DNA of 64,000 nucleotides, taken from contig JAFUFB010000009.1 of NCBI GenBank assembly GCA_017470145.1, positions 1-64,000 of the forward strand, in the 5' to 3' direction. The stretch is from Clostridia bacterium. Its GTDB lineage: Bacteria > Bacillota > Clostridia > Christensenellales > Aristaeellaceae. The position numbers and the translations under genes are program-made. Of this stretch, positions 1-64,000 are shown in pieces (the stretch's first letter is position 1; each line of letters begins with the position of its first letter). The notes under the pieces were generated by a model. It saw only the letters and a list, made by a program, of their open reading frames with translations, was not told the DNA's origin and ran no database searches.

Positions 1-126
1 CCACATTATGGAGGAACCCCACTATGAAGAATGAAGTGGGCAAAAGGAAAGGCCCGTGCGCTGCTTCCGGCTGTGCGCCGTCCCTGGTAGGCGCATTGAA
101 ACAGTTTCGGGCCGCATTTGGGTATA

Positions 127-154
127 AGAAAAGCCCGGCGGCTTCCCGCTGGGC
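127..154 (-). terminator. Intrinsic terminator after the portal/small-protein genes
   Basis: Read leftward, a 9-bp stem (146-154 with 133-141, one G-U pair) with a 4-nt loop is followed by TTTTCTT. It lies just after the stop of the 92-aa gene and probably ends the packaging transcript. The remaining bases 1-126 show no gene I can support. Confidence 0.7.
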
Positions 155-173
155 TGGTTTATGGTCACAAATA

Positions 174-452
174 TCAAACGTTGTTCAGGTGATCGATTAT
201 CTTGGCAATTCTCGCCCGTTCCGGCGTGTTTCCCGCGTATTGCAGGAGATGGTTCAGTTCAGGCAACCCCATGTGCTTTAAAAGCTGATCCAGCTCTTCA
301 AAAGCTTCTTCATCCTCTGTGTCGCTGGCGTACATCTGCAAAGCAACATAATGCTTGCACTCCTCTGTCGGCGCATCATTATAATACGCCGCCCAGTAAG
401 GGTTATCAAGCCACTCTGTGAGCACTTCTTTTACCGCGTCCTGGTTTACCAT
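174..452 (-). CDS. Small acidic phage protein of unknown function
   Basis: The 92-residue product is acidic, without membrane segments or a recognisable motif, and looks largely helical (rich in E, D, L, A). I chose the ATG at 452 because GGGGGAG lies a few bases upstream; an in-frame ATG at 476 has no comparable site and would overlap the portal gene. It follows the portal stop by 16 bp and precedes an intrinsic terminator, so it is the last gene of this packaging transcript. No function can be assigned. Confidence 0.65.
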   Translation of the reverse strand: MVNQDAVKEVLTEWLDNPYWAAYYNDAPTEECKHYVALQMYASDTEDEEAFEELDQLLKHMGLPELNHLLQYAGNTPERARIAKIIDHLNNV

Positions 453-468
453 GAAACATCTCCCCCTC

Positions 469-3189
469 TCATTCAAGCCGTATCGGGTTCAGGTCTTGCC
501 GATATTTCTTGTTCAGCAATGTCCTCCCTGTCGAAGCACTGTAAATTGAGTGCTGATTATGCTTGATCGCGAATTCTTTGGCCGCCCGCTCGTCCTGACA
601 TTCAAAACTGACTTCCGGGTTTCCAAAGTAGCCGATGTTTACGCCCGTGGCTCCCAATTCTTTCATGGCAATTGCACACATGGCCGCATAATCCCGATCT
701 GAGTAAGCTCCCAGAGGATCTGTCTCCGTGTTGTTCTGATGGAACGTAACGCAATAACCGCTGGTGACGTTCTTTAGGTTGCCGTTCACATCATAGGTGT
801 TGTAATTCTCAACGCCCGGATGATCCTCAAGAAAGTTCTCGACCTTTCTTCGCACATCCATGTACTTCGGAATTTCTGCTTCGATTTCAGGGTGCTCTGC
901 CACATATCGATCAACATAGGCCTTCGTTGCCTTTGGCCCGCCAATTGCCATGGCTGCTTTTAGACCCTTCCACCCTAAAACACTCTTCCCGGAGGCTGGT
1001 TTGTTCTTTTCCGCCTCCTCGGATATATTATAACTTGTGTTCGATGATTTTACAATAGGCTCTGCGTGGAAATTTTCGCCCTCGGAGTGTTTTTTGTTGC
1101 TCCGGCTTTCGGATTTGACCTCCGCCATGGTTTTGCCCTTCAAGGCGGCGGGGCCTTTATCCACCCTTCCGCCGGAACCATCGGTGAAATGCACCTTGGC
1201 GCCGTTGACGGTACGCCAATTGTCATCCTCCGCATCCCTGGCATTGCGCCGGAATAGGTTTGTCAGCACATCGGCCAGGAAGCTCCTGCGGGGCTTCTCG
1301 GGCTGTTTCTGGGCTTTCTCGGCATCCTCTTCCAGGCGCTGCCGGGTTTCCCTAACAATCCGCTTCGCCTCTTCCAGATCCCCGGCGGCCACCGCTTCGG
1401 CCACATCGGTCTTCATCCGGGCCAGCATCCGTCGCTGCTCGGCGTTGGGCTTTAGATTCTGCCAGAAGGAATCGGTTTCTTTTGCTCCCACGGCGTCCTC
1501 CTGTTTTTCCGTTTCTTTGGCCCCTTTCAGGGCTTTCAGCTTTTCGGTCATCGCTTCCTCGCCCTCACCGCCAGAAGCCCGCTCTGGCTTCACCTGGGGC
1601 TTCCTGGGCGGGTTCTGGGGTTTCTGGGGCATCTTCACGATGTTATTCGGCTTTTCTTCCGGTTCCGGCCCTTCCCCAGGTTCTTTTCCTGGCTCATCCT
1701 CCGGGGCTTCCGGCCCTTCTGGCATCGGGCCGCCCATCATGCCGCCCATTCCACCCATGGGATCGCCGCCCATCTCGCCGCCGTCCACTTCCTCGTCCGC
1801 AGCTTCCACAATCTCGTCCGTGAGGGAAGTCCAAATGCCGATATCCTTGCCATTCTTCCGCATCTCCGTCAGGGCGGTTTTCTGGGATATCAGGCCAGAA
1901 TTGAAGGCCTCTATCACGGTGCCGGTAATCTGCTGGGCAATGTTGGAACGCTCCGCCGGGGTGGTTACCTGCAAGGGCTCGAACACAATCCGCTGCACTC
2001 CGTCCGGGATTTTGCCCCACAGGCTCATGCACATAACGGGCATCAGCTTATCAATGGCAGGCCGCAGGTTCCGCTCTTGGAGCTGGGAAAGCATCTCATA
2101 ATAGTTTTTCATGTCGCTCTCGCCCGTGGCGTTCATACCCTGGGGAGAACGGCCATAAAGCTTCGTTGCGGGGATTTCCGCCGCGCCAGCCATATCCATC
2201 ATGAAGGATTCATAGATTTCAGACAGGCCTGAGAAGGAATAGGGGTGCTGCTCATAGCCGTCCTCGCTGCCCATGATCATCATGCCGAAGGAGGTGCGGA
2301 AACGGTTTTCCTCATGGATACTGTTCACGATCTGCTGTTTCTGCTTCTCGGTGCCCATGCCCATGACTTCGCCAAAGTCAGCCATTTTCAGCACGCCCAC
2401 ATTGGCCTGGAAAACCAGCTGAGCGATGTTCGCGCTGGTGGCGTTCCGCTTCTGCAATTCCTCATAGACATGCTCCAATTCGGAAGCGCCCCAATAGCTC
2501 TCGCTGATCTCCTCGGTAATCGGCAGCATCCGGCCCCGGAACATGAGCAAGCGGGAATGGTGAACTCTCACCGTCTCGTTGGTCTCATTATTCAGGCGCA
2601 CGGTGTAATACTTCGGATAGCCGAATTCCGGGTCATCCATATCCTCTTCCAGGTCCAGGGAGGGGTCCAGGCCGCTGGTGCGGTCTACCACGATGAGTCC
2701 CCGGAAGCACCCCGGCATGAGGTCATCATAATCCAGAGGCTGATCCAACATATCCTCCTGGCCCTTAATCACCATCACCGCCGCCGCACCGCCATACAAC
2801 CGGGCCCAGCGCAGGGCGTTGGTGATTTCCTGTTTCACGCTGTGCTTCGTTTCCAGCTCCGCCAGCTCATCTATCTTATCCTGATCCAGAGCAGAGGAAA
2901 CGGAGTACCAGGCGCGGGTCATGTCCTCACAGGGGGTGTCGATAATCCGCTTCGCAATCCAGTTTTCCCGATAGAGCACAGTCAACAGCTCATAGTCTCG
3001 GGTGATTGAATTCCGCTGGTAATCATTCGATTCATTCAGGGGGGACGCTTCGCCCAGGAAGGCCGCCTGATTGACATATCCGTCTCGGGCCGCCAGTAAG
3101 GACAGGGGCATCGCGCCCTGCTTTTCAGCTTTCGCTTCCTGTGCCTGCCGCTGGGCCGCTCGAATGTTTCTGCGCCGTTTGCTGGACAT
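469..3189 (-). CDS. Phage portal protein, DUF1073/Acb1-N-like family, with long C-terminal extension
   Basis: Residues about 40-450 resemble the DUF1073 portal family (PF06381), whose members form the dodecameric DNA-entry ring of the capsid. The position directly after the large terminase supports this. A Gly/Met/Pro/Glu-rich linker (about 470-560) and a charged helical stretch (about 575-660) follow. Then comes a short module with NGAKVHF (about 670-700) and a separate C-terminal domain (about 770-906) containing GYCVTFHQN and NPEVSFECQ. At 906 residues it is roughly twice a bare portal. Some DUF1073 relatives carry an Acb1 anti-CBASS domain at the C-terminus, but I cannot see the paired HxT/S motifs of Acb1 here. 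An AAGGAGGTGA site precedes the ATG. Portal role likely; tail function unknown. Confidence 0.85.
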   Translation of the reverse strand: MSSKRRRNIRAAQRQAQEAKAEKQGAMPLSLLAARDGYVNQAAFLGEASPLNESNDYQRNSITRDYELLTVLYRENWIAKRIIDTPCEDMTRAWYSVSSALDQDKIDELAELETKHSVKQEITNALRWARLYGGAAAVMVIKGQEDMLDQPLDYDDLMPGCFRGLIVVDRTSGLDPSLDLEEDMDDPEFGYPKYYTVRLNNETNETVRVHHSRLLMFRGRMLPITEEISESYWGASELEHVYEELQKRNATSANIAQLVFQANVGVLKMADFGEVMGMGTEKQKQQIVNSIHEENRFRTSFGMMIMGSEDGYEQHPYSFSGLSEIYESFMMDMAGAAEIPATKLYGRSPQGMNATGESDMKNYYEMLSQLQERNLRPAIDKLMPVMCMSLWGKIPDGVQRIVFEPLQVTTPAERSNIAQQITGTVIEAFNSGLISQKTALTEMRKNGKDIGIWTSLTDEIVEAADEEVDGGEMGGDPMGGMGGMMGGPMPEGPEAPEDEPGKEPGEGPEPEEKPNNIVKMPQKPQNPPRKPQVKPERASGGEGEEAMTEKLKALKGAKETEKQEDAVGAKETDSFWQNLKPNAEQRRMLARMKTDVAEAVAAGDLEEAKRIVRETRQRLEEDAEKAQKQPEKPRRSFLADVLTNLFRRNARDAEDDNWRTVNGAKVHFTDGSGGRVDKGPAALKGKTMAEVKSESRSNKKHSEGENFHAEPIVKSSNTSYNISEEAEKNKPASGKSVLGWKGLKAAMAIGGPKATKAYVDRYVAEHPEIEAEIPKYMDVRRKVENFLEDHPGVENYNTYDVNGNLKNVTSGYCVTFHQNNTETDPLGAYSDRDYAAMCAIAMKELGATGVNIGYFGNPEVSFECQDERAAKEFAIKHNQHSIYSASTGRTLLNKKYRQDLNPIRLE

Positions 3190-3209
3190 CTTGCGTCACC
3201 TCCTTTGTC

Positions 3210-4454
3210 TTAGGCCCCAATTCCCTTATCCAGGAGCCTTGCACAGCAGGCCGCACTATCCGGCGCGTCATCATGCTCCGCATCCTGGGTGTAATCCAAA
3301 ATCTGGGCCACATAATCCGGGTCTGTTCCTTCCAGGAACTTGATGTTTCCCCACCACTTTCTGAGGTAGGTTGAAATCTTGACGTACTTATTCAGCGATT
3401 CATGATATCCATGCGGGTAACGGCCCTTCCGCCTGATCTCCTTCTTGAGATAGCCCTTGTCGGCGTTATCCTCCACATTGATAGGATAACAGGCCAGGCG
3501 GTCGCAATCCTCAATGATCGCATCCAGTACGGTGTCCACATGCTTCTGCCACAGACGGCCATACATATAAATGGTGTCCCCTACCCGCTTGGCGCAGGTG
3601 AAGGCCGTTCCATCCTCGCCGCCATAAGCGGCATCAATATGGGCAATGCCATCCCGGAGCAGCTTCGCATCCTTGAAGAACTCGGGAGATTCACTGAACA
3701 GAGCATTCTCTGAAGCGATATGCCGCAACTCATAGTTGGCGGCAAACAGAGAAGGCGCCATATCCCTGCGGAGCTGGGCAATCTTCTCCTCACTAAGCAT
3801 CCCCGTCCGATGATAATCCCAGATTTCCGGGCGGGGCATAATGGTGAACGCGTCCTCCTTATGCCAGGGAGTGCCGGTGTTGATGATCCGGCCGCCAGGG
3901 TTGCGGACATTCTGCAACTCCTGGTATACGCTCTTGGTGTGCTCCCGCTCCGCTTTGGAGATACGGTCCTTCAGGTTGACAATATCGTCCGTAATCACGA
4001 TATCCGCATGCTTACCGGTCAGAGATCCCGAAATACCCATTCCCAGCAATTGGGAGGCCCCTCGGGGAGCGCTGTAGCAGGAGGTGGTGATTTCGTTCGC
4101 CGTGGCTCGGAGAACAATCAATTTGAACCCAGTCAGGGCTTCATACACCTGCTGGAAGATATCCGAATTCAGGATACGATTCACGTTCTTGATGACTTCC
4201 GTCACGTCCGTGTCGGTCTTCCGCAGGAAGATGATGTTCTTGCTCCGGTCTCGAACCATCATCAGGGCAATGGCAATGCAGAGGCAGGTGGTCTTATATG
4301 ATCCACGGTGGGCCTGTAGGGTAAAATCCTCGGTCCCGTTCATCATGTTTACAATCCACTGCTCATGCATCTCATTCAGATTGGAATAGCCCAGGGCCTT
4401 CCCCAGGGCCATCGGGTGAGCAATGAACCAGGCCGCTTTTTCCTTCTGCGTCAC
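3210..4454 (-). CDS. terL: Phage terminase large subunit (ATPase and nuclease)
   Basis: This is the DNA-packaging motor that cuts and pumps phage DNA into the prohead. The deviant Walker A AHRGSYKTT is at about residues 48-56, Walker B DIVITDD at 151-157, and the coupling motif NTGTPW at 192-197. The C-terminal RNase-H-like nuclease has acidic residues in HIDAAYGG (about 272-279), VEDNADKG and DDAPDS. The length of 414 residues is slightly short for the family. Its start overlaps the small-terminase stop by 4 bp, and the portal follows after 20 bp, the usual TerS-TerL-portal order. Confidence 0.93.
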   Translation of the reverse strand: MTQKEKAAWFIAHPMALGKALGYSNLNEMHEQWIVNMMNGTEDFTLQAHRGSYKTTCLCIAIALMMVRDRSKNIIFLRKTDTDVTEVIKNVNRILNSDIFQQVYEALTGFKLIVLRATANEITTSCYSAPRGASQLLGMGISGSLTGKHADIVITDDIVNLKDRISKAEREHTKSVYQELQNVRNPGGRIINTGTPWHKEDAFTIMPRPEIWDYHRTGMLSEEKIAQLRRDMAPSLFAANYELRHIASENALFSESPEFFKDAKLLRDGIAHIDAAYGGEDGTAFTCAKRVGDTIYMYGRLWQKHVDTVLDAIIEDCDRLACYPINVEDNADKGYLKKEIRRKGRYPHGYHESLNKYVKISTYLRKWWGNIKFLEGTDPDYVAQILDYTQDAEHDDAPDSAACCARLLDKGIGA

Positions 4455-4975
4455 TTGGCATCGCTCCCGTCTTTTTCCTCCGGCCCGCCCAGCATCGAGA
4501 ATGCATCATCCAGGGCGGAGTATCCGCTGATCCCCTGTTTAAGCGCTTCCTTCTCGGCTTCCAGCCGTTCCCGCTCCAACAGCACCTTGGGGTCCTGGTT
4601 GGTTATCTCCATCCACATCTGAATTGCTCGGGCATCCCCGCGCATAGCTTTCTGCTGTAGGGCTACAAAGGTCAGGAAACCGGCGGTATAAGAGCCGTCC
4701 TCCGGGTCAGCGCCCATCTTAATCAGCCCATCTCTCAGGACTGGGGTCAGCACCGGCTTATAGCTCATGATTTCCTCAAGCATCTGCCGGGCCGTCCTGG
4801 TTTCCCGCTGAACCTGTTGAGATTTCTTCCCGCCTTTTCGGGCTGTCTCTACCTGTTGTCTGCCTGCTCTAAACCGAGTCGCCTTTCCATTCTCTGGCTT
4901 CAAATTGGCGTTGCTTTTTGCTCGGCTTTCAGCAACTTCCTCGGGCGTCTTTCTCTTAGTCGGCAACCGAATCAC
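4451..4975 (-). CDS. terS: Probable phage terminase small subunit
   Basis: The 174-residue product has a basic N-terminus (about 1-60), a helical middle (about 60-140) and an acidic tail, and sits immediately before terL with translational coupling (4-bp overlap). Small terminases recognise phage DNA and regulate TerL. The call rests on position, size and general composition; no diagnostic motif is visible. The start is a GTG inside the 3' end of the cytosine methylase gene, without a clear ribosome binding site, so an internal start is possible. Confidence 0.65.
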   Translation of the reverse strand: MIRLPTKRKTPEEVAESRAKSNANLKPENGKATRFRAGRQQVETARKGGKKSQQVQRETRTARQMLEEIMSYKPVLTPVLRDGLIKMGADPEDGSYTAGFLTFVALQQKAMRGDARAIQMWMEITNQDPKVLLERERLEAEKEALKQGISGYSALDDAFSMLGGPEEKDGSDAK

Positions 4976-6035
4976 CCGGCCTTAACCACTGGCGCTCCAC
5001 CTCTTTGGCGATCCTCGCCATCATCACTGGTGGCACGCTCATTCCGCACACATACTGCGGCGGCTGGTCGATAAAGTCATAATCCTGCGGAAAGGTCTGC
5101 ACGTTGATGAAATCCTGCTTGCTCATCCCCATGCCATCATACATCCGAAAATAGGAACCGCCGCTGGCGATGGTTCCACACACCTGATCGTCTGACCAAA
5201 TGTAGTTTGTGAAGCCCTTATACTGTCCAGAAAGTCTCTCGTTGATATCCGCTAATTTCCGGTCCGTCGGCTTCCTGTTATCCAGGAGCATTTTCAGTCT
5301 CGAACCTTCTTTCAACGGTACCCCCCCTTCTGACCTGACTTCACCAAACAGAATCGGCTTCTCATGGAAACCGAGCTGAATCTTCGGAAGATCCAAATCA
5401 TTCCGCTGGGCCAGGAAGAACACTCTCTCCCGCCGCTGGGGAACGCCCATGCTGGCGCCATTCATCAGGAACATCTGGGGCTTATACCCCGCCGCCCGGA
5501 AGGCCTTGAAAATCTCATTGACATATCCCTTGGCATTCCCGGCGGTCAGCCCCTTCACGTTTTCGGCAATGACCACCTTGGGTTGTAGCTTCTTCGCAAT
5601 ATCGATAAACCAGAAGAACAGGTCATCTAAGCGCTGCATCTTCTGGCCCTCTCGGAACTGCTTCTCGGTGTTCCAGCCCTTTTCCCGTTCTCCCGCAGAG
5701 CTGAACACGCTGCATGGCGGGGAACCGTCCAGGATATCCAGATGGAGCAAATCCTCCGGCAGTTTATCCCGGTCAATAGCTCCGAATTCCCGGACATCCA
5801 TGTTGTAGTTATACTTGGGGTGGTGGTTCGCCACATACACCTTGTTCATGGCGTGATCAATCTCGCAGTTGCCAATCACGGTGTATCCGGCCAATTTGTA
5901 TCCCATAGAGGAACCGCCGCCGCAGGAGAAACATGAAAATACTTTGAGGCCATTTTTCTCCACGGCATCCAGGTCCTTGAGATACCACTTCCAGTTATAG
6001 CTCACTGAAATGGAACCCGCATTCTGGACATTCAT
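4956..6035 (-). CDS. DNA (cytosine-5) methyltransferase
   Basis: The 359-residue product carries the ordered C5-methylase motifs: a glycine-rich AdoMet loop VFSCFSCGGGSS (about 32-43), the catalytic GSPPCS (Cys near 108), AENVKG (about 157-162) and PQRRERV (about 199-205). It also has a terminal motif X helix, VPPVMMARIA. The ATG at 6035 has GAGG at good spacing; an upstream TTG/ATG pair at 6071/6068 is also open. It overlaps the ParB-like gene upstream and the small terminase downstream. A solitary methylase in a packaging cluster most likely protects phage DNA from host restriction. No cognate endonuclease is visible. Confidence 0.9.
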   Translation of the reverse strand: MNVQNAGSISVSYNWKWYLKDLDAVEKNGLKVFSCFSCGGGSSMGYKLAGYTVIGNCEIDHAMNKVYVANHHPKYNYNMDVREFGAIDRDKLPEDLLHLDILDGSPPCSVFSSAGEREKGWNTEKQFREGQKMQRLDDLFFWFIDIAKKLQPKVVIAENVKGLTAGNAKGYVNEIFKAFRAAGYKPQMFLMNGASMGVPQRRERVFFLAQRNDLDLPKIQLGFHEKPILFGEVRSEGGVPLKEGSRLKMLLDNRKPTDRKLADINERLSGQYKGFTNYIWSDDQVCGTIASGGSYFRMYDGMGMSKQDFINVQTFPQDYDFIDQPPQYVCGMSVPPVMMARIAKEVERQWLRPGDSVAD

Positions 6036-6477
6036 ATTCGAAGGCCTCATCTCCGAAATCGTCCTCATCAAATTCCATGCCGGTGTCTACCCGCTCGCTG
6101 CGGTCCTTCTGCTCATCCTCGAAGCCGAACTGCAGCATATCGATTTCATCCCCGATGAAATCCATAGCCTCGGTCAGGAGCGGTTCATCCCAAACGGCCA
6201 TTTCAGCCACCCGGTTATCCACCAGGCGATAAGCCCGAATCTGATCCTCCGTCAGGTCATCTGTGGATACGGTGGGCACTTCATTCAAGCCCAGCTTCCG
6301 CGCCGCCAGCAGGCGAGTATGCCCGCACACAATCACGCTGTCATTATCCACCACAATTGGTACCAGGAACCCAAAGGCCTGAATGCTGGCCGCCACCTTA
6401 TCAATGGCTTTCTGGGTGTCCCGGGGGTTGCGCATATAGGGAATCAGCTCGTCCAGCGATCTGTAAACGACATTCAT
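5995..6477 (-). CDS. ParB/Srx-like nuclease-fold protein (third copy)
   Basis: The 160-residue product has a ParB N-terminal-type domain (about 1-115) with the GHTRLLAAR nucleotide-binding motif at about 52-60, the most conserved feature of this fold. An acidic linker and a single CPECG pair follow at the C-terminus, as if a zinc ribbon were half lost. The start overlaps the stop of the previous ParB-like gene by 4 bp and the end overlaps the methylase start. There is no ParB DNA-binding HTH, so a plasmid-partition role is unlikely. Phage ParB-like proteins next to methylases are common but poorly understood. Confidence 0.8.
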   Translation of the reverse strand: MNVVYRSLDELIPYMRNPRDTQKAIDKVAASIQAFGFLVPIVVDNDSVIVCGHTRLLAARKLGLNEVPTVSTDDLTEDQIRAYRLVDNRVAEMAVWDEPLLTEAMDFIGDEIDMLQFGFEDEQKDRSERVDTGMEFDEDDFGDEAFEYECPECGFHFSEL

Positions 6478-7010
6478 TCCAGATCACCTTCCTCTTCCGG
6501 GTCGTAGCTCTCGGATTCAAAATCCTCAGTGCTATATTCTATGGCTTTCTGGCGCAGAATTCTCGCCCCGCATCTGGGGCAAATCACCCACTGCGGGTCT
6601 TTGGTCGCTTTTGCGGCCTTTTCCTTCTTCGGTTTCATATCAAAGCCGAAAACGGACATATCAAAGGCGCCAGCCAGGTCATCCAATTCAGTAGCCAACA
6701 GGCCCACATCCCAGGAAGCGAATTCCCCGGTCTTATTATCGGCCAATTGGAAGGCTTTTAGCTGCTTCTTGGTCAGCTTATCCGCCACCACACAGGGCAC
6801 TTCATCAAGGCCCAGCTCGATTGCGGCCTTGAGGCGGGTATGGCCGGCAGCCACATGCCCTTCCGCATCTATCACGATTGGCACCCGGAAACCGAATTGC
6901 CGAATGCTTTCCTTTACACCCGGAACCGCCGCATCATTGCGCCGGGGGTTATCCGGGTCAGGGAGCAAATCGGCCACATGCCAATTTGTGATCTCAATCC
7001 TTTCCTGCAT
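6474..7010 (-). CDS. ParB/Srx-like protein with C-terminal zinc-ribbon remnant (second copy)
   Basis: The 178-residue product is paralogous to its two neighbours. A ParB-N domain has AAGHTRLKAA at about 54-63. Downstream of about residue 140 is a basic linker with CPRCGARI and an acidic tail. The ATG at 7010 is preceded by AGGAGGG; a TTG 33 bp upstream lacks a site. An intrinsic terminator lies between the first ParB gene and this one, so the two may not be expressed equally. The substrate is unknown; the fold binds nucleotides (CTP in ParB, ATP in sulfiredoxin). Confidence 0.8.
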   Translation of the reverse strand: MQERIEITNWHVADLLPDPDNPRRNDAAVPGVKESIRQFGFRVPIVIDAEGHVAAGHTRLKAAIELGLDEVPCVVADKLTKKQLKAFQLADNKTGEFASWDVGLLATELDDLAGAFDMSVFGFDMKPKKEKAAKATKDPQWVICPRCGARILRQKAIEYSTEDFESESYDPEEEGDLE

Positions 7011-7045
7011 TTTTCCCTCCTGATTTTTTCGATGATATAACAAAA

Positions 7046-7067
7046 CCCCACGGCCTCTGCCGCAGGG
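7046..7067 (-). terminator. Intrinsic terminator between the first and second ParB-like genes
   Basis: Read leftward, a 9-bp stem (7059-7067 with 7046-7054, two G-U pairs) with a 4-nt loop is followed by TTTTG. It lies after the stop at 7081 and before the ATG at 7010, so the late operon must pass it by partial readthrough or antitermination. Confidence 0.6.
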
Positions 7068-7080
7068 TTATGTACCTGAG

Positions 7081-7971
7081 TCAATGGTTATCAATCGAAA
7101 TCACGGTCAGCACCGTGTAGCCGGCCTCCACCAGCAATTCTCGCATGGCCTTCACCGTTCGCCCGGTTGTCAGGATGTCATCATAGAGAATCACGTTCTT
7201 CTCCTCCGGCCAAACATGCATCGTGAACTCCGGGTTTATCCGGTCCCTGTTCTTGCAGGTGGCTACATCGGGATAGAACGGAATCAACAGCTCCCCGGCA
7301 ATATACTCACATACCGCCGTTGCGAAGTGAAAACCTTCTGCGTGTCTTCTCCTGGGCGTGGTCAGTAAGCACCATCCGCATTCGCTGAGATTTCCTCCAC
7401 TCATCTCTCGAATGAACTCAATGGCGTTTTCCGCAATAAACGGAACATGCTTCTCTGTTTTGATGCTTTCCAAAGGAATGCCCTTGTTCCCCGTCTTCAT
7501 AAGACACTGGTAATACTCGCCATTGGCTTTTCTTACCGTCACCTTATCAGTCAGGTCACATTTTTTCTTTGATTCGGCCCAGCGTTTTTCCTTCTTCACA
7601 TCATCCGCGAAGTCAAAACCAAAATCCAGGTTGCCAAAGTCCAGGCCCATCAGCTCACCCGCCAGCAGATCCTTGTCCCAGGCGGCATATTCTGAGGTCT
7701 TGTTATCGATCAATCTGTATTCCTGAATCTGTTCCTCTGAGAGGTTGTCTATCACCACACAGGGAACTTCCTTCAGGCCCAGCTTCTTAGCAGCCTGAAA
7801 TCTGGTATGACCGTTGATGATCGTTCCATCCGCTGTCACTTGCAGTGGGGAACGAAAGCCGAATTCTTTGATAGAGGCGGCCACCGGATCAATCGCGTCT
7901 TTATTTCTTCTCGGATTCTTCTTATAGGGATGAAGCTCGCTCATGCTTTTGTATACAATTTTCTCCTGCAT
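7081..7971 (-). CDS. ParB-like domain fused to a type I phosphoribosyltransferase domain
   Basis: Residues about 1-125 form a ParB-N domain with NGHTRFQAAKK at about 53-63. Residues about 150-296 form a phosphoribosyltransferase-like domain with the PRPP-binding signature VILYDDILTTGRT at 260-272. Upstream, LTTPRRRHAEGFHFA recalls ComF-type transferases. Type I PRTases attach or release ribose-5-phosphate on bases, so a nucleotide- or base-directed reaction is plausible, but the substrate is unknown. The ATG at 7971 follows a GA/GG-rich GAGGGGGTGAG. It is the first gene after the iteron-controlled late promoter and its terminator. Confidence 0.85.
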   Translation of the reverse strand: MQEKIVYKSMSELHPYKKNPRRNKDAIDPVAASIKEFGFRSPLQVTADGTIINGHTRFQAAKKLGLKEVPCVVIDNLSEEQIQEYRLIDNKTSEYAAWDKDLLAGELMGLDFGNLDFGFDFADDVKKEKRWAESKKKCDLTDKVTVRKANGEYYQCLMKTGNKGIPLESIKTEKHVPFIAENAIEFIREMSGGNLSECGWCLLTTPRRRHAEGFHFATAVCEYIAGELLIPFYPDVATCKNRDRINPEFTMHVWPEEKNVILYDDILTTGRTVKAMRELLVEAGYTVLTVISIDNH

Positions 7972-8011
7972 CAGGCTCACCCCCTCACAGAGAACCCAGG
8001 GCAAAAATAAA

Positions 8012-8036
8012 AACCGCGGAAGCAATCCGGCGGTTT
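8012..8036 (-). terminator. Intrinsic terminator immediately downstream of the late promoter
   Basis: Read leftward, a stem of about 9 bp (ACCGCCGGA with TTCCGCGGT) around a 4-nt loop is followed by TTTTATTTTT (about 8003-8012). It lies only about 20 bp after the predicted start of transcription from the late promoter and about 40 bp before the ParB-PRTase start codon. A promoter followed at once by a terminator resembles the lambda pR' arrangement. Confidence 0.78.
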
Positions 8037-8046
8037 CCTTACACCT

Positions 8047-8070
8047 TTGGTGATTATATTATAGCACCAA
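8047..8070 (-). promoter_or_regulatory. Inverted repeat overlapping the late -10 box (candidate operator)
   Basis: TTGGTG (8047-8052) and CACCAA (8065-8070) are inverted with a 12-bp spacer that contains the TATAAT of the late promoter. A dimeric protein bound here would block polymerase. Confidence 0.45.
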
Positions 8071-8086
8071 TTTTTTCGGCTGTCAA
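8058..8086 (-). promoter_or_regulatory. Consensus sigma-A late promoter
   Basis: On the minus strand TTGACA (8086-8081) is separated by exactly 17 bp from TATAAT (8063-8058). Both boxes are perfect consensus. The -35 box directly abuts the last 11-bp iteron. Transcription would start near 8051 and run into the ParB-PRTase, methylase, terminase and portal genes. Confidence 0.8.
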
Positions 8087-8191
8087 CGTGCCAAAAACGT
8101 GCCAAAAACGTGCCAAAAACGTGCCAAAAACGTGCCAAAAACGTGCCAAAAACGTGCCAAAAACGTGCCAAAAACGTGCCAAATTCGTGCC
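8085..8191. repeat. Ten 11-bp iterons upstream of the late promoter
   Basis: CGTGCC recurs at 8087, 8098, 8109, 8120, 8131, 8142, 8153, 8164, 8175 and 8186, each unit being AACGTGCCAAA. The last copy has a slightly altered spacer. The 11-bp period is close to one helical turn, so all copies face the same side of the DNA. They fill the gap between the small membrane-protein gene and the -35 box. They look like a cooperative binding array for a phage regulator. Confidence 0.9.
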
Positions 8192-8202
8192 ACGGCATCC
8201 CT

Positions 8203-8364
8203 CTAAGCATTGGAATCATTGGGTTTCAGGACTTGCTCGAAAATCCACGTTTTTCCATACTTTATCAGGGCCTTTGTCAGGATGATTTTTCCAATCCTGG
8301 AAATAAACAAATCTCCCACGATGGCTCCCCCGATCATCAGAATCAAAATCTGCCACCATTCCAC
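8203..8364 (-). CDS. Small single-pass membrane protein, 53 residues
   Basis: The reading frame begins with GTG at 8364 preceded by AGGAGG at 8-bp spacing and stops at 8203. The product starts with EWWQILILMIGGAIVGDLF, a clear membrane segment, followed by a basic amphipathic stretch (SRIGKIILTKALIKYGK) and a hydrophilic end. It lies between the ArpU-like regulator and the iterons, co-oriented with both. No family is recognised. A small inner-membrane protein at this position could act in lysis timing or superinfection exclusion, but that is inference. Confidence 0.6.
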   Translation of the reverse strand: MEWWQILILMIGGAIVGDLFISRIGKIILTKALIKYGKTWIFEQVLKPNDSNA

Positions 8365-8379
8365 CTATTTTTCCTCCTT

Positions 8380-8880
8380 TCACGCCGCCATTTCATAAAT
8401 CTTTTCCATGGCCCGGTCATAGATTCGCTGCGCAGAGCGCTTCGAACAACTGCCGCCAAATTCCCGACTGAACACATACACGATCTGTGCCCAGGAGCTA
8501 TCGTTAAAGGTCTTCTCCTGCACCGCCAGCTTTTCCCGATCGCTCAGCCCATTCATCCATTTATCGACGCAGGAAAGCAGGTGGCCGCTGCGCGACAATT
8601 CATCCTGGATTGTCGCTATCTCCTCCTCCACCTGCTTCACGAACACACTTACATTGCCCATCGCAATATCCAGTGCTAAATTCCCCACCGGGTCCCCCAC
8701 GGTGGTTCCGTGGGGCATTCCCGTAATTGCCTGACTCATGGAAACCTGATCCCCGATCATCTGCTGTTTGTTCTCTTCCAGTGCTGCCTGCAGCACCTCC
8801 AACTGCCCCCGCAGGTATTCACACCGCGCCAGCGTCGGTTTGTATCTCTTTAGCAGCTCATCCACACGTTCCCGAGTCAT
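8380..8880 (-). CDS. ArpU/RinA-like phage late transcription regulator
   Basis: The 166-residue product has a helical N-terminus (about 1-45) and a C-terminal sigma-region-4-like part: LSDREKLAVQEKTFND, then SWAQIVYVFSREF and a basic recognition-like helix SKRSAQRIYDRAMEK (about 110-165). RinA and ArpU family members activate packaging and late genes in Gram-positive phages and lie just upstream of the terminase region, as here. The late promoter with iterons is downstream. The iterons are the natural candidate binding site, though this is inferred from position only. Confidence 0.7.
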   Translation of the reverse strand: MTRERVDELLKRYKPTLARCEYLRGQLEVLQAALEENKQQMIGDQVSMSQAITGMPHGTTVGDPVGNLALDIAMGNVSVFVKQVEEEIATIQDELSRSGHLLSCVDKWMNGLSDREKLAVQEKTFNDSSWAQIVYVFSREFGGSCSKRSAQRIYDRAMEKIYEMAA

Positions 8881-8905
8881 CTCAATTCACACTCCCGTAA
8901 TCACA

Positions 8906-9352
8906 TCAAAAGGGCAGGTCATCCACATCCACTGGCTGCATTCCGCTGGACACATCCGGCACAGCTGCGGCGGTGGTCACTTCGGCCTGGCGGGCCTCCT
9001 GGGCTGGCACATAAGCGCCTCCGCTGCTTCCATCGTCCTCGCCCCTGGCGGAGAGGAATTCCACCTCCCTGGCATTGATTTCCAGGCTGGCGCCCACCGA
9101 CTGATCCTGCCGGGTGAAGGCCCTGGCGCTTACAGGGCCGGTTACACAGACCTTCTTGCCCTTCGAAAGGAACTTCGCGCAGTTTTCGCCCAGCCGGCCC
9201 CAGGCAGAGACATTGAAGAAATCCGCTTCTTTGCTGCCGTCCTTGCTGGGGCGATTCACGGCCACGCGAAAATTGCATACAGATTCCCCATCCGTGAAGG
9301 ACCGCACCTGCGGGTCCGCTGTCAGGTTGCCAATAATGATTGTCTTGTTCAT
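8906..9352 (-). CDS. ssb: Single-stranded DNA-binding protein
   Basis: The 148-residue product begins MNKTIIIGNLTADPQVR and has an OB-fold (about 1-105), a flexible Ala/Glu/Gln-rich linker and the acidic tip DVDDLPF, the classic tail through which SSB recruits replication and repair partners. The start overlaps the upstream stop in ATGA. In the phage early operon it would coat ssDNA during replication and RecT-mediated annealing. Confidence 0.93.
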   Translation of the reverse strand: MNKTIIIGNLTADPQVRSFTDGESVCNFRVAVNRPSKDGSKEADFFNVSAWGRLGENCAKFLSKGKKVCVTGPVSARAFTRQDQSVGASLEINAREVEFLSARGEDDGSSGGAYVPAQEARQAEVTTAAAVPDVSSGMQPVDVDDLPF

Positions 9353-9756
9353 TTCTCCCCTACCTCCGTTTTCTGAATCCTTGCAAAAGGCTCATCCAGG
9401 TTGATTTGCAGGCTGGTCTTTTCCAGCACTTCCTCCACCAGCTCTGCGTGCTCAATGGCCCAGACGATTTTCCGATCTACTGCCCGCACGGCCTCAAAAC
9501 ACTGGTCATCGTCAAAGCCAAATTCTTCCTTCAGGGCCAGAATCACCGCTGCATAGCAGCTCTTGGTCACATTCACGCTGCCCTCTCCGTAGCCAGTTTC
9601 CCAGCCCTCCCGGTAATTGTTTTCCAAATCCTCCGGCGTAATGCCGTTCTGAACCAGCCGGGCCATCATCTGCTGTTTGCCATAGGTGCGAATCAGCTCC
9701 TTATCCCGATCAATCTGACTCCGCATCATCTTCCGCCGCTGCGCCCTGTTCGCCAT
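9349..9756 (-). CDS. Phage protein of unknown function
   Basis: The 135-residue product has a basic N-terminus (MANRAQRRKMMRSQ) and then largely helical sequence with NYREGWETGYGEG near residue 47. It ends four bases inside ssb and has a good AAGGA site. Similar RAQRRK-starting proteins are frequent near SSB in Firmicutes phages, but no activity is known to me. Confidence 0.7.
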   Translation of the reverse strand: MANRAQRRKMMRSQIDRDKELIRTYGKQQMMARLVQNGITPEDLENNYREGWETGYGEGSVNVTKSCYAAVILALKEEFGFDDDQCFEAVRAVDRKIVWAIEHAELVEEVLEKTSLQINLDEPFARIQKTEVGEK

Positions 9757-9779
9757 GGTTCCTTCTCACTCTCCCCTGC

Positions 9780-10228
9780 TTAGCTTGCTGAATTAAAGGC
9801 TCCCATCTTCTTGCGATAAATCGCTATCAGGCTCGGAAAGGGAGCACTGTTCTCACTGCCGCCGAACCGCAACCGCCCCTTAATGAACCTGATTTCCGCC
9901 GTTCCCAGGATGTAATCATGGAACCAGCGGGTATCCGTCCGGGAGGGAATCAGCATCACGATCAATTCCGCGTTATTCCGCTCTGCATAGGCCTTCTTGA
10001 CCCACTTTTCCAGGGCTGTGCCATAGGGCGGGTTGCAGAACACCCTATAACCCCCCAAGGCTGCTGCAGGCCATTCTGTTCCCTGGTGTAGAAATGCTCG
10101 CACTTCGCGTTTTCCTCCGTACAGGCCGGGTCCAGGTCGAAATGAAATTCCCGGTCCAGCTTCTCGAAGAATTCCTGAGGCGTGGTCCATTCCATGCTTT
10201 TAGAGGTGAACATTCCCTGGTTAATCAT
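9780..10228 (-). pseudogene. Phage DNA N-6-adenine methyltransferase, frameshifted at a G6 tract
   Basis: Two overlapping frames together encode one protein. Residues from the ATG at 10228 (GGGAGGT upstream) contain SMEWTTPQEFF and FDLDPACTEENAKC, typical of the phage Dam family. After QQPWG the frame is lost. The continuation GYRVFCNPPYGTALEKW, with the catalytic NPPY, lies in the next frame and runs to 9780. The switch point is a run of six C on the plus strand (10051-10056); a seventh base would restore WGGYRV. This may be a true deletion, a phase-variable tract or a sequencing error. Confidence 0.8.
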
Positions 10229-10232
10229 GCGC

Positions 10233-10646
10233 TTACCTCCCTGTGCTGCCGAAGCCGTTATCTCCACGGTCTCCCGCGCCGTCTATGGCGTCCACAATCT
10301 CGACAGGCTCATATAGCACAGGCATGACCACCAATTGGCTGATCTTGTCCCCGGCCTTTACTTGGTAACCGTTGCGCCCATGGTTGTGTAGCTTCACCAT
10401 GACCTCCCCTGTGTAGCCCTGATCGATCAATCCCGTGCTCGTAAGATTGTGATTTACATTCAGCCCGCTCTTGCTCACCAGCAGCCCAGCACAGCCCTCC
10501 GGCAGCTCTACATGCACCCCGGTTCCAATAACCGCCGACCCTAAAGCCGGAACGAACATATCTTGCTTAGCCCGCAGGTCCAGCCCCGCGTCCGTCTCAT
10601 GAGCCCGCTCCGGCGCAAAAGCGCCTTTATCCAACATTGCTTTCAT
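10233..10646 (-). CDS. dut: Deoxyuridine 5'-triphosphate nucleotidohydrolase (dUTPase)
   Basis: This enzyme hydrolyses dUTP to dUMP and pyrophosphate, keeping uracil out of phage DNA. The 137-residue product shows all five trimeric dUTPase motifs: AGLDLRA, SKSGLN, GLIDQGYTGEV, DKISQLVV and the C-terminal GDRGDNGFGSTG arm. The ATG at 10646 has AGGAG upstream; the open frame extends to 10688 without a better start. It lies between the PAPS-reductase-like gene and the adenine methylase gene. Confidence 0.93.
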   Translation of the reverse strand: MKAMLDKGAFAPERAHETDAGLDLRAKQDMFVPALGSAVIGTGVHVELPEGCAGLLVSKSGLNVNHNLTSTGLIDQGYTGEVMVKLHNHGRNGYQVKAGDKISQLVVMPVLYEPVEIVDAIDGAGDRGDNGFGSTGR

Positions 10647-10663
10647 GGTCTTCTCTCCTTCTT

Positions 10664-11689
10664 TTATATCGCTCCTGCCTCCACCCATCGGAGGAAAATA
10701 TCTCTTGCTGTGGGGGCGTTACTCGGCGTTGATCCACCATTTGAGCACCGCCCCCACATTCGTTCCAACGCCGCGGATTCCTCGCTTGCGTCTATGAACT
10801 CTTTTCCAAGTTTCTTCGCGGCCTCCCGTTGCCGCTCCTGATATTCCGGTTGAAGTACCTTGATATGTCCAGGGTGATTATCAATCATCCGCTGAAAGGC
10901 TTTCATATAATTCTCCTTGTACTTCGGCCACCGCTCGAATTCCCGTATCATGTTCTTGCTTCCGGCCAGAGGGCACCCGATGCACCCCAGCCGCTTGAAT
11001 CCCTCGTCGTATAGGCTGCAATGCTCCACCTTCACCCAATCATTCAGAAATTCCCACACTTCCTCGTCTTCCCAATCCACGATCGGATTCACCATGGTCT
11101 TCCGCGTCCGATAACAGCTTTCCACCATCTTCCGGTTTTCATCGTTGTCATCGTTCATAATGACTTCACCATGCTTATTCAGCCGGTAATCGGCTCCCAG
11201 GGCATTCGCTTTTTTGATGGTTCCCTTCGTCTTCCCCTGGAATCCAACCACACCGTGGGTATTCTTCCGGTTGGCTGATTCTGCCCACCGCACGCCTGTC
11301 ACCACAACCCGCCCCGCTCCGCCAGGCTCCTTCAAGCTTGCGCAGCAGTATCGCGCTTTCCTGGTCGGCGGTAATGTGTGTTTGGCAATCAAGCTCCACA
11401 TGGTCACCGGCTTTCCCTCTTTGTCGTGGGGAATGTCGAAAGAAACATCCGGGTAATTCTTCTTCACAAACCGCACCAACTCTGGAGGATCAACACTGGT
11501 CACCGTATAATGCGCGTCGAATTTCACCCCCCCGAGCCTCGCCAGATGGTAGATGCACTGACTATCCTTCCCGCCCGAAAAGCAAAGGTAATAGCCTTCT
11601 TCCGGCTCAAAAGACTTCATTCGCCTGATCGCCAGCTCAACCTTGTTCAGCGCCGTTCCATCTGGAAGAATTTGAATCTGTCCTAACAA
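10664..11689 (-). CDS. PAPS-reductase-like PP-loop enzyme
   Basis: The 341-residue product has the ATP-pyrophosphatase PP-loop CFSGGKDSQ at about 38-46. CCASLKEPGG and VTGVRWAES follow in the middle, and CIGCPLAG near residue 240, a cysteine set able to bind metal or carry sulfur. The family includes PAPS/APS reductases and the DndC sulfur-insertion enzyme of DNA phosphorothioation. There are no dndB, D or E partners here. A role in phage DNA or RNA modification is possible but unproven. It starts with TTG at 11689 preceded by GGAGG. Confidence 0.8.
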   Translation of the reverse strand: MLGQIQILPDGTALNKVELAIRRMKSFEPEEGYYLCFSGGKDSQCIYHLARLGGVKFDAHYTVTSVDPPELVRFVKKNYPDVSFDIPHDKEGKPVTMWSLIAKHTLPPTRKARYCCASLKEPGGAGRVVVTGVRWAESANRKNTHGVVGFQGKTKGTIKKANALGADYRLNKHGEVIMNDDNDENRKMVESCYRTRKTMVNPIVDWEDEEVWEFLNDWVKVEHCSLYDEGFKRLGCIGCPLAGSKNMIREFERWPKYKENYMKAFQRMIDNHPGHIKVLQPEYQERQREAAKKLGKEFIDASEESAALERMWGRCSNGGSTPSNAPTARDIFLRWVEAGAI

Positions 11690-11690
11690 T

Positions 11691-11930
11691 TTACGCCTCC
11701 TTCGGCCACAAAGCTTTATGCTTCTCTTCTACAAACCGTTCCAGTGCGTCATCAAAGTCCCGTTCACAAACAGCCTGACCGCACACCGGGCAGTAGGATG
11801 CTTTGTATGTGATATTCACCCGTTCGCCTTCCACAGTGAACGGCACGATCTTGTTCCGGAAGATCACATCAACATCCTTCTCGCATTTATCACACCATCG
11901 CACCGGAGCAAACTTGTCAATCTGTGGCAT
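11691..11930 (-). CDS. Small zinc-ribbon phage protein
   Basis: The 79-residue product has two cysteine pairs, WCDKCEKD near residue 12 and SYCPVCGQAVC near residue 46, that could bind one zinc. The start overlaps the upstream gene. No enzymatic motif is seen. Such one-domain ribbons are common in phage early operons, and a DNA- or protein-binding role is only a guess. Confidence 0.65.
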   Translation of the reverse strand: MPQIDKFAPVRWCDKCEKDVDVIFRNKIVPFTVEGERVNITYKASYCPVCGQAVCERDFDDALERFVEEKHKALWPKEA

Positions 11931-12243
11931 CTGCTTTCATCGCCTCCCATTTGTCGCAGCACGTCTCTCCGTCCACGAAATCAGCCCGGTGCTCACTATC
12001 TACATTGACGCATACCAAGGTGAAATCGTCTGACAGCCACTTGCAATTCCCGCAATTCTTTCCCTCCTCCGGCTCCGACTCTTCCTCGTCCATATCCTCA
12101 ATGGCCTCGATCGCGTCCCGAACGCCGCCGGTCCAGCCGTTGTCCGCCCAGGCGTGCTCATTGCACTGGTCCTTTATCTCTTCCACCGACTTATAGGTTG
12201 TTACGCCCAGGATCGCCTCAATCGCCGCCTGCTTGCTGATCAT
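11917..12243 (-). CDS. Small acidic cysteine-containing phage protein
   Basis: The 108-residue product has a helical acidic N-terminal half (about 1-60) and a cysteine-rich end, KNCGNCKW then CVNVDS and ETCCDKWEA, which may fold around zinc. It overlaps genes on both sides by a few bases, which supports translation in the operon. The function is unknown. Confidence 0.65.
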   Translation of the reverse strand: MISKQAAIEAILGVTTYKSVEEIKDQCNEHAWADNGWTGGVRDAIEAIEDMDEEESEPEEGKNCGNCKWLSDDFTLVCVNVDSEHRADFVDGETCCDKWEAMKADATD

Positions 12244-12500
12244 GCCGTTCCTCCTTCCTGCTGCTGGCTTCCGTTCGCCGGCTTATAGGCTCGAAGCTGA
12301 CCCACCACAGGGTTGAAGAGATATAAATCTCCGCCAACCCTATGAGCCACCTTCTCCGCGTCCTCGCGGCTTCTGGTGCGCCACGCGTCATAGGGATAAG
12401 CGCTCCAACGAAATTCCCTCGTTATGATCGTTCTGCCCACCAGGAATTCAGTTCCCCGGCGAACGATCAAACACGTTGAACGTCTCACATCCATCTTCAT
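12240..12500 (-). CDS. Small phage protein of unknown function
   Basis: The 86-residue product is compact and looks beta-rich: RRSTCLIVRRGTEFLVGR, then YPYDAWRTRSREDAEKVA. This pattern is shared by short Firmicutes phage early proteins but has no assigned role that I know. ATGs at 12500 and 12494 are both possible after GGAGGA; spacing favours the second. Confidence 0.6.
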   Translation of the reverse strand: MKMDVRRSTCLIVRRGTEFLVGRTIITREFRWSAYPYDAWRTRSREDAEKVAHRVGGDLYLFNPVVGQLRAYKPANGSQQQEGGTA

Positions 12501-12515
12501 TCCTCCAAGCCCTGC

Positions 12516-12675
12516 CTACTGTTTTCCCTCTAAGGCAGCATCGTCAATCTCTACCAGCGGACACCATGGCGGCCGCCCATTACCGTCTTACCAGGGTGAC
12601 TCCTGGGTATTTCTTTCGCACAAGGTGCTGGCATTATCAAAGTAGCGGCCCCACATACAGGCTTCCGGGCGTCAT
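12516..12675 (-). pseudogene. Decayed small cysteine protein (frameshift plus stop)
   Basis: An ATG at 12675 follows the upstream stop directly (TAAATG) and has GGAGG at 8-bp spacing, but its frame ends after 12 codons. The +1 frame reads MWGRYFDNASTLCERNTQES, a stop (TAA), then GRPPWCPLVEIDDAALEGKQ. This looks like a Cys-containing phage microprotein. One inserted base and one TAC/TAT-to-TAA change would explain it. The interpretation rests on protein-like composition, not on a known family. Confidence 0.4.
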
Positions 12676-12891
12676 TTACTCGACCTCCTCTGCTCTGACC
12701 AGCTTGGTAAAGACTCTGCCGCACTTCGGACACCAGTTCGGATAGGGGGAGTTTTCCAGCTTCTGATTGAACAATCCCCATTCCGGCTCATATTCCGCTC
12801 CACAGTTTCCGCATTCTGCAAACTCCTGTTTATTGCCACAGTTGAAAACAATCAGATCGACATCAACAGCCACTTTTGTATACACCTTCAT
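12676..12891 (-). CDS. Small zinc-ribbon phage protein
   Basis: The 71-residue product has the metal-binding pairs CGNCGAEY (about 27-34) and NWCPKCGRVF (about 52-61), a standard rubredoxin-like or zinc-ribbon arrangement. AAGGAGG precedes the ATG. The function is unknown; it belongs to the run of cysteine-pair microproteins between about 11.7 and 13.5 kb. Confidence 0.68.
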   Translation of the reverse strand: MKVYTKVAVDVDLIVFNCGNKQEFAECGNCGAEYEPEWGLFNQKLENSPYPNWCPKCGRVFTKLVRAEEVE

Positions 12892-12919
12892 GGGTTTTCC
12901 TCCTTCGCATTGCTTTGAT

Positions 12920-13165
12920 TTATTCCATCAACGTCCCATAGCTGCCATGGTCCCGGTTCCATTTTCGGATTGCCCCTCTGATGGTGTTGGCTGTCGGGCC
13001 TCTATAGTGACAGGTTTCACACACCAGGTTATAGCGCTTGAAGCGCTGATCCAGAGAATCGGAGAGTGCAATAATGCTCCCGCAGCAGTCTGGGCAGAAA
13101 TGGACCTTCGGTTCCAGCTTCCGCCACTTTCGATCTACCCGCTTGTGTCTGCGTTCATACTTCAT
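12920..13165 (-). CDS. Lar-like zinc-ribbon protein
   Basis: The 81-residue product has a very basic N-terminus, FCPDCCGSIIAL (about 23-34), CETCHYRGP (about 49-57) and ends AIRKWNRDHG. The order CPxC, CxxCxxxGP, AxxxWN resembles the Lar family, whose Rac-prophage member relieves type I restriction. Antirestriction is plausible but not shown. It is preceded by GAGGGA. Confidence 0.65.
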   Translation of the reverse strand: MKYERRHKRVDRKWRKLEPKVHFCPDCCGSIIALSDSLDQRFKRYNLVCETCHYRGPTANTIRGAIRKWNRDHGSYGTLME

Positions 13166-13175
13166 CGTCTATCCC

Positions 13176-13475
13176 TCACTCAAATGGTTTGAAATCCTCA
13201 ATGGTTGTTTTGCTATTCGCTGCGCTGAAAGTAGATGGCGTCGGCACCACGTTCACATAGAGCTGTTTGAGGCTTTGCACGGGTTCCGCTCTTTTTCTTC
13301 CTACAATCCATTCCCTCAGGAAGGTTTTGCAATCATCGCACAGGTTCATATACTCCCGCGCATCCGGGCCATTCTTCACTTTCAGGAGCACATAGCCATC
13401 AATGGAGGCGTTCTCCGGCACTGACATCTCCTTCTCGCACACGTCACAAAAATACTTAATCATCTTTCCATTCAT
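13176..13475 (-). CDS. Small cysteine-pair phage protein
   Basis: The 99-residue product begins MNGKMIKYFCDVCEKEM and has a second pair, NLCDDCKTFL, near residue 45, so it can bind zinc. I prefer the ATG at 13475; a TTG at 13499 extends the frame by eight codons. The C-terminal third is low in structure-forming residues. No family assignment. Confidence 0.6.
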   Translation of the reverse strand: MNGKMIKYFCDVCEKEMSVPENASIDGYVLLKVKNGPDAREYMNLCDDCKTFLREWIVGRKRAEPVQSLKQLYVNVVPTPSTFSAANSKTTIEDFKPFE

Positions 13476-13537
13476 TTCCGCCGGTTCCCCGGCTATCAAA
13501 AACTTGGTTACATCCGTTTTTCTCTTGGGTCATCCAT

Positions 13538-14851
13538 CTATGCTGATTGGCTGGCGGCTTCGTCCTGGCCGGCGGTCTTTATCTCCGCAGGCAGCAGTTC
13601 ATACTCCTTTCCGGCATAATTCGCGCGATCCCGCCCCTTCACATAAGCCTGCACAAACACTGTCTTCCCGTTCCGATAATGCCGATAATGCCCTCTCACG
13701 CCCCAGGCCGGACAGGTGATTTCCGCTTTCTTCCGGTTTACCCTGGAAACCCAGTTCTTTTTCAGGGTATAACTCTTGAACAGCCTTACCTTAGGCGGCG
13801 CCTTTTGCTTGGCCCCTCTCCCCTTCTCCTTGGTGGGCTCTTTGGCAATCTTTTCCTCAACATCCATGGAAACATCCCCGAAATGCAGCAGGAAATACGT
13901 AAGCCCGATGAAGGTATGCACACACCACTCTGCGTTGGTCATCTCGGCCCCCTCGCCTGCAGGCTGATCCATATACGCCTGGGCCCTGGCTGTCATGGTG
14001 GAATCTGGCTTAAATGTCACCTCTGCGTATTCGCCATTCTCTCCCGGCTGATCCAGGACCTTAATCTTGGCGATAAAGGAAACATTCTCCGTCAGCACAT
14101 CCTCGGCATCCACCGAAATCACCAGCCCATCCTCAAAGGCGTGATAGGTGTAGACCATCGTGTGATCCTGCACCAGGCGGAAGCAGAATTTCCTCAGGGG
14201 CAGCTCGTCGTAATTCCACTGGGAAGTCTCGAAGCTGGTTTGCTCCAATAGCTCCTGCATCTTGGCGAATTGCTTTTGATTCATGGTAATGGTGTCGAAG
14301 CCCTTGGTGAGCATCGTCTTCCGTTCTTGAATTACTGCCGCCACCAGCGCATCCTTGAAGTTTTCCCGCGGGGAGAACCACACCTCCCCGGGCCTGGTTT
14401 CCGTCACATGGAAGGCCCCTGGAAGCCCTCTGGCGCCCTCCGTTACCGCGAACAGAATCGCCAGGAATTCCTCCCCATCCAATTCCTTCCCAGAGATCGT
14501 CACCTTGGTTTTCCGCCGCAGCCACTCCATGTTTTTCTTCTCTGCTGGCGGGCGAATGATCACGAATTGGGTCTTATCATCATCCAGCCGCACCCGCATG
14601 GTCAGCTTTTCCAGAGCTGGCTTGTTCTGCATGAGCAGGTAATTTTCCGTCATGGCGATGATGTCCACGAAGGCCTTTGTCTCATGGGGGAACGTATATT
14701 CCGCGCGAATGGTTTCCCCACTCTGCAGTCGAAAACGGGCGGTCAGCTTGTCCGGGAAAGAAGGATGTCTGATCCATCTGCTGTGGTTCGAAATTGTCCT
14801 GATAATCTGCCGCATCTCCTGAGTGTTCAGAATAATGCCGAATTCATTCAT
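13538..14851 (-). CDS. Large phage early protein of unknown function
   Basis: The 437-residue product has no motif I recognise. The N-terminal two thirds look like alternating beta strands and helices. A lysine-rich linker (KEPTKEKGRGAKQK, about 345-360) precedes a compact C-terminal domain with WGVRGHYRHYRNGK and YVKGRDR (about 395-420). That C-terminal pattern recurs in Firmicutes phage hypothetical proteins near DUF1064. It lies between zinc-ribbon microproteins and DUF1064 in the early operon. It could be a nucleic-acid-binding or host-takeover protein. Confidence 0.75.
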   Translation of the reverse strand: MNEFGIILNTQEMRQIIRTISNHSRWIRHPSFPDKLTARFRLQSGETIRAEYTFPHETKAFVDIIAMTENYLLMQNKPALEKLTMRVRLDDDKTQFVIIRPPAEKKNMEWLRRKTKVTISGKELDGEEFLAILFAVTEGARGLPGAFHVTETRPGEVWFSPRENFKDALVAAVIQERKTMLTKGFDTITMNQKQFAKMQELLEQTSFETSQWNYDELPLRKFCFRLVQDHTMVYTYHAFEDGLVISVDAEDVLTENVSFIAKIKVLDQPGENGEYAEVTFKPDSTMTARAQAYMDQPAGEGAEMTNAEWCVHTFIGLTYFLLHFGDVSMDVEEKIAKEPTKEKGRGAKQKAPPKVRLFKSYTLKKNWVSRVNRKKAEITCPAWGVRGHYRHYRNGKTVFVQAYVKGRDRANYAGKEYELLPAEIKTAGQDEAASQSA

Positions 14852-14870
14852 GGGGCTTTCTCTCCTTCAC

Positions 14871-15206
14871 TCAAATTTCAATCACCCTGATTCCGTGACG
14901 CCAGAGCATCAGCTTTCGCTTGATGATGAATTCCTTGGTTCTCATGCCCTTCACATCTTCCACCACGGTATTTCCGTTCTTCTCCTGATAAACAAAATCC
15001 GCGATGTACTTCACCGGGCGTTCAACCACCTTCCCCTGGGTGTCCCGCTGCTGGGGAATCAGCTCATAGGCCACCTGGCACTGTAGATTGCTGATTTCCC
15101 CAGCCCGCAGCAGCCATTTCAGCTCCGCATATCTCCGGGCCTCCCTTTGGGAATCGAACATCCTTCCATCCAGCGTCACTTTCCGGTTCCCGTACTTTTG
15201 ACTCAC
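14871..15206 (-). CDS. DUF1064 phage protein, nuclease-like fold
   Basis: The 111-residue product matches the DUF1064 pattern: KYGNRKV at the start, FDSQREARRYAEL (about 17-29), then YIADFVY and VVEDVKGMRT followed by K (about 67-92). The E-D-ExK-like acidic spacing suggests a restriction-nuclease-type fold and such proteins are thought to process branched or nicked DNA. The start overlaps the upstream gene by 4 bp. Confidence 0.82.
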   Translation of the reverse strand: MSQKYGNRKVTLDGRMFDSQREARRYAELKWLLRAGEISNLQCQVAYELIPQQRDTQGKVVERPVKYIADFVYQEKNGNTVVEDVKGMRTKEFIIKRKLMLWRHGIRVIEI

Positions 15207-15811
15207 TCACGCTGCACCTCTAATAGCTCCGTCTTGATGTATCCCACAGAGGTCACGCTCCATTGCAGGTTTTCGGCGTACACCGTGACCACCGTGCCCT
15301 TCTTCAGCGTATTCTTTACCTGACCCTCAATGCACCCTCTGGCCCTGGTCTGCTTCTTCAGCACCTTGGCCGGGAGGTTAATCTCCTGGGGCTCGCTCCA
15401 CCCCAGATAGCCCTTATGCACCCATCCTTCGCCCAGCTCCACGGAGGCATTCACAACGTGAATCCAATCCCCTTTGGTTAGGCCATCCGTTTCCACCGAA
15501 TCCCCGAAATACAGGTATCCGCCGACATGAGCATTCTTTTTCGGCGCCTCCCGGATACACACATAGCTCTCCGGGTTGCACAGCACCCACATCTGCTCCG
15601 TTTCCCCGGCCTGCGCTGCCCCCACTTGCAGCACCAGTGCCAGGATCAGGGCCAGGGTGGCTTCCAGGGCCTTTTTCATCCGGCGAAGGTATTTCCCATA
15701 ATCGTTTTTCTGATACTGGCTCTTGGTTTTCCGAAGGGCTTCCTCGACCCGGCGAATCTCCGCCTCGATCTTCCCCCGCCGATCGTTGTTGTTCTCTGCA
15801 CTGTTCTCCAT
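15203..15811 (-). CDS. Membrane-anchored or secreted SH3-domain protein
   Basis: The 202-residue product has a charged coiled-coil-like N-terminus (about 1-44), a hydrophobic segment with signal-peptide character (KKALEATLALILALVLQVG, ending AAQAGE, about 46-70), and a bacterial SH3-like domain (CIREAPKKNAHVGGYLYFGD and GDWIHVVN, about 80-125). A second beta-rich region follows. The start at 15811 has AAGGAG; an internal ATG at 15679 would make a plain signal peptide. An exported cell-wall-binding protein inside a phage replication operon is unusual; superinfection exclusion is one possibility. Confidence 0.7.
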   Translation of the reverse strand: MENSAENNNDRRGKIEAEIRRVEEALRKTKSQYQKNDYGKYLRRMKKALEATLALILALVLQVGAAQAGETEQMWVLCNPESYVCIREAPKKNAHVGGYLYFGDSVETDGLTKGDWIHVVNASVELGEGWVHKGYLGWSEPQEINLPAKVLKKQTRARGCIEGQVKNTLKKGTVVTVYAENLQWSVTSVGYIKTELLEVQRE

Positions 15812-15836
15812 GTTGTCTGTTCTCCTTTCCGGGCGG

Positions 15837-17156
15837 TTAATACGCCCTATCCCCCGGCATCATGGTCGTAAAAGTCATGTGCGGCTTGTCAAACTTGAGG
15901 CTCACCTGGCCGCAACGGCCCTGCCGGTTTTTCTCGATGGTCAAAACCTGCCATTCCGTTTTGTCCCGCTGGCACGCTTCCCAGAATTCATGAGCTGGGG
16001 TTCCCGCCTTGGGTTCATCCGGGGCGTAGAGGGTGAGGTAGATATTCGCGTCCTGCTCGATGGCCCCGGAGTCTCGGGAGTCCGACATGCTGGGCTTCCG
16101 GCGCAAGGTTCCGTTGGTTCCCTCGCTGCCCCGGTTTAGCTGAGTCAGCGCCAGAATCGGCACCTTTAGCTCCATCGCCAGCAGTTTCAGATCCCGCGAA
16201 ATCTGCGTCACCTCTTCGTACTTGCTGCCGGTTTTTTCATCCGATCGCATGAGCTGCAAATAGTCCACCACGATCATCTTCAGCCCTTCCTCCCGGATCA
16301 TCTTCTGAGCTTCCCGGCGAATCTGCATTACCGTCACCGTGTGTTCAGCGAACCGAATCGGAATTTCGCTCACTGCCGGCGCCTGGCCCCACACCGTGGC
16401 GAAGTCTTCCGGTTCCAGGCTGTTGTTTTCCAGTTTTTCCACATTCACCCTGGTATATTCCGCCACAACGCGGGCCGCCAGAGCTTCGTCCTCCATTTCC
16501 AGCGAAACCACCAGCACCGGCCCGGAGTGGTCCGCCACATGGGCGGCCATGAACAGAGCCAGAGCGGATTTACCAACGGCAGGCCTGGCTCCCAGGTAAA
16601 TCAATTGCCCCGGTTTAAAGCCCCCTGTGAGGGCGTCCAACCCCGCTATGCCCGTGGATATCCCGCTCTCCTTCTTCTCGTCCAGACGCAGCAGAAGCCG
16701 CATCAGAGCGTCCCGGAGGGTGGTTGATTGGCCCGCGTCCGCGTTGTCATTCATCACGGCCAGCAGCTTCTTCACCTGGTCCTCCACGTTCTCGCTCATA
16801 TCGCCCATCTTGGCAGATACATCGGTGCAGGCCTTGATGAGGTTCCGACGCCTCCGCAGGTCCAGCAGAATCGTTTCATACTGGCCGTAATTCGCCGCCG
16901 TAATGGCTAAGCGAGAGGCTTCTATGAGCTCTACGCCGGTATCAAAGCCCAGCTCATGCATGGCGGCGGCGGTGGTTACCAGGTCCGGCTTTCCCCGCCG
17001 CTCTACCACCTTCCTAATGCCCTTAAACAGGTTCACAGTGTCAGCATAGGAGAATGTATCCTCCGGCAGGGCAGCCACCTTCTCGGCGGCTTCCTGGGTC
17101 AGGAAGGCCATGCCTAAGAGGGTCAGTTCCGCGCTCCGGTTCTGCGGAATCACCAT
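15837..17156 (-). CDS. dnaB: Replicative DNA helicase, DnaB family
   Basis: The 439-residue product has a DnaB N-terminal domain (about 1-120) and a RecA-like helicase domain with Walker A GARPAVGKSA (about 189-198), the Walker B region MIVVDYLQLM and an arginine-finger region near SDSRDSGAIEQDA. It unwinds the phage replication fork as a hexamer. It follows the replisome organizer gene, the usual loader-helicase order. Confidence 0.93.
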   Translation of the reverse strand: MVIPQNRSAELTLLGMAFLTQEAAEKVAALPEDTFSYADTVNLFKGIRKVVERRGKPDLVTTAAAMHELGFDTGVELIEASRLAITAANYGQYETILLDLRRRRNLIKACTDVSAKMGDMSENVEDQVKKLLAVMNDNADAGQSTTLRDALMRLLLRLDEKKESGISTGIAGLDALTGGFKPGQLIYLGARPAVGKSALALFMAAHVADHSGPVLVVSLEMEDEALAARVVAEYTRVNVEKLENNSLEPEDFATVWGQAPAVSEIPIRFAEHTVTVMQIRREAQKMIREEGLKMIVVDYLQLMRSDEKTGSKYEEVTQISRDLKLLAMELKVPILALTQLNRGSEGTNGTLRRKPSMSDSRDSGAIEQDANIYLTLYAPDEPKAGTPAHEFWEACQRDKTEWQVLTIEKNRQGRCGQVSLKFDKPHMTFTTMMPGDRAY

Positions 17157-17169
17157 AGGTCATCCCCTC

Positions 17170-17931
17170 CTATCCGTACACGAAATTAAATTCCTCTTCC
17201 CGTTCTCCGGGCCTGGGCATCCCTGCGTTTTTCAGCACCTTGCGCAGATAGCGCATCTTATCCCCGGAAGCCCCGGCGCATTCATCAATGGCGTTCAGCA
17301 TGGTTTCCAGGCCATACTCGGTATAAAGCTGAACCGCGTCATCCATAATCTTGCTGTTCAGGACGAAACCACAGTATTTCATACGGTCAAAGATGGCGTT
17401 ATGGTCCCCCGCAATCTGCTCCGCCTCGCCGTCTGGCAAAAATGGCGGCGGCGATGCCTCGCGCGCGGGCGCGCTATTCGTCATCGTCTTCTTATTCTTA
17501 GTCGTATTCTTATTCTTGTGCATTTGTCCGACATCTGTCCGACAAATGTCCGACAAAAGTCCGGCATCGGTCGCTTGGGTGCTGCCATCCGTCGGTTGCT
17601 CGCCGTCTGGCTCGGGAAATTTGCTCTTGGCTGCGCGAATGCGCTGGTGCTTATCCCAGGTCACGATTTGAAGGTATCTCTCCCCGGAGGCCCAGTAGCT
17701 TTTGATCAGCGAAACACGTTCGAGAGTTTCAAACGCTTCGTCGATAGACTTCACTGTCAGGTCTCCCTTACGGGGAAAAAGCTCACTCTTCAATATCGTT
17801 GAATCCCGATAAAACCGCCCATAATCATCCGCAGTCACCAATAACCGATAAAAACAAACCTCCTCAAACCAGCTCAGATCGTTGATGGTCTTGCTGTACT
17901 TGACAGAATCCTTGATCATCCGCCATGCCAT
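17170..17931 (-). CDS. Phage replisome organizer / DnaD-like replication initiator
   Basis: The 253-residue product has an N-terminal winged-helix-type domain (KYSKTINDLSWFEEVCFYRL through SELFP, about 10-55), typical of phage replisome organizers that recognise the origin. A low-complexity linker (about 100-160) precedes a DnaD-like C-terminal helical region (about 175-240) that would load the helicase. The ATG at 17931 overlaps the upstream stop (TGATG). The linker includes repeated ATGTCCGACA-type sequence (about 17524-17555), a possible origin. Confidence 0.82.
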   Translation of the reverse strand: MAWRMIKDSVKYSKTINDLSWFEEVCFYRLLVTADDYGRFYRDSTILKSELFPRKGDLTVKSIDEAFETLERVSLIKSYWASGERYLQIVTWDKHQRIRAAKSKFPEPDGEQPTDGSTQATDAGLLSDICRTDVGQMHKNKNTTKNKKTMTNSAPAREASPPPFLPDGEAEQIAGDHNAIFDRMKYCGFVLNSKIMDDAVQLYTEYGLETMLNAIDECAGASGDKMRYLRKVLKNAGMPRPGEREEEFNFVYG

Positions 17932-18164
17932 CAATCCCTCACCGCCCTCTGATTCCAGCAGGTCACCGCCTTTCGGACCGCCGGGTTATCCAATTCATTG
18001 CGAAGGCCTCCTAAATCATCCAGGTTGATCGCATCCCCCCTCGTTCTTGCTCTGCACACGTTGCATTCCACAAAGTAATAGCGCCGCTGAAAACGGCTGT
18101 CGTTATGACCAATGGTCACGTGGGTGCTGCCACAGAATGGACAGCTCTTCAGGGAAATATCCAT
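17931..18164 (-). CDS. Lar family restriction-alleviation-like protein
   Basis: The 77-residue product reads SCPFCGSTHV (about 7-16), YFVECNVCRARTRG (about 30-43) and ends AVTCWNQRA, the full Lar signature of two zinc-binding pairs followed by A..xWNxR. Lar proteins modulate type I restriction-modification. It is coupled to the replisome organizer by a 1-bp overlap. Confidence 0.78.
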   Translation of the reverse strand: MDISLKSCPFCGSTHVTIGHNDSRFQRRYYFVECNVCRARTRGDAINLDDLGGLRNELDNPAVRKAVTCWNQRAVRD

Positions 18165-18189
18165 GGCTCTCTCTTCCTTTCGCTCTCAA

Positions 18190-18480
18190 TCACAGGTAGC
18201 TCTTGCCGAAGATCCTCATGAAGGTCTTATGGTCATATTTCGCTTCAAAGGCCCTCTGGCAATCCTGTTTCAATCTCAGGTCAATGCTCTTATCCCGGTC
18301 ATGCAGGTCGGCGTGGATACTGGCTTTCAGCCACACCCAGCAGCCCCACCGATCGGAGAGCTTCCTGTTCGCGGTTCCCGCGTAAATGTGGTGAAGGTGC
18401 AGCCCGGTTTGCACCCCGGTCAGATAACACTCCTTCACCCCGTCAGGCTGTAGCAGGCTGGGCGCTCTCGGCTCTTTCAT
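18190..18480 (-). CDS. HNH-like phage endonuclease-fold protein
   Basis: The 96-residue product has CYLTG, then GLHLHHIYAGTANRK (about 26-40), GCWVWLKASIHADLHDRD (about 46-63) and ends MRIFGKSYL. This is the small phage HNH pattern with conserved histidines but only one clear cysteine on the ribbon side. It may nick or resolve DNA. The start lies inside the 3' end of the NinB-like gene. Confidence 0.72.
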   Translation of the reverse strand: MKEPRAPSLLQPDGVKECYLTGVQTGLHLHHIYAGTANRKLSDRWGCWVWLKASIHADLHDRDKSIDLRLKQDCQRAFEAKYDHKTFMRIFGKSYL

Positions 18481-19036
18481 GTCTCTTCCCCCAATCTTTG
18501 ACCATTCTTTCCTCCTCCTGCGGAGTAATTGTCGGAATGCCCAGCCCTTCCGCGTCTTGAATCAGGTTATTGATGAACTGGGCCATCTGCGCCGAAGTAA
18601 AGTCGCTGCTGCCGAACCAGATCCTTACGTTAGACCAACCTTCCTTGCCGCTGGCCATGCCGCCGTCCAGAATTTCCACCTGCCGGCCCACATGGCCGTA
18701 TTCCCATTGGGCCCGGAAATAATCCACCGCCAGGGTCTTCATGCCGCAAATCTGGCTTACGCCGCCCATCTCCTTGATGGCGTTGCGATAAACCATTTTC
18801 TGGGTCCATTTGACCCAGGGTTCCTTCTGCTGCATCTTCTCCGTAATCTGGTCGATCAATTCCCAGGCATAACGGTTCGCCCGGAGGCTGCGGGGCTCGC
18901 TGTACTTGCGAATCTTCACCTCCACGGCGAAATCCTTCAATTCGTCGAACATCTCTCGGGGGTCTTCTGTGGTGGTGTAGGTGACAACATATTTCCCATC
19001 CATGGATTTTGTGATGTCACGAAGCTCTGCCTTCAT
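18443..19036 (-). CDS. NinB-like phage recombination protein
   Basis: The 197-residue product has an EVKIRKYSEPRSLRANRYAW core (about 45-65), IDQITEKM and VYRNAIKEMGG, a pattern found in NinB-like or ORF-type recombination mediators that help load recombinase on ssDNA. The ATG at 19036 has GGAGGGG; the open frame extends to 19117 inside the upstream gene. Position beside recT, SSB and HNH fits a recombination role. Similarity is by eye only. Confidence 0.6.
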   Translation of the reverse strand: MKAELRDITKSMDGKYVVTYTTTEDPREMFDELKDFAVEVKIRKYSEPRSLRANRYAWELIDQITEKMQQKEPWVKWTQKMVYRNAIKEMGGVSQICGMKTLAVDYFRAQWEYGHVGRQVEILDGGMASGKEGWSNVRIWFGSSDFTSAQMAQFINNLIQDAEGLGIPTITPQEEERMVKDWGKRHERAESAQPATA

Positions 19037-19685
19037 CCGCTTCCCCTCCCCTCTCATGATGCTCATGCATATAAACCAGCTCACTGCCAGGGCCCACGTT
19101 CCGATAAAAGAAATCATCGCATTTGGCCCGGCTCAGGTGGGTTCCTAACACTCGATATTCATACACATACTGGCCGTTGGCCTTCTTCTCCTGAATCCGC
19201 TGCTGAATCTCCTCGTCGGAATAATTGCTCTCGATCATGTACAGGTCATAATTCGGGGCAAATATGCCGTTCAGGTTCGCCGTGTCCGTGGCATAAAGCA
19301 TCTTCTCCCCGGCGGGAAAATGCAGCTTATAGCCGCAATTCGGCACATCATGAACCAGGGAAACGGGAATCACCTTCACCATGCCATAGTCATACATCCT
19401 ATCCGGCTCCAGGAGGTCGATCTGCCCCACTCTGACGCCCAGGTCGAGCAAGGGCTTCATCAGCCAGGAGCAGGCCGCAAAACGCAACAGAGGCCTTTCT
19501 GCGGCCATCCTCCGAAGGGTGGAGGGTTTGAAATGGTCACCGTGAATGTGGGTCAGCAGCACCAGCTTGATCCCTTTCAGAAAGGGCTCCACGGCCCGGA
19601 AGGAAACCCCGCAATCAATCAACACAGCCCCGTTGATCACCACGGCGTTCCCTTGCGAGCCGGTGGAAATTACCCGATAATCCAT
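19017..19685 (-). CDS. MBL-fold metal-dependent hydrolase
   Basis: The 222-residue product has the metallo-beta-lactamase signature THIHGDHF at about 45-52, a further acidic ligand in YATDTANLNG and HLSRAKCDDF near the end. Small MBL proteins next to recT are frequent in Firmicutes phages and are assumed to be nucleases or phosphodiesterases; the substrate is not known. Its ATG directly follows the recT stop. Confidence 0.85.
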   Translation of the reverse strand: MDYRVISTGSQGNAVVINGAVLIDCGVSFRAVEPFLKGIKLVLLTHIHGDHFKPSTLRRMAAERPLLRFAACSWLMKPLLDLGVRVGQIDLLEPDRMYDYGMVKVIPVSLVHDVPNCGYKLHFPAGEKMLYATDTANLNGIFAPNYDLYMIESNYSDEEIQQRIQEKKANGQYVYEYRVLGTHLSRAKCDDFFYRNVGPGSELVYMHEHHERGGEADEGRAS

Positions 19686-20600
19686 TTACAAGTCCGCCAG
19701 GTTCACCTGATAGCCAGGAACGATCTGCGGCTCGGGCCGGGGTTCCTGCTGGGGGGGCGGCTGAATCGCTTCCACAGGCTGTGGTTCAATCCGCTCCCCC
19801 TCCGGGATGGTGGCGGTGAATTCGCCGTCGCTCATCTGAATCATCCCGGAATCCTTTACATAGCCCTCCTGCATGTCGATGGACATAATGCCCCACTTGG
19901 AAATGAGCTGGCGGATCAGCGTCTTTTTCGCCATACCGTCGAAATCCTTGTACCAGTAGGAGGAATATTTCCACATCTCCTTATCCGGCACTTCGCCATT
20001 CTGCAGCTTGCGCAAGCCCTCGATGCTGAACGCCATGGAATATTTATCCGCGTGGGCCATGACCTTCTCCCGGCTCCAATAGAGGCATTTACGGAAGCCG
20101 TTCAGGTATTCAAAATAGGCCATATAGCCCACCACGGGGGCCGCCTCCCTGGCCTCGTCATCCTCGATAAACTGGAACTTGGGCTGGCCGGTCATGCTGT
20201 CCCGGCCCAGATATTCGCCCTCTTTGATCTCCGTGGCCTCGATGTCCCGATACTGCCCGGAACGAATTGCCAACTGAATATAGCCCTTATAGCCCAGCAC
20301 AAACTGAGCTTTCTTCACGCCGGTCTTCCGGTCATTGAAGGGCACCAGGTAATACTGGCCCAGCTGCGGGGAGGGGGAAAGGTCCAGGCTTTCCCCCAGG
20401 AACGCCGCGGAGAGAATGCTGCCGGGGTCGCAATCCTGCAATTGCGGATTCACGGAAACAGCAGAGGTAATGGCGCTGACGAATCGGGCGGCTTTTTTCG
20501 GGTCCCGAATGGTCTGGTCAATCAGTTTCTGATAGGTGGTGGTGCTGAGCGCCGCCGAAAACTTGGGCTTCTGGGCCTGAACCGCAACTGCATTAGACAT
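19686..20600 (-). CDS. recT: RecT-family single-strand annealing protein
   Basis: The 304-residue product shows the RecT pattern: CDPGSILSAAFLGESLDLSP (about 56-75), LGQYYLVPF, AQFVLGYKGYIQLAIRSGQY, and a C-terminal proline/glutamine tail. RecT coats ssDNA and anneals homologous strands. The ATG at 20600 has GGGAGG at good spacing. DUF1351 upstream and the MBL protein downstream complete the usual cassette; no RecE-type exonuclease is seen. Confidence 0.92.
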   Translation of the reverse strand: MSNAVAVQAQKPKFSAALSTTTYQKLIDQTIRDPKKAARFVSAITSAVSVNPQLQDCDPGSILSAAFLGESLDLSPSPQLGQYYLVPFNDRKTGVKKAQFVLGYKGYIQLAIRSGQYRDIEATEIKEGEYLGRDSMTGQPKFQFIEDDEAREAAPVVGYMAYFEYLNGFRKCLYWSREKVMAHADKYSMAFSIEGLRKLQNGEVPDKEMWKYSSYWYKDFDGMAKKTLIRQLISKWGIMSIDMQEGYVKDSGMIQMSDGEFTATIPEGERIEPQPVEAIQPPPQQEPRPEPQIVPGYQVNLADL

Positions 20601-21519
20601 ATTCATATCCTCCCTCATTCAAGAATTTCTTCAGCGCCTTTAGCTGGTCCATGGTGCCGGTAACGGTGAAGGTGGTGGTGTACCGCTGAATGGCCTCCGG
20701 GGCCCATTCTCCGTGGCTGGCTTCCTGGGGCGCATCCATGGCCACGGGAGCCGCCAGAGGGGCCTCTGGGGCCGCCTGGGGCACGTTCTCCGCCGTCCCC
20801 TGCTCCCCGACCTCCGGGGCGCTCTGGGCTGCCGCCGCCAGAATAGCCGCCTGCTTCTCCGCCTCCGCCGCCTTGCGAGCTTCGGCCTCCTCCCGGGCCC
20901 GCTTCGCCACCTCAATCTCCTGGTGGCGCCGGCTGACAATCATCATGGCATCCGCCAGGTTGAAGCTCTTGCGATACTCCGTCAAAACCTCGTCCCGCGT
21001 CTCCTGGGCGTCGATGGCTTTCAGATCGGAGGCAATCCGGTCCAGGAATTCCGCGGCCCTTTTCTTGAGGCCAGAGAGGCTATCCGAAAGCCCTACCCGA
21101 ATGCCCGTCTGGGCCAGGGTTACGAAATCCTTTTCCAGCCCCAGGCTTTCCCGGTACTCCTCGAAATAGGCCTGCAGCGCCTCCGCTTTCTGACCCTTCA
21201 GCCCGTCCTCTACCTCGCTGATCTTCGTCTTCAGGGCCGCATCCGCTCGGGTGTAGATATCGGCGGCGCATTCCTTATATACCCGCTCAAAATTGTCATA
21301 GGGGGCCATGATCCCGGCCTTGACTTCCTTCCGGCGCTTTTCCAGCTCCGTGAATTCCTTATTCAGCTCACTGCGGACCTTTTTCACGTCCTTATAGGTT
21401 TCCTCCGTGCACACCAGGGAGAGGGCTGTGTTTACCCGCTCCTCGATGCTGGCCTTGACGGCCTGCAGCTGATCCTCAATCACAGGGAGCTGCTTGATGA
21501 CGATCAAATCCTGTTCCAT
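20593..21519 (-). CDS. DUF1351 phage protein (RecT-associated)
   Basis: The 308-residue product is a long, highly charged helical protein. Residues about 1-190 match the DUF1351 style (ELNKEFTELEKRRKEVKAGI near 65), followed by an Ala/Glu coiled region and a compact C-terminal beta domain (FTVTGTMDQLKALKKFL). DUF1351 genes lie just before recT in many Firmicutes phages. AGGAGGG precedes the ATG at 21519. Confidence 0.82.
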   Translation of the reverse strand: MEQDLIVIKQLPVIEDQLQAVKASIEERVNTALSLVCTEETYKDVKKVRSELNKEFTELEKRRKEVKAGIMAPYDNFERVYKECAADIYTRADAALKTKISEVEDGLKGQKAEALQAYFEEYRESLGLEKDFVTLAQTGIRVGLSDSLSGLKKRAAEFLDRIASDLKAIDAQETRDEVLTEYRKSFNLADAMMIVSRRHQEIEVAKRAREEAEARKAAEAEKQAAILAAAAQSAPEVGEQGTAENVPQAAPEAPLAAPVAMDAPQEASHGEWAPEAIQRYTTTFTVTGTMDQLKALKKFLNEGGYEYV

Positions 21520-21535
21520 TTTGTTTTCCCTCCTC

Positions 21536-21564
21536 TTGCTTTCTCCAAACCTTTGGGGTATAAT
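21536..21564 (+). promoter_or_regulatory. Rightward promoter for a candidate small RNA
   Basis: TTGCTT (21536-21541) and TATAAT (21559-21564) are separated by 17 bp on the plus strand, opposite to the early operon. They lie in the gap between the DUF1351 start and the 76-aa gene stop. Confidence 0.55.
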
Positions 21565-21570
21565 CACCCC

Positions 21571-21632
21571 AGTTGTTTGTTCTCGACAACTGTTCTAAGC
21601 CCGCGAGCGCCCCACGCTTGCGGGCGCTTTTT
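21571..21632 (+). ncRNA. Candidate short phage RNA, antisense to the early operon
   Basis: Starting about 7 bp after the rightward TATAAT, the sequence holds a first hairpin (AGTTGT 21571-21576 with ACAACT 21586-21591). A second, strong hairpin (stem 21599-21609 with 21615-21625, one mismatch) is followed by CGCTTTTTT. The whole unit is about 62 nt: promoter, hairpin, intrinsic terminator and no ORF. It is antisense to the 3' end of the 76-aa gene and the DUF1351 leader, much as lambda OOP RNA opposes cII. Expression is not shown. Confidence 0.5.
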
Positions 21633-21825
21633 TGTCCTCATTCAGCCACCAGGCCAGCTGCGGCGCCCGGGAGAAATCCGCCTTCTCCTTCGGCTGGGCC
21701 AGGGGCACGGCCTTGGGATAATACTGATATCCGCGGGCGTTCTCCGCCGGCACTAACTGGGTGTCCGAATACAGCCCGCCCTGTGGGGCTTCCCAGGAGC
21801 TTAACCAGGCAAACAATTTACGCAT
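21595..21825 (-). CDS. Small phage protein of unknown function
   Basis: The 76-residue product begins MRKLFAWLSSWEAPQGG and has tryptophans and prolines but no motif. It overlaps the upstream gene by 8 bp, as expected in this operon. Its last codons form one arm of the candidate small-RNA terminator. Confidence 0.55.
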   Translation of the reverse strand: MRKLFAWLSSWEAPQGGLYSDTQLVPAENARGYQYYPKAVPLAQPKEKADFSRAPQLAWWLNEDKKAPASVGRSRA

Positions 21826-22126
21826 CCTTCTTTTCCTCCATTCCGGCCAACAGGCCTTGCTCTTTCAGATATTCATTCTGGTGGGCTGATTCATCCCCGC
21901 CCCAATTGCCATTGGCGTACCGGTACAGCTTCACGATGTTTGTCCGGGGCCTGTTGGCAATGGGGACGTTGCTCTTTTCCCACTGAATGGCTTCCATCCG
22001 AATCGTGCCCTCAGTGGAAATGTAAATGTTCAGGTCGTTCTCCCCTGGAATCAGGTACCGCAGGGATTTTTCCAGCATATCAATCTGCTGCTCAACCCGG
22101 CGAATGGCGTTCTCACTCAATGCCAT
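21818..22126 (-). CDS. Small phage protein of unknown function
   Basis: The 102-residue product starts with a helix (ENAIRRVEQQIDMLEKSLRY, about 4-23), then strands around IYISTEGTIRMEAIQW. The ATG at 22126 has GGAGGG upstream; the extended frame to 22150 is less likely. No recognised family. Confidence 0.6.
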   Translation of the reverse strand: MALSENAIRRVEQQIDMLEKSLRYLIPGENDLNIYISTEGTIRMEAIQWEKSNVPIANRPRTNIVKLYRYANGNWGGDESAHQNEYLKEQGLLAGMEEKKDA

Positions 22127-22146
22127 CTTGCTTTCCCTCCTTTCTC

Positions 22147-22368
22147 TCATTCATAGGCCAGCTCAAACCAGCCGTGCCGGTCCGCGTAATCGAAGGCGTC
22201 TACAGAAGTCAGGCAGTTGTTGCAGGCGAAGATATCTCCATCCCTTCCCCGATAGAAGGTGTCCGTGGCCTTGCCACAAATGGGACACAGCACTTCCGGC
22301 CCCTCCGGCATCCCAAACATTTCCGTCTCCCGGATTCTCGGATCATCCATGATGTCAAACAATGCCAT
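22147..22368 (-). CDS. Small zinc-ribbon phage protein
   Basis: The 73-residue product has VLCPICGKATD (about 26-36) and FACNNCLTSVDA (about 47-58), a four-cysteine ribbon, followed by an aromatic C-terminus. It resembles short DNA-associated ribbons of Firmicutes phages; the function is unknown. Confidence 0.68.
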   Translation of the reverse strand: MALFDIMDDPRIRETEMFGMPEGPEVLCPICGKATDTFYRGRDGDIFACNNCLTSVDAFDYADRHGWFELAYE

Positions 22369-22386
22369 TTTCTGAATCCTCCTCTC

Positions 22387-22656
22387 TTATGCTTCCACTC
22401 TCTTGCGGGCCGCCGTCTTGGCTCTGTCCGCGGCCTGGGCCTGCTTCCGCAGGGCCTTTTCCTTCGCCAACCGCTCCATCACGATCTCCCGACTTTCCAC
22501 GGTCCGCCGGTTCTCCCAGGCCTTGAGGTCGCTGGCGAACACCCGAAGGGGCTTCTCCATGTGGTGCATCTCGCGCATGTACCGCCGGGCGGTGCACTGG
22601 CTCACGTTGTACAGGGCCGCCACTTCCTTTGAACCGTAAAGCTTTGTTCCGGTCAT
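22387..22656 (-). CDS. Helix-turn-helix DNA-binding protein, excisionase-like
   Basis: The 89-residue product begins MTGTKLYGSKEVAALYNVSQ, a winged-HTH of MerR/excisionase type (GSKEVAALYNVSQCTARRYM, about 8-27). A highly basic helical tail rich in K, R and A follows. The ATG at 22656 follows GGAGGTG. It could be an excisionase or an early regulator. It overlaps no gene and is second to third in the early operon. Confidence 0.68.
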   Translation of the reverse strand: MTGTKLYGSKEVAALYNVSQCTARRYMREMHHMEKPLRVFASDLKAWENRRTVESREIVMERLAKEKALRKQAQAADRAKTAARKRVEA

Positions 22657-22663
22657 CTTTTTT

Positions 22664-23122
22664 TCACCTCCATCCGCTTTCTTTATCAATCGGTGGCAAC
22701 AGGGCCCTTACCGCCTGCCCGGCGCTCACCATGTCATTCATCAACTGCAGGAGCTTCGCCCTGGTTTCCTCGTTGTCTATGGAGCCATCCGCCGCATCCT
22801 GGAAAACCTTCTTCCGGTATTTCTCAATCTGGTCACACACGGCGTAGAGGCTCAATATCGAACCGGGAAGGTCGTATCTGATCGGCTCTGGATGAAAGCG
22901 GCCATAGCTGGAAAACTCTGTCCGCATCCATGCGTCCCAGTTCCGAATGTCTCCCAGCTCCTTGCAAATCTGGTACATCGTGTCCGGGTCTGGAACCTGT
23001 TTCCCGCTCTCATATCGGAAGATCGTTGATTCATCCACCGAAATCCGGGAGGCCAGCTCCGCCGCGCTGATTTTCCGCGCTTTTCGCCACTCTTTCAGGT
23101 CGCTTCCGTCGAAAACTGCCAT
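22664..23122 (-). CDS. XRE-family HTH protein
   Basis: The 152-residue product has an N-terminal XRE HTH (LKEWRKARKISAAELASRI then STIFRYESGKQVPD, about 9-45) and a helical C-terminal half. It is the second gene of the early operon, 4 bp after the Cro-like gene. Probably a second early regulator. Confidence 0.78.
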   Translation of the reverse strand: MAVFDGSDLKEWRKARKISAAELASRISVDESTIFRYESGKQVPDPDTMYQICKELGDIRNWDAWMRTEFSSYGRFHPEPIRYDLPGSILSLYAVCDQIEKYRKKVFQDAADGSIDNEETRAKLLQLMNDMVSAGQAVRALLPPIDKESGWR

Positions 23123-23126
23123 GGTA

Positions 23127-23342
23127 CTAACCCTCCGAATTGGGTAAGATATTATCGGTACCAGCGAGATTATCCAGTGAACATCCGAGCGCGGAAGCTA
23201 TTCTGATGAATACATCCAGCCCTGGTGAACACTGCCCATTCTCTACGTCGGAAAGAAAGCCTTGACTGACCCCGACCTGCTGAGCAAGTGCCTGCTGCGT
23301 GATCTGCTTTTCTTTTCGAATCTCTCTCAGTCTGAGTTGCAT
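23127..23342 (-). CDS. Cro-like XRE-family regulator
   Basis: The 71-residue product is almost entirely an XRE HTH: LREIRKEKQITQQALAQQVG then FLSDVENGQCSPG (about 5-42). It is the first gene after the leftward early promoter and faces the CI-like repressor, so it takes the Cro position. AAGGAGGGA precedes the ATG. Confidence 0.82.
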   Translation of the reverse strand: MQLRLREIRKEKQITQQALAQQVGVSQGFLSDVENGQCSPGLDVFIRIASALGCSLDNLAGTDNILPNSEG

Positions 23343-23374
23343 CCCGTTCCCTCCTTTCCATCGGTTACACTCAT

Positions 23375-23402
23375 ATTATAGGAACTTCAGATATTTTGTC
23401 AA
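23375..23402 (-). promoter_or_regulatory. Leftward early promoter (PR-like)
   Basis: TTGACA (23402-23397) and TATAAT (23380-23375), 16-bp spacer, drive the Cro-like gene and the early operon. Both boxes are perfect consensus. Confidence 0.8.
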
Positions 23403-23446
23403 TAGGTTCTTGCGATATTTTTTTGCTTGTCAAAAAAATAGGTAAC
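23381..23446. promoter_or_regulatory. Candidate repressor operators in the lysis-lysogeny switch
   Basis: Related blocks recur in the intergenic gap: GAACTTCAGATATTTT (23382-23397) resembles GGTTCTTGCGATATTTT (23405-23421), and TTGTCAATAGGT resembles TTGTCAAAAAAATAGGT. They overlap both promoters, as expected for CI/Cro operators. Confidence 0.45.
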
Positions 23447-23455
23447 AGCTATAAT
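23427..23455 (+). promoter_or_regulatory. Rightward lysogeny promoter (PRM-like)
   Basis: TTGTCA (23427-23432) and TATAAT (23450-23455) with a 17-bp spacer precede the CI-like gene; CAGGAGG (23461-23467) is its ribosome binding site. Confidence 0.78.
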
Positions 23456-23475
23456 TTGCACAGGAGGTTTGTCTC

Positions 23476-23883
23476 ATGAGTAACTTGAAAGAGCTTTGCA
23501 AACGTGTTGGAATAAAACAGGTTGGGTTAAGTAAAACCCTTGGTGTCAGCCAGAGTGTTATTAGCGATTGGATGAATGACAAAATGTTTCCATCGGTCGA
23601 AAACCTCATTGAATTGTCAAATGTTTTAGGCGTCACCGTCGGCTGTATCTTGGGTTTAGAGCCAATCCCTGACGATTATCCAAAGGCAGAAGACAAACGC
23701 CCTGCTCACATCAAAAGAGTCGAAGCCTCCACAAAAGCGTCTCTTGCTGAACCGTCTATCACGGCCAACAATCCACCCTTCACCCCGGCCCAGCTTTCCT
23801 ATATCGAAAACCTGAAAAAGGACATAGCTGCCGAAGTGTTAGACGCCATTAAGGAAGATACATCCTTATCGAAAGAAGCATAG
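23476..23883 (+). CDS. CI-like XRE-family prophage repressor
   Basis: The 135-residue product has an N-terminal XRE HTH (VGLSKTLGVSQSVISDWMND then SVENLIELSNVLG, about 16-50) and a C-terminal helical region (about 95-135). It lacks an S24 autoprotease domain, so induction would not use RecA-driven self-cleavage. It heads the rightward module. Codon use is more AT-rich than in the early operon. Confidence 0.8.
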   Translation: MSNLKELCKRVGIKQVGLSKTLGVSQSVISDWMNDKMFPSVENLIELSNVLGVTVGCILGLEPIPDDYPKAEDKRPAHIKRVEASTKASLAEPSITANNPPFTPAQLSYIENLKKDIAAEVLDAIKEDTSLSKEA

Positions 23884-23919
23884 AAAGGCCCGCCAGGCCT
23901 CATTTGAAGGTATATAAAG

Positions 23920-24078
23920 ATGAAGGCACGCCATAAGCAGGGGCCATGCTCGATAATTGACATCGAGACACAATCTTATGTTTTATGCAGAAATTGTGCA
24001 CGTAAAATTAGCATCCTGCAAGCATTAAAGCTGATTCCATTGTTCGATGAAAGAGGATCATCCAAGATTTTATCTTGA
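23920..24078 (+). CDS. Possible 52-residue cysteine protein
   Basis: A short ORF from ATG 23920 to TGA 24078 encodes MKARHKQGPCSII and later YVLCRNCARKIS, a CxxC pair. AAGG lies about 9 bp upstream. It fills the gap between the repressor and the toxin gene and its stop overlaps the next promoter. It may be real but could be chance. Confidence 0.35.
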   Translation: MKARHKQGPCSIIDIETQSYVLCRNCARKISILQALKLIPLFDERGSSKILS

Positions 24079-24103
24079 CATTATAATGTATAGATTATAT
24101 TAT
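24075..24103 (+). promoter_or_regulatory. Promoter of the toxin-antitoxin-chaperone operon
   Basis: TTGACA (24075-24080) and TATTAT (24098-24103), 17-bp spacer, lie 15 bp before the toxin ATG. The module therefore has its own promoter. Confidence 0.7.
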
Positions 24104-24117
24104 TGAGAGGTGACAGT

Positions 24118-24516
24118 ATGCCCGAAGAAGGAGGAAGGAGAACGATCCCCTTTCCGCAGCATTCGAACGTGGTTATGCACTCCGAATGTCGAGCGGAACT
24201 AATCTCGTTGATTCACGAAGGTGAGATACCAGAATTCATTGCCGCCTATGAGCAACGTATCGGATTTCTGAGCCGAAACCTGGGAAAAGAAACGATTTAT
24301 CATCCGAAGTGGTTTGAAGTGCTGAAAAAGGCGCAAGGGTTGCGATCTGTCCATTTTGTAACGTTTCGTAATCTCAGAATTCTTTATGTGGTGGAAAACA
24401 GCAAAGCATTCCTTCTGCTTGCTTTTGAGGAACGCCAGGGGCATAAGAATACGGAGTATTCAAAGTTTATTGACCCGGCCTTAAAGAGGCTGGGAGATAA
24501 GGAGAGGATGCTATGA
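24118..24516 (+). CDS. higB: HigB/RelE-like toxin
   Basis: The 132-residue product carries a RelE/HigB-type core: LRSVHFVTFRNLRILYVVEN, then FLLLAFEERQGHKN (about 74-110), with the typical basic and aromatic residues of phage-derived Gp49-like ribosome-dependent mRNA interferases. A TTG 15 bp upstream extends the frame, but the ATG with AGAGGTGA is better. The antitoxin start overlaps its stop by 4 bp, giving the toxin-first order of HigBA. Confidence 0.75.
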   Translation: MPEEGGRRTIPFPQHSNVVMHSECRAELISLIHEGEIPEFIAAYEQRIGFLSRNLGKETIYHPKWFEVLKKAQGLRSVHFVTFRNLRILYVVENSKAFLLLAFEERQGHKNTEYSKFIDPALKRLGDKERML

Positions 24517-24887
24517 ATTCGTCGTTTGTAGATGCACATTCCATCGTGGACTATTACACCAGGCAATTAGAAAAGCCGCTCGAAAACTATGCTGGCTATG
24601 TTTCAAGGAAGGCTCTGGACGAGTTTTCTCTTCAACTGGTGAATTACCGCATTGAGCATCAATTGAACCAGACAGAGCTTGCGCAGGAACTGGGCATTAC
24701 TCAGCCAATGGTTTCTCAATACGAAGCTGGAACGAATAATATTTCTATAAAGCGTCTTTGTGAGCTTTGTGAAAAGATTGGAGTTAGGGTGCAGCTTAGC
24801 TATGAAGATGCCCACACACAGCTCTCAAGAGATTCTTACGACCCGTTTATGTGCGCTCTGGATGAAACTAAACTGGATGTAGCTTGA
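24513..24887 (+). CDS. higA: HigA-like XRE antitoxin
   Basis: The 124-residue product has an N-terminal helical part (about 1-45) and a clear XRE HTH (LNQTELAQELGITQPMVSQY then ISIKRLCELCEKIG, about 50-90). A flexible C-terminal tail of about 25 residues ends KLDVA. In tripartite systems the tail (ChAD) makes the antitoxin depend on a SecB-like chaperone, and one is encoded next. It likely represses its own operon. Confidence 0.78.
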   Translation: MNSSFVDAHSIVDYYTRQLEKPLENYAGYVSRKALDEFSLQLVNYRIEHQLNQTELAQELGITQPMVSQYEAGTNNISIKRLCELCEKIGVRVQLSYEDAHTQLSRDSYDPFMCALDETKLDVA

Positions 24888-24905
24888 TGGATCAGGAGGG
24901 ATAGC

Positions 24906-25358
24906 ATGAGCGAGAAAAACATTATTTCACCTTTTCAGATATTGGATTGGCGGGTTATTTCTTTCAGTTGCAACAATTTGATTCCTTATATCTCTGACAA
25001 GATCGAACATCACTGGACCATAAATGCCCATATCGATCAAGTCAAATCAGAGGGCAACAATCTCCGAGCAATCATACAGATTGTTTTTCATTTTCATGCT
25101 GAACAAGATGGTAATGAAATGACAATGAATGGGCAATGCGCTGCCATGTGCGAAATGGATATAGATTCTGTACCAGAGCCAGAGTCTACCTTCCAGAATT
25201 TGCTTTCACGCACAGCCATGACCAACAGTCTTGCAAATCTGCGTGTTTTCTTGCTTCAAGCCGGAATACTCCATCAGATGGGTCCTAAGCGCACCATGCT
25301 CCCCTTCATCAATCTGAATCATTTCCATTTCGATGAAGACATTTCTTTCACAACCTAA
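24906..25358 (+). CDS. SecB-like chaperone of a toxin-antitoxin-chaperone module
   Basis: The 150-residue product aligns by eye along SecB: an N-terminal strand pair (SPFQILDWRVISFSCNN), central strands (WTINAHIDQV, LRAIIQIVFHFHA) and CAAMCEMDID where SecB has a FLCEV strand. The C-terminus (SLANLRVFLLQAGILHQ then TMLPFINLNHFHFD) matches the SecB helix and PxNF ending. Length fits SecB (about 155). Classical SecB is absent from Bacillota, so a SecB-like gene directly after HigBA suggests TAC chaperone. AGGAGGG precedes the ATG. Confidence 0.6.
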   Translation: MSEKNIISPFQILDWRVISFSCNNLIPYISDKIEHHWTINAHIDQVKSEGNNLRAIIQIVFHFHAEQDGNEMTMNGQCAAMCEMDIDSVPEPESTFQNLLSRTAMTNSLANLRVFLLQAGILHQMGPKRTMLPFINLNHFHFDEDISFTT

Positions 25359-25467
25359 TGAGGCCTTGTTGGTTTCTTCCTTTGTCTCTGAATAACAGAT
25401 TAAAAGAAGTATGGATAGTCAAAGAAAAGGTTTGTGAATTTTACACCATTATAGAAAAAATATTATA

Positions 25468-25542
25468 TAGCCACCACTGGTATACCTACTTCTTCCACTT
25501 TGTAAAAAGCCAGCAAACGAGAACAAACAACCATCAAAGGAG
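25468..25542 (+). repeat. Leader repeat, copy A
   Basis: About 75 bp upstream of the 170-aa gene match 26134-26207 upstream of the integrase. Both read TAGCCAC, 15 varied bases, TTCTTCCA, TTTGT, then a shared ACGAGAAC and ACCATCAAAGGAG, with one indel. Confidence 0.75.
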
Positions 25543-25550
25543 AGGAACAA

Positions 25551-26063
25551 ATGGAATCTAAAGGTTACGAAATATTCAGATTTCAAGATATCGTTGCCCA
25601 GGGTGGAGCCATTGCTCGCTGTGGGATGATTCTTCCAGAGAATATTGGAGAAGTAGATGCAGAGATACTTCATGAAGCATTTATGCTTTTCAGTGAATAC
25701 GAAAAGACCCATCCGGTACCAGCGGCGAATCTCAGAACATTCGCTCTTATCGCTTTTGCAGATGGGCATTTTGATATGACTTTGAGTGAATCGGCAATAG
25801 GGGAATCTACAACTCTGGCGTTAATTGATCTACATCGGCTACATCGTCAAAAGAGTCCGATAACCAGGGTGGCAGTTGTTCTTGAGGAACTATGTCACGG
25901 AATTTATATGGTACCAGATGAGCACGATGTGAAACGACTTGTGATTCAGATGATAAATCAAAAGTATCCTCTACATCGTTTGCACCATCTGTACCCCAAA
26001 ATGTTTCTGCCGACTGGGGAATCAATAGATCCAAACACCGGCGCCCTTCTTTCATCTTCGTAA
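25551..26063 (+). CDS. Prophage protein with degenerate HExxH-like motif
   Basis: The 170-residue product has VAVVLEELCHGIYMVPDEHD at about residues 102-121. The EELCH core resembles the zinc-protease HExxH of ImmA/IrrE with the first histidine replaced by glutamate. The following DEHD could supply the third ligand. ImmA-type proteases cleave phage repressors, and the location beside the integrase and CI fits a regulator, but catalysis is doubtful. Its promoter-leader matches that of the integrase. AAGGAGAGG precedes the ATG. Confidence 0.5.
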   Translation: MESKGYEIFRFQDIVAQGGAIARCGMILPENIGEVDAEILHEAFMLFSEYEKTHPVPAANLRTFALIAFADGHFDMTLSESAIGESTTLALIDLHRLHRQKSPITRVAVVLEELCHGIYMVPDEHDVKRLVIQMINQKYPLHRLHHLYPKMFLPTGESIDPNTGALLSSS

Positions 26064-26133
26064 CCCCTCCAATATGCTTTGCAATCGAATATTTTCTCTT
26101 AACTCAATAAGCACTCATATTCCATGGCAATTT

Positions 26134-26207
26134 TAGCCACTTCTATTATATTCATTTCTTCCATTTTGTGAAGGATCAGGGACGAGAACCAGCAACCATC
26201 AAAGGAG
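26134..26207 (+). repeat. Leader repeat, copy B
   Basis: Imperfect direct copy of 25468-25542, immediately upstream of the integrase ribosome binding site. The 3' end CAACCATCAAAGGAG is identical in both copies. Confidence 0.75.
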
Positions 26208-26213
26208 CATTTT

Positions 26214-27392
26214 ATGGGCCGTCAAAAGAAACAGCACCTTAAGCAGCGGAAAGATGGACGATATCGCACTAAGTATCACGGTATCCAGTTCATGGGCAAC
26301 ACGGAGGATGAAGCTCTGGCCGCCAGAGAGGCCTTTAAACAGGCAGAATTAGCCGCTGAAATGCGCTCTACCACAGTAGAAGAATACTCGACCAATTGGC
26401 TACCGATCGCTCACCCCCAAACCACCATCTCCCCAATTACGTATATTGGCCTGGAGGCCCATATTACGAAGCTGAACCGTGTAATAGGCCAGGTCTTTCT
26501 CTCCGAAGTCACCCCGCTCAAAGTCAAGGAAGTCTATTCCACAGAATACGCCGGCCTCTCCAATTCCTACATCCGGGCCGGGAAGCAGCTCTTCTGCGCT
26601 ATGTTTGACGCTGCTGTATCAGATGGTTATCTGCGCAGCAACCCCGCCAGAGATGTCACCGCAAAGCCACACAAAGGAACCTTTGGCGGTCATCGGGCCA
26701 TCACCGCCCAGGAGCGGGAATGGATTCTCACCCTCTGCACAGATCACCGAGCTCATGCCGCTGTGATGACCATGCTGTACGCCGGTCTGCGCCCTCAGGA
26801 GATGAAGGCCCTCCAAATCGAGCGGTCTGTAGATTTCGAAAATGAAACAATCACCCTGGTAGACTTTGCCCACAAGAGCAACCCCTATGAATATGAAATC
26901 ACCTCAGAGGGCAAAACCAGCAATGCAGCCAGAACCATTCCCCTCTTTCCTCCCCTGAAAAAGGCTCTAAAAGGAAAGTCTGGTTATCTGATCACCAATG
27001 CTAAAGGCGAGCGGGTGAATGTAGAGGCCTGGAAATGTGTGTGGAATTCTTATGTCTTCCACATGGAAAAGGCCATCAACGGCTGCGAAAAGCGCTGGTA
27101 TGGCAAAACAAGGGAACATAAAGCCATCCTGGCCGCAGGCGGCTCCCTGCCTCCCTGGGTGTCCTTCACGGTCACTCCCTACGATCTGCGCCACTCTTTC
27201 TGTACGATGTGCCGAGATAACGGGGTGGAGCTAAACACCTGCGTCCACTGGATGGGCCACGCTGATGCAAAGATGATTATGAAGGTCTATGATGAATTCA
27301 CAGACACCCGCAGCCAGCGGGAAGCTGAACGGCTAAAGAAACTTCTGGAAGGCGAAAAAGTGCCAGAGAATAAAGAAGAGGGGCAGGAGTAA
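26214..27392 (+). CDS. int: Tyrosine site-specific integrase
   Basis: The 392-residue product has an N-terminal arm-binding domain (about 1-60), a SAM-like core-binding domain (about 65-150) and a catalytic domain. Visible active-site residues are R193 in YAGLRPQEM, R326 in PYDLRHSF (box II has Y where H is usual), H349 in HWMGHADA and the nucleophile Y359 in MKVYDEF. It lies about 150 bp from a tRNA-Met gene, the likely integration target. AAGGAG precedes the ATG. Confidence 0.93.
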   Translation: MGRQKKQHLKQRKDGRYRTKYHGIQFMGNTEDEALAAREAFKQAELAAEMRSTTVEEYSTNWLPIAHPQTTISPITYIGLEAHITKLNRVIGQVFLSEVTPLKVKEVYSTEYAGLSNSYIRAGKQLFCAMFDAAVSDGYLRSNPARDVTAKPHKGTFGGHRAITAQEREWILTLCTDHRAHAAVMTMLYAGLRPQEMKALQIERSVDFENETITLVDFAHKSNPYEYEITSEGKTSNAARTIPLFPPLKKALKGKSGYLITNAKGERVNVEAWKCVWNSYVFHMEKAINGCEKRWYGKTREHKAILAAGGSLPPWVSFTVTPYDLRHSFCTMCRDNGVELNTCVHWMGHADAKMIMKVYDEFTDTRSQREAERLKKLLEGEKVPENKEEGQE

Positions 27393-27401
27393 TCCGCCCC
27401 T

Positions 27402-27437
27402 CGTTTTGCACCTCACCCTGCACCCCGTTTTGCACCT
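27402..27437 (+). repeat. Candidate integrase arm-type sites
   Basis: CGTTTTGCACCT occurs at 27402-27413 and 27426-27437, and TGCACC recurs at 27407, 27419 and 27431 with a strict 12-bp period. They lie between the integrase stop and the tRNA, where attP arm sites are expected. TTTTTGATCG is also duplicated at about 27450-27470. Confidence 0.5.
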
Positions 27438-27505
27438 TTCTTTTGATTTTTTTGATCGTTTTTGATCGTTTTTTACCTCATTTTCCTCACCAACTATCAG
27501 GCAAA

Positions 27506-27542
27506 GAAAAACCCGGAAGCCTTTATCTCAAGGGCTTCCGGG
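27506..27542 (-). terminator. Terminator of the tRNA transcript
   Basis: Read leftward, a 10-bp perfect stem (27533-27542 with 27512-27521) is followed by TTTTTC. It lies directly after the tRNA-Met 3' end. Confidence 0.82.
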
Positions 27543-27545
27543 AAG

Positions 27546-27619
27546 TGGCTCAGATAGGACTTGAACCTATGACACTCCGGGTATGAACCGAATGCTCTAG
27601 CCAGCTGAGCTACTGAGCC
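27546..27619 (-). tRNA. tRNA-Met (CAT), elongator
   Basis: Acceptor GGCTCAG pairs with CTGAGCC, discriminator A. The anticodon arm TTCGG-TTCATAC-CCGGA shows CAT. The T arm ATAGG-TTCAAGT-CCTAT is perfect. The 3' CCA is not encoded. The full G1-C72 pair marks it as elongator rather than initiator. Its 3' end faces the phage integrase, so it is the probable attachment target. Confidence 0.92.
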
Positions 27620-27625
27620 ATATCG

Positions 27626-27699
27626 TTGCGGGGGAGGGACTTGAACCCCCGACCTCCGGGTTATGAGCCCGACGAGCTGCCAAACTGCTCCACCCCGCG
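27626..27699 (-). tRNA. tRNA-fMet (CAT), initiator
   Basis: The acceptor begins CGCGGGG and ends CCCCGCAA, leaving the C1-A72 mismatch of initiator tRNA. The anticodon stem has the three G-C pairs GGG/CCC around loop CTCATAA. It lies 6 bp upstream of tRNA-Met and is co-transcribed with it. Confidence 0.93.
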
Positions 27700-27742
27700 A
27701 CATCAAGCGTCGCTTCGAGCGTCGCTTCGAGCGACAAGGGGA

Positions 27743-27771
27743 ATAATACACCTGTTTTCCATCCTTGTCAA
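27743..27771 (-). promoter_or_regulatory. tRNA operon promoter
   Basis: TTGACA (27771-27766), 17-bp spacer and TATTAT (27748-27743) precede the two tRNAs. A duplicated GCGTCGCTTCGA (27707-27730) lies in the leader. Confidence 0.75.
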
Positions 27772-27790
27772 GCACTTTTTCGCCTGGCTC

Positions 27791-27819
27791 TTGACAAAAT
27801 ATGGAAATGGCTATATATC
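27791..27819 (+). promoter_or_regulatory. Promoter of the metallophosphoesterase gene
   Basis: TTGACA (27791-27796) and TATATC (27814-27819) with a 17-bp spacer, or TATATA two bases earlier, lie about 80 bp before the start codon. Confidence 0.6.
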
Positions 27820-27900
27820 TACAGGGAAGCAAGACCCCTTCTCTCCTTTCACGCATGTCCCACTGAATTCATTTTTACGGATAAAAAAGGAGTTCCCATC

Positions 27901-29157
27901 ATGCCTATTCGATCCCGCTTGATTCATGCCCTCTGGGCCTTGGTGATTTGCACGCTGCTGACTGGTTTTGCCGCCGCGGAGCCTGTCCGACTGATGGTGA
28001 TCAGCGATATCCATTTTCTGGCCCCTTCGTGTTACGAACAAAGCGAAGGGCTTTTTCTCTCCGTCATGCAGCAAGCGGACGGCAAGATGACTCATTACAG
28101 CCGGGAGTTGCTGGAGGGGTTGGTGGAGGAAGTACAGCATCAGCAGCCTGACGCCTTAATCGTCACCGGGGACATCAGCTTCAACGGGGAGTATGCCAGC
28201 CACGAGGGACTGGCTGCCGCTTTTGCCCAAATCGAGGAGACCGGCGTCGATGTATGGGTGATCCCGGGCAATCACGACATCAATATTGAGAACACCTGGG
28301 CCTTCATCAAATACTCCTATGAGCCCACGCCTAACACCAGCCCGGAAGAATTCGCAGCGCTCTATGCCCCTTTCCTGGGTACAGAGCGGGCAAATGGCGC
28401 CAATCTGAGCTATGTAGTACCCCTGCGGGAGGATCTATGGCTGGCCATGTGCGACGCGGCGATCTATGATCCGGAGCCTGCCACCGCGGGATACTACACT
28501 ACTGGGCACCAGCTGTGGCTGCGAAAGGTGCTGGCCCAGGCAAAGGAAGCCGGCGCCCAGGTCATTACCGCCACCCATCAAAGCGTGGTATCTCACACAG
28601 CGTTCCTGCAGGAAGCTATGTCCGTCTGGCGGGGCGAAAACATGGCGGCAGACATGCGAACCAGCGGCAGCAGTCAGCTGAATCTTTCCGGCCATCTACA
28701 CATCCAGCACATCGCGGAGGACGACGGAATATACGATATCGCCACCGGCGCTTTCTCCGTGCCCCCCTTTACCTACGGGATTATCGAGGTAGACGACGCG
28801 GGAGCCATCTCCTATCAGGCGCAGCGCCTCTGCGAGGAGCATTTGCCGGGGCGAGTGGTTGAACAGGCGAAAACCTGGTTCGAGGATGTTCACAACGCTC
28901 GCCAGCGGAACAGCCTGGAGGAGCTGGAGATTTCGGAGGAGGAGCGGAAGACGCTGCAGGATTTCACCGCCAGAGTAAATCACGCCTACTTCACCGGCGA
29001 ACTCGCCAATCCACCCACCCCCTGGGAGGAGGATCCTGCATGGGAGCTAGTGCAAGCTGTACAAAAGAAGTATCCTTCAGCCGCTTATCTGACCAGCCAG
29101 ATCAATGCGGCGGAGAACCAGCGGGATGCCAGACATTTGGAGCTGCCTGCTCCATAA
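27901..29157 (+). CDS. Secreted metallophosphoesterase
   Basis: The 418-residue product has a signal peptide (about 1-26, ending FAAAE) and the calcineurin-like phosphoesterase motifs in order: SDIHF (about 36-40), GDISFNGE, GNHDIN, THQS and GHLHIQH. These bind two metal ions and hydrolyse phosphomono- or diesters. The C-terminal 100 residues are helical and may be an added domain. It stands alone, first gene beyond the tRNA pair, and ends at a shared terminator. Confidence 0.88.
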   Translation: MPIRSRLIHALWALVICTLLTGFAAAEPVRLMVISDIHFLAPSCYEQSEGLFLSVMQQADGKMTHYSRELLEGLVEEVQHQQPDALIVTGDISFNGEYASHEGLAAAFAQIEETGVDVWVIPGNHDINIENTWAFIKYSYEPTPNTSPEEFAALYAPFLGTERANGANLSYVVPLREDLWLAMCDAAIYDPEPATAGYYTTGHQLWLRKVLAQAKEAGAQVITATHQSVVSHTAFLQEAMSVWRGENMAADMRTSGSSQLNLSGHLHIQHIAEDDGIYDIATGAFSVPPFTYGIIEVDDAGAISYQAQRLCEEHLPGRVVEQAKTWFEDVHNARQRNSLEELEISEEERKTLQDFTARVNHAYFTGELANPPTPWEEDPAWELVQAVQKKYPSAAYLTSQINAAENQRDARHLELPAP

Positions 29158-29170
29158 TGGATTTATTTTA

Positions 29171-29192
29171 GCCCTCCCTTTTCGGGGAGGGC
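29171..29192. terminator. Bidirectional terminator between convergent genes
   Basis: GCCCTCCC and GGGAGGGC form an 8-bp stem. T-rich sequence follows on the plus side and TAAAATAAA on the minus side, serving the phosphoesterase and oxoamine synthase genes. Confidence 0.7.
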
Positions 29193-29205
29193 CGATTTTC
29201 TGACT

Positions 29206-30432
29206 TTATTTGGGCAGGCTGATTCCCAGCTCCTTGGCACAATTCACCAGGGTATCCAGGGCATAGATGATTTCCTCGTCCGTATGCTCCGAGATGACAT
29301 TGAAGCGCAGTCGCGCTTCCCCCCTTGGCACCGCAGGGAACACCGCCGGGGGCACGCAGACGTTTTTATCCCGCATGGCGTTGGACAGCACATAGGCATC
29401 CAGATCCTCGCCGATGAGCACGGGGATAATGGCACTCTCCCCTGCCAGGCAGATGTTCAGGCCTCTTTTCTTGGCCTCGTCGCAGAAGAAATGAATATTA
29501 TGCTGCAACCGCTGCATGATCTCCGGCTCCTGATGCAGCAGCTCAATGGCCTTCCGCACCGCCGCGGCCAGGGGCGGAGAAATACCCACCGAGAAGGCAA
29601 AGCCGGGCAGCATATAGCGCATATAGTCGATAATCGCCTGGCTGCCCGCCAGATAGCCACCGCAAGCTCCCAAGCCTTTGGAGAGGGTTCCCATATGGAT
29701 ATCGATATCCCCGGGCTGCAGGTCAAAATACTCATCCACGCCGCCGCCCGTGGGGCCCAGGACGCAGCTGGAGTGAGCTTCATCTACCATGAGGAAGCAG
29801 CCATACTTCTTCTTCACCGCCACCAGGGCTGGGATGTCTCCCACATCCCCATCCATGGAATAGGCCCCTTCGGCGATGATCAGCACCTTGCCGAACTTCT
29901 CCCGCCGAGTGGACAGGATCCGATCCAGCGCCGCCACATTATTATGGGGAAAGGGCCGGCAGGTAGCTCGGCTCAGCTGGCACCCCTGCCATACGGAATT
30001 ATGACTCAAGGAATCATAGACGATCAGATCTCCTTCGCCGCAGAAATTGCCCACAAAGGTAACATTGGTGGCGTGGCCACTGACCAGAACCAGGGCGTCG
30101 TCTGACCGCTTCCAGCGGGCGATTTCATGCTCCAGTTCACGATACATGGTCTTTTCCCCAGCCAGCAGGCGGCTGCCACTGGCAGATGTGCCATATTGAT
30201 CGATGGCGGCCTTGGCTGCCTCCGAAACCTCTTTGCGGCCGGACATGCCAACATAATTATAGCTGGCGAAATTCAACTTCCGCACCCCGTCCACCAGGGA
30301 CGTGTCCGTCAGGGCAGAATCATGCCGAATAAAGTAAGGATCCCGGTTGCCCGTGGCGGCCACCATCTCCTCCCGCCGGGCTGCGAATTCCTGAAACTCC
30401 GGGGAATCTTCAAAACGGGTAATGGGCTGCAT
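29206..30432 (-). CDS. Alpha-oxoamine synthase family PLP enzyme (KBL/AONS-like)
   Basis: The 408-residue product belongs to fold-type I PLP enzymes that condense an amino acid with an acyl thioester. FASYNYVGMSG (about 55-65), YGTSASGSRLLAGE, the aspartate region LMVDEAHSS and the PLP-lysine motif TLSKGLGACGG (about 243-253) are visible. Family members make KAPA (biotin), 2-amino-3-ketobutyrate or 3-ketosphinganine. No biotin or lipid genes are adjacent, so the substrate is open. Confidence 0.85.
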   Translation of the reverse strand: MQPITRFEDSPEFQEFAARREEMVAATGNRDPYFIRHDSALTDTSLVDGVRKLNFASYNYVGMSGRKEVSEAAKAAIDQYGTSASGSRLLAGEKTMYRELEHEIARWKRSDDALVLVSGHATNVTFVGNFCGEGDLIVYDSLSHNSVWQGCQLSRATCRPFPHNNVAALDRILSTRREKFGKVLIIAEGAYSMDGDVGDIPALVAVKKKYGCFLMVDEAHSSCVLGPTGGGVDEYFDLQPGDIDIHMGTLSKGLGACGGYLAGSQAIIDYMRYMLPGFAFSVGISPPLAAAVRKAIELLHQEPEIMQRLQHNIHFFCDEAKKRGLNICLAGESAIIPVLIGEDLDAYVLSNAMRDKNVCVPPAVFPAVPRGEARLRFNVISEHTDEEIIYALDTLVNCAKELGISLPK

Positions 30433-30480
30433 GGTCCATTCCTCCTCTCTCTCTCAGGCGGAAAAACCGTCATCCCCTTT

Positions 30481-30509
30481 ATTATACGGGTTTTGATACT
30501 TAAAAGCAA
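30481..30509 (-). promoter_or_regulatory. Promoter of the oxoamine synthase gene
   Basis: TTGCTT (30509-30504), 17-bp spacer, TATAAT (30486-30481), about 50 bp before the start codon. Bases 30510-30616 hold nothing further that I recognise. Confidence 0.65.
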
Positions 30510-30616
30510 CATGCGGCGCAAGCGCTCCATCGGTATAGCTGTCTCCGTTTGACCAAAGATTGACCAGATTTCGCCAGAGGTCGATCCAAAATACAACACA
30601 AATACAATATTCTCTC

Positions 30617-30645
30617 TTGACAGAGGCTCCCCTTTCAGGTTATCC
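30617..30645 (+). promoter_or_regulatory. Promoter of the trpEG leader
   Basis: TTGACA (30617-30622), 17-bp spacer, TTATCC (30640-30645) just before the T-box leader. Confidence 0.6.
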
Positions 30646-30649
30646 TTCT

Positions 30650-30935
30650 CCCAACCGTTGAAGCGGAAGGAAAGCGATGCTGGAGCCTGCAGAGAGTCCG
30701 GGCTGGTGGAATCCGGATGGTGATCGGGTCGTTATGATGGGCCGCGGAGGGCATGGTCAAAGGCGTTTTCCCGCCGAGTATTCCATGACGCCAGGGGCGC
30801 GACAGTCCCCGGGGGTATGATCGTATCCCGTCAAGGGCGCGGCCTTTTCGCCGCGAAGCAGGGTGGCACCGCGGATCAATGATTTTTCATCGTTCATTCG
30901 TCCCTGGCAGAGATTTTTCTGCCAGGGATTTTTAT
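30650..30935 (+). promoter_or_regulatory. T-box riboswitch controlling trpEG, probably tRNA-Trp-specific
   Basis: The leader has a long Stem I region with AGAGAG near 30690. The T-box core AGCAGGGTGGCACCGCGG lies at about 30857-30874. A strong terminator (30901-30911 pairing with 30918-30928, then TTTTT) follows. Uncharged tRNA pairing to the T-box side bulge would favour the antiterminator. A TGG triplet at 30738-30740 is a plausible Trp specifier, consistent with trpE downstream. Confidence 0.88.
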
Positions 30936-30960
30936 GTTTTCCGCAAAGGAGGAAAAGAAG

Positions 30961-32427
30961 ATGGAGCTATTTCCCAGCCTGGAGGTCATCCAGGAATACG
31001 CTAAGAAGAAGGAATATCACCTCTTCCCGGTCTACACGGAGCTGCTGGCAGACATCCGGACGCCCATTCAGGTGCTGCGGGCGCTGAAGAATGTCTCCCG
31101 CCATTGCTACCTTCTGGAATCGGTGGAGGAGCATGAAAAATGGGGCCGATACACCTTCCTGGGCTATGATCCTACCATGATCATTACCTGCACCAATGGG
31201 GAGCTGCGGCTGGGCAGCGTCAAGCTGCAGACCCAGGACCCCAACCAATACATCCGCCAGGTACTGTCCGAGCACCGCAGCCCTCGCCTGCCCCAGATGC
31301 CGCCCTTTACCGGCGGGCTGGTGGGGTATTTTTCCTATGACTATCTGAAATACGCCGAGCCCTCCCTGCACCTGGACGCGGAGGACACGGAGCATTTCCG
31401 GGATGTAGACCTGATGCTGTTCGAAAAGGTGATCTGCTTTGACCACTACCGCCAGAAGATTCTGCTGATCACCAATGTGCACCTGGATGACCCAGAGACG
31501 GATTATCATCGCGCAGCCCTGGATCTGGCCCAGATGAAGGAGCTGGTGACCCACGGGGCGCTGAAGGAGGAAACGCCGGGCCGGCTGAAGAGTGACTTCC
31601 AGCCCTTCTTCCCCCGGGAAAAGTTCTGCGGAATGATCGAGCGGGCGAAGCATCACATCCGGGAGGGGGATATCTTCCAGATCGTGCTTTCCAACCGGCT
31701 GGAGGCGGAATACGAAGGGAGCCTGCTGGACGCCTATCGCGTGCTGCGGACCCGGAACCCCTCCCCCTATATGTTCTATTTCTCCGGCACGGATGTGGAG
31801 GTAGCTGGCGCTTCGCCGGAAACCCTGGTGAAGCTGGAAAACGGCATCCTGCACACCTTTCCCCTAGCGGGCACCCGGCCACGGGGCGCCACGCCGGAGG
31901 AGGACGAGGCCCTGGAAAAAGAGCTGCTGGCAGACCCGAAGGAGCTGGCAGAGCACAACATGCTGGTGGACCTGGGGCGGAATGACATCGGAAAGATCAG
32001 CAAATTCGGCACGGTGCAGGTGGAAAAGCTGCACTCCATCGAGCGCTATTCCCACGTGATGCACATCGGATCCACCGTTCGCGGGGAGATTCGGGAGGAC
32101 AAGGACGCCCTGGACGCCATCGACGCCATCCTGCCAGCGGGAACCCTTTCCGGCGCGCCGAAGATTCGCGCCTGCCAACTGATCAACGATTTGGAGGATA
32201 ACAAGCGGGGCATCTACGGCGGGGCCATTGGATACCTGGATTTCACGGGAAATTTAGATACCTGCATCGCCATCCGCATCGCCTACCTGAAGAACGGCAA
32301 GGTGTTCGTCCGTTCTGGCGCGGGCATCGTGGCAGATTCGGTGCCGGAAAAGGAATATCAGGAATGTCTGCACAAGGCCGCCGCGGTCATCGGCGCCCTG
32401 AAGGACGCGGCAAAGGAGGCGGAATAA
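30961..32427 (+). CDS. trpE: Anthranilate synthase component I
   Basis: TrpE converts chorismate and ammonia (from TrpG) to anthranilate, the first step of tryptophan synthesis. The 488-residue product has the tryptophan-feedback motif LLESVEE (about 52-58) and the chorismate-binding C-terminal signature: PLAGTRPRG, HNMLVDLGRND, AGTLSGAPK and GGAIGYLDF. The ATG at 30961 follows AAAGGAGG; the frame opens earlier at 30934 within the leader. It is 3 bp from trpG. Confidence 0.94.
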   Translation: MELFPSLEVIQEYAKKKEYHLFPVYTELLADIRTPIQVLRALKNVSRHCYLLESVEEHEKWGRYTFLGYDPTMIITCTNGELRLGSVKLQTQDPNQYIRQVLSEHRSPRLPQMPPFTGGLVGYFSYDYLKYAEPSLHLDAEDTEHFRDVDLMLFEKVICFDHYRQKILLITNVHLDDPETDYHRAALDLAQMKELVTHGALKEETPGRLKSDFQPFFPREKFCGMIERAKHHIREGDIFQIVLSNRLEAEYEGSLLDAYRVLRTRNPSPYMFYFSGTDVEVAGASPETLVKLENGILHTFPLAGTRPRGATPEEDEALEKELLADPKELAEHNMLVDLGRNDIGKISKFGTVQVEKLHSIERYSHVMHIGSTVRGEIREDKDALDAIDAILPAGTLSGAPKIRACQLINDLEDNKRGIYGGAIGYLDFTGNLDTCIAIRIAYLKNGKVFVRSGAGIVADSVPEKEYQECLHKAAAVIGALKDAAKEAE

Positions 32428-32430
32428 GTC

Positions 32431-33021
32431 ATGATCGTGCTGATTGACAACTACGACAGCTTTTCCTACAACCTGTATCAGCTGGTGGGATCCATCAATC
32501 CGGACATCCGGGTACTGCGGAACGACGCCCTCTCCGTGGCGGAGGTGGCGGAGCTGCACCCGGAGGCCATTATTCTTTCCCCCGGCCCCGGGCGCCCGGA
32601 GGACGCGGGCATCTGCGTCCAGGCGGCGAAGGAGCTAGGGCAGAGCATTCCTCTGCTGGGGGTCTGCCTGGGGCATCAGGCCATCTGCACGGCCTTCGGC
32701 GCCACGGTATCCTATGCCCGCCAGCTGATGCACGGCAAGCAGAGTGAAACCAGCTTTGACGCCGCCAGTCCGTTGTTTCAGGGGCTGCCAACTCAGGCGC
32801 CGGTGGCGCGGTATCACTCCCTGGCGGTGCTGGAAAACACCCTGCCGGCCTGTCTGCGGGTTACAGCCCGGACGATGGATGGAGAGGTGATGGCCGTGGA
32901 GCATACGGAGTATCCTATCTTCGGGCTGCAGTTTCATCCAGAATCCATCATGACGCCGGATGGAAAGACGATTCTGCGGAATTTTCTTGACCTGGCCAAA
33001 GAGAGGGGCAGTCAATCCTGA
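32431..33021 (+). CDS. trpG: Anthranilate synthase component II (glutamine amidotransferase)
   Basis: The 196-residue class I amidotransferase has the catalytic GVCLGHQ (Cys near 79), the oxyanion strand LSPGPGRPEDAG and the His-Glu pair in QFHPESIMTP. It supplies ammonia to TrpE. trpD, C, F, B and A do not follow; the operon stops here at terminator hairpins. Confidence 0.94.
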   Translation: MIVLIDNYDSFSYNLYQLVGSINPDIRVLRNDALSVAEVAELHPEAIILSPGPGRPEDAGICVQAAKELGQSIPLLGVCLGHQAICTAFGATVSYARQLMHGKQSETSFDAASPLFQGLPTQAPVARYHSLAVLENTLPACLRVTARTMDGEVMAVEHTEYPIFGLQFHPESIMTPDGKTILRNFLDLAKERGSQS

Positions 33022-33028
33022 CTGCCCC
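33005..33028 (+). terminator. Hairpin spanning the trpG stop codon
   Basis: GGGGCAGTCA (33005-33014) pairs perfectly with TGACTGCCCC (33019-33028). There is no clear T-run, so it may stabilise the mRNA end rather than terminate. Confidence 0.45.
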
Positions 33029-33052
33029 TACGCGCGGTATGCTTTTTCTGCT

Positions 33053-33142
33053 CCCCCGCTTCGCGGGGGACTCCCTGCATTTTCTATCCCCCGCTCCGCG
33101 TGGGACATCGCCCTGAATTTTCTTTCCCCCGCTTCGCGGGGG
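33053..33142. repeat. Cluster of REP-like GC palindromes
   Basis: CCCCCGCTTCGCGGGGG occurs at 33053-33069 and 33126-33142, with a decayed copy at about 33087-33105. The last copy is followed by ATCTTTTATTTT and can terminate trpEG transcription. The same core recurs at 36.2, 42.8, 43.9 and 57.8 kb. Confidence 0.75.
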
Positions 33143-33157
33143 ATCTTTTATTTTGCA

Positions 33158-35293
33158 TTACTGCTTCAGCAGCGCTTTGTTTTCGTACATCAGACCGTCC
33201 GCTCGCTCGAAAACCTGGGTCACGGCTATATCCATCCCCAGCACAAACTCCGACAGGCCGGAGGCGATGACTACCTTGCCGTTTTTCTGGTTTTCCTTCA
33301 CCTGGGCCTCCATCTGCCGATGCAGCTGATAGCGATGCTCATAATCCTCCCCGGTCATGACCACCACGAATTCATCTCCGCCCACGCGATACACAGGGCT
33401 ATGAGCCCAAATATGGCAGATCAGGGAAGAGGCGCTGCGGATATAGGCATCGCCCTCGATGTGACCCAGATTGTCGTTAATAGTCTTCAGTCCATTGACA
33501 TCGCACACCAGGATGGCGAAGCGCTGAATCTCATTCCCATCAATCTGGCCCTGCAGCTTGGCCTCCATTTCCTTATAGGCTGCCTTGTTCTTGACGCCGG
33601 TCAGCTCATCCCGGTATGCCTTTACGTTCGCTACCTGCAGCTCCTGCTGGACCTTCTGTTCCCGCCGGACCTCCTGATCCACATTCATGACGCCGATGAT
33701 CAGATGCTTGTTGTCATTGGCCCAAATGATGCTCATACGGGCATACTGGGGGCCATCCGGCATCATCACCCGATAGGTATGGAAGATCATGTGCTTCCCG
33801 GCCAGCGTCTGAATCAGGGTGGGCTTGGTGATGATCCGCTTGAAGGCCTCCCGGTCCTCCGGATGGATCACCCTGTCCGTATTTTCCAGGGAGATGCGGA
33901 AGAAATCGTCCCCCGCGGGCTGAATCGCCAGGTTCTTATACACATCGGTGGAGGTGAACTCCACGTAATGGTCCGTCAACATGTCCACATAATAGATGGT
34001 GTCATACTGGTTGGCCAGGCTCTCGGCGATCTGGGAGAAAATGGCGTTCTCCTCGATCATCTTTTTCATGGCGTTTTCCCGCTGAATTTCGTTGTCGATA
34101 TTCATGACACCCATGATCAGGTGCTTATGATCGTTGGCCCAGAAAACCGTCATCCAGGTATAACCGCTCCCCTCGCCCATCATCAGCTGATAGGTCATGG
34201 AGAAGGAGCCATTCTCCTGCAGCTTCTGCAGCATGGTCCGCTTATCCAGGGCGTCGAACAGCCGCTCCCGATCCTCCGGCCGGGCGATCATGCTGACATT
34301 GCGCTGGGAGGTGCCGAAGAAATCGCTGCCAGTGGGGCTGATGTTGAATTCCTTATATTCGTCAGTGGACACAAATTCGATATATTCGTCCGTCTCGGTG
34401 TCGATATAATAGATCATGCCATACTGGTTGGCCAGACTCTCGGCGATGTGGGTAAACACCTGGTTCTTTTTCGACATGGCCTTCAGCTCATTCTGGTTCT
34501 TGACTTCCTCATCGATGTTATCCACGGCCACGATTAGGTTTTCCCGATTGTCTGTTTGGACGGCAATGAGGCGTACATAGTGGGCTTCGCCGTTGAGCAT
34601 CAGGCGATATTCCAGCTGAAACCGGCGACCATTTTCCGTCTTGGCGAGGATATTTTTCCGGGTGAATTTCTGAATCAGAATCTGCTGATCCTCCGGATGC
34701 ACCACCCGCAGGGAATTCTTCCGGGATTCATTGAAGAAATCATCCCCCTCCGGGGGCACTTCCAGATCCTTATAGGCATTGGTGGCGCTATATTCCACAT
34801 AATGCTCCGTGGCCAGGTCCACATAATAGATGGTAGCATAGCGATTGGCCAGGGTTTTCGCGATGGCGTTATAGGTCTTGGTGGCCATCTCCGTCCGCAC
34901 GGTTTTATCCACATTCAGCACGCCCAGGATGATGCAATCCTCCTCCCCGGAGGCGTTGTGCATAATGCGCATGGTGTGATACACGGGCTTGCCGTCGATC
35001 ATCAGTCGATAGACCACGGAGATGGTGTCGTTATCCCGAAACTTCTGCAGCAGCGTATCCCGGGTCAACAGCTCGGACACCATGTCCCAATCGTCCGGAT
35101 GGATCACCAGCCGGATATCCCGCCGGCAATCCGCGAAGAAATCCTCCCCGGAGGCCTGCAGCTCAAGATTTTTGTAGCCCTGATTGGTGCTGTAGCACTG
35201 GTAATGGCTGGTTTCCACGTCGATATAATACACGCTGGAATAATCAATCATCAGCGCCATGGCCACATGGGAGATGATGCTATTGCTGTTCAT
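33158..35293 (-). CDS. Diguanylate cyclase with four tandem PAS-like sensor repeats
   Basis: The 711-residue soluble protein has four homologous units of about 140 residues, each with a YYID/YYVD strand, a GxDFF segment, a VIHPED-like segment and a closing IxGVxNxD strand. A GGDEF domain follows (about 560-711) with an intact RVGGDEF active site near 636-642, which makes c-di-GMP from GTP. The inhibitory RxxD site before GGDEF is not evident. No membrane segment is seen, so it senses a cytosolic signal. Confidence 0.85.
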   Translation of the reverse strand: MNSNSIISHVAMALMIDYSSVYYIDVETSHYQCYSTNQGYKNLELQASGEDFFADCRRDIRLVIHPDDWDMVSELLTRDTLLQKFRDNDTISVVYRLMIDGKPVYHTMRIMHNASGEEDCIILGVLNVDKTVRTEMATKTYNAIAKTLANRYATIYYVDLATEHYVEYSATNAYKDLEVPPEGDDFFNESRKNSLRVVHPEDQQILIQKFTRKNILAKTENGRRFQLEYRLMLNGEAHYVRLIAVQTDNRENLIVAVDNIDEEVKNQNELKAMSKKNQVFTHIAESLANQYGMIYYIDTETDEYIEFVSTDEYKEFNISPTGSDFFGTSQRNVSMIARPEDRERLFDALDKRTMLQKLQENGSFSMTYQLMMGEGSGYTWMTVFWANDHKHLIMGVMNIDNEIQRENAMKKMIEENAIFSQIAESLANQYDTIYYVDMLTDHYVEFTSTDVYKNLAIQPAGDDFFRISLENTDRVIHPEDREAFKRIITKPTLIQTLAGKHMIFHTYRVMMPDGPQYARMSIIWANDNKHLIIGVMNVDQEVRREQKVQQELQVANVKAYRDELTGVKNKAAYKEMEAKLQGQIDGNEIQRFAILVCDVNGLKTINDNLGHIEGDAYIRSASSLICHIWAHSPVYRVGGDEFVVVMTGEDYEHRYQLHRQMEAQVKENQKNGKVVIASGLSEFVLGMDIAVTQVFERADGLMYENKALLKQ

Positions 35294-35493
35294 TCCGGTT
35301 CCCCTTTCGCCGTTCCCGATAGAGAGAATTGAAATATCGAAAAATGCTTGCTTTCTTCCCTCGGCGGATATTCTACCATGATTGGGGATATTTGACTATA
35401 TTTTGTCAAAAAAGTTTTATAAAGAGGATTCTCGGTTTTTCTGTCAAAATAAGTATAGCAAGGAATTCCACTTTTGGAGGAGGATTGATCCCA

Positions 35494-36117
35494 ATGAAAA
35501 TTTATTCCGTTTCTGATCCTGAATTCGCCCCCTATGGCAAGGTGCTTCCTGGATATGACACCGCGGAGCTGCTGGCCGCCATGGAAGCCATTCCCCTGCC
35601 CGAAGCGGGAACAGCCTATGAGCCCGGCATCGCCTCTCTAGAGGCCTGCCGCATCTTCTCCTGCCTGCAGGATCGGGCTTATGGCGGCATGCCTGTGCAG
35701 CTGGGCATGTGCTGGGGACATAACACGAAGCTGAACTGCCTGGAGTATCACCGGGATAGCGAGCTGAACATTGGCACGGGGGATTTCGTGCTCCTGCTGG
35801 CGAAGGCGGAGGATATCATCGATGGCGAGCTGGATACCGCCAAGGTGAAGGCCTTCCGGGTGCCCGCCGGCGTGGTGGTGGAGGTATACGAAACCTCCCT
35901 GCATTACGCTCCCTGCCAGGTGGACGACAGCGGCTTCCGGGTGGCGGTGGTATTGCCCCGGGGGACCAATACGGACAAGCCGGAGATCACCCCTCAGAAC
36001 GAGGAGGATAAATGGCTCTGGGCCCGGAATAAGTGGCTCCTGGCCCATCCGGACAGCAGCGAAGCCGCCGACGGGGCCTATGTAGGCCTGATGGGCGAAA
36101 ACATCGATATCGCCTAA
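35494..36117 (+). CDS. DUF4867 family cupin-like protein
   Basis: The 207-residue product begins MKIYSVSDPEFAPYGKVLPG, the DUF4867 signature, and contains WGHNTKLNCLEYHRDSELN (about 77-95) with histidine and glutamate ligands of a cupin-like metal site. DUF4867 proteins resemble ureidoglycolate lyase or sugar isomerase cupins; the substrate is unknown. The ATG at 35494 has GGAGGAGG upstream. Bases 35294-35493 contain the divergent promoters but no clear riboswitch. Confidence 0.8.
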   Translation: MKIYSVSDPEFAPYGKVLPGYDTAELLAAMEAIPLPEAGTAYEPGIASLEACRIFSCLQDRAYGGMPVQLGMCWGHNTKLNCLEYHRDSELNIGTGDFVLLLAKAEDIIDGELDTAKVKAFRVPAGVVVEVYETSLHYAPCQVDDSGFRVAVVLPRGTNTDKPEITPQNEEDKWLWARNKWLLAHPDSSEAADGAYVGLMGENIDIA

Positions 36118-36245
36118 GGAAACGCTGAATTATTTATCATCAGCGAAAGTGCATATTGCTTACTTCGTGGATTTTCAAGAGTTTTCTGGCTTCCCCGCTC
36201 CGCGGGGAAGCCAGAATTAGCTTTTCCCTAAGGAAATGCTGAATT
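36113..36245. repeat. Palindrome flanked by 19-bp direct repeats
   Basis: CCTAAGGAAACGCTGAATT (36113-36131) and CCTAAGGAAATGCTGAATT (36227-36245) differ by one base. Between them lies a 13-bp-arm palindrome, CTGGCTTCCCCGC (36186-36198) with GCGGGGAAGCCAG (36202-36214). The unit could be a small mobile repeat; it also follows the DUF4867 gene and may terminate it. Confidence 0.6.
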
Positions 36246-36365
36246 GATTCAACTGCCCCCTCCGGAGGCGGTTTTCTGCATGTGTTTATTTCAGCCCTCC
36301 CTCCGGAACAGCTTTTGTATGCAAGTTGACCCTCCCCTTTAGGGGGAGGGCCGTTTCATGCCTGC

Positions 36366-36995
36366 TTATGCGTCCCGCACGGAAAAATCGAAATAGGTAT
36401 CCGGATATGGCTCCTGATCCAGGGTAAAATGCCACCATTCCTCTGCCAGGGGGCGGAAGCCATGGCGCACCATCATTTCCCGCAGCAGGGCCCGATGGGC
36501 CTGCTGATCCAAGGTCAGACCTTCAAAAGCATAATGGCTTCTTGGTCCAAAGAAATCGAAGCAGCCACCCATGTCCAGCTCCTGCTGGTTTCTCATGTCC
36601 CACAGGGTCAGATCCACCGTACTCCCCCGGCTGTGACCGGAATGCCGGGCTAAATAGCCTCCTGGGATGATTTCCTTCTTCGCCAGGTCAGGATAGAAAT
36701 ATTCCTTCATCCGGATATTTTCCTCCTGCTCCGCCCAGCGCATGAAATGGTCCACCGCCCGCTGGGGGCGATAGGCGTCGAAGACCTTCAGCCGATACCC
36801 CTGGCGGAGCGCTTCCTGGCTCACACCCGTCAGGGCTTCCGCCGCCTGCCAGGTCAGCAATGCAACGGGCTGCTCATAGCCTTCAATTCGTTCTCCAACG
36901 AAATTAAAAGTAGAATAATACCGGATGTCCAGCATGACCTCGGGAATCACGTCACTGACGACCACGAACCCTTCCCGATTCTCTGAAAACTGCAT
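36366..36995 (-). CDS. VanX-like D-alanyl-D-alanine dipeptidase
   Basis: The 209-residue M15D peptidase has the zinc site SGHSRGSTVDLTL (H121, D128) and EEWWHF (E186, H189), and FDAYRPQRAV for substrate carboxylate binding. It cleaves D-Ala-D-Ala. No vanH, vanA or regulator is adjacent, so it probably serves cell-wall recycling rather than glycopeptide resistance. The ATG at 36995 follows AGGAGG; longer in-frame starts would overlap the rpsI terminator. Confidence 0.88.
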   Translation of the reverse strand: MQFSENREGFVVVSDVIPEVMLDIRYYSTFNFVGERIEGYEQPVALLTWQAAEALTGVSQEALRQGYRLKVFDAYRPQRAVDHFMRWAEQEENIRMKEYFYPDLAKKEIIPGGYLARHSGHSRGSTVDLTLWDMRNQQELDMGGCFDFFGPRSHYAFEGLTLDQQAHRALLREMMVRHGFRPLAEEWWHFTLDQEPYPDTYFDFSVRDA

Positions 36996-37046
36996 TTTTC
37001 TTCGCCTCCTGACGATTTTTTGAAGCAAGGCCCGGCCCTTTCGAAG

Positions 37047-37075
37047 AAAAAAACTGGAGAGCCGAAGCTCTCCAG
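37047..37075 (-). terminator. Terminator of rplM-rpsI
   Basis: Read leftward, CTGGAGAGC (37075-37067) pairs with GCTCTCCAG (37062-37054) around a TTCG loop and is followed by TTTTTTTC. Confidence 0.88.
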
Positions 37076-37093
37076 CAGAATTGCAAGGACGCA

Positions 37094-37483
37094 TTAACGC
37101 TTGCTGAACTGAGGCGCCCGACGAGCAGCCTTCAAACCGTACTTCTTCCGCTCCTTCATACGAGGATCGCGGGTCAGGAAGCCAGCCTTCTTCAGGGCGG
37201 GACGCAGATCAGGATCAGACTTCACCAACGCACGGCTGATGCCATGACGGATGGCGCCTGCCTGGCCAGTCAGACCGCCTCCGTTGACGTTCACCAGGAC
37301 GTCGAACTTGCCATTGTTGGTCAGCACCAGGGGCTGACGCACGGTCATCTTCAGGGTTTCGAGACCGAAATAATTGTCGATATCACGCTTGTTGATGGTA
37401 ATCTTTCCATCGCCGGCAACCAGACGGACGCGGGCAACGGCCTTCTTACGGCGGCCAACAGCGCTGTATTCTACCTTAGCCAT
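37094..37483 (-). CDS. rpsI: 30S ribosomal protein S9
   Basis: The 129-residue product shows the full S9 pattern: [16 protein letters not shown] at the start, [20 protein letters not shown] in the middle and the tRNA-contacting C-terminus RRAPQFSKR. It is co-transcribed with rplM 24 bp upstream, the conserved L13-S9 order. Confidence 0.97.
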
Positions 37484-37507
37484 TGTTGTAAATTACTCCT
37501 TTCCGCG

Positions 37508-37939
37508 TCACTTCAGGGTCAGCTTTTCAGGCTTCTGAGCGGCCTGCTCGAACTGATCCCCGGCGTAGATCTTCAGCTTCTTCGCCATCTGGCGGCCCAG
37601 GGGGCCCTTGGGCAGCATGCCCACCACCGCATGGCGCACAGCCAGCTCCGGCTTTTCGGCCAGCAGCTTGCGATACTTGGTTTCCTTCAGGCCGCCAGCG
37701 TATCCGCTGTGGTGATAATAAATCTTCTGATCCAGCTTCTTGCCAGTCAGTACGACTTTATCGGCGTTGATGATGATGACATAGTCACCGGTATCTACAT
37801 TGGGCGTGTAGATGGGCTTATTCTTGCCGCGCAGGATGTTCGCCACCTGGCTGGCCAGACGACCCAGCACCAGACCCTCCGCGTCCACGACGTACCACTT
37901 ACGCTCGATGTCCGCGGTCTTCGGCACAAACGTCTTCAA
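37508..37939 (-). CDS. rplM: 50S ribosomal protein L13
   Basis: The 143-residue product has the L13 core: [42 protein letters not shown] and [14 protein letters not shown]. The start codon appears to be TTG, with GAGGAGGG at good spacing. It leads the rplM-rpsI operon. Confidence 0.97.
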
Positions 37940-38049
37940 AGGTTTCCCTCCTCAAAATGATTCTCAATAATCCCCAGCCGTGATGGTCGCACGTCCAGGC
38001 TGATGTACAAAAGCTACCGGGGCTAGCGGAGCTATTGATACCAAACGCT

Positions 38050-38078
38050 ATTGTATCTCAATTCCTGCCTCGCGTCAA
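38050..38078 (-). promoter_or_regulatory. rplM-rpsI promoter
   Basis: TTGACG (38078-38073), 17-bp spacer and TACAAT (38055-38050) lie about 110 bp before rplM. The -35 box is inside the last codons of the flippase gene. The leader between promoter and rplM can fold (GCTACCGGGGCTAGC region) and may carry ribosomal-protein feedback control. Confidence 0.72.
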
Positions 38079-39491
38079 TAGTTTTTTTACATGAATTCCC
38101 GCGGTTTTCCAATAGATCAGGCAGAGGGCGCCGTATACCATCATTCCCGCCGCCACCTGGACTCCCAGGCCCAGCCATCCGCCCCAGGGGATCTGCCTGC
38201 CAACCCCTCGGACGCACAGCAGCATGGCCGTGCCGATGACTGCGTAAACGGCAACATAGCCCAGGAAGCGCTTGTAGGGCAGCTCCTTCCGCAGCAAGAG
38301 GAACTGCACCACTGGCACCGTCATTTCCGCCATGAGGGTTCCGATGACCGCGCCCATGCTCTGCAGCCGGGGGATCAGCAGGGCGTTGACCACCAGATTC
38401 ACCACCGCACCACTGCAAACGCTGCGGACGAAGATGGTATCCCGTCCCTGGGGTAGCACCCACTGGGTGCGGACCACATTGGCGAAGCCAATCATGATGA
38501 GAGTAAAGGCCAAGGGGGCCATGAGGGTGCCGGAATAGGCGAAGTCCTTGCCATAAAAGAGGGGGGCAAAGCGATCCGCCACCGCCGCAACGCCGAAGGC
38601 CATGGCGCTGACCATACAGAGGATCAGATTCATGCTCAGGTCGATGTGGTGCTTGATCTCCTCTGTCCTCCCCTGCTTCTGCATATGGCTAATCTTCGGC
38701 ATCATGACGGTACCGATAGCGGAGATAAAGCCGGAGAGGCAATAGATGATTTTCTCCGCGTTTTCGTAGAGGCCGTTTTGCTCCAGCCCGGCGATGGCGC
38801 TGACCATGACCTTATCCATGGTTCGATAAACATTCACCGCCAGAACAGAGATAAACAGCAAGGCGCAGGGGGCCAGATGCCTCAGGCTCTCCCGCAGGGG
38901 AACGGGGGTATATTTCACCTTCCCCCGCAGGCCGGGGACACAGCTGAGATTGCCCAGGAGGGTGGCCAGGCTCCAGACCAAGCCGTAGATCCAAAGGTCG
39001 CTCTTCTGCTTCACGAAGATGAAGACGCAGACCGCCGCGGCGCTTTTGACGAAGGTATTGCGCAGGGCGATGGGGCGGAAGATGTCCAGGCCCATGAGGC
39101 ACCAGTCGAAGCTGACCAGGCAGCTGACGCTCATGAGGGTCAGGTGGAAGGCGATTTGTTGCTCCTCGCCGGCGACGAGGAAGACATAGCCCAGCCAGGC
39201 CAGGAGAGTCAGGCCGGCAACCAGCAGCTGCATCTGCCAGATGGCGGAGAATGTGCGGTTAAGGGTATTTTGGTCGTCTCGGACCCGGGCGATGGCTCGA
39301 ACGCCATAGTCGTTGAGACCTAACATGGCCAGGAGGCAGAAGATGTAGCTGATGTTCCAGGCGGTGTGGTAAAGCCCCACACCCTCCGGTCCAACAGCAC
39401 GCGAAAGGTATGGGGCAGTAACAAGTGGAAGAAGTACAGAAAAGAGGCGATAAGCTATGTTGTACATCGCGTTCTTTTTAGTACTTGCCAT
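38058..39491 (-). CDS. Oligosaccharide flippase (Wzx/MATE-like membrane exporter)
   Basis: The 477-residue protein has about 12-14 hydrophobic segments and a typical polysaccharide-flippase start: KKNAMYNIAYRLFSVLLPLV, then APYLSRAVGPEGVGLY. Wzx-like proteins flip lipid-linked glycans across the membrane. No glycosyltransferases are adjacent, so the glycan is unknown. GTAAGGAG precedes the ATG; it is 10 bp downstream of mgtE and likely co-transcribed. Confidence 0.85.
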   Translation of the reverse strand: MASTKKNAMYNIAYRLFSVLLPLVTAPYLSRAVGPEGVGLYHTAWNISYIFCLLAMLGLNDYGVRAIARVRDDQNTLNRTFSAIWQMQLLVAGLTLLAWLGYVFLVAGEEQQIAFHLTLMSVSCLVSFDWCLMGLDIFRPIALRNTFVKSAAAVCVFIFVKQKSDLWIYGLVWSLATLLGNLSCVPGLRGKVKYTPVPLRESLRHLAPCALLFISVLAVNVYRTMDKVMVSAIAGLEQNGLYENAEKIIYCLSGFISAIGTVMMPKISHMQKQGRTEEIKHHIDLSMNLILCMVSAMAFGVAAVADRFAPLFYGKDFAYSGTLMAPLAFTLIMIGFANVVRTQWVLPQGRDTIFVRSVCSGAVVNLVVNALLIPRLQSMGAVIGTLMAEMTVPVVQFLLLRKELPYKRFLGYVAVYAVIGTAMLLCVRGVGRQIPWGGWLGLGVQVAAGMMVYGALCLIYWKTAGIHVKKLLTRGRN

Positions 39492-39501
39492 GATTTTCTC
39501 C

Positions 39502-40884
39502 TTACAGATGCAACAGCGCTTTCGCTATGCCGAAATAGACCAGCAGGCTCAGAGCGTCGACGATGGTGGTGATGAAGGGGCTGGCCATTACGGCGGGATC
39601 GAAGCCCAGCTTTTTGGCCAGCATGGGGAGGCTGCAGCCCACTATTTTGGCACAGAGGATGGTGATGGCCATGGTGAGGCAGACCACCATCGCGACGAGG
39701 ACGGTGATTTCCTCGTTGCCCAGCATCAGCCGGTCCACCAGCATGATCTTGCCGAAGCAGAGGACCGCCAGGGCCAGGCCGCACATGACGGCGGTACGAA
39801 TTTCTTTCCAGATGACCTTGGGCAGGTCCCGGAATTCCAGCTCGTTCAGGCTGAGGGCACGGATAATGGTAACGGAGCTCTGGGAGCCGGAGTTACCCCC
39901 GGTGTCCATCAGCATGGGGATGAAGGCGGTCAGGGCCACCTGGGCTGCCAGGGCTTCCTCGAAGCTGGTAATGATGAGGCCAGTGAAGGTAGCGGAGACC
40001 ATCAACAGGGCCAACCAGGGAATCCGATGCTTGAACAGATCCCAGGGGCTGGAACGGAGATAGGTCTTATCGCTGGGGGTCATACCAGCCATGATTTCCA
40101 TGTCCTCGGTGGTCTCATCCTCCATGACGTCCATGGCGTCATCGAAGGTGACGATACCGACCATGCGGTTGTCCCCATCCACCACGGGAATGGCCAGCAG
40201 GTTGTATTTACTCATCATGCGGGCCACTTCTTCCTGGTCCGTATGGGTGGTGACGGTGATCAGGTTATCGCCGGAATCCATGACGCTGTCGATGGTCTGC
40301 ATATCGCTGGGGGCCAGCAGCAGATCCTTCACCGTCACCATGCCGATCAGCAGGCGATTCTTCAACACATAGCAGGTATAGATGGTTTCCTTATCCACGC
40401 CGGTCTGCCGGATGCGCAGGATAGCGTCCCCCACCGTCATGTTCGGATTCAGGCTGACATATTCCGTGGTCATGACCGACCCGGCTGAATTCTCCGGATA
40501 CTGGAGAATCTCGTTGATCTCCTTGCGCATCTGGGGATCGCTCTGGGCCAGAATCCGCTGGACCACATTGGCCGGCATCTCCTCGACGATGTCCACCGCG
40601 TCGTCCACATACAGCTCGTCCATCACCTGCTTCAGCTCGCTATCGCTAATGCCCTTGATGAGGGCTTCCTGCTCCTCGCTTTCCATTTCGACAAAGCTTT
40701 CCGCCGCCAGCTCCTTGGGCAGCAAGCGGAAAAGCAGGGGCAGCTGTTCCGGGTTCAGGCCATTGAACACCGCGGCAATATCCGCGGGGTTCATAGTAAT
40801 CAAGATATCCCGAATGGTGGTATACTTTTTTTCAGAGAGTAACACCTGCAAGGTGTTTTCTACGGTTACATTATGCTCCGCCAT
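39502..40884 (-). CDS. mgtE: MgtE family magnesium transporter
   Basis: The 460-residue product has an N-terminal helical MgtE_N domain (about 1-130), two CBS domains (about 135-255; YPENSAGSVMT, IPVVDGDNRMVGIVTFDD) that gate by Mg2+ binding, and five membrane helices. The pore signature is FIPMLMDTGGNSGSQSS. GAGGAGG precedes the ATG. The 320-nt leader has a small ORF but no M-box consensus that I can find. Confidence 0.93.
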   Translation of the reverse strand: MAEHNVTVENTLQVLLSEKKYTTIRDILITMNPADIAAVFNGLNPEQLPLLFRLLPKELAAESFVEMESEEQEALIKGISDSELKQVMDELYVDDAVDIVEEMPANVVQRILAQSDPQMRKEINEILQYPENSAGSVMTTEYVSLNPNMTVGDAILRIRQTGVDKETIYTCYVLKNRLLIGMVTVKDLLLAPSDMQTIDSVMDSGDNLITVTTHTDQEEVARMMSKYNLLAIPVVDGDNRMVGIVTFDDAMDVMEDETTEDMEIMAGMTPSDKTYLRSSPWDLFKHRIPWLALLMVSATFTGLIITSFEEALAAQVALTAFIPMLMDTGGNSGSQSSVTIIRALSLNELEFRDLPKVIWKEIRTAVMCGLALAVLCFGKIMLVDRLMLGNEEITVLVAMVVCLTMAITILCAKIVGCSLPMLAKKLGFDPAVMASPFITTIVDALSLLVYFGIAKALLHL

Positions 40885-41075
40885 GCTTTTTCCTCCTCTT
40901 CTTGATAAAATAATGAGGAATCCCTCTCGGGAAACCCTTTCGCTCCGCCCGAAGGCAGAACCATGGGTAGCCGGCTCACGGTCTTAAAAAAGGTGAATTT
41001 AGTCACACAAAAATGGCGCTAAAGACTGATCCGTTTGCGCCTGTGAAAAAACCCGCCTCGCGACGAAGAAAAATA

Positions 41076-41159
41076 TTATTCCGGGATCGGGAACGTCATG
41101 CCGCCCCAGCCCCGCCGTCTTCGCCCGACCGGTGTGCCGCTGCTACTCCCAGCGTCCAT
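41076..41159 (-). CDS. Candidate leader peptide upstream of mgtE, 27 residues
   Basis: An ATG at 41159 has AAGGAGGGA at good spacing and opens a 27-codon ORF: a Gly/Ser stretch, GRRRRGWGG, then MTFPIPE with prolines near the stop. It lies about 50 bp after a promoter and about 190 bp before mgtE. A short hairpin followed by GGTTTTTT lies just after the stop. This fits an attenuation leader like the proline-rich MgtL type, but it could be chance. Nothing else coding is seen in 40885-41337. Confidence 0.45.
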   Translation of the reverse strand: MDAGSSSGTPVGRRRRGWGGMTFPIPE

Positions 41160-41208
41160 GACATTCCCTCCTTCTTTTTCCAAATTCAAAGGGGTTACAA
41201 CCGAAAAG

Positions 41209-41238
41209 ATTATACATTCGAAATCCGGGAGAAGTCAA
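41209..41238 (-). promoter_or_regulatory. mgtE leader promoter
   Basis: TTGACT (41238-41233), 18-bp spacer, TATAAT (41214-41209). Confidence 0.6.
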
Positions 41239-41285
41239 TCACTTTTTTCGAAAATCCATGGTGGATGTAAGGGCTTTTCGGGCAC

Positions 41286-41319
41286 GAAAAAAGCCCCTTT
41301 CTCGAAAGAACAAGGGGCT
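41286..41319 (-). terminator. Terminator of the amino-acid ABC operon
   Basis: Read leftward, AGCCCCTT (41319-41312) pairs with AAGGGGCT (41299-41292) and is followed by TTTTTTC. Confidence 0.85.
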
Positions 41320-41337
41320 GAATCATTCAGGAAAGCA

Positions 41338-42084
41338 TCACTGCCGGGATTCCAGAATCGTGCGGATAAATTCCTTCGTCCGGGGATGGGTGGGGTTAGC
41401 GAAGAATTCCTTGGAGGGGCCGTTTTCGATGACGTTGCCCCCTTCCATGAAGAGAACCTTGTTGGACACATTCCGGGCGAAATCCATCTCGTGGGTCACC
41501 ACCAGCATGGTCATGCCATCTTCTGCCAACTGCCGCATGACGGCCAGCACCTCCCCGATTAATTCCGGGTCCAAGGCGCTGGTGGGCTCGTCGAAATAGA
41601 TGATCTCCGGGCTGGAGGCCAGGGCCCGGGCGATGGCGACCCGCTGCTGCTGGCCGCCGGAGAGCTGATTGGGATAGCTGGTTAGCCGATCCGCCATGCC
41701 CACCTTCCGCAGCATGGTTTCCGCGATGTCCCGGGCTTCCGCCTTGTTCATCCGGGCGCCGACGGTAAGCCCCAGGGTCACATTCTGCAGGACGGTTTTG
41801 TTCAGGAACAGATTATAGTTCTGGAAAACGAAGGCGGTCTTTTTCCGAATGCGGGCAATCTCCTGCCGGGAGGCCGCCCCCAGATCGAAGGTTTCCCCAT
41901 CGAAAATCATGGTACCCTTGTCCGCCCGCTCCAGGAAGTTCAGGCAGCGGAGGAAGGTGGTTTTTCCTGAGCCGCTGGGCCCCAGGATGGCTACCACGTC
42001 GCCTTTTTCCACCTGCAGGTCGATGCCCTTCAGGACGTCCGTCTCGTTGAACTTCTTATGTACGTTTTGAATATCCAGCATCAT
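41338..42084 (-). CDS. Polar amino-acid ABC transporter ATP-binding protein
   Basis: The 248-residue ATPase has Walker A GPSGSGKTT (about 36-44), the Q-loop FVFQNYNLF, signature LSGGQQQR (about 142-149), Walker B IIYFDEPTSALD and H-loop VVTHEMDFA. It is of the GlnQ/HisP type that powers uptake of polar amino acids. Its start overlaps the permease stop by 4 bp. Confidence 0.93.
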   Translation of the reverse strand: MMLDIQNVHKKFNETDVLKGIDLQVEKGDVVAILGPSGSGKTTFLRCLNFLERADKGTMIFDGETFDLGAASRQEIARIRKKTAFVFQNYNLFLNKTVLQNVTLGLTVGARMNKAEARDIAETMLRKVGMADRLTSYPNQLSGGQQQRVAIARALASSPEIIYFDEPTSALDPELIGEVLAVMRQLAEDGMTMLVVTHEMDFARNVSNKVLFMEGGNVIENGPSKEFFANPTHPRTKEFIRTILESRQ

Positions 42085-42755
42085 TTCCGCGTCCCTCCAT
42101 AGCTGGCCAGCTTCTTTTCGCCCTTATGCTGCAGCCAGGTCAGAATGGTGCAGAAGGCCAGATAGATCACAGCCACTTCGCTGTAGAGCCCCAGAGATTC
42201 ATACACCCGACCGTTGATGACCTGGGCCTGACGGAACATCTCCATGACAGTAATGGTGGCGGCCATGCTGGTACCCTTCAGCATGGAGATAAGGCTATTA
42301 CTCAGGGCGGGGAAAGCGGTGCGGAAGGCCTGGGGCAGCACCACATGGGCCATGATCTGCAGATAGTTCATGCCGACGCAGTATCCGGCCTCCACCTGTC
42401 CTGTGGAGACGCTCTCCAGGGCGCCACGCATGGTTTCCGCCATATAGGCGCCCTCGTTAAAGCCGAAGACCAGCACCGCGGCGGGCCAGGCGTCCAGCAC
42501 GATGCCTACGCTGGGTAAGCCATAGAAAACCAGATACAGCTGCACCAGCAGGGGCGTGCCCCGGATGATCCAGATATAGAATCGGCAAATCTGCCGCAGC
42601 ACCTTCACATTGGCGTACTGGATCAGCGCCACCAGGACCGAGATGGCCAGGGCCAGGGCGAAGGAAACGACGGTCAGCGGAATGGTGACCCGGACGCCAT
42701 AGCCCAGCAGCCGGGGGAAGGAGTCCCGTAAAATACCCCAAAGTCTTTCGCTCAT
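42081..42755 (-). CDS. Polar amino-acid ABC transporter permease
   Basis: The 224-residue protein has about five membrane helices and the HisM/GlnP signature: YIWIIRGTPLLVQLYLVFYGLP (shown in part) and the EAA loop EVQAGYCVG-like VEAGYCVGMNYLQI. It would homodimerise with the ATPase downstream. The binding-protein gene is 195 bp upstream, separated by a terminator hairpin. Confidence 0.92.
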   Translation of the reverse strand: MSERLWGILRDSFPRLLGYGVRVTIPLTVVSFALALAISVLVALIQYANVKVLRQICRFYIWIIRGTPLLVQLYLVFYGLPSVGIVLDAWPAAVLVFGFNEGAYMAETMRGALESVSTGQVEAGYCVGMNYLQIMAHVVLPQAFRTAFPALSNSLISMLKGTSMAATITVMEMFRQAQVINGRVYESLGLYSEVAVIYLAFCTILTWLQHKGEKKLASYGGTRK

Positions 42756-42805
42756 TGACTAACCTCTTTATTTAAGAGAATTCTTATTTTCCTCGATGTC
42801 TTCCC

Positions 42806-42861
42806 CGCTCCCCGTTCCGCGGGAGTTTTGGGGTTTTGGCTCTCCCGCTCCGCGGGGGAGC
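42806..42861. repeat. REP-like palindromes
   Basis: A decayed copy (about 42802-42826) and CTCCCGCTCCGCGGGGGAG (42842-42860) of the CCCCGC/GCGGGG family lie between binding-protein and permease genes. Confidence 0.6.
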
Positions 42862-42891
42862 TATTTCTTCATCCTGTAAACCGCAAAATAT

Positions 42892-42916
42892 CCACAGGAG
42901 CTAAAAGCTCCTGTGG
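42892..42916 (-). terminator. Hairpin after the substrate-binding protein gene
   Basis: Read leftward, CCACAGGAGC (42916-42907) pairs perfectly with GCTCCTGTGG (42901-42892); ATATTTTG follows. Partial termination here would make more binding protein than permease. Confidence 0.65.
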
Positions 42917-42949
42917 CATAATAAAGGATGGAGGGGTTTTCTGTCAATC

Positions 42950-43732
42950 TTATTCTGCCTTGGTCAGATCCAGTTGGAAATACTTCTCGGAGATGGCGGC
43001 CAGGGTGCCATCCTGACGGGCAGCTTCCAGAATCTCGTTGATGGCTTCTACCAGCGCGGTTTCACCCTTCTGCACGGGATAGGCTACAGGGTCACCGGAC
43101 AGCACTTCCACAACCTTGATGCCGGCGTCCGGATGCTCCCGCAGATAATCCTCGATGGAAACCTGCGCGTTGATGGTGGCGTCCGCGCGGCCCTGCTTCA
43201 GCAGCTCGATGGTCTCGCCCAGGGTGTCCACCGGAGTGTTGGTGGCGCCGTAGGATTCCGCCAGCGCCGCGTAGGTGCTGGAGGCAGAGTTGGCCGTGGT
43301 CTTGCCGTTCAGGTCGTTCACAGACTTGATTTCTTCGTTATCTTCCCGCACCACCAGCACCTTGTGGGTGTAAACATAGGGGGTGGAGAAATCATACTTT
43401 TCCGCGCGGGTCTCGGTGTAGCCAACGCCGTTGCAGGCGATGTCAAACCGGCCGGACTCAACGCCCGCCAGGATGGAGTCCCAGGCGGTCTCGGCGAATT
43501 CCGCTTCCACGCCCAGGCCAGCTGCGATCAACTTACCAATTTCGATATCCAGGCCCACCAGCTCGTCGTTCTCGTCATGATAGGTCCAGGGAGACCAATC
43601 GCCCTCGGTGGCGATGACGATCTTCCCCGCCGCCTTGATCTGTTCCAATTTGTTTCCGCTTTCCGCCACCGCCGCCAGGGACAGCGCCACCAGGGCCAGA
43701 GCCAGCACCAGAGCAAATACCTTCTTCATCAT
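42950..43732 (-). CDS. Polar amino-acid ABC transporter substrate-binding protein
   Basis: The 260-residue product has a signal peptide (MKKVFALVLALALVALSLAA, cleavage near AVAES) and the family-3 solute-binding fold: WSPWTYHDENDELVGLDIEI, AWDSILAGVESGRFDI and GVGYTETRAEKYDFSTPY. It captures a polar amino acid; the exact ligand is not deducible. The first ATG is doubled; either may be used. Confidence 0.92.
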   Translation of the reverse strand: MMKKVFALVLALALVALSLAAVAESGNKLEQIKAAGKIVIATEGDWSPWTYHDENDELVGLDIEIGKLIAAGLGVEAEFAETAWDSILAGVESGRFDIACNGVGYTETRAEKYDFSTPYVYTHKVLVVREDNEEIKSVNDLNGKTTANSASSTYAALAESYGATNTPVDTLGETIELLKQGRADATINAQVSIEDYLREHPDAGIKVVEVLSGDPVAYPVQKGETALVEAINEILEAARQDGTLAAISEKYFQLDLTKAE

Positions 43733-43765
43733 TCAATACCTTCCTTTCCCGAATGGAATGGCGGT

Positions 43766-43794
43766 ATCTTAGCACCAAAAACATACCATGTCAA
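43766..43794 (-). promoter_or_regulatory. Promoter of the amino-acid ABC operon
   Basis: TTGACA (43794-43789), 17-bp spacer, TAAGAT (43771-43766), about 35 bp before the binding-protein ATG. Confidence 0.7.
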
Positions 43795-43914
43795 TAGGTT
43801 TTGCAAAAATCTTTGATGCAATGTATTTATGACTTGTCATAGATTCCATCTATGACAAAAAAAGAAATGCTTTTTGCTGGAATCTTTTTCTCCGCTCCGC
43901 AAAGCACTTTGGGG

Positions 43915-43942
43915 TAAAAGAAACGCCCCCGCTTCGCGGGGG
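43915..43942 (-). terminator. uxaC terminator built on a REP-like palindrome
   Basis: Read leftward, GCCCCCGC (43942-43935) pairs with GCGGGGGC (43932-43925) around GAA and is followed by GTTTCTTTT. Confidence 0.7.
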
Positions 43943-43976
43943 CTGCTTCTTGTGCGTTTTAGCGGAGCTCGCTCCG

Positions 43977-45392
43977 TCAAATTTCCTTCTTCTTGAAGTT
44001 GAAGTACCGCTTGGCGTTGTAATAGCTGATGTCCTTTACGATCTCCTTCAGGGTTTCCATATCTTCGGGGTAGAAGCCCTCTTCCACCCATTCGCCGAAG
44101 ATGCGGCAAAGGATGCGGCGGAAATACTCATGGCGGGGATAGCTGAGGAAGCTGCGGCTGTCCGTCAGCATGCCCACAAAGCCCGCCAGATAGCCCAGAG
44201 AGCCCAGGCTCTTCAGTTGCTCGCTCATGCCGTCGAAATGGTCATTGAACCACCAGGCGGAGCCATGCTGAATGCGGCCCACGGCGGAGTCATTCTGGAA
44301 GCAGCCCAGGATTGTATCAATGGCGGCGTTGTCATTGGTGTTCAGGGAGTACAGAATGGTCTTGGGCAGGCTGCCACGCTCCTCCAGATAGCCCAGGAAG
44401 GCGGCCGTCTGAGTGGAAGGCGCGGTATTATCCACGCAGTCGAAGCCAGTATCCGGGCCCATCTGCTTAAAGGTCACGGGGTTATTATCCCGGCGGCAGC
44501 CGTAATGCAGCTGCATGACCCAGTTGCGCTCGGTATATTCCTTGGCCATGGCGGTCATGAAGGCGAACTTGAAGGTGGCTTCCTCCGCCGCGGTGGGAGT
44601 CTGCCCCGCCAGGCGAGCCTTGAAGATCTTCTCCACCTCTTCATCGGAGGCGGGAGCGTACATGACATAATTCAGGGCATGGTCGCTGAGGGTACAGTCA
44701 TGAGCGGCGAAGAAATCCAGCCGGACATGCAGGGCGGCCTTCAGATCCGCGAAGGAGGCGATCTTCAGCCCCGCGGCGGCTTCCAGCTGGGCCAGATAGT
44801 CCAGATAGGTTTCCTTTTCCAGATTCATGGCCTTATCCGGACGCCAGGCGGGCAGCACCGTGACCTCAAAATTCTTGTCTGCGGCCATCTTCTCGTGCCA
44901 TTCCAGATTATCCACCGGATCATCGGTGGTGCAGATGGTATCCACATTGCTCATGCGGATAAGGCCCCGGCTGGTATAGCCTTCGCTCTGCAGCTTTTCG
45001 TTGGCGATCTTCCAGACCTCGGGAGCGGTGCTCTTGTTCAGGATGCCGTCATAGCCGAAGAAGCGGCGCAGCTCCAGATGGCTCCAATGGTGCAGGGGGT
45101 TGCCGATGGCCTTTCCCAGGACCTCGGCGTACTTCTCGAACTTCTCGTAATCATCCGCGTCGCCGGTGATGTACTTCTCCGGCACGCCGGCGGAGCGCAT
45201 CAGCCGCCACTTATAGTGATCCCCGCCCAGCCAGACCTGGGTAATGTTGTCATAGCGGATATCCTCATAGATTTCCCGGGGACTGAGATGGCAGTGATAA
45301 TCGATAATGGGGCAGCCCTCCGCCGCCTCGTGGAAGAGCACCTTGGCCGCGTCGGTATTCAGCAGAAAATCCTTGTCCAGAAATGGTTTCAT
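43977..45392 (-). CDS. uxaC: Glucuronate isomerase
   Basis: UxaC interconverts D-glucuronate and D-fructuronate (and galacturonate/tagaturonate). The 471-residue product starts MKPFLDKDFLL and has the metal motif IIDYHCHLSP (about 29-38), TICTTDDPVD, RLDFFAAHDCTLSDH and a C-terminal GxxLTDSRSFLSYPRHEYFRR motif (in part). The ATG at 45392 follows GAGAAGGA; the frame opens earlier. It fits with the GH67 alpha-glucuronidase 4 kb away that releases glucuronate. Confidence 0.95.
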   Translation of the reverse strand: MKPFLDKDFLLNTDAAKVLFHEAAEGCPIIDYHCHLSPREIYEDIRYDNITQVWLGGDHYKWRLMRSAGVPEKYITGDADDYEKFEKYAEVLGKAIGNPLHHWSHLELRRFFGYDGILNKSTAPEVWKIANEKLQSEGYTSRGLIRMSNVDTICTTDDPVDNLEWHEKMAADKNFEVTVLPAWRPDKAMNLEKETYLDYLAQLEAAAGLKIASFADLKAALHVRLDFFAAHDCTLSDHALNYVMYAPASDEEVEKIFKARLAGQTPTAAEEATFKFAFMTAMAKEYTERNWVMQLHYGCRRDNNPVTFKQMGPDTGFDCVDNTAPSTQTAAFLGYLEERGSLPKTILYSLNTNDNAAIDTILGCFQNDSAVGRIQHGSAWWFNDHFDGMSEQLKSLGSLGYLAGFVGMLTDSRSFLSYPRHEYFRRILCRIFGEWVEEGFYPEDMETLKEIVKDISYYNAKRYFNFKKKEI

Positions 45393-45540
45393 GTTTTTTC
45401 CTTCTCCCTTTCTTCCCCGCACGTGCGGGCACAATTCATGCATCCATTAAACCATATTTTTCCCGTTCTGTACAGTCTTTTTTTCTACCTCTTTTTATGG
45501 TAGAATACCGGGCGTAATTTCGTGTGAGGGAGCTTTTTTC

Positions 45541-47271
45541 ATGAAGCGTTTGGCAACCTTCCTTTCCCCTTACCGCAAGGAGTGCGTGCTGGGGCCTCTT
45601 TTTAAGCTGCTGGAGGCCCTTTTCGAGCTGATCGTGCCCCTGATCATCGCTCAATTGGTGGACCAGGCCATCCCCTCCGGGGAGACGGGGGCCATCATCC
45701 GCAGCGGGCTGATGCTGGCCCTGCTAGCGCTGATCGGCCTGGCCGCCTCCGTTACGGCCCAGTATTTCGCCGCCAAGGCGGCCATCGGGTTTTCCACCTC
45801 CCTGCGCCACGCGGTTTTCGCCCACATTCATTCCCTTTCCTATAAGGATCTGGATCATCTGGGATCCGCCACGCTGGTGACCCGGCTGACAGGGGACATC
45901 AACCAAGTACAAACCGGGATGAACCTGGGGCTGCGGCTGCTGCTGCGCTCCCCTTTCGTAGTCTTTGGCGCCATGATCATGGCCTTTGTCATCGACGGGC
46001 GGCTGGCCCTGATCTTCGTGGGCGTCATCGCGGTACTGTTTCTCATCGTGTTCGGCATCATCCTGGGCACCATGCCTATGCAGCAGCAGGTGCGGACGGA
46101 CACAGATTCCGTCTCCGCCGTGACGCGGGAAAATCTCTCCGGCGTCCGGGTGATCCGGGCCTTCCGCCGGGAGGCCTCCGAAACGGAGCGGTTCGACCGG
46201 CTGAACGAGATTTTGACCAAGGCCCAGCTGCATGTGGGCCGGTTTACCGCGGCGCTGAACCCCTCGACCTATGTGGCCCTGAACCTGGCCATCCTCCTGC
46301 TGCTGCGCTCCGGCGCCCTGCGGGTGGACAGCGGCACCCTGACCCAAGGGCAGCTCATCGCCCTGTATAACTACATGAGCCAGATTCTGGTGGAGCTGGT
46401 GAAGCTGGCGAACCTCATCGTCACCCTGACCAAATCCGCCGCCTGCGCGAAGCGGATTTCCGGCGTGCTGGACATTCAGTCCTCCCAGCGGGACGGGGAC
46501 AAGGCCCTCACCGCCGCGGACCTGACCTCCCTCACCTTCCGGGATGCGGGGATTTCCTACCACTCCTCCGGCGACGCGGCCCTGGAGCATATTTCCTTCA
46601 CCGCTCATCCCGGGGAGACCATCGGCGTCATCGGGGGCACCGGGTCTGGCAAATCCACCCTGGTGAATTTGATTCCCCGATTCTATGACCACACCTTCGG
46701 CGAAATTCTATATGGCTCCACGCCCATTCAGCAACTGACCCTCGCCTCCCTGCGGGGGGCCATCGGGGTGGTGCCCCAGCATGCCACCCTGTTCCAGGGC
46801 ACCATCCGTTCCAACCTGCTGTGGGGGAACCCGGCGGCCACGGATCAGGAGCTGTGGGAGGCGCTGGAGATCGCCCAGGCGGCGGAGATCGTCCGGGGCA
46901 AGGGCGCCGGCCTGGAGGAGCCCGTTCAGCAAGGGGGCAAGAATTTCTCCGGGGGTCAGCGGCAACGGCTGACCATCGCCCGGGCTCTGGTGCGGAAGCC
47001 GGCCATCCTGATTCTGGACGACAGCGCCTCCGCCCTGGACTATGCCACGGACGCGGCCCTGCGCCATGCCCTGCGGGAGATGCCGAATCCGCCCCTGACT
47101 TTCATCGTTTCCCAGCGGACCTCCTCCGTCCGCTACGCGGATCAGATTCTGGTGCTGGAGGATGGGCTTTGCGTAGGTCAGGGGACCCACGAGGAGCTGT
47201 TCCAGTCCTGCCCGGTATATCGAGAGATTCACGAAGCCTCCGCCGGAAAGGAGGAATCCAGCCATGGCTAA
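45541..47271 (+). CDS. Heterodimeric ABC exporter subunit with degenerate catalytic site
   Basis: The 576-residue half-transporter has six membrane helices (about 1-310) and an ATPase domain: Walker A IGGTGSGKST (about 358-367) and signature FSGGQRQR. Walker B is LILDDSASALD, with Asp where the catalytic Glu should be, and the H-loop is VSQRTSS, with Gln for His. Together with the next gene this gives one dead and one active ATP site, as in TM287/288 and LmrCD-type exporters. The genes overlap by 8 bp. Confidence 0.9.
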   Translation: MKRLATFLSPYRKECVLGPLFKLLEALFELIVPLIIAQLVDQAIPSGETGAIIRSGLMLALLALIGLAASVTAQYFAAKAAIGFSTSLRHAVFAHIHSLSYKDLDHLGSATLVTRLTGDINQVQTGMNLGLRLLLRSPFVVFGAMIMAFVIDGRLALIFVGVIAVLFLIVFGIILGTMPMQQQVRTDTDSVSAVTRENLSGVRVIRAFRREASETERFDRLNEILTKAQLHVGRFTAALNPSTYVALNLAILLLLRSGALRVDSGTLTQGQLIALYNYMSQILVELVKLANLIVTLTKSAACAKRISGVLDIQSSQRDGDKALTAADLTSLTFRDAGISYHSSGDAALEHISFTAHPGETIGVIGGTGSGKSTLVNLIPRFYDHTFGEILYGSTPIQQLTLASLRGAIGVVPQHATLFQGTIRSNLLWGNPAATDQELWEALEIAQAAEIVRGKGAGLEEPVQQGGKNFSGGQRQRLTIARALVRKPAILILDDSASALDYATDAALRHALREMPNPPLTFIVSQRTSSVRYADQILVLEDGLCVGQGTHEELFQSCPVYREIHEASAGKEESSHG

Positions 47272-49018
47272 GGAAAAGAAAACCTTCCGGAAGGATACCC
47301 TCCGCCGGGTGCTGCGGTATGTTCGCCCCCAGGGCGGGCTCATCGGCCTGAGCCTGCTGTTCAGCCTCATCTCCGTGGCCCTGACCCTGTATGTGCCGAT
47401 CCTGGTGGGTCAGGCCATCGACGCCATCGCCGGGGCGGGGCAGGTGAATTTCGCCCTGCTGGGCAGCTATCTGGTCCGGCTGGCGATCTGCATCGGGATT
47501 ACCGCCCTGCTGCAATGGCTGACGGGGGCACTGAATAATCGCGTCACCTTCCAGACCGTGCAATCCTTGCGGCAGGACGCCTTTGCCCATCTGCACACCC
47601 TGCCCTTGAAATATCTGGACGGCCATTCCGCTGGGGACATTCTTTCCCGCATGATCGCGGATGTGGACGTCTTCGCTGATGGCTTGCTGATGGGCTTCAC
47701 CCAGCTGTTCACCGGGGTCATCACCATCCTGGGCACGCTACTGTTCATGCTGCGGCTATCTCCCTTGATTACGCTGGTAGTCGTGGTGCTGACGCCCCTC
47801 TCTCTCTTCGTGGCCAAGTACATTGCTTCCCATACCTACGAGATGTTCCGGCTGCAGTCCCTGACCCGGGGAGAGCAGACCGCCGTATTGAACGAGGCGG
47901 TGGGGGATCTGAAGCTGATTCAGGCCTTCTCCCACGAGGATGCCACCATTGCACAATACGACGAGATCAACACCCGGCTGCAGGATTGCTCCCTGAAGGC
48001 CACGTTCTTCTCCTCCCTGGTGAACCCCTCCACCCGGTTCATCTATGCCCTGGTGTACGCGGCGGTGGCGCTGGCGGGGGCCTTCGCGGTGCTGTCCGGG
48101 GGGCTGACCATCGGCGCCCTGACCTCCTTCCTGTCCTACGCGAATCAGTACACCAAGCCCTTTAACGAGATTTCCGGGGTCATTACGGAGCTGGAGAACG
48201 CCCTGGCCTGCGCCGGGCGCATCTTCGAGATGATGGATGAGCCCCCCATGACGCCGGACCCGGCCGCGCCGAAGACCCTGCCCGCCGTGCAGGGAGATTT
48301 CGCCCTGCGGCAGGTGGCCTTCTCCTATGACCCGGCCACGCCCCTGATCGAGCATCTGTCCCTGGAGGCGAAGCCTGGCCAGCGGATTGCCATCGTGGGG
48401 CCCACGGGCTGCGGCAAGACCACGCTGATCAACCTGCTGATGCGCTTCTACGACGTGGATGGCGGCCAGATCACCCTGGACGGGGTGGAAACCCGGGAGA
48501 TGACCCGGGGCGAGCTGCGCAGCCACATCGGCATGGTGCTGCAGGATACCTGGCTGCCGGCGGGCACCATTCGGGAAATCATTGCCTTCTCCCGGCCGGA
48601 GGCCACGGAGGAAGAGATCATCGCCGCCGCCAAGGCTGCCCATGCCCATTCCTTCATTCGCCGCCTGCCCCAGGGATACGACACCCCCATCGGCGAGGCG
48701 GGAGGCTCCCTTTCCCAGGGGCAACAACAGCTGCTGTGCATCGCCCGGGTGATGCTGGCCCTGCCCCCGGTATTGATCCTGGACGAGGCCACCTCCTCCA
48801 TCGATATCATGACGGAGCAGCGGATTCAGAAGGCCTTCGCCGCCATGATGGCGGGGCGCACCTCCTTCATCGTGGCCCATCGGCTGTCCACCATCCAGAA
48901 CGCGGATCTGATCCTGGTGATGAACGCCGGCAAGGTGGTGGAACAGGGTACACACGAAACCCTGCTGAAGAAGGGCGGTGCCTATGCCAAGCTCTATCAT
49001 GCCCAGTTTGAGCAGTAG
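47264..49018 (+). CDS. Heterodimeric ABC exporter subunit with canonical Walker B
   Basis: The 584-residue partner has six membrane helices and an ATPase domain with Walker A VGPTGCGKTT (about 380-389), a degenerate signature LSQGQQQL, canonical Walker B LILDEATSSID and H-loop VAHRLST. It completes the catalytically competent site with the SGGQ motif of the first subunit. Substrates could be drugs, lipids or peptides; none is indicated. Confidence 0.9.
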   Translation: MAKEKKTFRKDTLRRVLRYVRPQGGLIGLSLLFSLISVALTLYVPILVGQAIDAIAGAGQVNFALLGSYLVRLAICIGITALLQWLTGALNNRVTFQTVQSLRQDAFAHLHTLPLKYLDGHSAGDILSRMIADVDVFADGLLMGFTQLFTGVITILGTLLFMLRLSPLITLVVVVLTPLSLFVAKYIASHTYEMFRLQSLTRGEQTAVLNEAVGDLKLIQAFSHEDATIAQYDEINTRLQDCSLKATFFSSLVNPSTRFIYALVYAAVALAGAFAVLSGGLTIGALTSFLSYANQYTKPFNEISGVITELENALACAGRIFEMMDEPPMTPDPAAPKTLPAVQGDFALRQVAFSYDPATPLIEHLSLEAKPGQRIAIVGPTGCGKTTLINLLMRFYDVDGGQITLDGVETREMTRGELRSHIGMVLQDTWLPAGTIREIIAFSRPEATEEEIIAAAKAAHAHSFIRRLPQGYDTPIGEAGGSLSQGQQQLLCIARVMLALPPVLILDEATSSIDIMTEQRIQKAFAAMMAGRTSFIVAHRLSTIQNADLILVMNAGKVVEQGTHETLLKKGGAYAKLYHAQFEQ

Positions 49019-49029
49019 ACAACGAAGTA

Positions 49030-49057
49030 ATGCGAAGGGATGTTTCACTCAGGGGCC
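49030..49057. repeat. 28-bp dispersed repeat, copy 1
   Basis: The bases from ATGCGAAGGGATG to CAGGGGCC are identical to 57717-57744. Flanking bases differ. Confidence 0.75.
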
Positions 49058-49099
49058 CTTGAAAGACGTCGGCACTTAACGAGTCGTGCCATGGAGGGG

Positions 49100-49146
49100 T
49101 TTTTCACGCCCGGAAAACAGTCCAGTGGACTGTTTTCAGTGAAAAA
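49100..49146 (+). repeat. Large perfect inverted repeat after the ABC exporter genes
   Basis: GAAAACAGTCC (49113-49123) pairs perfectly with GGACTGTTTTC (49127-49137) around AGT. TTTTTCAC (49100-49107) and GTGAAAAA (49139-49146) extend it. There is no T-run, so it may be a binding site, mRNA-end structure or mobile-repeat tip rather than a simple terminator. Confidence 0.6.
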
Positions 49147-49212
49147 CGGGCAGAGCCCTGGGCAATCTCCCGCGCGCATATAGACGAAGCAACTTACAAT
49201 AAGGAGATCATT

Positions 49213-51027
49213 ATGCACTACAATTGGTTAGCCAAGCTTCCTCCCCTGCCGGAGGATTTCTCCCAATTGGATTCCCCCCATGCCCTGGCCGCCTGGGAGC
49301 TGTCCCAATTCTTCTCCGAGAAGGGGTACCATCTGGAATTGATCCCGGAAATGGGGGACAGATTCCAGATTCATAACAACATCATTTCCGGCGGTGAAAC
49401 CGGGCTGCTTTACGGGGCCTATGCCGCCATCCGGGGGCTGCTCAGCGGTGCCCCTATCCCGGAGGAATCCGCCCCCTGCTATTCTCTGCGGATGATCAAC
49501 TGCTGGGATAATATGGACGGCACGGTGGAGCGGGGATACGCCGGGCGGAGCCTCTTCTTCGAAGGGGATCAATTCGCCTATGATCCCGCCCGCCTGCGCC
49601 ATCTGGGACGCATGATGGCCTCCGTGGGGCTGAACGTGCTGTGCATCAACAATGTCAACGTCCATGAACCCGCCCAGGGCCTGCTGGGGGAGCTGCTGCC
49701 GGACCTTTCCGCCCTGGCGGACCTGTTCCGCCCCTTCGGGGTTCGGCTGATGGTGTCCGTGGACTTCTCCCTGCCCCTGCGGGCGGATCTGTCCACCGCC
49801 GATCCCCTGGATGCCGCGGTACAGGACTGGTGGAGCCGGGTGGCCGCCCTGGTGTACCGGGAGGTGCCGGATCTGGCGGGCTTCCTGGTGAAGGCGGACA
49901 GCGAAGGCCGCCCCGGGCCCTTCACCTATGGCCGCAGCCACGCGGAGGGGGCCAATCTGCTGGCCCGGGCCCTGAAGCCCTTTGGGGGCGTGCTGGTATG
50001 GCGGTGCTTCGTCTACAACTGCAAGCAGGACTGGCGGGATACCTCCATCGACCGGCCCAAAGCCGCCTACGAAACCTATCAGCCCCTGGACGGCCAGTTT
50101 GATGACAACGTAATTTTGCAGGTGAAGAACGGACCTTTCGATTTCCAGGTGCGGGAGCCCCTTTCCCCCCTGCTGCTGTCTCTGGAAAAGACACCCCTGG
50201 CCCTGGAGCTGCAGCTGGCCCAGGAATACACCGGGCAACAGATCGACCTTTATGCCATGGCCCCCATGTGGCAGGAGATTTTTGAGGACCTGCCTACGAA
50301 TCGGATTCAGGCCATCGCGGCGGTGTCCAACCTGGGGCGGGACGAAAACTATTTCGGCCATCCTCTGGCGGCAGCCAACTTCTTCGGGTTCGGCCTGCTG
50401 GCCTGGAATCCGAAAGCTGATCCCACGGACATGCTTTCTCAGTGGATTCGGCTGACCTATGATTTCACCCCCCAGCAGGCGGAGACCCTGCTGCAATCGA
50501 TGCTCCGCTCCCGGCGGATCTATGAACGCTACACCGCGCCCCTGGGGCTGGGATGGATGATTACGCCCCATTCCCATTATGGCCCCAATCCCTCGGGATA
50601 CGAATACGACGCCTGGGGCACCTATCACCGGGCGAATCATCTGGCGGTGGGCATTGACCGCACCGCCGCGGGCACGGGGTATCTCTCCCAGTACCCGGAG
50701 GCCCTGCAGGCCCGATATCAGGATCCCGCCACCTGCCCGGAGCTGCTGCTGCTTTTCTTCCACCGGCTGCCTTATGACTATGTAATGCAGGACGGGCGGA
50801 CCCTGATCCAGCGGATCTATGACGATCACTTCCTGGGGGCCCAGGAGGCCGCGGAGCTGGAAAAAGCGCTTAGGGCTCTCCCCTTCCCGGAGCCGGATCG
50901 GCTGGTGATCCTGGCCCGGGCAGCCAAGCAGACCGCCAACGCCGCCAACTGGCGGGATGTGATCAACACCTTCTTCTATCGCCTCTCCGGAATTCCGGAT
51001 CAAAAAGATCGTAAAATTTATGAATAA
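49213..51027 (+). CDS. aguA: GH67 alpha-glucuronidase
   Basis: GH67 enzymes remove (4-O-methyl)-glucuronic acid from xylo-oligosaccharide ends. The 604-residue product has the family hallmark NCWDNMDGTVERGYAGRSLF (about 96-115), VKADSEGRPGP with the likely acid E231, VKNGPFDFQVREP with D310, and QLAQEYTG with E338. It is shorter than the usual 680 residues, mainly at the ends. It has no signal peptide, so it acts on imported oligosaccharides. AAGGAG precedes the ATG. Confidence 0.9.
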   Translation: MHYNWLAKLPPLPEDFSQLDSPHALAAWELSQFFSEKGYHLELIPEMGDRFQIHNNIISGGETGLLYGAYAAIRGLLSGAPIPEESAPCYSLRMINCWDNMDGTVERGYAGRSLFFEGDQFAYDPARLRHLGRMMASVGLNVLCINNVNVHEPAQGLLGELLPDLSALADLFRPFGVRLMVSVDFSLPLRADLSTADPLDAAVQDWWSRVAALVYREVPDLAGFLVKADSEGRPGPFTYGRSHAEGANLLARALKPFGGVLVWRCFVYNCKQDWRDTSIDRPKAAYETYQPLDGQFDDNVILQVKNGPFDFQVREPLSPLLLSLEKTPLALELQLAQEYTGQQIDLYAMAPMWQEIFEDLPTNRIQAIAAVSNLGRDENYFGHPLAAANFFGFGLLAWNPKADPTDMLSQWIRLTYDFTPQQAETLLQSMLRSRRIYERYTAPLGLGWMITPHSHYGPNPSGYEYDAWGTYHRANHLAVGIDRTAAGTGYLSQYPEALQARYQDPATCPELLLLFFHRLPYDYVMQDGRTLIQRIYDDHFLGAQEAAELEKALRALPFPEPDRLVILARAAKQTANAANWRDVINTFFYRLSGIPDQKDRKIYE

Positions 51028-51039
51028 AAGGAGCAACCC

Positions 51040-53925
51040 ATGAGTTTCACCATCAATCAAACGACCAACGGCTTCCGCGTCACCAACATTCGCCCCTCCC
51101 AGGAGCTGCACGGCCAGCTGGTGGAGATGATCCACGAAAAGACCGGCGCCCGCCTGGCCTGGCTGGACAACGGCGCGGAGAACAAGACCTTCTCCGTTGC
51201 CTTCCGGACCTTGCCCGTAGACAACACCGGCGTGTTCCACATTCTGGAGCATTCCGTGCTCTGCGGCAGCGAGAAATATCCGGTAAAGGAGCCCTTCGTG
51301 GAGCTGCTGAAGGGCTCCATGAATACCTTCCTGAACGCCATGACCTTTCCGGACATGACCATGTATCCCGTGTCTTCCCGGAACGACCGGGACTTGCTGA
51401 ACCTGACAGAGGTCTATCTGGACGCCGTGTTCCGCCCCCGCATTCTGCAGGATGAGCGGCTGTTCCGCCAGGAGGGCTGGCATATCGAACCCAGCGAAGA
51501 AGAGGAAGGCACCTACATCTACAAGGGCGTGGTTTTCAACGAGATGAAGGGCGCCCTCAGCGATGTATCCGAGGTGGGCGAAACCGAAATCGCCCGGCAG
51601 CTGTTCCCGGACAGTGGCTATGGCTTCAACTCCGGCGGGGATCCAGACGCCATTCCCGACCTGACCTACGAGCAATATTGCGATACCTATCGGCGGCACT
51701 ATCACCCCTCCAACGCCTGGATCTATCTGGACGGCGCGGTGCCCATGGCGGAGATTCTGCCTCTGATCGCCTCCTATCTGGACACCTATGAGAAGGAGGA
51801 GAATCTGCCCCGTTTCACCCTGCAAACGCCCACCCCCTCCACCTGCGAAAAGGAATATGAACTGGGCCAGGAGGAGGATCCTGAGAATAAAGGCCACCTG
51901 TATCTGGCCCGGATCTTCGGATCCTGGCAGGATAAAACCAGGAACATGGCCGCCTCCATCGTCGGGGATGTGCTGACGGGGAACAACGACGCCCCCCTGA
52001 AGAAGCTGATGCTGGAAAAGGGTCTGGCCCAGAATTTCTCCCTGTCGGTGGATGATTCCTCCCTGCAGTCCGTGGTCTCCCTGCACGCGGAGAACGTCAC
52101 CGACGGCAAGGAGGAGGAGATTATCCAGACCATCCAAGCCTTCGCTGCGGAATTGGCAAAGACGGGCCTGAACCCGGAGGACGCGGAGGCCTCCCTGAAC
52201 CGCTTCGCCTTCGCCCTGAAGGAGGAGGAAGAACCCCAGGGTATCGACCGGGCCATCCGCATCATGGGCTCCTGGCTCTACGATGGGGATCCCCTCTTCT
52301 CCCTGGAAAATGACGCCCAGATCGCCGAGCTGCGGCAGATGCTAGCCTCCGGGGAGCTGAACGCCCTGGCGACCTCCCTGCTGCAGGATCAGGCTGGTCT
52401 GTGCCGGCTGACACTGCGCCCCTCCAAGACCCGGGGTGAGGAGCTGCGCCGGCAGGAGGAGGCCCGTCTGGCGGAAATCACCAGCCAATGGACCGACGCT
52501 CAGCGGGAAGCCAATGAGCAGCTTCTGGCCTCCCTGGAGGCCTGGCAGGCCGCGCCGGACAGCCCGGAGGCCCTGGCCACCCTACCCATGCTGAAGAAGG
52601 AAGACGCGGATATCCCGCCGGAATGGCCGGAAACGGAGCTGCGGACCCTGGCGGAGACGCCGGTGCTGTTCCACGCCCAGCCCACCTCCGGCATCGTGCA
52701 CCTGCGGGCCTATTTCAATCTGTGTGATCTTTCCCTTCCCCAGCTGCAGGATCTGAGCCTCATGTGCGGGCTGCTGGGCAAGCTTCCCACCGCTCATTAC
52801 GATTCCGCCGCCCTGCAGCAGCAGATCAAGCGCTACACCGGGCGGCTGGCTTTCTCTCTCACCACCCGGGCCAACCCCAAGGATCCCGCCCTGTGCGGCC
52901 CCTGCCTGGTGGCCACGGTCAGCGTGCTGAAGGAGAACCTGGAAAAGGCCCAGGAACTGCTTCTGGAGATTCTGAAGACCACGGATTTCTCCCACACGGA
53001 GAAAATTCTGGAGATCGTTCGCCAGCTGGAGATGATCTCCCGGCAGCGCATTGTCGGCGCCGGGCAGATCATCGCCCTGCGGCATGTGCTGTCCCATTAT
53101 TCCGCGGAATATGCCGTAAAGAACGCCCTGGAGGGGGATCAGGCGGCGATTTACCTGCATTCCTTCGCCCAGGCTCCGGATACGAAGCTGCCCTCCCTGC
53201 GGGCTACGGCGGAGAAGCTGAAGCAGGAGATTACCTGTCGCAAGCGCTTGACCCTGAGCGTCACCGCAGAGGAGAATTACTCCTGCAAAACCCTGCTGGG
53301 AGCCCTGCCTCTGGGTGAGACGGTAGCGGAATTCGCCGCCTACAGCGCGGAAACCGCCCCGCGTCAGGGCTATCGCGTGCCTGCTCAGGTGGGCTTCGCC
53401 GCCCGGGGATATCACCTGTCGAAGCTGGGCCGCCCCTTCCATGGCAGCCTGTTCCTGCTGTCCAACATCCTGTCCTATTCCTACCTTTGGAACAAGGTTC
53501 GGGTTCAGGGCGGGGCCTATGGCTGCGGCTTCCACGCGGATCGGTTCGGCAACCTCTTCTCCTATTCCTTCCGGGATCCAACCCCGGGCCGCACCCTGAC
53601 CATGGACGCCGGGGCCTCTGATTTCCTGCGGGAATTCCTTTCCAGCGCGGAGAGCCTGGATAAGTTCATCATCTCCACCCTGAATGACCTGAATCCCCTG
53701 CTCAGCGCCCGGGACAAGGGGGCCGTGGCGGACAGCCGCTATTTCTCCAATTACACCCGGGCGGAAGCGGAGCAAATTCGGAAGGAGATTCTGGAAGCCA
53801 CCCCCGCCACCTTAGAAGCTACCGCGGAGCTGCTGGACGCCTTCGCGGCGCAGGGCGCGGTGTGCGTGGTAGCGCCCGGGGAATTGCTGGAAAAATGCAC
53901 GAATCTGGAGATTGCCGATCTGTAA
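51040..53925 (+). CDS. M16C family zinc metallopeptidase (insulinase/presequence-protease type)
   Basis: The 961-residue product has the inverted zinc motif HILEH at 67-71, followed by SVLCGSEKYPVKEPFVELLK, and a downstream glutamate in VVFNEMKGALSD. Four M16 half-domains and a helical linker give the typical 950-1000 length of the Cym1/PreP type, which degrades short peptides inside a closed chamber. It has no signal peptide. It starts 12 bp after aguA with AAGGAG, but functional linkage is doubtful. Confidence 0.92.
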   Translation: MSFTINQTTNGFRVTNIRPSQELHGQLVEMIHEKTGARLAWLDNGAENKTFSVAFRTLPVDNTGVFHILEHSVLCGSEKYPVKEPFVELLKGSMNTFLNAMTFPDMTMYPVSSRNDRDLLNLTEVYLDAVFRPRILQDERLFRQEGWHIEPSEEEEGTYIYKGVVFNEMKGALSDVSEVGETEIARQLFPDSGYGFNSGGDPDAIPDLTYEQYCDTYRRHYHPSNAWIYLDGAVPMAEILPLIASYLDTYEKEENLPRFTLQTPTPSTCEKEYELGQEEDPENKGHLYLARIFGSWQDKTRNMAASIVGDVLTGNNDAPLKKLMLEKGLAQNFSLSVDDSSLQSVVSLHAENVTDGKEEEIIQTIQAFAAELAKTGLNPEDAEASLNRFAFALKEEEEPQGIDRAIRIMGSWLYDGDPLFSLENDAQIAELRQMLASGELNALATSLLQDQAGLCRLTLRPSKTRGEELRRQEEARLAEITSQWTDAQREANEQLLASLEAWQAAPDSPEALATLPMLKKEDADIPPEWPETELRTLAETPVLFHAQPTSGIVHLRAYFNLCDLSLPQLQDLSLMCGLLGKLPTAHYDSAALQQQIKRYTGRLAFSLTTRANPKDPALCGPCLVATVSVLKENLEKAQELLLEILKTTDFSHTEKILEIVRQLEMISRQRIVGAGQIIALRHVLSHYSAEYAVKNALEGDQAAIYLHSFAQAPDTKLPSLRATAEKLKQEITCRKRLTLSVTAEENYSCKTLLGALPLGETVAEFAAYSAETAPRQGYRVPAQVGFAARGYHLSKLGRPFHGSLFLLSNILSYSYLWNKVRVQGGAYGCGFHADRFGNLFSYSFRDPTPGRTLTMDAGASDFLREFLSSAESLDKFIISTLNDLNPLLSARDKGAVADSRYFSNYTRAEAEQIRKEILEATPATLEATAELLDAFAAQGAVCVVAPGELLEKCTNLEIADL

Positions 53926-53944
53926 ACCATCGAAAATTGATGCA

Positions 53945-53976
53945 GGCCCTTCGCCGCTAAGGCGAAGGGCCCTTTT
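53945..53976 (+). terminator. Terminator of the aguA-M16C transcript
   Basis: GGCCCTTCGCC (53945-53955) pairs perfectly with GGCGAAGGGCC (53961-53971) and is followed by CTTTT. Confidence 0.85.
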
Positions 53977-54003
53977 AAAAACCGCCTCCCTTTCGGGAGG
54001 CGG
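53977..54003 (-). terminator. Terminator of the PFOR gene
   Basis: Read leftward, CCGCCTCCC (54003-53995) pairs with GGGAGGCGG (53990-53982) and is followed by TTTTT. Confidence 0.85.
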
Positions 54004-54024
54004 CACTTTTTACTTTGCGGGGAA

Positions 54025-57648
<3,624 letters not shown>

Positions 57649-57650
57649 TC

Positions 57651-57679
57651 ATTATACGCGTTTTCCTTTTTTCTGTCAA
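57651..57679 (-). promoter_or_regulatory. PFOR promoter
   Basis: TTGACA (57679-57674), 17-bp spacer, TATAAT (57656-57651): perfect sigma-A consensus, fitting a highly expressed gene. Confidence 0.85.
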
Positions 57680-57680
57680 T

Positions 57681-57708
57681 GAAAAAAACGGAGCGCTTTC
57701 GCGCTCCG
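57681..57708 (-). terminator. Terminator upstream of the PFOR promoter
   Basis: Read leftward, CGGAGCGC (57708-57701) pairs with GCGCTCCG (57696-57689) around GAAA; TTTTTTTC follows. It shields the PFOR promoter from upstream transcription. Confidence 0.82.
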
Positions 57709-57716
57709 CGTCATAC

Positions 57717-57744
57717 ATGCGAAGGGATGTTTCACTCAGGGGCC
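57717..57744. repeat. 28-bp dispersed repeat, copy 2
   Basis: Identical to 49030-49057 (from ATGCGAAGGGATG to CAGGGGCC). Confidence 0.75.
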
Positions 57745-57779
57745 ACCGTCAAAAACCATGATGACGGCCGCCATATGCT

Positions 57780-57810
57780 AAAAAGCTTCCCCCGCGAAGC
57801 GGGGGGAAGC
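57780..57810 (-). terminator. Terminator of the VanY-like gene, REP-like palindrome
   Basis: Read leftward, GCTTCCCCCCGC pairs with GCGGGGGAAGC (57785-57810, GAA-type loop) and is followed by TTTTAG. It belongs to the CCCCGC/GCGGGG family. Confidence 0.78.
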
Positions 57811-57821
57811 GAAAAATCGAA

Positions 57822-58952
57822 TTAGTATTCAAATACTGTGATCACTCCACCCATGTTATCCAGGGAGGAAACATAGCTCCGGGCCCGGTTGGTCACCATG
57901 ACCTGGAAGGAATCATCCTCGCCCACATACTGCCGATACACCTCGTACTTCAGCTGCCCATCCTCGAACAGAGCCACATGGGGATGCTCCTCCAGATACT
58001 GGATGTATTCCTCCAGGCAGAAGTCCATGGCGTGCATGATGGCCGCGCTTCCCTTGCCCACATAGCGGTACAGGTTCATCTGGCTGCTGATGCCGGTGAC
58101 AAAGCTCTTGTCCGTGGAGGTTTCCAGGGGCCAGGCGTTCAGCGGGAAGCGGAACACGAAGCCGTATTCCCAGCAGTGGGTGTTCATCCAGATGCCCTGG
58201 CTGGAGGTGGAAAACTTGGTGTTGTTAATCTCCTTGTCGTTCCGGTCATACAGCTGCAGCCGGAAGGACAAGCCGGAATTGTATTCGCTGGTGCCAGGAT
58301 AGTTGACTTCCTTCTTCGCCGCCTCGATCAACGCATCACCGGTGTACTTGGTGCTCAGCTTTTCCACCCGGTTCTGGAAGTACTGGTTCTGGGTATCCCA
58401 GCTACGATAGGCTTCTGGCACATAGTAGTGAGTCAGATCCTCCTCCCCCGCCGCGTCGATGGCCGCCTTCAGCGCGTCCGCCGCCACGGGGAACAGGCTG
58501 ACGCTGGCGTCCGCCACCTGCACCGCCCAGTTAAAGTAATTCCCCAGGCCCACCAGGGAGCTTTCGTCGAAATCTTCCGGCCGGGAATGCCACTGATTGA
58601 CCAGCAGCAGACCGTTGTTCATAATTTCGCTCCGGGTCATGGTCACCAGCGAGGGGCTCTCCAGGGGATAATTGGTCAGATCCAGCAGATCCCACCCCTC
58701 GGATTTCTGCGTCGGCCAGGCCAGATTCGCCCCGCTGGAGGTTTCCTGCTCGAATTCCGCCAGGGCGGCAGCGTACTTTTGCTGCTCGGAGGCGTTATGG
58801 GCCTCCGCCTCTTCCTGAGCTGTCTTTAAAATATCCGCCTGCTGGGCGATGACCCAATCCTTGGCATAGAAGCAGGCTACGGTCAGCGCGGCGAAAAAAA
58901 TGGTGAGCACAATGACTACCGGGACCGCCTTGCTCTTCTTGGGCTTACTCAT
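57822..58952 (-). CDS. Membrane-anchored VanY-like (M15B) protein lacking zinc ligands
   Basis: The 376-residue product has one N-terminal membrane anchor (about 9-30), a coiled-coil linker (about 38-70) and an extracellular domain. Its landmarks follow VanY: EAYRSWDTQNQYF (about 180-192), then SEYNSGLSFRL at about 222-232 where VanY has SEHQTGLAxD, EYGFVFRFP at about 262-270, and LYRYVG at about 294-299 where VanY has EPWHFRYVG. The histidine, aspartate and second histidine zinc ligands are all replaced. It is probably a binding or sensing protein of peptidoglycan, not a carboxypeptidase. Confidence 0.75.
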   Translation of the reverse strand: MSKPKKSKAVPVVIVLTIFFAALTVACFYAKDWVIAQQADILKTAQEEAEAHNASEQQKYAAALAEFEQETSSGANLAWPTQKSEGWDLLDLTNYPLESPSLVTMTRSEIMNNGLLLVNQWHSRPEDFDESSLVGLGNYFNWAVQVADASVSLFPVAADALKAAIDAAGEEDLTHYYVPEAYRSWDTQNQYFQNRVEKLSTKYTGDALIEAAKKEVNYPGTSEYNSGLSFRLQLYDRNDKEINNTKFSTSSQGIWMNTHCWEYGFVFRFPLNAWPLETSTDKSFVTGISSQMNLYRYVGKGSAAIMHAMDFCLEEYIQYLEEHPHVALFEDGQLKYEVYRQYVGEDDSFQVMVTNRARSYVSSLDNMGGVITVFEY

Positions 58953-59067
58953 GATTCCCTCACACCTTCCTCCCTGAAAATCAGGAGAACAGATTTAAAC
59001 ATTAATCATTTCGTCATGTTTTTGTAAAATTCCTTCTTTTTTCAGAAAAATGTTACAATTTTCTGAC

Positions 59068-60789
59068 TTACATCCGTTCCGGCGCCTCGATGCCAATAAG
59101 ATACAGTCCCGTCTTGATCAAAGCCGCCGTGGCGCCCGTCAGCGCCACCCGGGCCGCCGCCAGGGCGGGATCCCCATCCAGAATCCGATGCTCATAATAA
59201 TATTTATTGAAGGCCTGGGCAATGTCCGTTACCGCCCGGGTGATCATGCTGGGCTCATATTTCTCCGCCGCTTCTTGAATCACGTCCGGGAATCGGCTCA
59301 TGAGCCGCAGCAGGCTCTGGGCCTCGTCGTCCGTCAGGGCCGTCCAATCCGGGGCGGGCAGGTTCATCTCCGCCGCCTTCCGAAGGACGGAGCAGCAGCG
59401 GGCGTGGGTGTACTGCACATAGGGGCCCGTCTCCCCGTCGAAGTTCAGGGCATTCTCCCAGCGGAAGTCGATATCCTTGATCCGGTTATTGCTCAGGTCG
59501 GCGTAGATCACCGCGCCGATGCCCACCTGCCGGGCCACCTTTTCCTTCTCCGGCAGCTCCGGGGACTTCTCGTTGATAATGTCCAGGGCTTTCTGTTGGG
59601 CCTGCTCCAGCAGGTCGTCCAGATGCACGGTGTTCCCCTTCCGGGTGGACAGGGCCTCCCCGCCAAAGGAAACCATGCCAAAGGCTACATGGACACAGTC
59701 CTTCGCCCAGTCGTAGCCCATCTTGTCCAGCACGCGGAAAACCTGGCGGAAATGCAGGTCCTGCTGATAAGCCACCACGTAGAGACATTTGTCGAAATGA
59801 TAGGTATCCTGCCGATATTTCGCCGCGGCCAGATCCCGCGTGGCATAAATAGTGGTGCCATCTTTTTTCAGAATCAGGCAGGGAGGCATGTTATCCTCGC
59901 TCAGATCCACCACCCAGGCGCCCTCGCTCTGGGTCAGCAGGCCCTTTTGCCGCAGCTCCGCCACGATGGCGTCCGTCTTGTCCACGTAGAAGCTCTCTCC
60001 AGCATAGCTGTCGAAGGAGACCCCCAGCATATCATAGACCCGGGCCGCGTCCTTCAGCGTCATCTCCTTGAACCAGGTAAAGATCTCCAGGGCTTCCGGA
60101 TCCCCGTCCTCAATCTTCTTGAACCAGGCCCGACCCTCATCCTCCAAAGCGGGGTCATGGTCCGCCTCGTCATGGAATTTCACATACAGGCGGGTCAGCT
60201 CGTCCACGCCGCCCTTTTCCACCTCTTCCCGGCTGCCCCAGGTCTTGTAGGCGTAGATCATCTTGCCAAACTGGGTCCCCCAGTCGCCCAGATGATTGAT
60301 GCCCACCGTGTTGTATCCCAGGAACTCGAAGATCCGCCGCAGGCTGTGGCCGATCATGGTGGTAGATAGATGGCCGATATGGAACCGCTTGGCGATGTTG
60401 ATGGAGGAATAGTCCAGGCAGATGGTCTTCCCCGCCCCCAGGTCGGAGGAACCGAACTTCTCCCCCTTCGCGATCAGCTCCTCCATGGTCTCCCGGGCAA
60501 AGTTTTCCCGGTTCAGGAAGAAATTCATATATCCATTCACCGGCTCTACCCGGGCCACGTCCTCGTGATTCCACTTTTCGCACAGGGCCTCCGCGATCTT
60601 CGGCGGGGCCATCCGCAGGCTCTTGGCCAGGCGGAAGCAGGGGAAGGCATAATCCCCCATGGCCGAATCCGGCGGCACGGCCAGCAGCCCCCGCAGCTCC
60701 TCCGCCGTGGGCAGCCCCTGGGCCTCGGGCCAGGCGGCGGTCATCAGTTCACTGGTCAGGGTGGCGATCCGGGTCATCATATCCGTCAT
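59068..60789 (-). CDS. argS: Arginyl-tRNA synthetase
   Basis: The 573-residue class I synthetase has the FHIGHLST HIGH motif (about 137-144), the ArgS-specific NHLGDWGTQFGK, a KMSKS-like STRKGNTVHLDD, and a DALR anticodon-binding domain with AFNKYYYEHRIL. It charges tRNA-Arg in the cytosol. The start ATG is at 60789 or a few codons downstream. Confidence 0.96.
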   Translation of the reverse strand: MTDMMTRIATLTSELMTAAWPEAQGLPTAEELRGLLAVPPDSAMGDYAFPCFRLAKSLRMAPPKIAEALCEKWNHEDVARVEPVNGYMNFFLNRENFARETMEELIAKGEKFGSSDLGAGKTICLDYSSINIAKRFHIGHLSTTMIGHSLRRIFEFLGYNTVGINHLGDWGTQFGKMIYAYKTWGSREEVEKGGVDELTRLYVKFHDEADHDPALEDEGRAWFKKIEDGDPEALEIFTWFKEMTLKDAARVYDMLGVSFDSYAGESFYVDKTDAIVAELRQKGLLTQSEGAWVVDLSEDNMPPCLILKKDGTTIYATRDLAAAKYRQDTYHFDKCLYVVAYQQDLHFRQVFRVLDKMGYDWAKDCVHVAFGMVSFGGEALSTRKGNTVHLDDLLEQAQQKALDIINEKSPELPEKEKVARQVGIGAVIYADLSNNRIKDIDFRWENALNFDGETGPYVQYTHARCCSVLRKAAEMNLPAPDWTALTDDEAQSLLRLMSRFPDVIQEAAEKYEPSMITRAVTDIAQAFNKYYYEHRILDGDPALAAARVALTGATAALIKTGLYLIGIEAPERM

Positions 60790-60853
60790 ACTCTCAGGTC
60801 CTTTCGATATTTCTGCCCCCTATCTTATCATATTCCCCGAAAAAAAACCACAC

Positions 60854-60882
60854 TTGTCTTTCCTTCCCTGAAAAAGTATAAT
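60854..60882 (+). promoter_or_regulatory. Promoter of the polysaccharide deacetylase gene
   Basis: TTGTCT (60854-60859), 17-bp spacer, TATAAT (60877-60882), followed by GAAAGGAG and the ATG at 60920. Confidence 0.7.
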
Positions 60883-60919
60883 GGGCGGGTACTTCCCTCA
60901 GAAAGGAGCTTTCCTTCTT

Positions 60920-61663
60920 ATGCTGAAAAAGCTGATTTCCCTGCTGCTGGTCTGCGCCTCATTGCTCTCCATCCCCGTCGCCCTGGCGGAAGAGGAGGAT
61001 CCCCTCTCCGTTTTCGCCATCCGCCACGGCCGCCGGGATGAAAAGAAAATCGCCGTCACCGTGGATGACTTTTTCAACCTGGACTGGGGATGGAAAATTC
61101 GGGATATGTGGCAAGAGATGGGCGTCGTGGGGACCTTCTTTCCCCTGGGCATCCGCATTCTCCCCGAGGACGGGCCGAAATGGCAGGAGGTTATCGACGC
61201 TGGCATCGAAATCGGCTCTCACAACTGGGGGCATTATCCCATGGGCAAATCCGACACCTATTCTATCGTAAATTCCCTGGGGCGGACCCAGCAGGCCCTG
61301 GACGCTGCCCTGGGCTATCATTATCAGATCAATTCCTTCCGCCCGCCGGAGGGCAACATCAAGGATGGAAATGGTAGCTCCAAAACCTTCCGCCGCGGCG
61401 TGAACATTTTCGGATATGAGCACGTGGTGCTCTGGGATGTGAGCCAGACGAATCCGGAGCTGGCCCTGCAAAAGGTGCAAAATGGCAGCATTCTCCTGTT
61501 CCACACCCGGAAAAAGGATTACGATTGCATGAAAGCCATCATCCCTCAGCTGCTGGAGCAGGGCTATGAGTTTGTTACCGTCAGCGAACTGCTGGAATTC
61601 GGCCCCAACGAAATCAGCTCCGAGCTGTATGTTTACAACAAGGCGGATTACCAGCAGAAATAA
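60920..61663 (+). CDS. Secreted polysaccharide deacetylase-like (NodB/CE4) protein
   Basis: The 247-residue product has a signal peptide (LKKLISLLLVCASLLSIPVALA) and CE4 motifs: VTVDDFF (D49, D50), SHNWGH (H101, H105), RPPEG (141-145) and LLFHTR near the end. CE4 enzymes remove acetyl groups from peptidoglycan, chitin or xylan. Given the xylan-related genes, an acetylxylan role is possible, but peptidoglycan is as likely. The ATG at 60920 follows AAAGGAG. Confidence 0.85.
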   Translation: MLKKLISLLLVCASLLSIPVALAEEEDPLSVFAIRHGRRDEKKIAVTVDDFFNLDWGWKIRDMWQEMGVVGTFFPLGIRILPEDGPKWQEVIDAGIEIGSHNWGHYPMGKSDTYSIVNSLGRTQQALDAALGYHYQINSFRPPEGNIKDGNGSSKTFRRGVNIFGYEHVVLWDVSQTNPELALQKVQNGSILLFHTRKKDYDCMKAIIPQLLEQGYEFVTVSELLEFGPNEISSELYVYNKADYQQK

Positions 61664-61692
61664 AAAAATAAACCAAACAGGAAGTGTTTCCC

Positions 61693-62625
61693 TTGAATTT
61701 GCAACAGAATAAAGCCCTGCGGGGCAGCCTGCTCCTGATGCTGGGAGCCGTGATCTGGGGCTTTGCCTTCGCCGCCCAGCGGGCGGGCATGGACTCCATG
61801 CAGCCCATCTCCTTCAACGGCATCCGCAACCTGCTGGCGGGGCTCTGCCTCATCCCCGTCTGCTACTGGGCAGAAAGCCGCCATCCCGAGCAGAAGCCCA
61901 GCTCCCCCGCCCAGAAGCGTACCCAGTTGCGGGGCGGGCTTTTCTGCGGCGTTTTCCTTTTCCTGGCCTCCACCCTGCAGCAGGCCGGCCTGGTGGACGC
62001 CTCCGCCGGCAAGGCAGGGTTTGTCACCGCGCTGTACGTGGTGCTGGTGCCCGTGTTCGCCTGGCTGCTATTCCACAAAAATCCGGGTAACTGGATCTGG
62101 CTCAGCATTCTGCTGGCAGTGGCCGGGCTGTTCCTGCTGTGCGTCCCAGTTGGGGAAGGCTTCTCCCTCTCCCGGGCGGATGTGCTGCTGCTGGGATGCG
62201 CCGCCTGCTTTACGGGGCAAATTCTCTCCGTGGATCATTACTCCCCCATGGTCAGCGGCGTCCGGCTCAGCCGGGATATGTTCCTGACCTGCGGCCTGCT
62301 GGGCACGTTGCTCTCCCTCTTTACGGAAACCATCACCTGGAGCGGCATTCAGCAAGCCCTGATCGCTCTGCTGTACGCAGGGGTCATGTCCGGCGCGGTG
62401 GCCTATACGCTGCAGATCCTGGGCCAGCGGGATGTGCCCCCCGCCCTGGCCTCCCTCATCATGTGCATGGAGTCCGTGTTCAGCGTCATCGGTGGCGCCC
62501 TGGTGCTGGGGGAGCATCTCTCCTCCCGGGAGCTGATGGGTTGCCTGATCATGTTCACAGCGGTGGTGCTGGCCCAAGTTTCCCCCTTGCTGAAGCGCCA
62601 GGGGCTAAAGAAAAAAGCTGATTGA
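61693..62625 (+). CDS. EamA/DMT-family transporter
   Basis: The 310-residue membrane protein has ten hydrophobic helices in two EamA repeats, with the typical GSLLLMLGAVIWGFAFAAQR start and PALASLIMCMESVFSVIGG in the second repeat. DMT proteins export amino acids, nucleosides or other metabolites; the substrate is unknown. A TTG at 61693 with AGGAAG is the best start; GTG at 61684 is also open. Confidence 0.86.
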   Translation: MNLQQNKALRGSLLLMLGAVIWGFAFAAQRAGMDSMQPISFNGIRNLLAGLCLIPVCYWAESRHPEQKPSSPAQKRTQLRGGLFCGVFLFLASTLQQAGLVDASAGKAGFVTALYVVLVPVFAWLLFHKNPGNWIWLSILLAVAGLFLLCVPVGEGFSLSRADVLLLGCAACFTGQILSVDHYSPMVSGVRLSRDMFLTCGLLGTLLSLFTETITWSGIQQALIALLYAGVMSGAVAYTLQILGQRDVPPALASLIMCMESVFSVIGGALVLGEHLSSRELMGCLIMFTAVVLAQVSPLLKRQGLKKKAD

Positions 62626-62655
62626 CGCCAATCAGCATGTTCCATCAGCTCTAAC

Positions 62656-62680
62656 ACGCTCCCCTGGGGCGCGTTTTTTC
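62656..62680 (+). terminator. Terminator of the EamA transporter gene
   Basis: An ACGC-CCCC hairpin with GGGG-GCGT is followed by TTTTTT. Confidence 0.75.
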
Positions 62681-62690
62681 TCTAAAACGA

Positions 62691-62714
62691 GGCCTCCCCC
62701 TGAGCGGGGAGGCC
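62691..62714. terminator. Bidirectional terminator, convergent genes
   Basis: GGCCTCCCC (62691-62699) pairs with GGGGAGGCC (62706-62714). T-runs follow on both strands (GTTTTC, and CGTTTTAG on the minus strand). Confidence 0.78.
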
Positions 62715-62720
62715 GTTTTC

Positions 62721-63185
62721 TCACTCCTGCGTTACTTCCAGAAGCTGATGTAAATCGACAGTAGCATATTCGTCGCCATAGCCTTCCTTCCGACAAAGGA
62801 TCAGCTTCCCCGCCGCCAGATCCACCCGACGGACCTCCTCCGTCCGGGTGACATAGGCGCCGCCAGCTTTCATCGGGTCGGGCACAAAATAGGTCAGGCT
62901 ACATCGTGGCTGCTCCCCGGCCTGAATTCGCCCCGCGATTTCCTGCAGAGCCAGGTTCAGCTGATTCAGCGCATCCTCCCCCATCTCGATCCTTTCATCC
63001 GTCAGCCGGGCCTCCTCCTGAATCATATCGTCGTATCCCGTCAGCGCCGCGAAGGGGGCGAACTGGGGCGCCCGGTCGTACAGGCTCATGGCAGGGTGCT
63101 TCTTGGATTTTGGCGCGGGCAGATCGATAATGTCTCCGTACACCATCCGCGGGTCAGCTTCCTTCCCCGTAATCCCCTTCGCCAT
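62721..63185 (-). CDS. YolD-like protein
   Basis: The 154-residue product has the YolD signature RAPQFAPFAALTGYDDMI (about 37-54) followed by an acidic helix and a C-terminal beta region. YolD-like genes are paired with UmuC/UvrX-type polymerases in Bacillota and are part of SOS mutagenesis modules. The ATG at 63185 follows GGGGAGG and lies inside the 3' end of the polymerase gene. Confidence 0.85.
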   Translation of the reverse strand: MAKGITGKEADPRMVYGDIIDLPAPKSKKHPAMSLYDRAPQFAPFAALTGYDDMIQEEARLTDERIEMGEDALNQLNLALQEIAGRIQAGEQPRCSLTYFVPDPMKAGGAYVTRTEEVRRVDLAAGKLILCRKEGYGDEYATVDLHQLLEVTQE

Positions 63186-64000
63186 CCCATTCCTCCCCTG
63201 CCGCTGGCCCCTCCGCCAGCGGCGCTTTCTTTTCCACTGTCCGGGATTCCGCCCCGGCCTGGTGCCCACCGATCTGTCCATTGCGCAGGATGGTGGTGGC
63301 CCCCTCCTGTAGGTTCATGCCCTTCAGCAGGGCGTTCTTGCCGAATTTCGCCTGCAGCAGCAGCGTGGCCTGCTGAATTTTCCGCTCCTTGGCGTCCTCC
63401 TGGGCCTCCGCTTCCCGCTGGCGTTCCCGGGCGTCGTAATCCACGAAGAGGCTCATCTGCTCCGGCCCCTCCTGTGGAATCTCATTTTCCGGAATCAGCC
63501 CCTCCGCCACCACGTAGACCCGGCGAATCAGCAAATCCGGATCCATGATTCGGTCATACAGGGCCATCATCCCGGCCACAATCCTGCGGGCGGAGGAGGT
63601 ATACCGGTCCAGCTTCTCCGTGCCGTGGGCAAACTTCGGGCAGGCCCGGCCATACATATCCACGCTGATTTTCCCGGTGTATCGCTCCCCGGTTTTCGCC
63701 ACGCGGAAGGAGGATTCCCGCACCGTGGGGCCTTGAAAGCTGCAAACCAGGGATTCCCGGTCGTACCCGATGGTCAGGGTCAGCTTCCGGGTCACCAGCC
63801 GCTTGCGCACCAGATCCAGGGCCAGCAGCTCCGTCATCTCCCGGACGATGAGCTTCCCCTTCTCGCCATCGTAGGGCTCCATCAGCACCTGCCCGCTGGA
63901 GAGGCTGTTGCTCTCCGGGCGATAAGCCTTGATGGTGGCGATCTCCGTCGGCTCCCGGCCCCAGGCGTGATCGATCAACAGCTCCGCATTGATCCCCAGG
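63154..64000 (-). CDS. Y-family DNA polymerase, UmuC/UvrX type (5' end outside the window)
   Basis: The frame is open through the window edge; the visible C-terminal 282 residues begin LGINAELLIDHAWGREP. They contain SYRPxS-like AYRPESNSLSSGQVL and VREMTELLALDLV, the little-finger region of Bacillota UmuC homologues. The catalytic palm lies beyond 64000. Such polymerases copy past DNA lesions during the SOS response. The gene is translationally coupled to yolD (32-bp overlap). Confidence 0.88.
   Translation of the reverse strand, partial: LGINAELLIDHAWGREPTEIATIKAYRPESNSLSSGQVLMEPYDGEKGKLIVREMTELLALDLVRKRLVTRKLTLTIGYDRESLVCSFQGPTVRESSFRVAKTGERYTGKISVDMYGRACPKFAHGTEKLDRYTSSARRIVAGMMALYDRIMDPDLLIRRVYVVAEGLIPENEIPQEGPEQMSLFVDYDARERQREAEAQEDAKERKIQQATLLLQAKFGKNALLKGMNLQEGATTILRNGQIGGHQAGAESRTVEKKAPLAEGPAAGEEWDGEGDYGEGS

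Follow-up and report, generated by a model that had tools for sequence, protein, structure and literature searches.

The 64,000-nucleotide stretch of DNA analysed here (the window) carries a compact cassette of ten 11-bp repeats, a promoter and an intrinsic terminator. It is probably a late promoter of a temperate Clostridiales phage, of the RinA/Alt/Ltr kind, at which a regulator on phased repeats would activate transcription and the terminator would stop basal transcripts. The cassette looks like the switch with which a virus of a gut-type bacterium turns on its packaging and shell genes. Its array enlarges a known kind of operator; the part worth following up is the conserved promoter-proximal terminator, common to unrelated phages. 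The window covers the first 64 kb of an 89-kb contig from a metagenome assembly of 2.45 Mb (84% complete), hence the late operon is cut off by the end of the contig (Table 1).

Table 1. Features of the cassette and of the neighbouring genes in the window.
Feature	Positions	Strand	Remarks
166-aa late regulator gene	8380-8880	-	PHROG 36; sigma-region-4-like C-terminal helix-turn-helix
53-aa ORF between regulator and array	8203-8364	-	no family matched
Ten 11-bp direct repeats, TTGGCACGTTT	8087-8193	-	nearest copy begins 8 bp upstream of -35
-35 box, TTGACA	8081-8086	-	
-10 box, TATAAT	8058-8063	-	TGC in front, ending the 17-bp spacer
Inverted repeat, TTGGTG (8070-8065)/CACCAA (8052-8047)	8047-8070		spans -10
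Leader, ATAATCACCAAAGGTGTAAGG	8037-8057	-	21 nt; predicted start 8051
Intrinsic terminator, AAACCGCCGGATTGCTTCCGCGGTTTTTATTTTT	8003-8036	-	hairpin and T-run; 21 nt past -10
ParB_N-like protein, first gene past cassette	7081-7971	-	
Second ParB_N-like gene	6474-7043	-	
Third ParB_N-like gene	5995-6477	-	
C5 cytosine methylase	4956-6071	-	
174-aa gene in small-terminase place	4451-4975	-	PHROG 2412, unknown function
Large terminase	3210-4454	-	
906-aa ORF, putative portal	469-3189	-	portal as read in the preliminary description

The preliminary description of this DNA had reported ten iterons in helical phase running into a perfect TTGACA-17-TATAAT promoter, with an intrinsic terminator close behind the start, and this anatomy was confirmed. 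The copies follow each other at 11-bp spacing and TTGGCACG is exact in nine of them, the altered one being the farthest. The array has the highest Tandem Repeats Finder score (202) among the 35 rows of the window, and its copy number is that of a metagenome assembly, where tandem copies can be miscounted. With at most one mismatch, CGTGCCAAAAACGTGCCA occurs eight times in the assembly, always within the array, and TTGGCAC is found elsewhere in the window only as five scattered single copies. The promoter matches the consensus at 12 of 12 positions and is the sole promoter-like site between 7000 and 9500 (threshold 9/12; shuffles of this region gave a mean of 1.4 sites). The terminator was identified by folding an 80-nt stretch that is not exceptional as a whole (z -1.65). 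It was missed by the consensus scan and by our strict contiguous-stem script because both allow no bulge and its stem has one. It begins around 15 nt past the predicted start, which gives a predicted short RNA of about 49 nt. The inverted repeat described over the -10 box is present in the window; in the relatives (aligned by eye) it is missing or broken, and it is therefore probably incidental. Two other readings were rejected. A structural switch in the leader RNA showed no conserved alternative pairing by eye. A sigma-54 promoter came to mind as TTGGCACG-N4-TGGCA differs by one base from the sigma-54 consensus, and was discarded in view of the tandem units and of the sigma-A-type promoter that they abut.

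Pattern and ParB-profile searches revealed the cassette, with diverged bases, in eight viral contigs, which makes nine cassettes with that of the window. The eight have two to six copies at 11-bp spacing, a near-consensus promoter, a partly conserved leader and a terminator. The iterons are thus conserved in related phages, as is the unit of promoter and immediate terminator. Copy numbers are 10, 6, 3, 3, 3, 3, 3, 3 and 2 (one, G065, taken as 3 by eye). The array is neither chance nor confined to one genome. The nearest copy lies 8 bp before the -35 box in eight of the nine cassettes (7 bp by eye in G065), the box itself is TTGACA in eight and TTGACG in the ninth, and eight have TG in front of the -10 box. 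In the contig with six copies, whose regulator is 69% identical to ours, the spacer bases are altered and the 8-bp offset is kept, along with a promoter, a ParB gene and a terminator differing in sequence. The ParB gene is 114-122 bp from the -35 box in the window and in seven of the eight contigs, and G065 has no ParB match within 3 kb of the cassette. The regulator gene lies 0.2-7.7 kb upstream, at 3.0-7.7 kb in G062, G063, G065 and G436, unlike in the window and G061. The strict script found a terminator in eight of nine cassettes, 19-30 nt past the -10 box, the ninth being that of the window, found by folding; since G062, G063 and L199 are close relatives with almost identical terminators, the independent cases number about seven. 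From -10 to hairpin the leaders align without gaps and share in part the pattern TCA..GAAAG.TgTArG.GAg (approximately), and in all nine cassettes a second -10-like hexamer begins 5 nt past the first -10. The four-base spacers vary among the relatives, where the word is kept, and are nearly identical between the copies of the window, which points to a recent tandem duplication; the ten copies look like a recent expansion of a three-copy ancestor.

Among the 23 viral stretches with TTGGCACNNNNTTGNCNNNTTGAC, six are cassettes; the remaining 17 lack a good -10 box at 17 bp. An order-wide pattern search (at most one mismatch) matched nine of 396 genomes, our own and eight others, and none of these eight has the cassette. 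The search for the ParB protein in the same order (E<=1e-30) matched five of 396, our own and four in which no cassette was seen by eye just upstream. Of 72 loci with relatives of the ParB gene, 9 have a terminator at most 100 bp upstream (four are cassettes already counted, and L159 and L165 carry the same terminator); the count is 6 of 366 for other ORFs and 22 of 3600 for random stretches. A further 8 of the initial 80 loci were excluded for too little upstream sequence. In a phage with another ParB-like gene, positions 2858-2960 of L150 hold a TTGACG-17-TAGAAT promoter with a terminator shortly after.

The order of the genes supports the description of the region as one of late-gene control, with ParB, methylase and terminase genes downstream, as profile matches bear out. 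The gene just upstream, described as ArpU/RinA-like, is indeed related to RinA through PHROG 36 (E 9.1e-13, and 1.9e-38 for phi11 RinA). VIA-align matched the C-terminal end of the predicted model of this protein to sigma region 4 domains, most of its rows being long-helix matches to residues 1-111. The invariant residues of the regulator were compared with the contact positions of sigma-70. The regulator is small (166 aa), but its isoelectric point (pI 5.30, with 5.3-6.6 in seven aligned regulators) does not fit the small basic protein described for Ltr (PMC13123087), and we therefore do not file it as a member of that family, only as working like one; the direct repeats upstream of the late promoter, another Ltr trait, are present in the window. 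The C-terminus of the ParB_N-like protein at 7081-7971, a gene kept in the relatives, has a weak phosphoribosyltransferase-like match below the Pfam cut-off.

A long repeat array at a late promoter had seemed to be without precedent. This view had to be abandoned, since direct repeats that a late regulator needs or binds are reported for phi13 and TP901-1 (PMC13123087), and since we found 11-bp-phased repeats after the ArpU/Alt-like genes of several named phages. According to the same article, Ltr and its repeats (three of 18 bp and one partial) are required for the activity of the phi13 late promoter in a reporter construct spanning -200 to +50, an Ltr generally has four imperfect repeats as its binding site, Alt of TP901-1 binds four imperfect direct repeats from -76 to -32, and the related systems are activating (PMC13123087). 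Most likely, the array is an operator of this type in enlarged form, serving a late activator of the RinA/Alt/Ltr kind.

The resemblance to individual systems is partial. Phage phi11 has a regulator of PHROG 36 encoded directly upstream, two words 11 bp apart after rinA (TTGGCAG-TAAA-GTGGCAG) and a terminator before the small terminase gene. It differs from the window by having no clear consensus -35 box by eye, two copies instead of ten, and a terminator 69 nt past the predicted -10 box. In A118, ATGGCAC-TTTT-TTGGCAC follows gp66 and, unlike in the window, no clear -35 box is seen by eye. TP901-1 has repeats with period 11 after alt and a terminator before terS, whereas Alt belongs to another PHROG (2198) and another Pfam family (DUF722), and the terminator is 451 nt downstream with a tRNA match in between. 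In phi13 (Ltr family IV) the repeats also precede the late promoter and a hairpin lies 31 nt past the predicted -10 box, but the repeats are of 18 bp and not 11. Lambda pR' shares a terminator between late promoter and late genes, and has a -10-like pause element near the start (see also PMC7171158). In contrast, no Q family figures among the profile matches of our regulator, and the window has a phased array upstream of the -35 box. The lambda pR' terminator is also much farther from the start than that of the window. The second -10-like hexamer of the cassettes may be compared with the pause element of lambda Q, which lies in the first transcribed bases, but is at or before the predicted start.

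The period of 11 bp extends beyond the cassettes, with other words. From the source records (51 matches to A118 gp66 and 72 to TP901-1 Alt), we picked for diversity, among the 50 matches listed, 14 further named phages before reading their intergenic sequence. TTGGCAC pairs at 11 bp were significant in none of the 14 (p<0.05), and TTGGCAC was rejected as a general motif. We then used a sequence-free test of periodicity (180 bp around the regulator stop against mononucleotide shuffles), which is only partly blind as it was designed after the TTGGCAC test had failed on the same phages. It gave an 11-bp periodicity in nine of 14 (p<0.05), with 11 as the best period in eight and tied in one; the nine come from four host groups (Streptococcus, Brochothrix, Geobacillus and Lactococcus) and are not nine independent cases. 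In the six phages viewed earlier, TP901-1 passes (p 0.007), A118 and PSA reach 0.07, and phi11, r1t and O1205 fail. The repeated words differ, e.g. TGGAGTTTT in Brochothrix phage BL3 and TGACGGAAA in Geobacillus phage PK5.2. They are not all -35-like, and mimicry of the -35 box by the repeats was rejected as a general rule; it does fit the cassette family of the window, where TTGGCAC resembles TTGACA and the end of the regulator resembles sigma region 4.

Terminators proved frequent at this place in named phages. Under the strict rule, 12 of 20 have one between the regulator stop and the next annotated gene, always 38-89 bp before that gene, where random stretches of these loci would give 1.14. 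A second count, with phi13 added, B054 omitted and the 30 bp before the regulator stop included, gave 15 of 20, of which 13 lie past the predicted -10 box and two before it, in GBSV1 and phiOH2, whose next gene carries no late-gene annotation. No terminator was found by this rule in BL3, MissE1, NF5, 62502 and A118. The next gene is an annotated small terminase in five of the 13 (Javan84, ul36, TP901-1, phi11 and O1205), and a recombinase or a gene of unknown function in others. The distance from -10 to hairpin, which depends on an automatic -10 call, is 19, 21, 22, 22, 23, 23 and 31 nt in seven phages (three Streptococcus Javan/Olis phages, O1205, r1t, PK5.2 and phi13) and 69-482 nt in the remaining six. 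Adding the nine cassettes, all with a terminator between -10 and the next gene, to these 13 phages, the distance is 19-31 nt in 16 of 22. The consensus around the -10 box of 18 named phage late promoters is about TGnTAnAATnGTATTAT, and a second -10-like hexamer occurs at offset 8 in 12 of them and at offset 5 in five. In the record of MM1, the depositors had annotated putative promoter boxes, overlapped by a terminator, ahead of ORF28 and of ORF30.

In temperate phages of Gram-positive bacteria, RinA/Alt-type switches govern packaging and lysis, and our results suggest two rules for them: the operator often consists of repeats in 11-bp helical phase with a variable word, and the late operon often opens with an intrinsic terminator that is a short and nearly fixed distance away from the promoter. 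A literature search of titles and abstract openings found no announcement of this second rule, and PMC13123087 nowhere uses the word "terminator".

The anatomy of the cassette, its conservation, the family of the regulator and the fixed order of the parts can be read from the sequences themselves. The mechanism that we favour goes further. The 166-aa regulator would be made in the early phase and, by analogy with phi13 and TP901-1, would bind the phased repeats through its sigma-region-4-like end and activate the promoter. Several copies would align on one face of the helix, beside the polymerase at the adjoining -35 box, and drive transcription into the ParB, methylase and terminase genes and beyond. 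The terminator, about 20 nt past the -10 box, would halt basal and early read-in transcripts ahead of the late genes, and productive late transcription would have to pass it. As a near-consensus promoter could fire alone and the terminator is 21 nt away, a terminator that holds back basal transcription makes most sense. Passage by strong initiation and leaky readthrough has, in our opinion, nearly an even chance; antitermination loaded at the promoter is possible, and we hold it more tentatively. The phi13 reporter, which ends at +50 and needs Ltr and the repeats for its activity, shows that initiation is controlled too. It is rather unlikely, though worth stating, that RinA/ArpU/Alt-like proteins of the sigma-region-4 type are the Gram-positive counterpart of lambda Q. 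In such a scheme, proteins stacked on phased repeats (here -35-like words) would start the late promoter and also alter the polymerase at a promoter-proximal pause, so that it would ignore the terminator 20-30 nt downstream, and this unit of promoter and terminator would be a general late switch of Firmicutes phages.

The most serious competitor, which we consider plausible while giving it less than an even chance, is that the terminator is a plain insulator: it would only block readthrough from the early operon, a hard-driven promoter would leak past it, and there would be no antitermination. The late promoter does stand directly behind co-directed upstream genes, and the T-run is weak in one relative, L103. 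Leaky terminators are, moreover, common. On the other hand, an insulator would work better if it preceded the promoter, and 13 of the 15 terminators of named phages lie past the predicted -10 box, a position that argues for control of the late transcript over mere insulation. The interval between -10 and hairpin is also narrow, 19-31 nt in 16 sequences, of which three are close relatives. The phi13 reporter counts in favour of insulation, as control was seen with a construct ending at +50 that includes at most part of the downstream hairpin (PMC13123087).

It is improbable that the short RNA itself, of around 50 nt, is the product and that the late genes are driven from elsewhere. The anatomy of a small-RNA gene is complete, and the stretches after the late regulator in the Listeria phages A118 and PSA overlap matches to the Rfam families rliG and rli62 (L225 9655-10026 and L228 6480-6615). 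However, Rfam gave no match on four cassette loci, the leader is just partly conserved and the hairpins diverge, and the scanned region from 7000 to 9500 offers the late genes no promoter-like site other than 8086-8058. An mcrA RNA was found further along in PSA.

Still less probable is an array serving as the operator of a repressor that silences a strong late promoter in the lysogen. Such a reading would suit a promoter near consensus with an array abutting its -35 box, but sites in helical phase upstream of -35 are the usual arrangement for an activator. The related systems described above activate, and the word has no further array in the window, only the scattered single copies. It is very improbable that the array serves the ParB-like proteins or a replication initiator as a partition site or origin of replication: ten iterons do lie beside three ParB-like genes, but the Pfam matches of these genes cover the N-terminal domain only, the register to the -35 box is fixed in eight of nine cassettes, and most relatives have only two or three copies.

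Other repeats were observed away from the cassette. At 17521-17567 the window has 4.3 imperfect copies of the 11-bp unit CATATGTCCGA within a 254-aa ORF (17170-17934, minus strand) upstream of the regulator, and L066 likewise has an 11-bp repeat run near 54-130; both are possible origin iterons within a replication gene. A 38-bp tandem repeat of 2.7 copies, containing a GC-rich hairpin, is located at 33044-33143 of the window.
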